Shown here one piece after another: positions 1 to 36,686 of a stretch of DNA of 36,686 nt. Position numbers and translations under genes: made by a program. Origin of the DNA: Deltaproteobacteria bacterium (lineage in GTDB: Bacteria > Desulfobacterota > Binatia > UBA9968); the NCBI GenBank assembly GCA_030688735.1, contig JAUYJC010000284.1, positions 1-36,686 of the forward strand, read 5' to 3'. Each line of letters begins with the position of its first letter. The stretch's first letter is position 1. The notes under the pieces were generated by a model. The model searched no databases. It saw only the letters and a program-made list of their open reading frames with translations, and was not told the origin of the DNA.

Positions 1-71
1 TCCTGGATCTCTCGGCGACTGACACCGTTGAAGAGCATCGCGTGCTTGTCCAACTCGACAAACGCGCTCAC
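1..71 (-). CDS. Possible 5' end of an unrecognised protein, cut by the window edge
   Basis: From a GTG at 71 the minus strand stays open to the window edge, giving about 23 residues that begin MSAFVELDKHAML. A stop lies in frame about 14 codons upstream of the GTG (near 105), so the start cannot be much further upstream. Only a weak GAGG-like ribosome site precedes the GTG. I do not recognise the family. The open frame is too short to prove coding, and the bases from about 72 to 265 hold nothing else I can support. Confidence 0.22.
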   Translation of the reverse strand, partial: MSAFVELDKHAMLFNGVSRREIQ

Positions 72-265
72 AACCCTTACCTCGTCTCTTCAGGGTTGGC
101 GAGAACACCCACTCCCATGCCCTGGTTCGCCGGCAAAAAACTCGTCATCGAGTTCTCCTAAACCCAACGCGTATCCACGCCCTCCACTGTTAGTTCTTTC
201 CCATTGGCGTGGAAATCGAGGCTAGGAAATTAAGCCGGGAAACAATCCGAAAACCGGCCGCTGCC

Positions 266-670
266 TTACAAGGTATCTTTGAAGCGCTCGGGAGGCGCTA
301 TTAGATCCCCCAGTTTGAAATCGTTCAGCGCGGCGGCAAAGGTTGCGTCGACCAAAAGATTCATTATTTCTTGCTTTGCTGCTTCCGGGGCCAGTCTAAA
401 CGCTGTCCGCAGCGGCTGGATCGCGGCCCGCCAGCGGCTCTCGCTCACGTAGGCACGGCCGAGATAAAAATAAGCCTGAGCGAACTCCGGATCGTCGCGG
501 GTCGCCGCCTCGAAATGGGGGATAGACGCGGAGAATCGTCCCTGATTAAAAAGCGCCAGGCCCCTTTCGAAACTATCCTCTCCCCGAAAATGGCCAACCG
601 TGGCACAACCGCTCGCGATCGTCAAAACGAAGGCGAGGTAAATCGCAGCTTTTTTAAGCGCCATGGTCAT
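266..670 (-). CDS. TPR-repeat lipoprotein
   Basis: A 134-residue exported lipoprotein of unknown specific role. The first 20 residues form a signal peptide ending in a lipobox (TIASGC), so the mature protein would be acylated on Cys22. Residues about 33-115 contain two to three tetratricopeptide units (a stretch with FERGLALFNQGRF, then AYFYLGRAYVSESRW), a scaffold for protein contacts, as in outer-membrane biogenesis or secretion accessory lipoproteins. A GGGAGG ribosome site sits 3 bases before the ATG at 670 and 9 bases before a second in-frame ATG at 664; the latter spacing is better, so the start may be two codons later. It lies downstream of the grx-bolA pair on the same strand, about 70 bases away. 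No enzymatic motif is visible. Confidence 0.8.
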   Translation of the reverse strand: MTMALKKAAIYLAFVLTIASGCATVGHFRGEDSFERGLALFNQGRFSASIPHFEAATRDDPEFAQAYFYLGRAYVSESRWRAAIQPLRTAFRLAPEAAKQEIMNLLVDATFAAALNDFKLGDLIAPPERFKDTL

Positions 671-739
671 TAACCTCCCCGGTTAAGCCTTAGACGAACG
701 AGCAGGGAGTTTATTTCAAGCGGCGGTCGGAATGAATGA

Positions 740-1063
740 CTATTTGCCGAAGGCGGCCTTCAGTATTGGCTCGAGCTCGCCACGCTCATGAAGCTCGTGC
801 AGGATGTCGCAGCCGCCGACGAACTTGCCATCGATGTAAATCTGCGGAATCGTCGGCCAGTTCGCATAGCGTTTGATCCCGTCCCGAACCCCGGGGTCCG
901 CCAGCACGTCCTCGGTGGCGAAGGGGAAACCGTATGACTTGAGGATTTCAACCGTGTGCGCGGAAAAGCCGCACTGGGGAAAGTCTGCTGTCCCTTTCAT
1001 GAACAGCACCACCTTGTTACTTTTTACCTTCTCATCGATTTGCGCCATCACATCGTCAGCCAT
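740..1063 (-). CDS. grxD: Monothiol glutaredoxin, Grx4 family
   Basis: A 107-residue monothiol glutaredoxin. The signature CGFS active site lies at about residues 32-35 (PQCGFSAHTVEIL), followed by the thioredoxin-fold segments TIPQIYIDGKFVGGCD, which hold the cis-proline and glutathione-binding residues. Proteins of this family bind a glutathione-ligated [2Fe-2S] cluster with BolA partners and take part in iron-sulfur trafficking rather than general disulfide reduction. The gene sits 26 bases downstream of a bolA homologue on the same strand, the classic physical link for this partnership. Length and motifs are complete and nothing is unusual. Confidence 0.95.
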   Translation of the reverse strand: MADDVMAQIDEKVKSNKVVLFMKGTADFPQCGFSAHTVEILKSYGFPFATEDVLADPGVRDGIKRYANWPTIPQIYIDGKFVGGCDILHELHERGELEPILKAAFGK

Positions 1064-1089
1064 AAAAAATACTCCTTCCGATTTTTTAG

Positions 1090-1344
1090 TTAAGCGCCCA
1101 ATTTATCCCATTGCGCCGGGCTATAGGTCTTGAGCGCCAGCGCGTGAATCCTTTGATCTCCCATCGGTTCCTTAAGAGCCTCGTTGACCATCCGGTGTTG
1201 CTCGACCAGCCCTTTGCCTTCGAATGCCGGCGACACGATGATCACCTGCCAGTGATCGCCGCCGCCGGTCAGGTCCTGGGCCTCGACCAACGACACGGGA
1301 AGAGCCTTGGATAACGTTTGTTTGATTTCATCCGGTGTAATCAT
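1090..1344 (-). CDS. bolA: BolA family iron-sulfur partner protein
   Basis: An 84-residue BolA/IbaG-type protein. The beta-hairpin and helix-turn-helix-like core is recognisable (DHWQVIIVSPAFEGKG), with the conserved invariant-histidine region near HRMVNEAL and the terminal HALALKTYSP segment. BolA proteins pair with monothiol glutaredoxins to bridge a [2Fe-2S] cluster, and the grxD-type gene follows directly. The family also acts as a transcription factor in some bacteria, but the pairing here points to iron-sulfur work. A plausible sigma-70 promoter lies right in front of the ATG (separate entry), so bolA is probably the first gene of the bolA-grx unit. Confidence 0.93.
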   Translation of the reverse strand: MITPDEIKQTLSKALPVSLVEAQDLTGGGDHWQVIIVSPAFEGKGLVEQHRMVNEALKEPMGDQRIHALALKTYSPAQWDKLGA

Positions 1345-1350
1345 GCCTGA

Positions 1351-1379
1351 ATCTTATCGAGTCCGCGCAACGCTTGCAA
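1351..1379 (-). promoter_or_regulatory. Candidate sigma-70 promoter for bolA-grx
   Basis: On the minus strand TTGCAA (1379-1374) and TAAGAT (1356-1351) are separated by 17 bases. Transcription would start within a few bases of the bolA ATG at 1344, giving a very short or leaderless transcript. This was found by eye only and is weak. Confidence 0.3.
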
Positions 1380-1392
1380 CTGCCCAAGGGGC

Positions 1393-1466
1393 GGTTCAAG
1401 GTTCAAAGTTTTCGGATTTGGCTTGTCGGATTCCGGCTCCAAACATTGAACACGGAACCTTGAACC
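1393..1466. repeat. Inverted repeat between bolA and the selenoperoxiredoxin gene
   Basis: GGTTCAAGGTTC at 1393-1404 is the exact reverse complement of GAACCTTGAACC at 1455-1466. An inner near-match (GTTCAAAGTT at 1401 and AACATTGAAC at 1443) extends the symmetry. It could form a long hairpin and act as a bidirectional terminator or processing site, or be a REP-like intergenic repeat. Several nearby intergenic stretches carry GTTCAA-type units. Confidence 0.6.
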
Positions 1467-1473
1467 GGCGGCG

Positions 1474-1977
1474 CTAGCCAACCGGGCCTTCGAAATCCCG
1501 GCGAACTTTGCGCATCATCTCGCGCAGGTCCCTTCTCAGGTCGTCGAGCATCGGCCGTCCGACGTACCAGTAGCCGCAGTAGAGATTGTGTATGGTCAAA
1601 TCCGGCAGCAGAGAAAAGGTATAAGGCATCGCCGTGACACCGCGGCTCTTGGAGGTCTCGGTCATATCGAGCAGATTGACGACCTTGCGTTCCGGGTCGC
1701 TCAAGAACGAAAACTTGGCCCCCAGTCCGGTACGAAACGCGTCGTTGACTTCGGGCGGATCGACGCTCACCACCGCGAGCTTGCAATAATTGACGGCTAG
1801 CTCTTCCTGAAGTTCAACGTAATGGCGCAACTGCACCTGGCATTTCGGTCACCAGTAGCCACGGTAGAATGTAAGGATGAATGGAAACTTGCCCACCAGA
1901 TCCGAGAGCTTAACCGGTTGACCGTCCTGATCCGGCAACTCGAAATCGGGAAACGGCTTGCCGATAGTTTGGTTCAT
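1474..1977 (-). CDS. Peroxiredoxin-like selenoprotein with a UxxC active site (Sec43)
   Basis: A 167-residue AhpC/TSA-fold redoxin whose resolving pair is UxxC. The ATG at 1977 (ribosome site AAAGGAGA 11 bases upstream) opens MNQTIGKPFPDFELPDQDG, the normal N-terminus of this family. At codon 43 the frame reads TGA (1851-1849) inside FYRGYW-U-PKCQVQL, exactly where relatives carry FYRGxWCPxC. Reading then continues without a break through SVDPPE, FSFLSDPE and a family-typical C-terminus to the stop at 1474. The family reduces peroxides or acts as a thiol oxidoreductase; selenocysteine at the first position is known in some bacterial peroxiredoxin-like proteins. A short stem with a CAGGU loop follows the UGA. 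If the UGA is taken as stop, the gene is wrongly split and the catalytic residue lost. Confidence 0.88.
1830..1848 (-). promoter_or_regulatory. Candidate SECIS hairpin of the peroxiredoxin-like gene
   Basis: Directly after the UGA (1851-1849) the mRNA can form a small imperfect stem around AAATGC and GCAGTT with a CAGGU loop. Bacterial SECIS elements lie just after the UGA and carry a GU-containing apical loop. The stem is short with one mismatch, so this call rests mainly on position and on the GGU shared with the two grd genes. Confidence 0.35.
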
Positions 1978-2032
1978 GAGTGAGTCTCTCCTTTGATCAT
2001 TGGGTCTTCCAAGATTACAATGAAAGGCTATT

Positions 2033-2178
2033 CACCACAGAGACGCTGGTCGTGAGAAAAAATCCGTTCGAGGTTCGACGGGCTCACCACGAACGGGACT
2101 GCGTAATGTAAAGTCAAGTATTTAGCCGTTCGTCCTGAGCGCGTCGATGGGCTCCGCGACCTCAGCACATCTGTGGTG
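2033..2178. repeat. Repeat-rich intergenic segment with nested inverted repeats
   Basis: CACCACAGA (2033-2041) pairs with TCTGTGGTG (2170-2178), and CCGTTCG (2064-2070) pairs with CGAACGG (2090-2096); a further CCGTTCGTCC copy lies near 2127. No coding frame is supported in 1978-2242. This looks like REP-type intergenic DNA between the redoxin and SDR genes. Confidence 0.45.
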
Positions 2179-2242
2179 CAATTTCCGAGTCCTTGCCCCA
2201 AAATAGCGTTGGCGCGCTTCCTAAGGAATATTACCGGAACGG

Positions 2243-2986
2243 TCATTTGCCCCGCTTCATCCGCTCCCTTGCGTCCAAGGCTTTGCCGGTCACGCCTGCG
2301 GATTCATCGGATGCTAGATACAGAAAGATCGGCATGATCTCCTCCGGCGCGGGCAGACTCAGTGGATCTTCGTCGGGATAAGCTTCCGCGCGCATGGCGG
2401 TTCGCGTGGCGGCGGGATTCACCGAATTCACTCTAATCCCGGAATCCTTCAGCTCATCGGCCAATACCTGGGTGAATCCCTCCAGGCCCGCTTTCGAACA
2501 GGCGTAGGCGCCCCAGCGCGCCTTGCCGGTCCGGCCCACGCCGGAAGAAACGTTGATAATCGAGCCCTGCCGCTGTCGAATCATTACCTGCAACACTTGC
2601 TGGGTTAGCAGAAATACCCCCGTCAGATTGACGCGCACGACTTCTTCCCAATCGGCAATCGGGTAGTCTGCGATCGCGACCCGTGAGCCGAGCAGGCTCG
2701 CGTTGTTCACCAGCACATCGATCCTGCCGTAGAGTTCGACCGCCGCGCCGACGATGCGCTGCGCGTCTTTCGCTTTGCCGATATCGCCGGCCTGGCCGGC
2801 AATTTCTCCGCCGGCGTCCCGAATCTCGTTCACCGTCCGTGCAAGATGGTCTTCGCCACGGGCGCAGATAAAAACCCTGGCGCCCTCCCGCGCATAAGCC
2901 GCTGCAACGGCTTTACCGATGCCGCGGCTACCGCCGGTAATCAACGCGACTTTGCCGGATATTTTTTGCCCTTCTTCGCTTGTCAT
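2243..2986 (-). CDS. Short-chain dehydrogenase/reductase (3-oxoacyl-ACP reductase-like)
   Basis: A 247-residue classical SDR. The NAD(P)-binding TGGSRGIG motif is at about residues 17-24, the structural NNAS near 92, the catalytic Ser in INVSSG, and the YxxxK pair in YACSK. A cofactor-binding NPAATRTAM segment follows. Such enzymes oxidise or reduce alcohol/ketone groups on small molecules or acyl carriers; FabG-like chemistry is the nearest guess but the substrate cannot be told. The last residues (DARERMKRGK) depart from the usual VDGG ending, suggesting a modified or non-FabG function. It is divergent from the CPBP gene at 3028, with about 40 bases between the starts. Confidence 0.88.
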   Translation of the reverse strand: MTSEEGQKISGKVALITGGSRGIGKAVAAAYAREGARVFICARGEDHLARTVNEIRDAGGEIAGQAGDIGKAKDAQRIVGAAVELYGRIDVLVNNASLLGSRVAIADYPIADWEEVVRVNLTGVFLLTQQVLQVMIRQRQGSIINVSSGVGRTGKARWGAYACSKAGLEGFTQVLADELKDSGIRVNSVNPAATRTAMRAEAYPDEDPLSLPAPEEIMPIFLYLASDESAGVTGKALDARERMKRGK

Positions 2987-3027
2987 CCCGCAGATGCTAT
3001 ACCATAGTCCGCAAAGGCATCAAAATC

Positions 3028-3960
3028 GTGAAAAGTTATCAGAGACTTTTTCTATTCGCTCTGGCTGTCTTGGCGATGACCGCCCTACTCAGTCCCTGGG
3101 CGGCTATGACTTGGGAACAGATCACCAGCATGGTTCCGGGGTGGGAGCAGTATCGATATTCCTTCGGAAAAATCTTCAACCGTTTTTTCATGATTTCCGG
3201 CATCGTTCTGTTTTTTTTCTTCCGACGCTTCTTGAGACTCGGTCCCATGGATCGATTGGGACTGAGCCCGCGCGCATTCGCGTGGCGTGACATCGGTCGC
3301 GGCTTCGGCCTCGCCGTCGGATCTATGGCGGGCCTTGCGCTGATCATGTCGTGGTTGGATGTGTTCGAACCCTTCTTCCGGCTTTCCTTGGCCGAGTCGC
3401 TAAAGCGTTGCGCTTCCGCCATGCTCGCGGCCGCGACCGTCGGCTTCCTAGAAGAAATTCTTTTTCGCGGAGTCATCTTCAAGGGCTTGTTCGAAGAACT
3501 GGGACGCGCTCGCGCTTACCTTATCGCCGCTCTCTTTTATTCCGCAATTCACTTTGTCAAACCCGGCGATGCCGCCGCATTAGGCCCGCTCGACGCCTGG
3601 ATCGGGATACGCTATCTGGCCGGCTCATTTCACCCCTTCACGGATCTAACGACGTTGTTTCCGGGGCTCTTGGGACTGTTCTTGATAGGCGCCGTGCTTT
3701 GCTACGCCTTTGAGCGCACCGGGACGCTTTATCTTTCCATCGGTCTCCACGCCGGCTGGATCTTTAGCCTCAAGACGCTTCGCGTTTTCGGCGACTTCAG
3801 GCGCGGCGATCTCGGCTGGATGTTCGGCTCCACCGACCCCAAGATCGTCAGCGGTGTAATCACGTGGCTGGGTATTCTACTGGTCGCCGTCGCCGTCAGT
3901 CGGCTCACGCGCCGGCGCGCGCGGCTATTTCCCGATCCGCCCGTTCGAGCAACGGCTTAA
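3028..3960 (+). CDS. CPBP family intramembrane metalloprotease
   Basis: About 310 residues with several hydrophobic membrane segments. The CPBP (Abi, PF02517) signature is present: EEILFRG with Glu142, Glu143 and Arg147 (EExxxR), then a FYSAIHF segment holding the second motif, and a late LHAGWIF histidine motif. These are intramembrane proteases related to Rce1 that process prenylated or other membrane peptides; roles range from bacteriocin immunity to signalling, and none is indicated here. I start at the GTG at 3028, because the longer TTG start at 2980 would overlap the divergent SDR gene and add a polar segment before the first membrane helix. Its 3' end overlaps the convergent SGNH gene by 56 bases. 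Confidence 0.85.
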   Translation: MKSYQRLFLFALAVLAMTALLSPWAAMTWEQITSMVPGWEQYRYSFGKIFNRFFMISGIVLFFFFRRFLRLGPMDRLGLSPRAFAWRDIGRGFGLAVGSMAGLALIMSWLDVFEPFFRLSLAESLKRCASAMLAAATVGFLEEILFRGVIFKGLFEELGRARAYLIAALFYSAIHFVKPGDAAALGPLDAWIGIRYLAGSFHPFTDLTTLFPGLLGLFLIGAVLCYAFERTGTLYLSIGLHAGWIFSLKTLRVFGDFRRGDLGWMFGSTDPKIVSGVITWLGILLVAVAVSRLTRRRARLFPDPPVRATA

Positions 3961-4558
3961 CTTTTACCGCGACGCGCTCGGCGATCAGTTTATAGCCGGC
4001 GCCGTTGGGATGAATCGGGTCGCTTCGCAGTTTTGCGTCCGTGAGAATTCCTTTGGTGACCTGAGGCACCATGAGGGCGCCGAATTTTTCCGCGAGCTCT
4101 TCCATCAGCGAGCCGTATTCATCGGTAAAAAGACCGAGTTTCATACCGGCGATCACCACCATCGCGCCGCGCTCTTGGATCCTGCGGATGATCTCTTCCA
4201 TGTTTTTCTTGGTTTCCCCGATGGGAAACTGGCGCAGGAAATCATTGCCGCCCAACAGCACGATCACCAGGCGGGGGCTTCGCTCCAACACCTCGCCCGA
4301 GAGGCGACCCAGCGCCGCAGCGGTGGTATCGCCGCTCCGGCCGGCGTTGACGACAGGAGCGCCGATGAGCCGGGCCAATACGGATGGGTAGTCCTCGCCC
4401 GGACCGGCGCCGACTCCCTCCGTCAGGCTGTCTCCGAAACAGACGATCGTTTGCCCGGAAGAATTGCGATTGCGAACGGAATCGAAGCCGTCGCGTCCGC
4501 AAGCGACTAAGAGCAGTAAAGCCGGCCCCAGGGCGCAAGCTAGGAGCGACCGAATCAA
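3905..4558 (-). CDS. SGNH/GDSL-type lipase-esterase lipoprotein (TesA-like)
   Basis: About 217 residues. An N-terminal hydrophobic stretch ends in a lipobox (LLVAC), so the enzyme is probably an exported lipoprotein. All SGNH blocks are visible: block I FGDSLTEG with the nucleophile Ser, block II Gly in NAGRSGDTT, block III GGND, and block V DPIHPNGAGY with the catalytic Asp and His. TesA-like relatives hydrolyse thioesters, aryl esters or lysophospholipids. The likely start is the TTG at 4558: it overlaps the stop of the upstream ABC ATPase gene as TTGA and has GGGAGA just before it, implying translational coupling. A longer frame to 4579 is less likely. The gene is the last of the ferric-type transporter operon, and its 3' end runs into the convergent CPBP gene. 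Confidence 0.85.
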   Translation of the reverse strand: MIRSLLACALGPALLLLVACGRDGFDSVRNRNSSGQTIVCFGDSLTEGVGAGPGEDYPSVLARLIGAPVVNAGRSGDTTAAALGRLSGEVLERSPRLVIVLLGGNDFLRQFPIGETKKNMEEIIRRIQERGAMVVIAGMKLGLFTDEYGSLMEELAEKFGALMVPQVTKGILTDAKLRSDPIHPNGAGYKLIAERVAVKVKPLLERADREIAARAGA

Positions 4559-5646
4559 CCTTCTCCCACCACGACACAATGGTCGCGGTGCGCCAGGGCG
4601 AATACTTTCTGTCCTTTTTCGTATTGGCGTGACGGCGACGCCACCACGCGCAGGGTCATGGGGTGCGGCGGCATTTCGAGGAGGTAGTCGACGGCGTCAC
4701 CGAAATAAATGCGGCGCTGAACCACTGCGGGAAAAAGATTGTAGCCTTTCTCCGCCATGGCGCGCGCTTCGGAATCGTCTGCAGTCAATAAGATATTGTG
4801 TGGGCGCACGCAGACGCAGATTTGACCGTCGCCGGCGGCGGGTGCGCCTTGGGCAACGGTCACACCCAGCCCATCGGCCAACGACACCCGGTTTTCCTTT
4901 TCCATGCGACCGACCAAGATATTAGTCTTGCCGATAAACTCGGCGACGAAGCGGGTCTTGGGTTGATCGAAAATTTCCTTGGGACTGCCAACTTGGACAA
5001 TCCTTCCCTTGTTCATAACCACGATACGGTCCGAAGTGACCATGGCCTCCGCCTGATCATGGGTCACATAGATGGTCGTGATGCGAAATTCCTCGTGGAG
5101 CCGGCGAATCTCGAAGCGCATTTCCTCGCGCAGATTGGCATCGAGATTACTCAGGGGCTCGTCGAGCAGCAGGATCTTAGGCTCCACGACCAAGGCGCGC
5201 GCCAGAGCCACCCGCTGCTGCTGGCCGCCGGAAAGCTCATTGGGATAGCGCTCTCTCAAAGTTTCCAGATGAACCAGGCGCAACAAGCGCTCCACTTTCT
5301 GCTCGATTTCGGTTTTCGCGAGCTTTTTAAATTTCAGGCCATAAGCAACATTTTGTCCCACCGTCATGTGCGGCCAGACCGCGTAGCTTTGGAAAATCAT
5401 CGACATATTCCGGCGCTCGGGAGGGATTAAAACAGACGGGGACGAAATGATCTCATTGTCAACCTTGATTTCTCCTCCGTCCGGCTGCAGAAAGCCGGCC
5501 ACTAGACGCAGCGTCGTCGTCTTGCCGCAGCCCGATGGCCCGAGCAGCGACACCAGCTCGCCGTCTGCGATATCCAGGCGCAGATTGTCCACGGCGGCGG
5601 TGCCGGTGAATTCTTTCGTCAGACCTTGGAGCGATACGGTTGCCAT
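4555..5646 (-). CDS. ABC transporter ATP-binding protein, ferric/polyamine (FbpC/PotA) type
   Basis: A 363-residue importer ATPase. Walker A is GPSGCGKT at residues 36-43, the Q-loop is in FQSYAVWPHMT near 88-98, the signature is LSGGQQQR near 138, Walker B is ILLLDEP near 158, and the switch histidine is in YVTHDQ. The C-terminal third is a TOBE-type domain (CVRPHNILL). It energises the two-domain permease encoded directly upstream (3 bases between the genes) with the binding protein beyond. The family name suggests ferric iron, but proteins of this class also move other anions and small organics, and the MmgE/PrpD genes in the same operon suggest an organic acid is possible. Confidence 0.93.
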   Translation of the reverse strand: MATVSLQGLTKEFTGTAAVDNLRLDIADGELVSLLGPSGCGKTTTLRLVAGFLQPDGGEIKVDNEIISSPSVLIPPERRNMSMIFQSYAVWPHMTVGQNVAYGLKFKKLAKTEIEQKVERLLRLVHLETLRERYPNELSGGQQQRVALARALVVEPKILLLDEPLSNLDANLREEMRFEIRRLHEEFRITTIYVTHDQAEAMVTSDRIVVMNKGRIVQVGSPKEIFDQPKTRFVAEFIGKTNILVGRMEKENRVSLADGLGVTVAQGAPAAGDGQICVCVRPHNILLTADDSEARAMAEKGYNLFPAVVQRRIYFGDAVDYLLEMPPHPMTLRVVASPSRQYEKGQKVFALAHRDHCVVVGEG

Positions 5647-5649
5647 GGA

Positions 5650-7377
5650 CTATTCTCGCGTCGCGACCACGTCCCGGCCCACAAGCCAGTGCACCGCCAG
5701 GATGACCGCAAAGGACACCAGCAGCAATAGAATCCCTAAAACCGAGATGACCCCCACCTGCCCCTCCTCTTTGAGATCGAAAATCACCACGGAGACCACT
5801 TTAGACGTGGGCGCAAAAAGCAATATCGAAGCGCTCAGCTCACGGATCACGCCGATGAAGATAAACGACCAGGCGGCGATCAGTCCGGACCGGGCAAGGG
5901 GCACAGTGACATCCTTGAGGGTGGTCAGCCGGTTGGCACCGATGATTCGGCTCGCATCCTCGAGCTCCGGATGGATGCTCTTGAAGGTGGACTCCGCCTG
6001 GGAAAAACCAATGGGCATTTCTTTCGTCAAGTAAGCGACGAAGAGAATCCAGACCGTGCCGTAAAGAACCAGCGGGGGGCGAGTGTAAACGATGAAGAGG
6101 CCAACGGCCAGAACGATACCCGGAATAACCAGTGGCGCCAGAGCGAAAAACGTCAGATAGCGCGCGCCGCGAAACAGATTGCGGTTGGTAATGTAGGCGA
6201 TCAGGGTCGCGATCAGAGTCCCCACCGTGGCGGTGAGAATTCCCAATTTGAAAGTGTTGTAGATCGCGCGCTGGGTGTCGCCGTACTGAAAGAAGGCGAA
6301 AGAAAAGTTATTCAGGGTGAAATTATCCCATGTCAGGGGAACCGCCCACGCCTTGGAGAGCGCCGCTTTCAATAAAATCCAATAGGGCAGGAACACGGAT
6401 AGAGAGAGAATGGCAAACACCAAAAGAAGCACAGGCACGCTCGCCCAGCCTAGTTTGACCAACCTCTTCTGCCCGCCCTTGCCACCGACGGTGCTGTATC
6501 CCCGGCGCCCCAAAATTTTCTTTTGCAGGGCGATCAAACCCATCGTCGCCAGCAGCAGCGGGACCGAGAAGGCCGCCGCCAGGTCCAAGCGCGGCGGATA
6601 CTGAAACAGCGCCCAGATCTGTGTGGTGATCGTGTGCAGGCCCGCCGGCAGACCGAGAATGGCCGGGGCGCCGAACAATGACAGTGAATGAAGAAACGCC
6701 AGAATAAATCCGCCGATCAGCGCCGGCAACGCGAGCGGCAGCGTGATCGTGGCGGCGATGCGCCACTTGTTGGCGCCGAGAATCTCCGCGGCGTCTTCGA
6801 GGTCCGACGAGATCAGCTCGCACACGTTGGCGATCATGGAAAAGACGTAAGGAAAACTATAGAGGGCCATGACGAAGATCAGCCCTCCCATAGTAAAAAT
6901 ATCGAAGAGCGATTCTTCCGAGCCGGTGAGCGCGCGATACCACTTGTTGAGTGCCCCCGCGTTGGGTCCCGCCAGCAGCGTCCAGGCAAAGGCGCCGAGA
7001 AAAGGCGGCGTGACGAACGATGCCATCACCAGCGCTCGAATGGTTTTCTTCCACGGCAAATCGGTCCGCGTCACCAGCCAGCCCAAAAGCGCGCCGATGG
7101 CTACGGCGATGACGCCGACCCAGAAGGAAATGATGAGCGTGTTCCAGATCGCTTTGAGGAACGCTTCTTCGGTGAAAACCTCGGCGTAGCGATAGAGGCT
7201 CAGCCCTTTCTCGTCCCAAAGGCTGGCGCGAAAGATGGCGCCCAGAGGGAGCACCATCAGAAATACTAAAAGCAGGGCCGCGCCGATCCAAACAGGAAGG
7301 GTTACGTCCCAACCCTTGAGACCGGGCCAGCCTGCTCCCCGTACTCCGCCGATGGATTCCGCTCCAGGCGCCGACAT
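5650..7377 (-). CDS. ABC transporter permease with two fused membrane domains (FbpB type)
   Basis: A 575-residue inner-membrane protein with about twelve hydrophobic segments. Two binding-protein-dependent transport domains lie in tandem, each with the cytoplasmic EAA coupling loop: DAAEILGANKWR near residue 193 and DASRIIGANRLT near 480. Such fused permeases serve FbpABC-like importers in which one polypeptide replaces a heterodimer. It sits between the ATPase gene (3 bases downstream) and the binding-protein gene (about 20 bases upstream), so all three form one importer. Length and motif order are normal for the family. Confidence 0.93.
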   Translation of the reverse strand: MSAPGAESIGGVRGAGWPGLKGWDVTLPVWIGAALLLVFLMVLPLGAIFRASLWDEKGLSLYRYAEVFTEEAFLKAIWNTLIISFWVGVIAVAIGALLGWLVTRTDLPWKKTIRALVMASFVTPPFLGAFAWTLLAGPNAGALNKWYRALTGSEESLFDIFTMGGLIFVMALYSFPYVFSMIANVCELISSDLEDAAEILGANKWRIAATITLPLALPALIGGFILAFLHSLSLFGAPAILGLPAGLHTITTQIWALFQYPPRLDLAAAFSVPLLLATMGLIALQKKILGRRGYSTVGGKGGQKRLVKLGWASVPVLLLVFAILSLSVFLPYWILLKAALSKAWAVPLTWDNFTLNNFSFAFFQYGDTQRAIYNTFKLGILTATVGTLIATLIAYITNRNLFRGARYLTFFALAPLVIPGIVLAVGLFIVYTRPPLVLYGTVWILFVAYLTKEMPIGFSQAESTFKSIHPELEDASRIIGANRLTTLKDVTVPLARSGLIAAWSFIFIGVIRELSASILLFAPTSKVVSVVIFDLKEEGQVGVISVLGILLLLVSFAVILAVHWLVGRDVVATRE

Positions 7378-7398
7378 GAGAGTTATATCAGGCTTCGC

Positions 7399-8418
7399 CT
7401 AGGCGCCGAAATATTCGGTGAAGCGCTTCTTGATTTCGGCGTTGCGCTTTTCCAGCTCGTCGGCGTCGGCCGGTAGCAATTTTAAGTCATTGAGCTTGGG
7501 CTTATCCTTAGGATAGGTGACCTGGGGATGGCCGGTGTAGAGCCCTTCTTTGTCGGCCAAAAGTTGCTGGGTCTCCTTCGAGAAGATAAAGTCGGCGAAG
7601 AGTTTGGCCGCGTTGGGATGGGGTGCGTCTTTGGCGATGGCCACCGGCGAGACGATCAGCGGCACCCCTTCTTTGGGATAGACGATCGTGATCGGATTGC
7701 CCTGCTTCTGCGTCTTGTAATAGAAATATTCGGCCCCGTTGACGCCCACGGGACGCTCGCCCGAAGCGACCACTCCGGCGGGATCGTTGGCCGATTGCAC
7801 GATGTGCAGCTTGTTTTTGGCCAGATCGCGGAAGTAATCCCAGCCGTAGACATTTACCAGCGCGAGGACGTGGGTCATGATGATCCCGCTATAGCCGGGA
7901 TGCGCCGTGACCTCCTTGCCGCTCCATTTAGGATTCAAAAGGTCTTTCCAAGTTTTTGGCGCATCCTTTTCTGCCACAACCTTTGGATTATAAGCGATCA
8001 CCGAGAGCGTGGCGCGCATGCCGTAGTACAAACCACTTTTGTCTTTGAAACCTGCGGGAAAAACTTCGACTCCCCTGGGCGCATACTTCAGGAGCATTCC
8101 TTTGTCTTTAAGCAGTTCGAAATGGCCGGCGTCCGAGGTGTGTATGAGATCGGCATTTTTGATCCCGGCGGAGGCTTCCTGCATCACGCGTTGCAAGACT
8201 CTTTGCGAGCCGGTGCGGTGCACTTCGACGTCGATTCCCGTATACTTGGTCTTGAAGGCATGGGCAATTGCCGTCGAGGAGGGAAGCGCCAACGAGGTAT
8301 ACCAAACCACCGATCCCTCTTTTCGCGCCGCCTGAAACTGGGCGGCGTCCTGGGCCAGCACAACCGAGTAGCCAGCGAACGATAGGGCAAACAGTAAGAA
8401 TCCAAATATCTTTTTCAT
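7399..8418 (-). CDS. Extracellular solute-binding protein, ferric type
   Basis: A 339-residue periplasmic binding protein. Residues 1-22 form a Sec signal peptide ending VVLAQ. The mature part has the type-2 periplasmic binding fold of the FbpA/AfuA group (VVWYTSLAL at the start, YNPKVV and TWKDLLNPKW hinge segments, late SKETQQLLADKEG). It captures the solute for the downstream permease and ATPase. A strong AGGAGG ribosome site lies 8 bases before the ATG at 8418. The paired tyrosines typical of iron coordination in true FbpA are not clear to me, so the ligand is uncertain: iron, an iron chelate or a small organic acid. Confidence 0.9.
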   Translation of the reverse strand: MKKIFGFLLFALSFAGYSVVLAQDAAQFQAARKEGSVVWYTSLALPSSTAIAHAFKTKYTGIDVEVHRTGSQRVLQRVMQEASAGIKNADLIHTSDAGHFELLKDKGMLLKYAPRGVEVFPAGFKDKSGLYYGMRATLSVIAYNPKVVAEKDAPKTWKDLLNPKWSGKEVTAHPGYSGIIMTHVLALVNVYGWDYFRDLAKNKLHIVQSANDPAGVVASGERPVGVNGAEYFYYKTQKQGNPITIVYPKEGVPLIVSPVAIAKDAPHPNAAKLFADFIFSKETQQLLADKEGLYTGHPQVTYPKDKPKLNDLKLLPADADELEKRNAEIKKRFTEYFGA

Positions 8419-8530
8419 CTCTTGTGCCTCCTAATGAGTTTATTTAAGGCTGGGGTCCGCCTGTGCCATCTATGGCCATTTTATTGGTTTGAATCAAGCC
8501 CGCCGGACATAATACCGGCCTACCACGGAA

Positions 8531-9901
8531 TCACGGGCTCAAGAGATCGGTCAACGCCGATATTGCCGAAACCTGTTCCAAGCGCCGTGCGGTCGCCATT
8601 ATCTGCTCGATTTTCTCCGCCGACAACGCCAGGCCCGCGTTGGCGCGGAACTTCTTTTCGATCTCCTCTGGCGGCAACGGGTCTTCCTGCCCGCCGCGCG
8701 GATGGGGCTGATTCTCTTCCAAAACTGTTCCATCGTCCACAGTGATTTTCACATGGCCCGAGAAATGACGCGGATAATCGATGGTCGGATCGAGCGCGTA
8801 GCGAACCTTACGCGCCAGAGCCAGGACAATGGGATCGCGGATCGCCTCTTCGGTGAATTCGTCCAGCCCCGCCCTGCCATGAACGAGCATCACCGCGATA
8901 CTGTATGGGAGACTAAATTTGGCTCCGTAGGAACTCACCGGCCGCTGCTTGTCGGCGAGGGGTTCCCAGAGCCGATGCACCGGGCCCTCGGCGGTCCGGC
9001 AAACGACTTCGGCGATTTTCTCCGGCGCCGGTGAGAATTTCTGTTTCAACTTCAAGGCGCAGTCCATATAGGGATGCGAGATCGACCCGCAGGGGTAGGA
9101 TTTGAAAGCGAGCCGCGGAATCTCCCACTGCTTTCCCAACTCAGTCAGTTTTTCGAAGCGATAGTCATTCTGGCCGCCGAACGCATGAAAAAAACCATGG
9201 GTCCCTTCGAAGACTTTACCAGGCCCGCGAAAGCCTTCGCGCGCGAGCAGGGTCGCGATCACGCCGCCGTGGGCCGACCAGCCGGGATGGAGCCGCTTGG
9301 TCCAGGTGCCGTCGGCGAGATATTCGATGATGCCCGAGCTCTGGCTGCCACACAGGCCGAAGGCGTCGCTCCATTGGGCGGCCGTTAAGCCATATAGCTT
9401 GCCCGCTGCCGCCGCCGCGCCGAATGTCGAGCAGATCGCCGTCGGGTGAAATCCCCGCGCATGAAACTTGCCGGGCGCCACCAGGCCTACCTTACACAAT
9501 ACCTCCGTCGCCGCGATGGCGGATTCCAGAACGGCTGCGCCACTGGCCCCCAACTCCTCGCCCACCGCCAACGCCGTCATCCAGGCGCAGGAACCGGTGT
9601 GTACGACCGCTTCTTCCAAAGTGTCGTCGTAATCCAGGCCGTGGGCCAGGGTGCCGTTGGCAATCACCGCGTTGGCGGCCGCGACTTTGATCGGCGAACC
9701 GATGACGCGACTTGCGGCGGTGCCGCCGAGTCGCTGCGCCACTCGTGTGACCATGGCGCCGAAATCCATCGTGGACGAGGCCAGCGCCACGCCCAGCGTA
9801 TCGAGAAAAACCAATTTGGCTTTATCGATCACCGGCGCCGGAACCTCGGCCAGCCTTAGCCCGCTAACAAAACGCCCTATCGCTTGCGAGTACGGCTCCA
9901 C
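8531..9901 (-). CDS. MmgE/PrpD family protein (second copy)
   Basis: A 456-residue member of the MmgE/PrpD family, which includes 2-methylcitrate dehydratase and cis-aconitate decarboxylase. Diagnostic segments are present: LDTLGVALASS near the N-terminus, ANAVIANGTLAHGLDYDDT, HPGWSAHGG and FKSYPCGSISHP. The fold acts on tricarboxylates or related hydroxy acids without a metal cluster. The start is a GTG at 9901 with GGGAG 7 bases upstream, overlapping the 3' end of the first MmgE/PrpD gene by 25 bases, so translation is coupled. Two divergent copies in a row before an ABC importer suggest the imported solute, or its breakdown product, is a carboxylic acid. Confidence 0.88.
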   Translation of the reverse strand: MEPYSQAIGRFVSGLRLAEVPAPVIDKAKLVFLDTLGVALASSTMDFGAMVTRVAQRLGGTAASRVIGSPIKVAAANAVIANGTLAHGLDYDDTLEEAVVHTGSCAWMTALAVGEELGASGAAVLESAIAATEVLCKVGLVAPGKFHARGFHPTAICSTFGAAAAAGKLYGLTAAQWSDAFGLCGSQSSGIIEYLADGTWTKRLHPGWSAHGGVIATLLAREGFRGPGKVFEGTHGFFHAFGGQNDYRFEKLTELGKQWEIPRLAFKSYPCGSISHPYMDCALKLKQKFSPAPEKIAEVVCRTAEGPVHRLWEPLADKQRPVSSYGAKFSLPYSIAVMLVHGRAGLDEFTEEAIRDPIVLALARKVRYALDPTIDYPRHFSGHVKITVDDGTVLEENQPHPRGGQEDPLPPEEIEKKFRANAGLALSAEKIEQIMATARRLEQVSAISALTDLLSP

Positions 9902-11325
9902 TTTTTGCTCCCCGCTTGCGCGCTCTTTTTTTCGCTCTTCGGTATGCCGCCGCTAAGCGCCCTGAGCAGCGGGCTGAGACTTCGCAGTTGTTCCATCCTT
10001 GCCACTAGTTGAATCACGTCGGCGGCGCTCTGGCGCGGCAGCACCAGGTCGGCGCAGTCGCGAAATTTGTCCCCTAGCTCGGCCCAACTCATGGGCTTTT
10101 CGGGATGGCCGCGCGCTACGTCGTAGCGACCCTCGATCATGCTGCCGTTTTTGAGCTTGATGCGCACGCGCGCGCGCACTTTATCATAGCCGAGCGCTTC
10201 CATCTCGTCGTCGACGTAGAGCGTCACCCGCTTCATCATCTCGACCACGCGCTTGTCGCGCACCTTGCGGTCCTGGAACTGGGCGATGCCCGCTTTACGT
10301 TCCAAGACGGCAATGGCCATGCAGAACGGTATGCTAAATTTCCCCTCCAGCGCCGTCTTCGGCATCGGATAGATCAGCGCATTGGGAACGTTGGAATTGG
10401 TGCCGACGTCGATATGCTCGATATCCCCGGCGTGAAGATCGTGCTCTTTGACCAGATCGAGGATCAGGTCCTGCGCCGGATGCGACAGCGAGCCCGATGG
10501 ATATGGCTTGATCGAGATGCCCGGCTCCTTCATGAAGTAGCTGCCGCCGAGCTTGCCGGCGATTTTGCTTTCATCGTAGCCGCCCGCCATGGCGTTATAG
10601 AATCCCCGGCGCGCCTCCAGAATGTTCGTCGCCGAGCTGAATCCCGCCCGGGCCAAAAGCGCCGCTGTAACCCCATTCTCCGCCGCGCGTCCCGCGTGCA
10701 GCGGCTTGGTCATGGTGCCGAAATTTTCCCGCAGGCCGGAGGACATGCTCGCGGCGATGCCCAGCGTGCGAATCAGTTGCTCTTCCTTGAGCTTTAGGAT
10801 TTTACCCACCGCCATCGCCGCGCCCAGTCCGCCGATCGTCGCCGTCGAATGGAAGCCGGATTGATAGTGGTGCGGGTTGATTGCGTCCGCGATCCGGCAT
10901 TCGACCTCGACACCCAAATTGTAGGCCAACACAAAATCCTCGCCGCTGATTTTCGCTTTCTCGCCGACGGCCAATACCGCCGCGAGCACCGGCGTCGTCG
11001 GATGCGTCAACAGGCCGTAGACCGCCTCCTTTGAAGTCGAAAGCTGTGTGTCGTCGTAATCCATCGCATGGCCGGCTACGCCGTTGGCCAACGCTGCCTT
11101 GGGCGTCGGCGCCGATAGCTTGGTTCCAAGTACCGTCGCCTCGCCCTTCCCCGCCATCTGCCGAATATGCGCCTGCACGATACGCGAGCATTCATCCGTA
11201 GAACCCGCCAGGGCCACGCCGAATCCGTCAAGGATAAATCCCCGCGCCAATTGAACGACGTCCTCGGGAATATCCCGGTAACGCGACTTGAAAACAAAGT
11301 TGGCAACTTCTTGTGTTAGTCCCAT
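9877..11325 (-). CDS. MmgE/PrpD family protein (first copy)
   Basis: A 482-residue MmgE/PrpD protein, clearly paralogous in layout to the next gene: LDGFGVALAGS, then ANGVAGHAMDYDDTQ, LHAGRAAENG, and IKPYPSGSLSHP. The usual catalytic lid and large helical domain are both present at full length. The C-terminal 25 or so residues (KSEKKSAQAGSKK) are basic and low-complexity, an extension not shared with the second copy. A GGAGG ribosome site precedes the ATG at 11325. It is probably the first gene of the operon that ends with the SGNH hydrolase, as about 500 non-coding bases lie upstream. Confidence 0.88.
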   Translation of the reverse strand: MGLTQEVANFVFKSRYRDIPEDVVQLARGFILDGFGVALAGSTDECSRIVQAHIRQMAGKGEATVLGTKLSAPTPKAALANGVAGHAMDYDDTQLSTSKEAVYGLLTHPTTPVLAAVLAVGEKAKISGEDFVLAYNLGVEVECRIADAINPHHYQSGFHSTATIGGLGAAMAVGKILKLKEEQLIRTLGIAASMSSGLRENFGTMTKPLHAGRAAENGVTAALLARAGFSSATNILEARRGFYNAMAGGYDESKIAGKLGGSYFMKEPGISIKPYPSGSLSHPAQDLILDLVKEHDLHAGDIEHIDVGTNSNVPNALIYPMPKTALEGKFSIPFCMAIAVLERKAGIAQFQDRKVRDKRVVEMMKRVTLYVDDEMEALGYDKVRARVRIKLKNGSMIEGRYDVARGHPEKPMSWAELGDKFRDCADLVLPRQSAADVIQLVARMEQLRSLSPLLRALSGGIPKSEKKSAQAGSKKWSRTRKR

Positions 11326-11825
11326 CTTTCCCCCTCCGTCAATCGTTAACAGTCGTCGGCATCATACTACGCCCGCCGAAAAATGCACGTGGTACGTGCC
11401 GGGATTGTAGCCTGGGTGGAGTCATTACCTCGCACGGTCTGGTACAGCAGCAAACAGGCCACCCCTGCTACGCGCGGCGTCCCGGTCGTTCGATCCTATC
11501 CTTAGGCGCGCGCCGGCGCAGCGATTCGATTTATTCCAAACGATCTGACGAGCCGAAAACCGGTTGCCGACGCTACCAAGGGAGCCGCTCGGTCTGAGTT
11601 TGAGCGAGCGCCTCGCCGGGGAACAAACGACGCGCATCGGACCGCTGCGCCGCCCAAGCCAGCCGAAGCAAAACCACGATTTTCATCAAACAGAAAGGGG
11701 ATTGACAACTCGCCTGGCCGGCGACATAGCTCGGGCTGGAAAAAAAGGTGGTTTAAATTTCCTATACCCGCAGCTTTGGTTGTGGCTCCGCCGCTGGGTC
11801 TCTGTGGTAAAAGAAATTCTAGATC
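11326..11825. other. 500-base gap without a supported gene
   Basis: Between the MmgE/PrpD gene and the tgt fusion gene I see only short frames with no family resemblance on either strand. It presumably holds the promoter of the MmgE/transporter operon and the end of the tgt transcript. No clear terminator or promoter could be picked out by eye. Confidence 0.5.
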
Positions 11826-14255
<2,430 letters not shown>

Positions 14256-14373
14256 ATGGCTCGTCTAAAGCCGAGAACTATTCGCCTTATCGGGCGACTT
14301 CACGCATGGTTGTGGAAGCTAACCGGCGAAAAATTAGGAAATGCGTTCGGAAGAGCTCCCTTCATGATGGAAA
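14256..14373 (+). pseudogene. 5' fragment of a deazaflavin (F420)-dependent nitroreductase-like gene
   Basis: From the ATG at 14256 (GGAG 6 bases upstream) about 38 residues match the N-terminus of DUF385/Ddn-type F420-dependent oxidoreductases (IRLIGRLHAWLWKLTG, then FGRAPFMM). After that the family pattern (TTTGRKSG) is lost and the frame runs into unrelated sequence. The rest of the roughly 130-residue protein is absent, so this is a truncated remnant, probably broken by the IS91-type material that follows. Confidence 0.55.
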
Positions 14374-14427
14374 CGGGGTCCGACATAACAATCACTACAA
14401 TCTTGACACCAACGGGAGGGGAAAGGG

Positions 14428-14550
14428 GGCTTTTCTTTAACCCGCACCGGCATCGATCTTTCCCGCTGCCCTTCTTGCAAACACGGATCCATGATCGTCC
14501 TCGCTGAGCTGCCACCGCGGTCAGCCTCACCCCGACGGGATTCCTCATGA
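14428..14550 (+). pseudogene. C-terminal remnant of an IS91-family transposase
   Basis: In the frame ending at the TGA 14548-14550 the translation reads LTRTGIDLSRCPSCKHG, then MIVLAELPP and a final RRDSS. This is the usual tail of IS91-type Y2 transposases (a CPxC zinc pair, a short hydrophobic strand and a terminal DSS). Everything upstream, including the HUH and tyrosine motifs, is missing. It marks past insertion at the left edge of the accessory island. Confidence 0.55.
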
Positions 14551-14604
14551 GAAAGACTTTTTCCTTCTTAAGCCCGTTTAACTCTCACCCTGCCCGCTTC
14601 GCAC

Positions 14605-14655
14605 GGGTGTGCCTGCCGTATCGGCACAGGCAGGCGCCCTGGCAGGCGGGTCTGA
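14605..14655. repeat. Palindromic GCCTGCCG repeat
   Basis: The segment carries TGCCTGCCGTATCGGCA followed by CAGGCAGGC and a further GGCAGGCGGG, forming overlapping hairpins. A close relative lies at about 17611-17637 inside the second copy of the long direct repeat. It looks like a REP-type palindrome scattered in this genome. Confidence 0.5.
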
Positions 14656-14787
14656 CGGCGCGAAGAAGTCGATGCGAAACCCCGTTGGACTACCGCAATC
14701 ACAGAAAACCTATCGGTGCCGAGATCAACCTTCACCCGTTTGTCGATCTATCGCTAACAAAGCGCCGCACTCCGCGCCGCTGCTCCA

Positions 14788-14927
14788 CTTTACAATCCGC
14801 ATAGCCGCAACGTCCGTGTGGCTCCGCGGTTTAGTCCAACACGTTTTATCTCCTCTGTTGCCAATTCAGTGGTTCCTCTGGAGCTTGATTGCCGCCAAGC
14901 TTTGCGGGATAAAACGCTATACGTTAG
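14788..14927. repeat. Long direct repeat, copy 1 (contains attC-like site A)
   Basis: About 140 bases, starting TTTACAATCCGCATAGCCG and ending CGCTATACGTTAG, recur at 17558-17723 with high identity. The second copy carries an extra palindrome of about 27 bases. Such repeated units between small plus-strand genes fit homologous attC sites of one cassette array. Confidence 0.75.
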
Positions 14928-14929
14928 CT
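14834..14929 (+). other. attC-like recombination site A
   Basis: R'' box GTCCAAC (14834-14840, fits RYYYAAC) and R' box GTTAGCT (14923-14929) bracket an arm pair CGTTTTATC (14842-14850) and GATAAAACG (14908-14916), with a short unpaired left spacer and CTATAC on the right. The following gene starts 34 bases downstream. The R' box deviates from GTTRRRY at one position. The architecture fits, but it must be confirmed by a covariance model. Confidence 0.5.
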
Positions 14930-14959
14930 TGCACTAGGAGCAAGAGAATTGGGAAAGTT

Positions 14960-16219
14960 GTGAACACCACTCCTATCGAAAAAATTCTTAATTGCGTTGT
15001 TGCGGGTTACATTGTGGTTCTCGGGAGTATCATCATGGGTTGCGCAACGACGTCTTTGTCCACCCAGAATAGGATTCCAGTCGCAACCGAACAGGGCAAG
15101 GCCGCGCAACCTATTCTTTATCTCGATGTGGAGGGAGACAAATTCGTCTTCAGGGGCGTTTATGTTGATGGAACCCGGGTGACACTGCGGATTGCGACCT
15201 ACGAACCGTTGCCGATGATGCCAATGTGGTCACCCGATGGGAAGTGGTTCACGTACATAACAGGAGACCGGACCAGCGGAAGAGTCAATCTGGAACTCGG
15301 CGATTTAAGAGGTGGCATCAAAACCATTTTCACATTGGAGAACGCAAGTGTATTTACACAGCCAATCTGGTCCCCGGACGGGCGAAAGATTGCGGTGGGC
15401 CTGTTTGAACAACCAAATTCTGTCCTGTCCGTTATAGTTGCCGACCTAGAAGACGAAAAAATGCGGTCACGTTACGAGCTTCCGTTGAAGGTCGAAGACC
15501 GGAGCCCTGCACCCCAGGTCAGACCAAGTTTTCGATGGTCGCCCGACGGACAAAAGATTCTTATAGCAGTGGGAGCCGGTGCCTTCGTTATCGATCCCCT
15601 AAAACGGGTCGTAGATACCTTGGTGAACGCACCTATCCTGGCGGAATGGGTGCCAGATAGCGCTGGAGTTTATTTTTTTGAGGTCTTGGACCGTTCTGCC
15701 CCAAAGGATAAAGGCGTGGTCATGGCGCAAGATCAGGACAACTTGGGAAACTTCTACTTCAAGCCGTTAGGCCCGTCAAAGCCAATTAAACTAATGGACA
15801 AGGAACAAATCAAAACACTTAGATTGGCCAATCTTGGGGCGTTGTTTTATGGAAATATGACTTTGTCACCTACGGGTTCCAAGCTTGCCTTGTGGGGTAG
15901 TGACGACGCCTCTAAAAAAATTAGTAGTGTTATTTATGTTTATGATCTCACAGGAGGACAGAAGCTTGCGTTTGATAAGCCTTTCAAGACCTTCACAACT
16001 GACGAGGGGATTGTCACAGTTGAATGGGGACCGGATGAAACCAGTCTTGCTGCTGTGACGATGACCAACGACGCCATCATCCGTATAAAACTCTTGGATG
16101 TCCGGACCGGGACATGGAAGACTATGGCAAGAGTAGCCGACGGTGTTAGCGCAGACGGGATGCAGGTCATCATGATGATTTATTCGGTCGGCCCTAAGGT
16201 TCTGAGTTGGACGCAGTAA
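14960..16219 (+). CDS. TolB-like beta-propeller lipoprotein (cassette gene 1)
   Basis: About 419 residues from the GTG at 14960, which has GGGA just upstream and lies shortly after attC-like site A. The N-terminus has a membrane-spanning signal ending in a lipobox (GSIIMGC), so the protein is probably an exported lipoprotein. The rest contains repeated WSPDG motifs (MWSPDGKWF, IWSPDGRKIAVG, RWSPDGQKIL) of PD40/WD40-like propeller blades as in TolB. It may bind other envelope proteins; no enzyme motif is seen. Reading further upstream to 14609 is possible but would cross the repeat and lose the signal peptide. The gene ends 25 bases before attC-like site B, the normal layout of an integron cassette. 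Confidence 0.78.
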   Translation: MNTTPIEKILNCVVAGYIVVLGSIIMGCATTSLSTQNRIPVATEQGKAAQPILYLDVEGDKFVFRGVYVDGTRVTLRIATYEPLPMMPMWSPDGKWFTYITGDRTSGRVNLELGDLRGGIKTIFTLENASVFTQPIWSPDGRKIAVGLFEQPNSVLSVIVADLEDEKMRSRYELPLKVEDRSPAPQVRPSFRWSPDGQKILIAVGAGAFVIDPLKRVVDTLVNAPILAEWVPDSAGVYFFEVLDRSAPKDKGVVMAQDQDNLGNFYFKPLGPSKPIKLMDKEQIKTLRLANLGALFYGNMTLSPTGSKLALWGSDDASKKISSVIYVYDLTGGQKLAFDKPFKTFTTDEGIVTVEWGPDETSLAAVTMTNDAIIRIKLLDVRTGTWKTMARVADGVSADGMQVIMMIYSVGPKVLSWTQ

Positions 16220-16243
16220 GCTGCTTATAGAGATGTTTGCTTA

Positions 16244-16296
16244 AGCTAACCATTCGCTTCAGACCGATCGCTAATAGCGATGGCTGAGCGTTGGAT
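16244..16296 (+). other. attC-like recombination site B (best example)
   Basis: R'' AGCTAAC (16244-16250) and R' GTTGGAT (16290-16296, a full GTTRRRY match). The left arm CGCT-t-CAG-a-CC-g-ATCGC and the right arm GCGAT-GG-CTG-AGCG pair fully, leaving three unpaired bases (16259, 16263, 16266) all on the left arm, around a TAATA loop. Unpaired bases on one strand are the hallmark that orients attC hairpins. The CTAACCATTCG opening also resembles that of well-known resistance-cassette attC sites. Confidence 0.7.
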
Positions 16297-16331
16297 TAGG
16301 CTGCCGACACTGTAAGGAAAGGAGCACTCGT

Positions 16332-16973
16332 ATGATGCGAAGATATCTGCTGCTCTTTCTAATGCCTGTGTTCGCCGTAGTGACTATTGGTGCGACTATT
16401 TACAAATGGGTAGACGAAAAAGGTGTTGTTAACTTCTCGGAAGTACCTCCGCTTGGGAAGAAGACCGAGAAAATCGATATGCCCACTCCGCAAAGGCTCC
16501 AGAAATCTGGAGAAGAACAGCGGCTGAGACAGCAACCGCAGGAAGTACTCGAAAGTTCTAACCCTCTTCCAGAAACCGTATCTTCAAGATATCTCGTTGG
16601 GAAAGGGGTAATGTTCCAACACCATTTCCCTAACCGCGATAAACCCCCTTTTTTGACCAGCCAAGCTATTTTCCTGGTTGGGAGAGACATCCTTCCTCAG
16701 GGAGCAGATTTGGAGGCTCACTTTGAAAACCCGCAGAGCTCACAAGGTCCCTTTGTTGTGGGGAAAGAGATAACAGCCGGTCAAGATATTGTCATTATTT
16801 CGCCGGAATCTTCTGGCTATAAGTGTAGAAACTATGAGGTCGTCGTCTACGTTTATGGTGACTCAACAAAGGCTAAGCTGCTGGATGTTCACAGGCAATT
16901 GAACCAAAATCTTGTTGACATCGACAAGGCTACAGACGTAAAGCATGTGCTACAAGGACGCTACTGCCCTTAA
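16332..16973 (+). CDS. DUF4124-domain exported protein (cassette gene 2)
   Basis: A 213-residue protein with an N-terminal hydrophobic signal (LLLFLMPVFAVV) followed by the DUF4124 motif IYKWVDEKGVVNFSE at about residues 22-37, a small beta domain found at the start of many periplasmic proteins. The remainder is hydrophilic with a late Cys pair and has no family I recognise. GGAAAGGAG lies just before the ATG. It begins 36 bases after attC-like site B and is on the plus strand like all cassette genes. Codon use is markedly less GC-rich than in the core genes. Confidence 0.72.
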   Translation: MMRRYLLLFLMPVFAVVTIGATIYKWVDEKGVVNFSEVPPLGKKTEKIDMPTPQRLQKSGEEQRLRQQPQEVLESSNPLPETVSSRYLVGKGVMFQHHFPNRDKPPFLTSQAIFLVGRDILPQGADLEAHFENPQSSQGPFVVGKEITAGQDIVIISPESSGYKCRNYEVVVYVYGDSTKAKLLDVHRQLNQNLVDIDKATDVKHVLQGRYCP

Positions 16974-17030
16974 AGTAAATCCGAATCCCTTTCCTCAAAG
17001 GGATAGGGGACAAAGGGATACGAAGGGATA

Positions 17031-17531
17031 GGGGACGTTGTTGACTAGCTGGACAAAGTCCAATATGGGATCATCAACAGAATCGGAGACGGTAGGCGAG
17101 CAACATCAAGCAAGGCTCGATAGTGCAGGGATGTTCCACCACGTGATGATCCGAGGGATCGACGGGCGGCGCATCGTTGATGACGAACAGGATCGAAGCT
17201 ATTTTGTGCGCCAGTTGGGCGAACTGGCCGTGGCTGCGTGTGCTTACGCATGCTGAGGCGCGGATGCACGCCACCTCGCCACAGGCGGACAAAGCGGACG
17301 AGTCGAGCGAGTTATCGCGGAGGCGTGCAAGAAAAGCGGCGCATCTCTGCCGGAACTCAGAAGCGGGAGCCGACGTGGGAAACTGCACACGATAAGAGCG
17401 GCATTGGTGTGCAAGCTGCCGGAAGATTTTGGCGTAGCGATCGCCGAGGTGGCGCGCCAACTCAGAATATCGACTTCTGGGGTTTCGAAGATATTGACCA
17501 GAAGTTTGTCCAGCTAGTCAACAACGTCCCC
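17031..17531 (+). mobile_element. Decayed REP-associated transposon with 27-bp inverted ends
   Basis: The ends at 17031-17057 and 17505-17531 are exact reverse complements over 27 bases (GGGGACGTTGTTGACTAG... outward). Between them lies a broken REP-associated tyrosine transposase. Direct copies of AGGGATAGGGGAC lie at the left border, and CCCCTTTTAC units at the right. The element sits between the DUF4124 gene and attC-like site C. Confidence 0.75.
17065..17519 (+). pseudogene. REP-associated tyrosine transposase (RAYT), internally deleted and frameshifted
   Basis: The N-terminal part in one frame reads ARLDSAGMFHHVMIRGIDG and DDEQDRSYFVRQLGEL, the start of Y1/IS200-like RAYT proteins with the HxH-type region nearby. 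It goes out of frame near 17250. From about 17302 another frame gives the usual C-terminus (RVIAEACKKSGAS, then VARQLRISTSGVSKIL) ending at the TAG 17517-17519. The middle, including the catalytic tyrosine region, is missing, so the gene is dead. Confidence 0.75.
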
Positions 17532-17557
17532 TTTTACGTCCCCCTTTTACGTCCCCT

Positions 17558-17723
17558 TTTACAATCCGCATAGCCGCAACGTCCGTGCGGCTTCGCGGGT
17601 TCATCCAACCTGTCTGCCGTGCTCGGCACAGGCAGGCACGTTTTATCCCCTCTGTCGCCAATTCAGTGGTTCCCTGGAGCTTGGTTGCTGCCAAGCTTTG
17701 AGGGATAAACCGCTATACGTTAG
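17558..17723. repeat. Long direct repeat, copy 2 (contains attC-like site C)
   Basis: Second copy of the repeat at 14788-14927. It matches closely except for an extra palindromic stretch (about 17610-17636, TGCCGTGCTCGGCA core) placed exactly between the CCAAC and ACGTTTTATC parts. That indicates the palindrome was inserted later as a unit. Confidence 0.75.
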
Positions 17724-17725
17724 GG
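17603..17725 (+). other. attC-like recombination site C, enlarged by a palindrome
   Basis: R'' ATCCAAC (17603-17609) and R' GTTAGGG (17719-17725). Arms are CGTTTTATC and GGGATAAACCG as in site A, but with an intervening palindrome. The next gene starts 15 bases after R', the typical distance in cassette arrays. Confidence 0.5.
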
Positions 17726-17740
17726 TAAATACCGTCGCAA

Positions 17741-18313
17741 ATGAATACGCCGTACTACGAACATTCCGTTGAGAGGTCACTGACTGAACAGCTTCACGTT
17801 CTATCGACTGCCATTCTGCAGGAAAGTCCGCATTGGGCAGAAACATTAGCCCGTTTCGCCGCCGAAGCCGCTAGATTGGAGACATGCGCTGACAATTGGC
17901 AAGAAAAATATTCTTTTGGGCGGCAAGTTGAGAATATCTACGGCGGTATGGGATCGTTCAACGATGTGACTTTTTCCTCCCGGGTCCAGGAGCAGAAGAC
18001 GTTGCTTTACCAAACAGTGGAAGATTATCTAAGACTTTGTTGGAAACAACTTGGGCGGACATGGTATCACGTGGCGGATTCTGAGAGGTTCCAGGTGGGC
18101 GACCATGTTGTGTTCGTTCACGGAGAGGTTATTTGTCTCGACCGACGCGGTGAACCGGCTAAAGCACCGAAGAGTGATCTGGTTTACACTGTTGTTGAGC
18201 TGTATTCGAATGACATCGATAACATGGCATTGTATCTGGTTTCCAGCGGCAGTAGATTCCGTGTTGCACGTCATAATGCATTGCGGCGTTCGTCGCCCCA
18301 ACCCGCGGCTTGA
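17741..18313 (+). CDS. DUF6966-like protein of unknown function (cassette gene 3)
   Basis: A 190-residue cytoplasmic protein. The N-terminal half (residues about 15-90) resembles DUF6966: a helical segment with PHWAETLARFAAEA and the motif YGGMGSFNDVTF. The C-terminal half has a small beta-rich segment with VGDHVVFVHGEV and YTVVELY, like a KOW- or SH3-type barrel. No catalytic residues stand out. It begins 15 bases after attC-like site C, and its stop codon lies inside the left arm of site D, so the gene fills the cassette almost exactly. DUF6966 proteins are often near contact-dependent or immunity genes, but that role is only a guess here. Confidence 0.7.
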   Translation: MNTPYYEHSVERSLTEQLHVLSTAILQESPHWAETLARFAAEAARLETCADNWQEKYSFGRQVENIYGGMGSFNDVTFSSRVQEQKTLLYQTVEDYLRLCWKQLGRTWYHVADSERFQVGDHVVFVHGEVICLDRRGEPAKAPKSDLVYTVVELYSNDIDNMALYLVSSGSRFRVARHNALRRSSPQPAA

Positions 18314-18377
18314 GACAGACCTTCGGACCCGCTCGATTTGCTCGCCGGCCTTGTCCGCTCAGCCTTGAACGTTAGCG
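18296..18377 (+). other. attC-like recombination site D
   Basis: R'' CCCCAAC (18296-18302) and R' GTTAGCG (18371-18377). The inner arms GGCT-t-GAG (18307-18314) and CTCAGCC (18358-18364) pair with one extrahelical T, and CGGAC with GTCCG extends the hairpin. Both R boxes deviate from consensus at one position. Confidence 0.45.
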
Positions 18378-18415
18378 TTCAGTACCCGATACCACCCCAC
18401 GACTCTACCGCGAGC

Positions 18416-18444
18416 TTGCAACATATGCATCTTATGCATACACT
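18416..18444 (+). promoter_or_regulatory. Candidate promoter/operator of the brnT-brnA pair
   Basis: TTGCAA (18416-18421) and TACACT (18439-18444) are 17 bases apart. Between them lie two TATGCAT units (18424-18430 and 18433-18439), each with an ATGCAT palindrome, a plausible binding site for the BrnA antitoxin that represses its own operon. The toxin GTG is only 7 bases downstream, so the transcript would be nearly leaderless. Confidence 0.4.
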
Positions 18445-18450
18445 TGTCTG

Positions 18451-18723
18451 GTGACAGCAATCTTCGATCCCAAGAAGGACTCGGCAAATCTCAAGAAGCA
18501 CGGTGTCTCGCTTGCTGAAGGCGATGGTGTTTTGAGCGACCCCTTAGCGGTCACGATTGAAGATGAATCGGCCGAGGGAGAGCTGCGGTTCATAACCCTG
18601 GGTGCAAACACGTTCGGCTCCCCGATGGTGGTGGTCTGGACACATCGGGGCGACGAAGTTCGCATCATCTCGGTTCGGAAGCCGACACCGAAGGAAAGAA
18701 GGAGTTATGAAGAAGGAGTATAA
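18451..18723 (+). CDS. brnT: BrnT family toxin
   Basis: A 90-residue ribonuclease toxin of the RelE-like BrnT family. Typical features are FDPKKDSANLKKHGVSL at the start, a central DPLAVTIEDE strand, and the terminal RIISVRKPTPKERRSYEE in which the Arg and Glu/Tyr residues of the active site lie. BrnT halts translation and is neutralised by BrnA, which forms a repressor complex on the shared promoter. The start is the GTG at 18451; no better start exists. It overlaps the antitoxin gene by 17 bases. The pair is the only content of the last cassette, in line with the frequent carriage of toxin-antitoxin modules in cassette arrays. Confidence 0.88.
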   Translation: MTAIFDPKKDSANLKKHGVSLAEGDGVLSDPLAVTIEDESAEGELRFITLGANTFGSPMVVVWTHRGDEVRIISVRKPTPKERRSYEEGV

Positions 18724-18958
18724 TTTCTCCAAGGGCAAACGTGGAGCGGTGATCCCCCCGATTGGGAAGACCCGCATCACGATCTATCTCGACGATGCAA
18801 TCCTGAAGCGCTTCAAGGCTCAATCCGAGAGAACGGGAAAGGGCTATCAGACCCTAATCAACGATGCCCTGAACTCCTATCTCGGTCTGACGGAGAAGTC
18901 GCTTACGGAAGAGATTGTGCGCAAGATCGTGCGCGAAGAGCTTTCGGATCAGCGCTGA
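18707..18958 (+). CDS. brnA: BrnA family antitoxin
   Basis: An 83-residue antitoxin. After a basic N-terminal arm the ribbon-helix-helix segment is seen in KTRITIYLDDAILKRFKAQ and GKGYQTLINDALNSYL, followed by an acidic tail (EEIVRKIVREEL) likely to wrap the toxin. The ATG at 18707 has AAGAAGGAG 6 bases upstream and overlaps the toxin frame. It would autoregulate through the TATGCAT boxes upstream of brnT. It ends 2 bases before attC-like site E. Confidence 0.88.
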   Translation: MKKEYNFSKGKRGAVIPPIGKTRITIYLDDAILKRFKAQSERTGKGYQTLINDALNSYLGLTEKSLTEEIVRKIVREELSDQR

Positions 18959-18959
18959 A

Positions 18960-19015
18960 AACTAACACCAGCTTGAGGAGACGCTCTGCGCTCCTCAGCC
19001 TTCGCGGTGTTCAGC
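18960..19015 (+). other. attC-like recombination site E, right border of the array
   Basis: R'' AACTAAC (18960-18966) and R' GTTCAGC (19009-19015). Arms CT-t-GAGGAG (18972-18980) and CTCCTCAG (18991-18998) pair with a single extrahelical T, and AACACC with GGTGTT forms the outer stem. The R boxes are imperfect; a terminator is the alternative reading. Core minus-strand genes resume 60 bases on. Confidence 0.5.
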
Positions 19016-19074
19016 AACATCAAGGCTCTCGTGTAAGCCGGCACAGTTCGTTCCAGCTCAATTTCGGACGCAGA

Positions 19075-20823
19075 TCAAGCTGATTCACGTTCGCCTCTCA
19101 ATCTTCTTTCATCACGGTGTTTATTCGTCGCATCAACATCAACGGCCGCTTTATCGCGACTGATGATCACCCCGTAATCTTCCCGCGCTCCTTCGATCGA
19201 GACATAACCGTCCAGGACATCGCCGAGCACCGCCACGGGATCTCGATCCAGCGGGTCGCCGTAGCCGCCGCCGGCGTTCATGTTGACTTGCACCACATCG
19301 CCGGGCTTGAGCGCCGCTTCACGCACGGTTTCCGCAAGTTCCTCCCCGTTAACGGCGTAAAACCCGGTGCGCGCGGGCTTGCCGCCGAGCACGCCCCAGG
19401 GCGGAAATTTGCTGCGCATGTCCCCTTTGCCGCGCACGCGCACGGCGGCATCATCCAATAATTGATATTCGCGGGTGCAGCCGAGGCCGCCGCGAAATTT
19501 CCCCGGCCCGCCGGAATCCTTGCGCACGTCGAAGCGCAACACGCGCATGGGAAACTCGGTCTCGTGGATTTCGATGGGCCCCGGCCGGAATTGACCCACG
19601 CCCAGAGTGCCGTGAATCAACGACACGCCGTCTTGCTTGCCGCTGGCGCCGAGCGCCGTATCGAGGAGTTCCATGAAGACCCATGGCTTGCCGCTTTTGC
19701 CGCCGGAGCTGGCGATGCGCACACCGCCGCCGCCACCGGATGAGCCGACGGCTCGATCGGGAATGAATTTGCCGATGGCATGGAGCACCACGTCGGCGGT
19801 AAGATAGGCGAGCGGCACGTAATACGACACCGGGCCGCCCGCGCGCGGGCAAACGATCGTTCCCTCTTTGAATTTCGTTTGCACGACGTCGACGAAGCCG
19901 TGGTTGAACGGCAAGCTCGCGTCGGTCATGGCCATCAAGCCAAAGTAGCAGGTGTTCTTGATCAGCGCGGAGGTCACATTGACCGGGCCGCGGGCCTGCT
20001 CGTCCGACCCGCTGAAGTCGAAGAGAATCTCCCTGCCCTTTTTCTCCACCGCCACGTGGACTCGGCGCGGACGTTCGTAGCCGATGCCGTCGTGATCGAG
20101 CAGACCCTCCGCTTCTTGCCTGCCGTCGGGCATCCCTTCCAAGGCGTCGCGCAACTGCCGGGCGACCCGCGCCATCAGTTCGGCGCAGCCGTCGCGCATG
20201 GTTTCGTTGCCAAAGCGAGCGCACAGCTCTTGAATCCGCTGGGCGCCCACCCGGCAGGCCGCGATTTGGCCGCGCAGGTCGCCCAGGGTTTCGACCGGGA
20301 TGCGGCTGTTCGCCGCGATCAATTTTTCGATTTCCGGATTGACTTCGCCGCGCGCGTAAAGCTTGGTCGGCGGGATCACCAACCCTTCTTCCCAAATATC
20401 CTGCGCCACATGGGCCGCGCGCGGGCCGCCGAGATCGGCCTTATGCGCCAGGGTTCCGGTGTAAGCGACCAGCTCCCCGCCGGCGAACACCGGCATGAGA
20501 ATGATCGTATCGTTGGGGTGGGTGACGTTGCCGGCGTAGGGATGATTGAAGACTAAAATGTCGCCTTCTTCCAGGTCTTCGCTTCGATAAAAACGCGGCA
20601 GATGATCGGCGATGGCGGAGAAGGAGCCGAAATGGAGCGGCAGCTTCTTCGACACGGCGACGGTGCGCAGCCGCGCGTCGAGCAGCCCGGCGCTGCCGTC
20701 TTCGGACTCGCGCAGCACGGTGGAATAGCCGCTGTGAAAAAGCACGATGCGCATCTCTTCGATGACGCTGGTGACTTTGGAGTGAATCAATTCCAGTGTG
20801 ATGGGATCGAGCTTTGCGGTCAT
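19075..20823 (-). CDS. hyuB: Hydantoinase B/oxoprolinase family protein (HyuB)
   Basis: A 582-residue subunit of an ATP-dependent hydantoinase/oxoprolinase/acetone-carboxylase-type enzyme. Family landmarks are DPITLELIHSKVTSVIEEM at the start, GDILVFNHPYAGNVTHPND with metal-site residues, the glycine run in SSGGGGGVRIASSGG, and the terminal NAGGGYGDPLDRDP. With HyuA it catalyses ATP-driven opening of hydantoin-like rings or carboxylation of a ketone-like substrate. Its ATG overlaps the hyuA stop as ATGA, so the two subunits are made together. The pair follows the grd genes on the same strand, which suggests it handles the same compound or a product of it. Confidence 0.92.
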   Translation of the reverse strand: MTAKLDPITLELIHSKVTSVIEEMRIVLFHSGYSTVLRESEDGSAGLLDARLRTVAVSKKLPLHFGSFSAIADHLPRFYRSEDLEEGDILVFNHPYAGNVTHPNDTIILMPVFAGGELVAYTGTLAHKADLGGPRAAHVAQDIWEEGLVIPPTKLYARGEVNPEIEKLIAANSRIPVETLGDLRGQIAACRVGAQRIQELCARFGNETMRDGCAELMARVARQLRDALEGMPDGRQEAEGLLDHDGIGYERPRRVHVAVEKKGREILFDFSGSDEQARGPVNVTSALIKNTCYFGLMAMTDASLPFNHGFVDVVQTKFKEGTIVCPRAGGPVSYYVPLAYLTADVVLHAIGKFIPDRAVGSSGGGGGVRIASSGGKSGKPWVFMELLDTALGASGKQDGVSLIHGTLGVGQFRPGPIEIHETEFPMRVLRFDVRKDSGGPGKFRGGLGCTREYQLLDDAAVRVRGKGDMRSKFPPWGVLGGKPARTGFYAVNGEELAETVREAALKPGDVVQVNMNAGGGYGDPLDRDPVAVLGDVLDGYVSIEGAREDYGVIISRDKAAVDVDATNKHRDERRLRGERESA

Positions 20824-22886
20824 GGTCTGTCCCCGTTGATATCAATGATGACGTTGCCGAAGCGGTCGATACGGGCTTCCTGGCCTGGATGAACCACGGT
20901 CGTGGAATCCATCTGCTCGATGATCGCCGGACCGCGCAGGCGGTTGCCCGACACAAGCTTGCCGCGATCGTAGATCGGCGTATCGCGCCAGCCGTCGAAG
21001 TAAGCCTTGCGCCGCGCTTTGAGCGCCACGTCACACTTCTCCCCGCCGCTCGGCGATTCGATTATCGCCGGCTTCGGCACGATCACTTTGGTCGTCAACC
21101 GGTAGTTGACGACCTCGACCTTTTGATCCTCGGCGCGCGAGCCGAAATGTTTCTCGTGGATTTCATCGAAGGCCCTGCGCCATCCCGCCTTGGCGTCCGG
21201 CTTTAATCCGGAACGGACCACGGGAACCGGCAGCTCGTATTTCTGAATGCTGTAGCGCAGGTCGATGGCGCGTTCGTGGACGATGCGTTCGCGCGGGATG
21301 CCTTGAGACTCGAACTCTTGTTGCGCGACCGCTTCCATCGCTTCGAAACGGCGCTGAATCTCCCCCACCTCGACCTCTTGAAGGTCGGCAAAATGGGTTT
21401 GCACGTAGTCGCGCTTTAAATCGGAGACCAGCAAACCCATCGCCGCGTGCACGCCCGGCGCGGCGGGAATGAGCACGCGTGGAATTTTGAGTTCCTGCGC
21501 CAGCAGCGCCGCGTGCACCGGCCCCGCGCCGCCGAACGCGACGAGAACGTAATCGCGCGGGTCCTCGCCCCGCGATACCGTGACCAGGCGCAACGCTTCC
21601 ACCATGTTCGAGCTGACGATCTTGATGATGCCGTTGGCGGCTTCGATGGCCGAAAGCTTCAGCGGCTCGGCGATGTGCGTCGTGATCGCCCGATCAGCCG
21701 CTCCGGCATCGAGAGAAAATTTTCCGCCGACGAAAAATTCCGGATTCAACCAGCCGAGCGTCACGTCGGCGTCGGTCACCGTCGGCAAAGCACCGCCGCC
21801 GGGATAACAGGCCGGCCCAGGGTCGGCGCCCGCGCTCTGCGGCCCGACTTTGAGCAGGCCGCTCTTGTCGATCCAGGCGATGCTGCCGCCGCCCGCGCCG
21901 ATCTCGACCAGATCGAGGGATGGGGTCGAGATCAGCCAATCGCCCGCTTGAAAACGCGGCACGATTCTCGGCTCGCCATCTTGAATGATCCCCGCTTTCG
22001 CCGTGGTGCCGCCCATGTCAAAGGAGATAATTTTGAGTTGATCCGTCATGCGCCCGAGATGGGCCGCGCCCAGTACGCCCGCCGCCGGACCCGACTCGAT
22101 CATGCGCACCGGGATATCGCGTAGCGCGGCGCCGGTCAGGCTGCCGCCGTTGGACTGCATGATGTAGAGCGGCTTGGTGATGCGTCGGGACTTGAGCGCC
22201 GCTTCGAGCCGGTGGATGTAACGATTCACCACCGGCGCGACGTAGGCGTTCACCACCGTGGTCGTGAGACGCGGGTACTCGCGAATCTGCGGCAGCGTTT
22301 CGCAGGACAAATAGACCTGGGCATCGGGCACGACCTCGGCGACCAACTCGCGCAGCCGCCTTTCGTGGGCTGCATTCATAAACGAAAACAGCAAGCAGAC
22401 CGCCACCGACTCGACGCCAGTGCCTTCCAGGCGCGCCAAACGCTTCCTGGTTTCGGCTTCGTCGAGGGCGCGCAGCACATTGCCGCGGAAGTCGATGCGC
22501 TCGGGAATTTGAATCGTCTCGCGCTGGCGCACGAGCATCGGCGGCTTGGGATAACTCAGGTAGTCGTAAGTCGCGCTGCGCACCTCGCCCAGCTCGGGGG
22601 TTTCATAGATACCGGTGAAACCCTCGCTAATGAGTAGCCAGGTTTTGGCCCCCTTGCGCTCCAAGAGCGCGTTGGTCGCGATCGTGGTGGCGTGAAACAG
22701 AAACGCCACATCTTCGGGCACGCGTCCGTCGCCGAAGAATTCATCAAGGGCATTCATCACTCCCTGCGGCAGGTCCGCCGGTGTGCTGAGAACCTTGGAA
22801 TTGAAAACCTCCCCGCCCTGCTCGTCGAGAACGCAGAGGTCGGTGAAGGTGCCGCCGATATCGATGCCGACTCTGTAACGTGCCAT
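20820..22886 (-). CDS. hyuA: Hydantoinase A/oxoprolinase family protein (HyuA)
   Basis: A 688-residue ATP-binding subunit with the ASKHA fold. The phosphate-1 loop is GIDIGGTFTDLCVLD near the N-terminus, the phosphate-2 loop is SFDMGGTTAKAG, and the adenosine motif is VAFGGAGPVHAALLA. The N-terminal Hydant_A_N and main Hydantoinase_A domains are both complete. It phosphorylates the substrate so that HyuB can complete ring opening or carboxylation. The start at 22886 lies 95 bases after the grdA stop, with nothing resembling a terminator between, so read-through from the grd operon is plausible. Substrate specificity cannot be read from sequence. Confidence 0.92.
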   Translation of the reverse strand: MARYRVGIDIGGTFTDLCVLDEQGGEVFNSKVLSTPADLPQGVMNALDEFFGDGRVPEDVAFLFHATTIATNALLERKGAKTWLLISEGFTGIYETPELGEVRSATYDYLSYPKPPMLVRQRETIQIPERIDFRGNVLRALDEAETRKRLARLEGTGVESVAVCLLFSFMNAAHERRLRELVAEVVPDAQVYLSCETLPQIREYPRLTTTVVNAYVAPVVNRYIHRLEAALKSRRITKPLYIMQSNGGSLTGAALRDIPVRMIESGPAAGVLGAAHLGRMTDQLKIISFDMGGTTAKAGIIQDGEPRIVPRFQAGDWLISTPSLDLVEIGAGGGSIAWIDKSGLLKVGPQSAGADPGPACYPGGGALPTVTDADVTLGWLNPEFFVGGKFSLDAGAADRAITTHIAEPLKLSAIEAANGIIKIVSSNMVEALRLVTVSRGEDPRDYVLVAFGGAGPVHAALLAQELKIPRVLIPAAPGVHAAMGLLVSDLKRDYVQTHFADLQEVEVGEIQRRFEAMEAVAQQEFESQGIPRERIVHERAIDLRYSIQKYELPVPVVRSGLKPDAKAGWRRAFDEIHEKHFGSRAEDQKVEVVNYRLTTKVIVPKPAIIESPSGGEKCDVALKARRKAYFDGWRDTPIYDRGKLVSGNRLRGPAIIEQMDSTTVVHPGQEARIDRFGNVIIDINGDRP

Positions 22887-22981
22887 CTGAGTGCTGGTGA
22901 GGTATGAATTTACTTAAACGGCTGTTGGCGTGTAACTGCGGTGTCCGCTGCCGTAAGCCCGTGGAAATTTACTTTCCCCGA

Positions 22982-23446
22982 TTACTGATTCTCACCAGCG
23001 CGAGCCTGCTGTAACGCCTCGACGATGGAGTCGGCCTCCAAACCCAGCTCCAACGTTTCGATCAGGTCGCTATAGCGAGCGGGGTCGATCGCTTCTTTCA
23101 CCGCCGGCTCAAAGACATGATACACCTCTAACCCCAGCTCAACCCCCCCGAGAGGGCCGGCATAGGTCGGATCTCCGCGAGTCATGGTTTCGAACTGCAC
23201 GCGAGCGGCATCGACGTTCGGCGCACCCAGGAGCACCACAAGTTTGTCCTTACCGTACTCCTCCGCGAGTTGTTTGACGCGACCTTGAACCTCAAGGTCC
23301 ACCGCACCAGCGGCTGTTCAAACGAAGCACTGAGTCGTCGCGTAGACGACCTCGGCGCCCAGATTTTCAATGGCCTGCTCGATGGTATGCGCCGGCACGC
23401 CGTCGCGCTCGCCGAGAATCGCTATTTTTTTCCCTCGAAACTCCAT
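22982..23446 (-). CDS. grdA: Glycine-reductase-like selenoprotein A (Sec43)
   Basis: A 154-residue selenoprotein. From the ATG at 23446 (GGAGG about 9 bases upstream) the frame reads MEFRGKKIAILGERDG, then TTQCFV-U-TAAGAVDLE with TGA at 23320-23318 as codon 43, and continues through LGAPNVDA, GDPTYAGPLGGVELGLEVYH to the stop. CxxU followed by TAAGA is the redox centre of GrdA: the selenol becomes carboxymethylated by protein B and is then cleaved by protein C to acetyl phosphate or a related acyl phosphate. Length and Sec position match clostridial GrdA (Sec44). A perfect stem with a GGU loop follows the UGA. Ordinary calling would give only the last 106 residues from 23302. It is the last of the four grd genes here. 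Confidence 0.95.
23281..23299 (-). promoter_or_regulatory. Candidate SECIS hairpin of grdA
   Basis: On the mRNA strand, 18 bases after the UGA, GACCTTGA and TCAAGGTC form a perfect 8-bp stem around a GGT (GGU) loop. Position, length and GU-bearing loop fit a bacterial SECIS bound by SelB. The stem also encodes part of the protein (VDLEVQG). Confidence 0.6.
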
Positions 23447-23485
23447 CAGCTTTTCCTCCAAACCTTTTTGAATTTCTCCCTGCCG

Positions 23486-24931
23486 TCAGGGATGCCGTTC
23501 TAACATGACCGACATGCCGTCGCTCAGCTGCGTCATCTGCCCTAGAAATAGACTAGCGCGCGCAAGAAGGAAACAGCGCTGGAAGTAGCCTTGAGTCAGC
23601 CCCTGATACGCGTGAGGCACATACGCCAACGCCGACGCGATATGGCCCTGCGTTGGAGCGTAGCCTGGCAGTCCTTTCTCTTTCATGAACATGGGAATTT
23701 CCGTCTTCGCGAGTTTCCCCGCCTTAACCAGCACTGCAGCCAGCATGCGATAGTTCCGCTCCGCCACGTCGCCGCCGTTGGCCGGTAATGTGATCTCCGG
23801 ATTATGCAGCTCTGTGACAAACTTATCAACGTGCGGCACTTCCAGCGCCAGACGATTCAACGGATCGATGACGAGGCTTTTCAATTGTTGATCCAACGAA
23901 GCACCGGCGGAAACTGGATGCCGTCCGACGCTGGCAAGATTGACGATCGGACTTTTACCGTCGTCTTGGCCGATCCAGACGGCCACGGCAGCCTGCATAT
24001 CCTCCAGTACCGGCATGTTCTTTTCCATATGGTACAGAAACTTCATGCCGAGCTTGGGCAACGACGAACCGCCGACGACGATGATGTTCTCGACGACACC
24101 GCTGTGCACCAACGCCGCAGCCGTGACCAGCGCTGGAATCGGCGCAGCGCAAAAGTCCTTGATGTCGAATCCGGAGGCCATGTCGCAGCCGCTAAATTCA
24201 GCGATCGCCTTTGCCAGGTTGCCGCCGCCGCGCTGATAGCGATCGCCGACGGCCTCCTCAGAACAACCCAGGACGAAACCGACATCATGCTTTTTCAGTC
24301 CGTCATTTCTAACGAAGATCTCTTCAAGCGCCAGGGCCGCCGACACTTTGCCGCACAGGTTCTCCAATAGCACCATCGCTGAAAGCGAGTCGTCTTCTTG
24401 GTGGCCGTTGGCGATCCAACCGACGGCCTCCGGATCGACGCCGGCAAACAAGGGCAGGCCATCCCCTTCTGTGATTTTCGCCCTAAGTCCGTTTGCGTTG
24501 ACGAGGTTGGGTGAAGACGCGACCAGCGGCTTGCAAACAGGCGACTGCTGGAGAATCGGCGCTGTCTCTTCCCAGAAACGGTCAAGCAACACAACATGCC
24601 TGAACGGGTCTGCCAGCGCGACCAGCGCAAGAAATAGTCTTTCGTCGATGACGCTCCCGAACGATTGTCGTTCTTCGCTCAGCGCGGCTTGATGGCCAAA
24701 CCACGGGCGAGCGATCTCGGAGAGCCTTTCCGGTGACTGCTGCCCGACAAAAACTTGATTGGGGAGATAATCCCGCGCTTCGGCGTAGGTTCGTAGCTTG
24801 CCGTTCAACTCCTGGAGACGCGCCGGATTGGCGGCGATTTCTCTATCGGGTTTTGAGCCGTAGCGTGTCAGACCGGGCGTGTGAATCAATACGTTGGCGG
24901 CTGCTTTAACGACTGGTGTGAGATTTGCCAT
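23486..24931 (-). CDS. grdC: Glycine/sarcosine/betaine reductase component C subunit beta-like (GrdC)
   Basis: A 481-residue thiolase/FabH-fold protein matching GrdC. It opens with KAAANVLIHTPGLTRYG, and the core reads VGDRYQRGGGNLAKAIAEF, then the likely active-site cysteine in IKDFCAAPIPALV and VVGGSSLPKLGMKF. In the clostridial system protein C (GrdC plus GrdD) takes the acyl group from the GrdA selenol and phosphorolyses it to acetyl phosphate. It is somewhat shorter than the roughly 510 residues I recall for clostridial GrdC. The partner grdD is not in the window. It lies between grdE (39 bases upstream) and grdA (39 bases downstream) on the same strand. Confidence 0.9.
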   Translation of the reverse strand: MANLTPVVKAAANVLIHTPGLTRYGSKPDREIAANPARLQELNGKLRTYAEARDYLPNQVFVGQQSPERLSEIARPWFGHQAALSEERQSFGSVIDERLFLALVALADPFRHVVLLDRFWEETAPILQQSPVCKPLVASSPNLVNANGLRAKITEGDGLPLFAGVDPEAVGWIANGHQEDDSLSAMVLLENLCGKVSAALALEEIFVRNDGLKKHDVGFVLGCSEEAVGDRYQRGGGNLAKAIAEFSGCDMASGFDIKDFCAAPIPALVTAAALVHSGVVENIIVVGGSSLPKLGMKFLYHMEKNMPVLEDMQAAVAVWIGQDDGKSPIVNLASVGRHPVSAGASLDQQLKSLVIDPLNRLALEVPHVDKFVTELHNPEITLPANGGDVAERNYRMLAAVLVKAGKLAKTEIPMFMKEKGLPGYAPTQGHIASALAYVPHAYQGLTQGYFQRCFLLARASLFLGQMTQLSDGMSVMLERHP

Positions 24932-24970
24932 TTAGGTTTTCGCGAGCCGGCGCGGAATACCCTTTTATTT

Positions 24971-26275
24971 CTAGTAGGCGTTGCAGACCCAGGACTCCTT
25001 GCCCCAGTTATCGACGCCGCCGATCACCATGTCGCGGGCGTCCAACGTTAACTGGCCTTTCGCCTCGGCGACCGGCGCTCCCGGATAACTCAAAATCTGC
25101 ACCCGTTCGTAGGGACCGACGAGACGTTCCATCTCGGGCAGCTCCAACCAGCGATCGCGGCTTCCCGTGCTCACCACGGCATCCGCCTCCGGAACATAGA
25201 ACAGTAGCGGCGAGTCGACGCCGTCTTTTCCCCCATACTCATAGGTCACCAGCACGGTGTCGATGCCGCGCCGCTCGCAGGCGCGCACCGTCAGCATCAC
25301 ATCGACAAAGGCGTTGCCCGAACCGAGCCATGCCACCAGCGCCCCTTCGGCGCCCAGCGTCACCGCCAGTTGCGCGGCGTTCAGCGCGATGACTTCTTTG
25401 CCGTGAAAGGTTTCGTAGCGAATGCGCTGCAAGATCATGCCGAGAAAATTCAAACGCCGGCCATGATCCCGGTAGAGGCCGAGCACCAGCGGATGATTCT
25501 GCCAGTCCCAGGTGATCGGAAAATAGCCGATGCCGCGGGTCGCATTGACGGCCATGGCGCAGTCGAGCAACTCGTTGGGATGGACGACCGTCGAGAGCGA
25601 TTCCCGTATCGGCAAACCGTAATAACTCACGCCCGAGTGCACATGATGATCGTCGGTCAAGCAACCCTGAATCAATACCACGTTGGGCAACTCCGGACGT
25701 CGAACGCTCAAATCGTAAATCTCGACTCCGCTGGGCTCGACGCCAATGGTGGTTTCCGCGACGCGGCGGGCGACCTGAAACTCCGCGGCTTGAATCGCCG
25801 TATGCGCATCCAACTCCGAAAGGCCATCGCGAAGTTTCATGATTAACACGAGGTGCGCCAATGCACCGAACTTGGATGCCGCCGCTCCCGCGCCGCACAT
25901 GTCCAGCAGCGCGCTGCGCTGCACGCCCAAACCAGCTCTTACGGTTCCCTCATAGGCGGCCGTCGCGACCACCGTCATGCCGGATAAGCGATGGGTGCGG
26001 CCATCGCCCACCGCTTCGACGGGCCCAAGGATTCCCGGAAAGACCTGGCCGTTGCCGCTCACTTTCACTCTCGGTTCGACCAGGTCGCGAATCCCGGTGA
26101 TGCGCACCTTGTCCCCTGGGCGCACCACGGCTAACGATGCCTCCGCGATTCGTTCATCGCGTAGGATCATTGCTTCGAGCGGGGGGCCATCGACTTCCAA
26201 CATTCCGTCTTGATAGCGAAACGTCCGTCCCAAGCGGATTTGTTTTACCGGATAATCTGCCAGTTCGAGCCGCAT
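24971..26275 (-). CDS. grdE: GrdE-like component B subunit, copy 1
   Basis: A 434-residue Gly_reductase (PF09338) protein. It reads MRLELADYPVKQIRLG, GIRDLVEPRVKV, FPGILGPVEAVGDGRTH, VLIQGCLTD, TWDWQNHPL, LNFLGMI, and a terminal WVCNAY. In clostridia GrdE is made as a proprotein, cut at an internal cysteine to give a pyruvoyl group that binds the amine substrate as a Schiff base. From memory of that region the cysteine should sit near residue 246-250, where this protein has NATRGIG. The nearest cysteines are Cys205 (QGC) and Cys239. So either Cys205 has taken over or there is no pyruvoyl. It lies 4 bases downstream of grdB, as expected for the two halves of component B. Confidence 0.88.
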   Translation of the reverse strand: MRLELADYPVKQIRLGRTFRYQDGMLEVDGPPLEAMILRDERIAEASLAVVRPGDKVRITGIRDLVEPRVKVSGNGQVFPGILGPVEAVGDGRTHRLSGMTVVATAAYEGTVRAGLGVQRSALLDMCGAGAAASKFGALAHLVLIMKLRDGLSELDAHTAIQAAEFQVARRVAETTIGVEPSGVEIYDLSVRRPELPNVVLIQGCLTDDHHVHSGVSYYGLPIRESLSTVVHPNELLDCAMAVNATRGIGYFPITWDWQNHPLVLGLYRDHGRRLNFLGMILQRIRYETFHGKEVIALNAAQLAVTLGAEGALVAWLGSGNAFVDVMLTVRACERRGIDTVLVTYEYGGKDGVDSPLLFYVPEADAVVSTGSRDRWLELPEMERLVGPYERVQILSYPGAPVAEAKGQLTLDARDMVIGGVDNWGKESWVCNAY

Positions 26276-26279
26276 TGTT

Positions 26280-27620
26280 TTACCCGCTCACCGTCATGTT
26301 CGGTGTAAACAGCGTCGGTCCTTTGACTTCGGCTCCGAGTGCGTTGAGTGCCGTCTGAACGATTTCGCGGCGCAGCCGCGCATCAAGTTCCGGCGGTAAA
26401 CTCGGATCGCCGCAGGGATGCGGAATGCTGACGCCTTTGACGATACGATTGGCACGCACCTGCTCCGCCACCGGATACATCGCGGTGACCAGAGCCACCG
26501 GAAGTCCTGCCTTCTCAAGTTCTTTGCTCATCACAGCACCGCTGCGACTACAGGTCCCTCACGTGGCGACCAACAGCACTCCTTCGACACCGTTCTTTCT
26601 TAAATCAGCCGCAATCTCCTGGCCGATCCGGCGCATGACCGCCGGCGAACCTTGGTTACCGGGAACCACATAAAAAGCCGGGTAGAGTTTCCCTGGACCG
26701 ATCACGCCTTCTGCTTCCAAGGCACGCAACGCATCGAGCGGAACCCCATAGTGAGGATTCTTGTTCATGTAGGCAACGTTGTAGCCGCCATGAACCGCTT
26801 CCCACTTCCCTGGCTCCAGTTCTTTGAGCTCGGCGACGTTGTATTGTTGCCAATGCGTGTTGCGGTAAGTCTTGAACCGATCCGGATTGCCCCACGGCAC
26901 CACGCCGCTGGTGGTGATCACGGCGATCTTGCGGTCTTTAAGTTGAGTGAGCGGCAGCGCCGGCGCGATATCATCCCAAGCCTCCATCGGCACTTCGGTG
27001 ACAAAGGGCTCATGCTTGATTTTTTTGAGCAGCATATCGATGGCGCGGTCGACCCCGGGACGATCGGTCTTTTCCAGACGCCGGATGCCGCGCGCGAGGT
27101 AACCTTCCGGCAGCGCAGGACCGATGTTGTCGCCACGGGAAAGGCGCGCGACAAATTTCGCTACCGCTTTTAAAGCGTCCGTCATGCCGGCGGCGGTCTC
27201 CGTCGTCGGCAAGCAATAGACGCGGGGATTGGCAAAGTCGCGATAGGTTCCCACCGCGGGGTTGTCTTCGTGCATCGCCGTGACGCAGGGAATTTCGAGA
27301 GCCGCAGCCACCGTGTTGCAAATCTCGACGCAGCTCAGGCCGTAGCGCCCGGAGTTGAAGGCCGGCCCCGCGACGAGGACTTGGGGGTTGCGTATGCGCA
27401 CGGCATCGAGAAGCGCCTTCATGGCATCTTCATTGTGTTCATGGAAGTAGTTATCGCCATAGTAAATCGTGCAAGCGATCTTCGCTTCCTCGCCAAGCTG
27501 CGACTGAAGACCGCGGGCCGCCCCCGCCGCATTCTCGATCACACCGACGGACATCCCCGCCTTTACCTCACCGCCGAGGCCGGCGAAGAATTGGTTGACA
27601 ACATGGACAATCGTGGTCAT
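26280..27620 (-). CDS. grdB: Glycine/sarcosine/betaine reductase selenoprotein B-like (Sec354)
   Basis: A 446-residue selenoprotein. The frame from the ATG at 27620 (AAGGGGG 8 bases upstream) runs through VVNQFFAGLGGEVKAG, FNSGRYG and GVVPWGNPDRF, then LLVAT-U-GTCSRSGAVMSKE with TGA at 26561-26559 as codon 354, and on through ANRIVKGVSIPHPCGDP to the stop at 26280. The UGTC element with this context is the catalytic site of GrdB/GrgB/GrbB, which attacks the alpha carbon of the amine bound to GrdE and hands the carboxymethyl group to GrdA. Clostridial GrdB has UxxCxxC; here the second cysteine is Ser. The substrate could be glycine, sarcosine, betaine or another amine. A UGA-as-stop reading gives two false genes. 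Confidence 0.95.
26532..26546 (-). promoter_or_regulatory. Candidate SECIS hairpin of grdB
   Basis: Twelve bases after the UGA, CGCAGC and GCTGTG pair over 6 bp (one G-U) around a GGT (GGU) loop. The loop is the same as in grdA, and position and size fit a bacterial SECIS. Confidence 0.5.
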
Positions 27621-27650
27621 GGCAACACCCCCTTGAAAGTTAAAAGAACC

Positions 27651-28712
27651 CTACTGAAACAGCCCTTCTTTTTCCAGCTTTCTGACGATTCTGTCATCGA
27701 TGACATCTTCGATCTTGAGCTGGCGAATTTTTTCATTCGTGTTTTCGAATAAGCGCATGGTATTCCGTATCCCATCAGCGCTGGGAATGATCCGCTTGTC
27801 ATAATACGTCTTCATCCTTTCATACCCTTCCGCAGCGTCTTCCGCTCGTTGCAAATGTAGAGCCTTGGTTAAACTCTTCATGACCGTTTCTTTGTTGGCT
27901 GGAGTCTGAATAAAGACAATCGTATCGACCAACGCTCGCAGCGTCTTTTCCACAACATCCGGCGATTGAGTGACGAAACTCCGCCGCGCAAGCAGCGCGG
28001 TGCTCTGGTACGGGACTCCCAGTTCGGAAAGATCGGCGAGAATGCGAAACCCTTGCTGTTTTAAAGTGGCGGCGAAAGCGTAGCCAACCGCCGCTCCATC
28101 GATGGCGCCGGAGGCCAGAGCCTGCGCGCGCACCGCGTCATTGCCAACCACTCGGATGGCAATATTGTCCCGCTTCGGATCAAGTCCCCAATGCTGCAGC
28201 GCCAACATTGTAAAAACCCATGTGCCGCCGCCGATGCTGGTCACCGCGAGCCGTTTATTTTTGAGGTCCGAAGGCGTCTTGATTTGCGGAGCCACAATGA
28301 ACGCCCCGGTGAGCTTGTTTACCAGGCCGGCAATAAACGCAACGTCGGAACCGCCGGCGATAGCGCCGAGGGTCGCTCCCGAAGCGGAGCCGGTGTTGAA
28401 TTGAGAGCTGCCTCTGGATAAAGCGGTCATCGCAACGGAACCTGTTGCCACGTAAATGATCTCCGCATCTAAATCATACTTGCGAAAGAAGTTCTGGTCC
28501 TTAGCGACAAAAAGAACCCCCTCGCGCTCACTAAAACTCGCGAAGGTAATGACGACCTTGGTTAGGCCGAAGGCCGTTCCCCCACCAAGCCCGAAGAGTA
28601 AGGCAAAGAAACTTAAGAAAAGTGCCGCAAGCCATTGCCTCCTTCTCGATCTTTTCGGCAAGTCGCTAACGATTTTTTTTGATTTCAGCATAACGGTAAC
28701 CGTTAAACTCAT
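27651..28712 (-). CDS. NMT1/THI5-like ABC solute-binding protein, copy 1
   Basis: A 353-residue periplasmic binding protein of the NMT1/SsuA type. A long basic N-terminus is followed by a signal peptide (about residues 27-49, LAALFLSFFALLFGLGG). The mature part has VVITFASFSEREGVLFVAKDQNFF, IKTPSDLKNKRLAVTSIGGG and the C-terminal DDRIVRKLEKEG. Members bind pyrimidines, taurine-like sulfonates or aromatic acids. It has no permease or ATPase nearby, so it must share a transporter encoded elsewhere or act as a sensor. It is a clear paralogue of the protein at 33029. The start may be the ATG at 28691. It lies 30 bases upstream of grdB on the same strand. Confidence 0.88.
   Translation of the reverse strand: MSLTVTVMLKSKKIVSDLPKRSRRRQWLAALFLSFFALLFGLGGGTAFGLTKVVITFASFSEREGVLFVAKDQNFFRKYDLDAEIIYVATGSVAMTALSRGSSQFNTGSASGATLGAIAGGSDVAFIAGLVNKLTGAFIVAPQIKTPSDLKNKRLAVTSIGGGTWVFTMLALQHWGLDPKRDNIAIRVVGNDAVRAQALASGAIDGAAVGYAFAATLKQQGFRILADLSELGVPYQSTALLARRSFVTQSPDVVEKTLRALVDTIVFIQTPANKETVMKSLTKALHLQRAEDAAEGYERMKTYYDKRIIPSADGIRNTMRLFENTNEKIRQLKIEDVIDDRIVRKLEKEGLFQ
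28691..28705. repeat. 15-bp palindrome next to the alternative start of the NMT1-like gene
   Basis: TAACGGTAACCGTTA is perfectly symmetric around its centre and abuts the ATG at 28691. It could be an operator, but it could equally be chance within the coding N-terminus. Confidence 0.35.
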
Positions 28713-28836
28713 GATCGGATCGAAAAGCAGCCTCTGCTAATATTTCCTCAAAACTGAAAACCACGACAACGCTATCACAAACATCAGTCCGATTATAGCG
28801 CCATGCGCGCTGCGCGGAGCCTACAAGGGCCTCAAG

Positions 28837-30144
28837 CTAGTACCCATGACACACCCAGGTTCCCTCACCCCAAAGATCAACCCCGCCGATGATTGAAACT
28901 CGCGCCTCCAAGCATAGAGGGCCGCGCGCCGAAACCGCGGGCACGCCGGGATAAGAAAGGACCTTAATTTCTTCATAAGGTCCAATAACCTTTTCCATGG
29001 CAGGCAGATCCACCGCCCGGTCAAGACTTCCCGTGGTGACTACGGCGTCCGCTTCCGGAAGATAAAAAAGCAGCGGGCTATCGAGACCCGCTTTACCGCC
29101 ATGTTCATAGGTAACGAGCGTGGTCTTGATGCCGTTGCGCTCGCAGGCCTTCACGGTAAGCATGACGTCGACAAAAGCATTACCGCCGCCAATCCACGTC
29201 ACCAGCGCTCCGTCAGCGTGCAACGCTTTCGCCAGGCGGGCGGCATTCTGGGCTCCGACCTCTTTGCCGTGGGCGGTCTCGAAGCGAATGCGCTGGAGAA
29301 TGACACCACCGAAGTTCAAATCCCGCCCATGAGCCTCGCACAGGCCCAGAACCAGAGGGTGGTTTTGCCAGTCCCAGGTGGTGGGATAATAACCGCGACC
29401 CGAGCGCGTGGTATCGACCGTCACAGCTCCGTCAAAGAGTTCATTGGGATGAACAAAGGTCGCCATGGAATTCCGAAAGCAAAGTCCGTAATACCCGACA
29501 CCGGAATGCACATGTTGAGGGTCGGTGATGCAACCTTGAATCAACATTACTTTCGGCAGCCCGGCAGTTCTGGTTTTGATTTCATAGGTGCGGATTTTTT
29601 CGGGTGTAAGTTCCTCGGTAACTTGAGCGAGGCGCTGAGCGACTTTGAACTCCGCTAATTGGATGGCCGTATGGGCCTCCAACTCGGCCAGTCCCGGGAT
29701 AATGCGAAAACTCACGACCAAATGCACCTGCTTGCTGAAGCGGGAGATATCAGCCCCGGGCCCGGACATGTCCAGGATCGCACTGCGCTGCACCGTGGTT
29801 CCCGCCCGGATCGTACCCTCGTAAGCAGCCGCAGCGATCACGGTCATGCCCGAAAGCCGATGGGTTCTTCCCTCTCCAACATCGCTGACCGGTCCTAAGA
29901 TGCCCGGAAACACCTGGCCGCCGCCGAAAACCTTATATCTCGGCTCAACGATGTCGCGAATCCCGGTGATGCGAACTTTTTCTCCTGGCCCTGCTACGGC
30001 AAGTGCCACATCCGTGATGCGCCGATCCTGCAGGACAAGATCGATCAATGCGTCGTGATCAACCTCCAGTGTCTGCCCCCCGTAGCTAAAATGACGGCCC
30101 AACCGCACCTGTGTTACCGGGAATTCTGCGAGTTCGAGTGTCAT
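28837..30144 (-). CDS. GrdE-like component B subunit, copy 2
   Basis: A 435-residue paralogue of the grdE gene. I start at the ATG at 30144 because MTLELAEFPVTQVRLG aligns with the starts of the other two copies; a frame to 30192 adds a non-aligned tail. It shares GIRDIVEPRYKV, FPGILGPVSDVGEGRTH, IQGCITD, TWDWQNHPL, LNFGGVI and WVCHGY. The stretch matching the pyruvoyl-processing region of clostridial GrdE (VDTTRSGRGYYPT) has no cysteine at all. No grdB-like gene stands beside it, so it must share GrdB with copy 1 or work alone. It sits between two solute-binding-protein genes. Confidence 0.85.
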   Translation of the reverse strand: MTLELAEFPVTQVRLGRHFSYGGQTLEVDHDALIDLVLQDRRITDVALAVAGPGEKVRITGIRDIVEPRYKVFGGGQVFPGILGPVSDVGEGRTHRLSGMTVIAAAAYEGTIRAGTTVQRSAILDMSGPGADISRFSKQVHLVVSFRIIPGLAELEAHTAIQLAEFKVAQRLAQVTEELTPEKIRTYEIKTRTAGLPKVMLIQGCITDPQHVHSGVGYYGLCFRNSMATFVHPNELFDGAVTVDTTRSGRGYYPTTWDWQNHPLVLGLCEAHGRDLNFGGVILQRIRFETAHGKEVGAQNAARLAKALHADGALVTWIGGGNAFVDVMLTVKACERNGIKTTLVTYEHGGKAGLDSPLLFYLPEADAVVTTGSLDRAVDLPAMEKVIGPYEEIKVLSYPGVPAVSARGPLCLEARVSIIGGVDLWGEGTWVCHGY

Positions 30145-30203
30145 GATCTCAAGGCGCAAGCATAAAAAGCAATCCCTTAGTGCAACAGCCAAGGCACAAG
30201 AGG

Positions 30204-31277
30204 CTATTGAATACCCATGATCTTTTTAAAGTCCCGGATATAGGCATTGAGCTTTGGGCCGAGCGCGGGAGTCACAACAAAATCCGGCTGCAGCTGAAAA
30301 TCTGGATACTTGCTGCGCACGCCTTTCATCGCAATCCCCTTGCCTAACTTCGTGGCCAAGAAAGTTTGCACCTCCTCCGATAGAACCCATTCGGCGAAAA
30401 GTAACGTTGCATGAGGATGCGGGGCATTCTTCGCAAGAAATAGACCTTCGGGTTTTACGATCTTCGGCGACAGGACTTTGAATCCCAAGGGCGCCCCCTT
30501 ATCGCGCACCGCGGCCGAGGTCTCGCCATTGATCGCGATGGCGATGGGAAACTCACCCGAACCGACAACCTGGGTGGTCAGAGTTCCCCCGCGTCGATAA
30601 CTAAGATCCTGCTTCGCCAGCTTGGTGAGGTAATCCACGGCCCTTTCCCGCCCCCAGGCCTGCTCCATGGCCGCCAAGATATACCCCGCCTCGTTATCGA
30701 AAAGCATCTTGCCTTTCCAAACAGGGTTCAGCAGATCTTCATAGCTTTGGGGCGCCTGCTCCGGCTTGACAAGACTCGTATTGTAAGTCAGCGCGGTGGT
30801 TAAATGATACATGCTATGCCAGTAACCGCTCGGATCGTAAGTGCCGTCGTAAAAACGATTCCGTCCGGCAATCGGATAGGCGTGGACGAGTCCGTCGTTC
30901 ATAAGCTGATAACCGTAACTCAGGTCGACCTGGATAACATCGACCGCATGCCGTCCGGCGCGCGCCTCATTTAATGCTCGGGTGAGAATTCCTTGCCGAG
31001 GCGAGTAGTAATTTTTGACGGCCAAAAAAGGATAGCGAGCAGTAAAAAGTTTACTCAAGGACGAAAATTGATCTACGGGCAGTGTACCGTAGTAGACAAT
31101 TTCGGCTTCGCCTTGAGCTTCTTTGGCGAGGAAATCTAGTTTTTCTTGGGAATTGAGCGAAGTGAGTTTAACCGTGATCTCGGCCATCGAGGCCGCGTGA
31201 AGCCCCGGCGAGACGAACATGAGAAAAAGAACGTTAGCAATCGCGCCTGTCAAAATCGCCGTGATTATTTTGGCCAT
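30204..31277 (-). CDS. Extracellular solute-binding protein, ferric/PotD-like type
   Basis: A 357-residue periplasmic binding protein. A signal peptide covers about residues 1-28 (ending GLHAAS), and the mature protein contains AEIVYYGTLPVDQFSSLSK, YNTSLVKPEQAP, YEDLLNPVWKGK and a C-terminal SEEVQTFLATKLGKG, the layout of type-2 binding proteins of the FbpA/AfuA group. It is a distant relative of the binding protein at 7399, but no permease or ATPase is near it. AAAGGAG lies before the ATG at 31277. It stands between GrdE-like copies 3 and 2, so it probably captures a compound handled by this locus. Confidence 0.88.
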   Translation of the reverse strand: MAKIITAILTGAIANVLFLMFVSPGLHAASMAEITVKLTSLNSQEKLDFLAKEAQGEAEIVYYGTLPVDQFSSLSKLFTARYPFLAVKNYYSPRQGILTRALNEARAGRHAVDVIQVDLSYGYQLMNDGLVHAYPIAGRNRFYDGTYDPSGYWHSMYHLTTALTYNTSLVKPEQAPQSYEDLLNPVWKGKMLFDNEAGYILAAMEQAWGRERAVDYLTKLAKQDLSYRRGGTLTTQVVGSGEFPIAIAINGETSAAVRDKGAPLGFKVLSPKIVKPEGLFLAKNAPHPHATLLFAEWVLSEEVQTFLATKLGKGIAMKGVRSKYPDFQLQPDFVVTPALGPKLNAYIRDFKKIMGIQ

Positions 31278-31493
31278 GGCTCTCGGCTCCTTTCTAAACG
31301 CTTTTCTTTATCGAATCGTTTCAGCCGGCTTTTTGGGTCGCCGAAAAAACATCTTGCGACCGAGCTCTCTGGCAGTGCTCGCCACAGATGACCGGCCGCC
31401 CCCGAATTAAGTTTCATTCTCACCTTATCGGCACAAACATCGCTCCCGCGCCAGGGCACTCCCGCCATAACCGTCCGTTAACACGATCTTCGT
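31278..31493. other. Intergenic spacer without a supported gene
   Basis: About 215 bases between the binding protein and GrdE-like copy 3. The short frames on both strands show no family resemblance, and no strong promoter or hairpin was found by eye. Confidence 0.4.
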
Positions 31494-32798
31494 TCAGTAG
31501 GTCCGGCATGTCCACGATTGACTACCCCAGTTGTCCACGCCGCCGATCAGCATGTCGCGGGCATCCAGAGTTAATTTCCCTTTCGCCTCGACCCTCGGCG
31601 CTCCGGGGTAGCTCAAAATGGTAAACTTGTCGTAAGGCCCGACGACGCGCTCGGGTTCCGGCAGCTCAAGCCAGCGATCCCGGCTGCCGCTGCTGACAAC
31701 CGCATCCGCTTCCGGGACGTAGTACAGCAAGGGAGAGTCGACGCCGTCCTTGCCACCGAATTCATAGGTCACCAACGTCGTCCTAATTCCACGCCGTTCA
31801 CAATTACGGATCGTCAACATCAATTCAACAAAAGCATTGCCCGAGCCGGTCCACGCCACAAGCGCTCCATGGGCGCCAAGTGTTTGCGCCAACTGCGCCG
31901 TGTTGTGGGCAACGACTTCTTTGCCGTGAAACGTGTCGAATTGAATTCGCTCGATAATGACACCAAGAAAATTTAGCCGCTTGCCGTGCTCACGGCACAG
32001 CCCCAGAGCGAGCGGATGGTTCTGCCAGTCCCAAGTGATGGGGAAGTGACCGACGGCCCTGGTCGTCGCCACCGTCACGGCGCCGTCGATGAGTTCGTTA
32101 GGATGGGCGAATGTCGCCAACGAGTCTCTGATGGGCAGCCCGTAGTAGCTCACCCCCGAGTGCGCGTTATGGCTGTCCGTCAGACAGCCTTGAATGAGGA
32201 CGACTCCCGGCAGTTGCGGCTGTTGCACGCTGAGATCAAAAACAGCCACATCGACTGGTGGTAGTCCAACCGTAACTTGGGCAACTCTCTGCGCCACTTT
32301 AAGTTCCGCGGCCTGAATCGCCGTATGAGCTTCCAGATCCGAGAGACCTTCTCTGAGTTTCATGACCAGCACGAGTCCCGCAAGCACGCTGAAGCGTGAC
32401 GCCTCCGCCCCCGGTCCCCACAGATCGAGGATCGCGCTGCGCTGCACCGCCAAGCCGGCCCGGGCCGTCCCTTGGTAGGCCGCCGTGGCGATTACGGCCA
32501 TTCCCGACAGACGATGGGTTCTGCCATCGCCCACCTGTTCCACGGGGCCAAGCGTTCCCGGAAAGACTTGACCGCCGCCGTCGATTTTCACGCGCGGCTC
32601 GACGATATCCCTGATTCCCGTAACACGCACCTTCTCGCCGGAGTGCACCACCGCCAACGACACTTCTTCGATCCGCGCGTCCTGCGATACCAGATTCAGC
32701 AACGCTTGTTGATCCACTTCCAGCGTCCCGGCGTCGTAGCGAAACGCCCTTGCCAAGCGGATTTGTTTTACCGGAAACTCGGCGAGCTCAAGGCGCAT
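31494..32798 (-). CDS. GrdE-like component B subunit, copy 3
   Basis: A 434-residue paralogue, the same length as copy 1 when started at the ATG 32798 (AGGA 7 bases upstream). The longer start at 32822 is not supported by alignment. It reads MRLELAEFPVKQIRLARAF, GIRDIVEPRVKI, FPGTLGPVEQVGDGRTH, IQGCLTD, TWDWQNHPL, LNFLGVI and WTCRTY. It is closer to copy 1 than to copy 2, pointing to duplication inside the locus. The processing-site region reads VATTRAVGHFPIT, with no cysteine. A structured cloverleaf-like sequence lies 26 bases upstream of the start. Confidence 0.86.
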   Translation of the reverse strand: MRLELAEFPVKQIRLARAFRYDAGTLEVDQQALLNLVSQDARIEEVSLAVVHSGEKVRVTGIRDIVEPRVKIDGGGQVFPGTLGPVEQVGDGRTHRLSGMAVIATAAYQGTARAGLAVQRSAILDLWGPGAEASRFSVLAGLVLVMKLREGLSDLEAHTAIQAAELKVAQRVAQVTVGLPPVDVAVFDLSVQQPQLPGVVLIQGCLTDSHNAHSGVSYYGLPIRDSLATFAHPNELIDGAVTVATTRAVGHFPITWDWQNHPLALGLCREHGKRLNFLGVIIERIQFDTFHGKEVVAHNTAQLAQTLGAHGALVAWTGSGNAFVELMLTIRNCERRGIRTTLVTYEFGGKDGVDSPLLYYVPEADAVVSSGSRDRWLELPEPERVVGPYDKFTILSYPGAPRVEAKGKLTLDARDMLIGGVDNWGSQSWTCRTY

Positions 32799-32824
32799 TA
32801 TCATTCCTGGCGTGCCATTCAAAC

Positions 32825-32912
32825 TGACTCACTCCCAGCTTCAAGCTGGGAGGTTCGTCCCCGGTCGGCCAAAAGCCGACTATACCTCCCAGCCCCCCTG
32901 CGTAGTGAGTCA
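32825..32912. other. Cloverleaf-like structured element in the leader of GrdE-like copy 3
   Basis: The outer stem TGACTCACT (32825-32833) pairs with AGTGAGTCA (32904-32912). Inside, CTCCCAGCTT and AAGCTGGGAG (32832-32852) form one hairpin and GTCGGC-caaaa-GCCGAC (32864-32880) another, and a CCTCCCAG copy near 32885 could compete with the first hairpin. It might be a leader RNA switch for the downstream gene or a MITE-like repeat. It does not look like a tRNA. Confidence 0.5.
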
Positions 32913-33028
32913 CCCTGAGCAAATGCGAAGGGTCTTGTTTTGTAGATCAAGATTCCTCGGCTTCGCCTCGGAATGACAATCTTACTTCGCCTGAAGGCGA
33001 GGGGTTTCCACCATCCCCGAAGGAGACA
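32913..33028. other. Spacer with short hairpin repeats
   Basis: Contains CCTCGGCTTCGCCTCGG (near 32957) and CTTCGCCTGAAGGCGAGG (near 32986), small hairpins of intergenic repeat type that may end the upstream NMT1-like transcript. No gene is seen. Confidence 0.4.
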
Positions 33029-34012
33029 CTAGCCTTCCTTTTCCAATTTTCGCACGATCCGGTCGTCGACAAGCTCCTCGGCTTTAAGCTGGCGAATCTT
33101 GTCGTTGGTCATTCCGAGCAACCGGATGGCATTGCGAATACCGTCGGCGTTGGGATAAATGCGTTTCTCGTAAAGTGTTCTCATCAACTCGTAGCCTTCT
33201 TCGGCATCTTCGAAACGCGGCAGGCGCAGTCCTTTCCAAAGACTAGTCATGACGGCGTTCTTGTTTTCCGGTTTCTCGATGAAGGCCGTTGCCTGAATCA
33301 TCGCCCTGAGAACCTTTTCAACCGTATCCGGAGATGAATTGAGGAAGCTCCGGCGCACAAAGACTCCCGTGCTTTGATAGGGAATCTTCAGTTTGGCGAG
33401 ATCGGCGAGAATGTTGAACCCCTGTCGCTTCAAGACCGAGCCGAAGGTGTAGCCAAAATACGAACCTTCGATCACATTGGTGGCCAACGCCTGCGCCAGA
33501 ACCGCCTCGTCGCCGACGATCCTGAGATTGACGCGGTCGCGCTTGGGCTCGATGCCCCAGTGATCTAAGACCAGCATGGTGATCATCCAGATGCCGCCGC
33601 CGATGCTCTGCACGCCGATGTTTCTCCCCTTTAAGTCAGCCGGAGTCTTGATTTGGGGATGGACGACAAACGTTCCCGTCAACCGGTTCACTAAACCGGC
33701 GACGAACACGCCATCGAGCCCAGCGGCGATGGCGCCGAGGGTCACACCGGTACCGGACCCAAAATAAAATGGCGCTTCTCCCGCCGCCAGCGCCGACAAT
33801 GCCACCGAACCGCTGCGAACATAAACGAGCCGCGCATCCAACCCCTGTTTACGGAAAAAACCTTGGTCCTCGGCGACGAAAAGAGCGCCCGCAGTCCTTT
33901 CATTGAAACTGGCATACGACAGCACCGTTTGAGTAGCCGCGTGAGCGGATGAGAATCCAATTAACAGGATGAAGAGCGCGCCGGCTAAGCCGAGCTTGTG
34001 TTGAAGCATCAT
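33029..34012 (-). CDS. NMT1/THI5-like ABC solute-binding protein, copy 2
   Basis: About 327 residues from the ATG at 34012, which has GGAGG 4 bases upstream; a frame to 34030 exists but lacks a ribosome site. A signal peptide ends at SAHAAT. The mature domain shares with the protein at 27651 the stretches ASFNERTAGALFVAEDQGFF, IKTPADLKGRNIGVQSIGGG and the C-terminal VDDRIVRKLEKEG. No permease or ATPase accompanies it. With the other NMT1-like protein and the ferric-type protein it forms a set of three orphan binding proteins interleaved with the GrdE-like genes. Confidence 0.88.
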   Translation of the reverse strand: MMLQHKLGLAGALFILLIGFSSAHAATQTVLSYASFNERTAGALFVAEDQGFFRKQGLDARLVYVRSGSVALSALAAGEAPFYFGSGTGVTLGAIAAGLDGVFVAGLVNRLTGTFVVHPQIKTPADLKGRNIGVQSIGGGIWMITMLVLDHWGIEPKRDRVNLRIVGDEAVLAQALATNVIEGSYFGYTFGSVLKRQGFNILADLAKLKIPYQSTGVFVRRSFLNSSPDTVEKVLRAMIQATAFIEKPENKNAVMTSLWKGLRLPRFEDAEEGYELMRTLYEKRIYPNADGIRNAIRLLGMTNDKIRQLKAEELVDDRIVRKLEKEG

Positions 34013-34225
34013 CAACCTCCATTCGATCACACGGATGCTTATATAGCTTACGTTGCGAAGGTGTCAATCGAAGCGAACGTAACGGAGAGCTTTTTGCGTG
34101 TAGGGCGAACAGGGAAGTTCATGTACGAAACGTTAGCAAAGCAACGAGCGAATGCGCTTTCAGAAAAGCTCCGATTGGGAGCCTTGCGTTTTCGTTTCAA
34201 CGCTGGACTCGAGAGTCAATTCAGC

Positions 34226-35683
34226 TTAAGCCCAGTAAGTGGTGCGATCGATTGGAATATGCTGCAAGACTTCGCCCGGGACGAATTCTTCCAACTTGAT
34301 GCGCGCCAATGCCTCGTCGGGGCATTTGGATACCGGCGAGAACGGCCGGTCGAGGGGCCGAGTGGCGTCGACGATCATGACGGAAGTTTTTCGCGCGTCG
34401 ACCATTGACGGATCGATCAAACTGCCGCGCATGATTTCCGGAATGATCGAAATCTGGCGGTGCGGCTGAACTCTCGTGGCCAGCGCCCAAAGGATTTCGG
34501 TAGGATTGTAAACGTCGATGTCGTCGTCGAAGACGAAAACATTCTTCGCCCAGTCCCAAGTCAACGCCGCCGCGGCCGCCCGTCCCGGATCGCCCTCGGA
34601 CATTTTTTTCATCGAGATAAAAACATTGAGAAGCGCATGCCGGCCGCTGGCGCAAACCGCCTGGACGCCAGGCACCGCCTCGCGGCAGCGGCGCAGATAA
34701 GCGCCCTCGCGTGCCAGGTCCATCCAGGGCTTATCGCCTTCGGGGGTGATGATCGACACATGCATGGCGTCCCGCCGCCGCGTGATCGCGCGCACTTCAT
34801 AGATCGCCGACTGTTGAAATCCCTGCACGCCCAAATACCCGTTCACCTCGCCGAAGGGACCTTCGACCATGCGCTCGCCGGGTAAAAGCGCGCCTTCGAT
34901 GACGATCTCGGCGTCGGCGGGAACGAGCAACCGCTCGCCCCAAGTTTCCGAGGGAGTGAGGCGCAGCGGCTCCTCCATGTAGCCGCCGATGATTTCGTAT
35001 TCGCTCACCTCGAACGGCCCGCCGTAGCAGGCGCCCATCTGGTAGGCCGGATGATGGCCGATCACCGTCGCCACCGGACATTCTTCGCGCGCTTCGTCGT
35101 AGGCGCGAAAGATACGCCACATATGCTGCAGCGACATGAAAAATCCAGTGTGGTTGCGGTCCTTGACCTCCATGCGGTGGTAGGAGCAGTTGTATACCCC
35201 GCTGTTTCGATCTTCGGCCACGCTCGACATGTCGATGTACGACCCGCCGTCCATCTCGTGATGGCGCATGAGCGGCAGCTCATAAAGATCGACATCGCCG
35301 CCTCGTTGAATCACCTCTTTGACCGGAGCGGAATCTTTGCCGACGACGACGGGGCTAATCTTGTTCGCTTCCCGGCGCAGACACTCCCGCGCCATCTCGG
35401 CGCGGTCCATGTCGCGCGGCAGGCCGAGGGCCACCTGGATTTTCTTTTGGGTGTTCTCGGCGCCGATGACGAGCTTCGTGTCGCTGAGCTTGCCATGAAG
35501 GTTAAGCGGCCGCTCGAAAATCAGCATCGGGAACTTCTTCAGCGCCCCGAGCTGCTTGACGATGGCGGTGACATCGTAGTTCGCCGGGTTGACGGGCTTC
35601 GAGATGGAGACCACCTCGCTCGGATAGGCGCGCCGCATGTCTTCGATAAAAGTTCGTAGGTTTTTTGGCATGTTCTGTTGCAT
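34226..35683 (-). CDS. UbiD family decarboxylase
   Basis: About 485 residues of a UbiD-type decarboxylase that uses prenylated FMN. Recognisable are KNLRTFIEDMRRAYP at the start, FERP near residue 55, NCSYHRMEVKDRNHTGFF (prFMN and metal region), EGPFGEVNGYLG, and the conserved VFDDDIDVYNPTEILWALATRVQPHRQ. Members remove or add carboxyl groups on aromatic or alpha,beta-unsaturated acids. I start at the ATG 35683, since the longer frame to 35785 overlaps the SDR gene and its extra residues come from a GTTCAA repeat; ATG 35671 is the alternative. No ubiX-type gene is in the window. It follows the SDR gene on the same strand. Confidence 0.88.
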   Translation of the reverse strand: MQQNMPKNLRTFIEDMRRAYPSEVVSISKPVNPANYDVTAIVKQLGALKKFPMLIFERPLNLHGKLSDTKLVIGAENTQKKIQVALGLPRDMDRAEMARECLRREANKISPVVVGKDSAPVKEVIQRGGDVDLYELPLMRHHEMDGGSYIDMSSVAEDRNSGVYNCSYHRMEVKDRNHTGFFMSLQHMWRIFRAYDEAREECPVATVIGHHPAYQMGACYGGPFEVSEYEIIGGYMEEPLRLTPSETWGERLLVPADAEIVIEGALLPGERMVEGPFGEVNGYLGVQGFQQSAIYEVRAITRRRDAMHVSIITPEGDKPWMDLAREGAYLRRCREAVPGVQAVCASGRHALLNVFISMKKMSEGDPGRAAAAALTWDWAKNVFVFDDDIDVYNPTEILWALATRVQPHRQISIIPEIMRGSLIDPSMVDARKTSVMIVDATRPLDRPFSPVSKCPDEALARIKLEEFVPGEVLQHIPIDRTTYWA

Positions 35684-35706
35684 GAGTTCGAAGGACTTTT
35701 TACGTC

Positions 35707-35739
35707 TTGAACTGTTTGAACGTTTTGAACGACTTGAAC
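35707..35739. repeat. Four 9-bp-spaced TTGAAC units
   Basis: TTGAAC occurs at 35707, 35716, 35725 and 35734, exactly 9 bases apart, between the SDR and ubiD-like genes. It is a short tandem array, perhaps slippage-derived, and related in sequence to the GTTCAA repeat at 1393. Confidence 0.7.
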
Positions 35740-35753
35740 TCTCCAGCCTCGCC

Positions 35754-36497
35754 TCAATGAAACACACTCCCGCCATCGACCACAATCGCCTGGCCCGTCA
35801 TAAAGTCGCTGTCCGAGGAGGCGAGAAACACCAGCGTTCCGAGCAGATCCTCGGGGGTCTGCAAGCGCTTGATGGAGCGTTCTTTGAGTTGAAGCTCTGT
35901 CAGAGCCTTCGGTGCGTTTTGTCCTTCGTGCTCGACCAGTCCGGGCGCGATGGCGTTAACGCAGATGCCGAACTCGCCGAGCTCGCGCGCGAGCGAGCGG
36001 GTCATGCCGATAAGCGCCGCTTTGGAAGCCACGTAGTGGAGAAAATTCGGCGTGCCCCAGTAAGCGGTCGAAGAGGAGATATTGATGATCTTGCCGCTCA
36101 TTTGTTCTTTCATCTGCGCAAAGACCGCCTTGGCACAGAGAAATGGCCCTTTGATGTTGACCGCCGAAACGCGGTCCCATTCCGCGGCGGTAATCTCATA
36201 AAACGGTTGGCGTTGGATATTGATAAAGATCGCCGCATTGTTGACCAGAATATCGATGCGACCAAAAGTCTTCACCGTCTCCGCAGCCATGCGCGCGGTA
36301 TCTTCCTCCTTCGACACATCGATCTTGAGCGCCAGCGCCTTGCCGCCCTTCGAGTGAATCTCCTCGGCCAGGGGTGCGCCATCAAGAATATCGGCGATGA
36401 CTACCGCGGCACCCTCTGCGGCAAGTTTACGCGCGTAGGTCGCGCCAATATGGCGCGCGCCGCCGGTAACGATCGCGACTTTCCCCGCTAATCTCAT
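35754..36497 (-). CDS. Short-chain dehydrogenase/reductase
   Basis: A 247-residue classical SDR. The NAD(P) loop is TGGARHIG at residues 11-18, the structural NNAA near 86, the catalytic serine in INISSSTAY and the YxxxK pair in YVASK, with the ending TGQAIVVDGGS. It oxidises or reduces a hydroxyl/carbonyl on an unknown small molecule. It lies 10 bases downstream of a phytoene-dehydrogenase-like gene and just upstream of the UbiD gene, all on the minus strand, so the three probably share a transcript and act on successive intermediates. Confidence 0.9.
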   Translation of the reverse strand: MRLAGKVAIVTGGARHIGATYARKLAAEGAAVVIADILDGAPLAEEIHSKGGKALALKIDVSKEEDTARMAAETVKTFGRIDILVNNAAIFINIQRQPFYEITAAEWDRVSAVNIKGPFLCAKAVFAQMKEQMSGKIINISSSTAYWGTPNFLHYVASKAALIGMTRSLARELGEFGICVNAIAPGLVEHEGQNAPKALTELQLKERSIKRLQTPEDLLGTLVFLASSDSDFMTGQAIVVDGGSVFH

Positions 36498-36507
36498 ACG
36501 TTTTTCC

Positions 36508-36686
36508 TCAGCGTAAATTCTCCAGGTGCGTCTTGAAGTCCACCGGTTTCCACCACGGTATCATCCCCAAAGACTCGGCGATCACCCGCGCGGCGTTGTA
36601 ACCCGGCGCGCCGGTGATGTTGCCGCCGGGATGGCACGATGATCCGCACATGAACAGCCCGTCAATGGGCGTTCGGTAATTTCCCC
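36508..36686 (-). CDS. C-terminal part of a phytoene-dehydrogenase-like FAD oxidoreductase
   Basis: The minus strand is open from the window edge to the TGA at 36510-36508, encoding about 58 residues: NYRTPIDGLFMCGSSCHPGG, then GAPGYNAARVIAESLG and a tail KTHLENLR. The GLFMCG-S-CHPGG segment is the FAD-pyrophosphate closing motif of NAD(P)/FAD-dependent oxidoreductases of the phytoene desaturase group. The N-terminal dinucleotide fold lies outside the window. It is the first visible gene of the unit containing the SDR and UbiD genes. Confidence 0.85.
   Translation of the reverse strand, partial: GNYRTPIDGLFMCGSSCHPGGNITGAPGYNAARVIAESLGMIPWWKPVDFKTHLENLR

Follow-up and report, generated by a model that had tools for sequence, protein, structure and literature searches.

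The three GrdE-like proteins encoded on a contig of a Deltaproteobacteria bacterium of the class Binatia (JAUYJC010000284.1, assembly GCA_030688735.1) are probably unprocessed, pyruvoyl-free substrate-binding subunits of a selenium-dependent protein B of the glycine reductase type, in the manner of GrdI and FarE. The stretch analysed, 36,686 nucleotides long and called the window here, carries on its minus strand a glycine-reductase-type cluster: three PF09338 proteins (the family of GrdE, GrdG, GrdI and PrdA), a GrdB and a GrdA that both contain selenocysteine (Sec), and GrdC (Table 1). The three GrdE-like copies are intact ORFs, and their products match PF09338 (Gly_reductase, GrdE/G/I) over the full length at 296-315 bits, against a cut-off of 22.2. 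Copy 1 shares 64% identity with copy 2 and 72% with copy 3, and both keep its conserved motifs; TWDWQNHPL and IQGC(L/I)TD, read as common to the three in the original prediction, are present in all. That prediction held that the proteins lack the cysteine from which clostridial GrdE makes its pyruvoyl group, and that either the cysteine of the QGC motif has become the processing site or the family works without a pyruvoyl, as a new form of the reductase. Work without a pyruvoyl is the reading favoured here, since no protein in a large Cys-less half of the family, to which betaine GrdI belongs, has the processing cysteine.

Table 1. Genes of the glycine-reductase-type cluster and its neighbours in the window, in order of transcription.
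Feature	Coordinates	Strand	Remarks
SDR	35754-36497	-	First in transcription order
UbiD-type decarboxylase	34226-35785	-	After SDR in transcription order
SsuA-like solute-binding protein, upstream of GrdE-like copy 3	33029..34030	-	TIGR01728 48 bits, below cut-off; identified also by comparison of gene neighbours
GrdE-like copy 3, 434 aa	31494..32798 (ORF 31494-32798/804)	-	PF09338 305 bits; solute-binding-protein gene immediately upstream
SBP_bac_8/SBP_bac_6-type solute-binding protein, upstream of GrdE-like copy 2	30204..31277	-	PF13416, PF13343
GrdE-like copy 2, 435 aa	28837..30144 (ORF 28837-30144/47)	-	PF09338 315 bits; solute-binding-protein gene immediately upstream
NMT1/SsuA-like solute-binding protein, upstream of grdB	27651..28712	-	PF09084, PF13379; TIGR01728 below cut-off
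GrdB, Sec-containing protein B subunit	26280..27620	-	TIGR01918 437 bits, cut-off 65; match spans in-frame TGA
GrdE-like copy 1, 434 aa, directly downstream of GrdB	24971..26275	-	PF09338 296 bits
GrdC, protein C beta subunit	23486..24931	-	NF040746 511 bits, cut-off 450
GrdA selenoprotein	22982..23446	-	NF040748 197 bits, cut-off 130
Hydantoinase A and B		-	After GrdA in transcription order

In C. difficile GrdE, the pyruvoyl group is at the N-terminus of the peptide 242-266 (PMC9908766). The corresponding cleavage column was located by alignment with named references from public plasmid records: Acetoanaerobium noterae GrdE, Peptoclostridium acidaminophilum GrdG, a Terrisporobacter PrdA and two GrdI. 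A clostridial GrdE used as the first guide to the column agrees with these references at the site. The GrdI of Enterococcus gilvus adjoins an annotated grdH; that of Acetoanaerobium is unannotated, and owes its name here to its near-identity with the former and its place beside a GrdH-like gene. The column holds Cys in Acetoanaerobium GrdE (residue 242 exactly), GrdG and PrdA, and Phe in the two GrdI. The window proteins bear out the predicted lack of a conserved Cys in the stretch before TWDWQ, and the alignment places none at the cleavage position: all three have Thr in the Cys242 column (Thr246 of copy 1, codon 25538-25540; codons 29407-29409 in copy 2 and 32061-32063 in copy 3). The site motif aligns almost free of gaps, DGAILSGN-C-VSACDKNPTYVHMNNP against DGAVTVAT-T-RAVGHFPITWDWQNHP. 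The Asn before the Cys (GN-C) is also gone, as is the second conserved Cys (246) that follows the cleavage site, where another residue stands and the VSAC motif is absent. Copy 1 and its orthologues have one Cys before TWDWQ (residue 239, in ..LLDCAM..), which is 7 residues off the cleavage column and missing from copies 2 and 3.

Absence of the cysteine extends well beyond the window. PF09338 proteins were gathered from other classes of the phylum as well as from the window's own, in which 33 of 148 genomes carry them. In a non-redundant set of 107, the cleavage column holds Cys only in the five canonical proteins, none from the window's class; elsewhere it holds Thr (44 proteins), Tyr, His, Arg, Leu, Ile, Trp, Ser, Met, Phe, Val, Ala, Gln or Asn. 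On a tree of 92 proteins including the references (support values 92-94, from a short search), Cys versus non-Cys amounts to one change, and a single split holds GrdI and all the Cys-less proteins, with GrdI thus on the side of the window. Elsewhere in the genome that contains the window, there are four more Cys-less GrdE-like paralogues, each near a Sec-containing GrdB, with Thr (contigs C8 and C510), Tyr (contig C12) or His (contig C341) in the column.

The Thr in place of Cys242 might itself be a processing residue, self-cleavage before which would leave a 2-oxobutanoyl group instead of a pyruvoyl. It stands exactly in the cleavage column, in the three copies as in the other Thr proteins, and is followed by Arg or Lys in nearly all. 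The Thr clade itself, however, includes a Val (L053) and an Ala (L062, next to a Sec-containing GrdB), and these together with the clade make up the three changes between Thr and non-Thr on the tree. Its sister group has Met, Leu or Ile at the column, those with Met or Leu having a neighbouring Sec-containing GrdB; Arg is also seen in relatives, and the Asn and the second Cys have disappeared along with the first. The range of residues, with 17 residue changes at the column on the tree, argues that no nucleophile is required at this place. A 2-oxobutanoyl cofactor made from Thr was therefore set aside; as judged from the alignment, a Thr-derived carbonyl is very unlikely. The loss of the pyruvoyl cysteine could in itself also be read as decay, the copies being non-functional duplicates. 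To this we give almost no credence, since the three ORFs are intact, 41 columns are invariant across 43 proteins, and orthologues of all three recur in the same order (UbiD, solute-binding protein, GrdE, solute-binding protein, GrdE, GrdB, GrdE, GrdC, GrdA) in another genome (L064) and in part in L046 and L048. An assembly or pseudogene artefact was rejected on the same-order orthologues in other genomes.

The cysteines conserved in all three copies are exactly those that had been named, in QGC, in CER and at the C-terminus, and they are found in 38, 42 and 42 rows, respectively, of 43 close relatives. Two cysteines of copy 1, Cys333 (25277-25279) and Cys431 (24983-24985), are kept across much of the Cys-less group, in 81 and 66 of the 108 rows of a wider alignment; the same columns are non-Cys in nearly all canonical GrdE. 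The QGC cysteine is Cys205 of copy 1 (codon 25661-25663), and its retention in the three copies and in most close relatives is in favour of its being a new processing site. Against this, the cleavage column is 41 residues further downstream, with few gaps between and no shift of register, and the cysteine would fall where a predicted strand (residues 198-206) ends. Its column is occupied by Leu or Val in the pyruvoyl-bearing GrdE and GrdG and by Pro in GrdI; the five close relatives without the Cys have Tyr, Val, Phe or Ser, and most other Cys-less subfamilies lack it. Processing at QGC is thus highly improbable and is rejected, the cysteine appearing from its position in the alignment to be unrelated to the processing site. 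Copy 1 as modelled by AlphaFold has a mean pLDDT of 86.9 and a pTM of 0.89; a fold search with this model gave no match at E <= 0.001, and a sequence search of the PDB found no relatives. The predicted model of GrdB has a pTM of 0.57. To our knowledge, no protein of this clade has been made or assayed.

The claim of a new form of the reductase was overstated, since Cys-less GrdI and FarE, the subunits for betaine and fluoroacetate, have already been described (PMC10838667), and the absence of the Cys from GrdI is seen here directly. Betaine GrdI resembles the window proteins in being of the PF09338 type, in having no pyruvoyl Cys (Phe, where they have Thr), in the motif HPNE(V/I)LDGA, and in its partnership with a Sec-containing GrdB-type protein. 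Identity is 32%, and copy 1 scores somewhat higher against GrdI (213 bits) than against GrdE (186 bits). The window proteins are nevertheless outside the GrdI clade: the two GrdI form a clade of their own (100%) on a long branch outside the Binatia group. The E. gilvus GrdI cluster, moreover, has GrdD and a BCCT transporter, whereas the window has neither. The fluoroacetate system likewise combines a Cys-less GrdE-type subunit, FarE, with a GrdB-type partner of altered CxxC, FarB (PMC10838667); compared with FarE by model score only, the window proteins reach 110-117 bits on NF053623 (cut-off 675). Clostridial GrdE and sarcosine GrdG are homologous to the window proteins over the full length (31% identity to GrdE) and serve the same A/B/C system, but they carry Cys242, cleaved to pyruvoyl in GrdE, where the window proteins have Thr. 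On the GrdG model NF040793 (cut-off 780) the window proteins score 214-229 bits. PrdA of D-proline reductase is a distant homologue of GrdE; it differs from the window proteins in its pyruvoyl Cys and in an additional N-terminal portion, and their scores against its model are marginal (19-23 bits versus 700). The Binatia proteins are most likely an uncharacterised branch of a known Cys-less kind, and not new enzyme chemistry.

The selenium-dependent partners are intact. GrdB has an in-frame TGA at 26559-26561 (motif VATUGTCSRSGAV), which is conserved in relatives, and GrdA has one at 23318-23320 (QCFVUTAAGA), followed by a hairpin. This hairpin is better than expected by chance (z -2.5), whereas the one after the GrdB TGA is only weakly so (z -1.35). 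The genome also has tRNA-Sec (74 bits) and SelB (420 bits); Sec in both GrdB and GrdA and the Sec machinery, as expected of a glycine-reductase-type system, are all present. Sec is kept in every complete GrdB that was read, which indicates that the catalytic half is intact. The GrdB partners of canonical subunits have UGTCTRCGAT in four of five cases and UGTGTRCGAT in the fifth, whereas those of Cys-less subfamilies have mostly lost one or both of the motif cysteines and few keep both, in a comparison of raw counts that ignores kinship. The window GrdB has Ser for the second Cys (UGTCSRSGAV), and UGTSTRSGAA and UGTSTRCGAA occur in other Cys-less subfamilies. FarB has been published as lacking the CxxC (PMC10838667). 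The loss of these cysteines is tied only loosely to a Cys-less subunit, since betaine GrdH keeps the CxxC (UGTCTRCGAT) and PrdB, like the window GrdB, has Ser at the second place (UGTCHRSA). As GrdH retains both cysteines, the window GrdB is not identical to it.

Three GrdE-like genes beside one GrdB are new here, as is a radiation of Cys-less subunits in Binatia with a conserved pairing of solute-binding protein and GrdE. Within the Thr group and its sisters, upstream DNA could be read for 51 GrdE-like genes: a solute-binding-protein gene lies directly upstream in 17 and grdB in 23, nine of the latter with a solute-binding protein before grdB. On these counts, substrate-specific pairs of solute-binding protein and GrdE are proposed. 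GrdE-like genes that have no grdB of their own sit directly behind a solute-binding-protein gene, in an order kept across genomes (window 28837-34030; L064 2593-6460), and no permease gene is adjacent to these pairs. All solute-binding proteins of the window score under the curated specificity cut-offs. Elsewhere in the window, a 682-aa ORF (11829-13874) has a tRNA-guanine transglycosylase domain fused to a Methyltransf_30 domain. A division of labour within the cluster is conceivable, in which only copy 1 forms protein B, while copies 2 and 3 are helpers that receive substrate from the solute-binding proteins or stabilise GrdB. Only copy 1 adjoins grdB, copies 2 and 3 being next to solute-binding-protein genes, and processed GrdE reportedly stabilises GrdB, going by the title of a 2007 Arch Microbiol paper cited in PMC3091704. 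Such a role is unlikely given the similarity of copies 2 and 3 to copy 1, including the conserved motifs, and the partnership of the same kind of subunit with GrdB elsewhere. With all three copies as subunits of protein B, one GrdB would be shared among them.

Of the two parts of protein C expected in a glycine-reductase-type system, GrdC is present and GrdD is not. None of the class's 148 genomes has a match above cut-off to GrdD, the subunit that forms acetyl phosphate, although GrdC and GrdA stand beside the GrdE-like genes, and this absence is likewise a new observation. GrdD is present in G138, a genome of the same phylum. In G033, a genome with a canonical GrdE, no GrdD was found either; its absence is thus not tied to the loss of the cysteine. 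Weak matches to the GrdD model in Binatia (about 18-28 bits, profile positions about 110-240) were set aside as far under the 350-bit cut-off, and control genomes, among them E. coli and B. subtilis, likewise give matches to the model below the cut-off. The Binatia matches presumably represent the related PlsX protein. The missing GrdD raises a separate question, that of energy recovery from the reaction in these organisms.

In glycine and sarcosine reductases, the amine of the substrate is thought to form a Schiff base with the protein carbonyl, which betaine and fluoroacetate cannot do (PMC10838667). Since the subunits for the latter two have no Cys and form no Schiff base, the window substrates should be other than amines of this kind; by this analogy they are probably neither primary nor secondary amines. 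A pyruvoyl-free subunit would hold a substrate of the X-CH2-COO- type, or a relative of it, beside the GrdB selenocysteine, a Schiff base being impossible or unneeded. The selenolate would attack the carbon, X would leave, and the carboxymethyl-type group would pass to the GrdA selenocysteine and from there to GrdC. Each paralogue would probably set its own substrate preference, fed by the adjoining solute-binding protein. A broader proposal, doubtful as a whole but possible, is that the Binatia system is modular, pyruvoyl-free and GrdD-free: one Sec-containing GrdB would serve several GrdE-like subunits that can replace one another, set the specificity and are each paired with a solute-binding protein. 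Various non-amine X-CH2-COO- compounds would be cleaved in this way, and GrdC would hand the acyl group to an acceptor other than phosphate (CoA, for example).

A search of one literature collection found no paper naming both Binatota and glycine reductase, and a broader search listed none on Binatia. Pyruvoyl-bearing GrdE makes up just one side of the family. The other side includes a large and apparently uncharacterised set of pyruvoyl-free, selenium-dependent reductases in soil and groundwater Binatia. If the substrates are as proposed, each subfamily would correspond to a compound of its own, cleaved through attack by the selenolate; these compounds may be halogenated, quaternary-ammonium or sulfonated acids.
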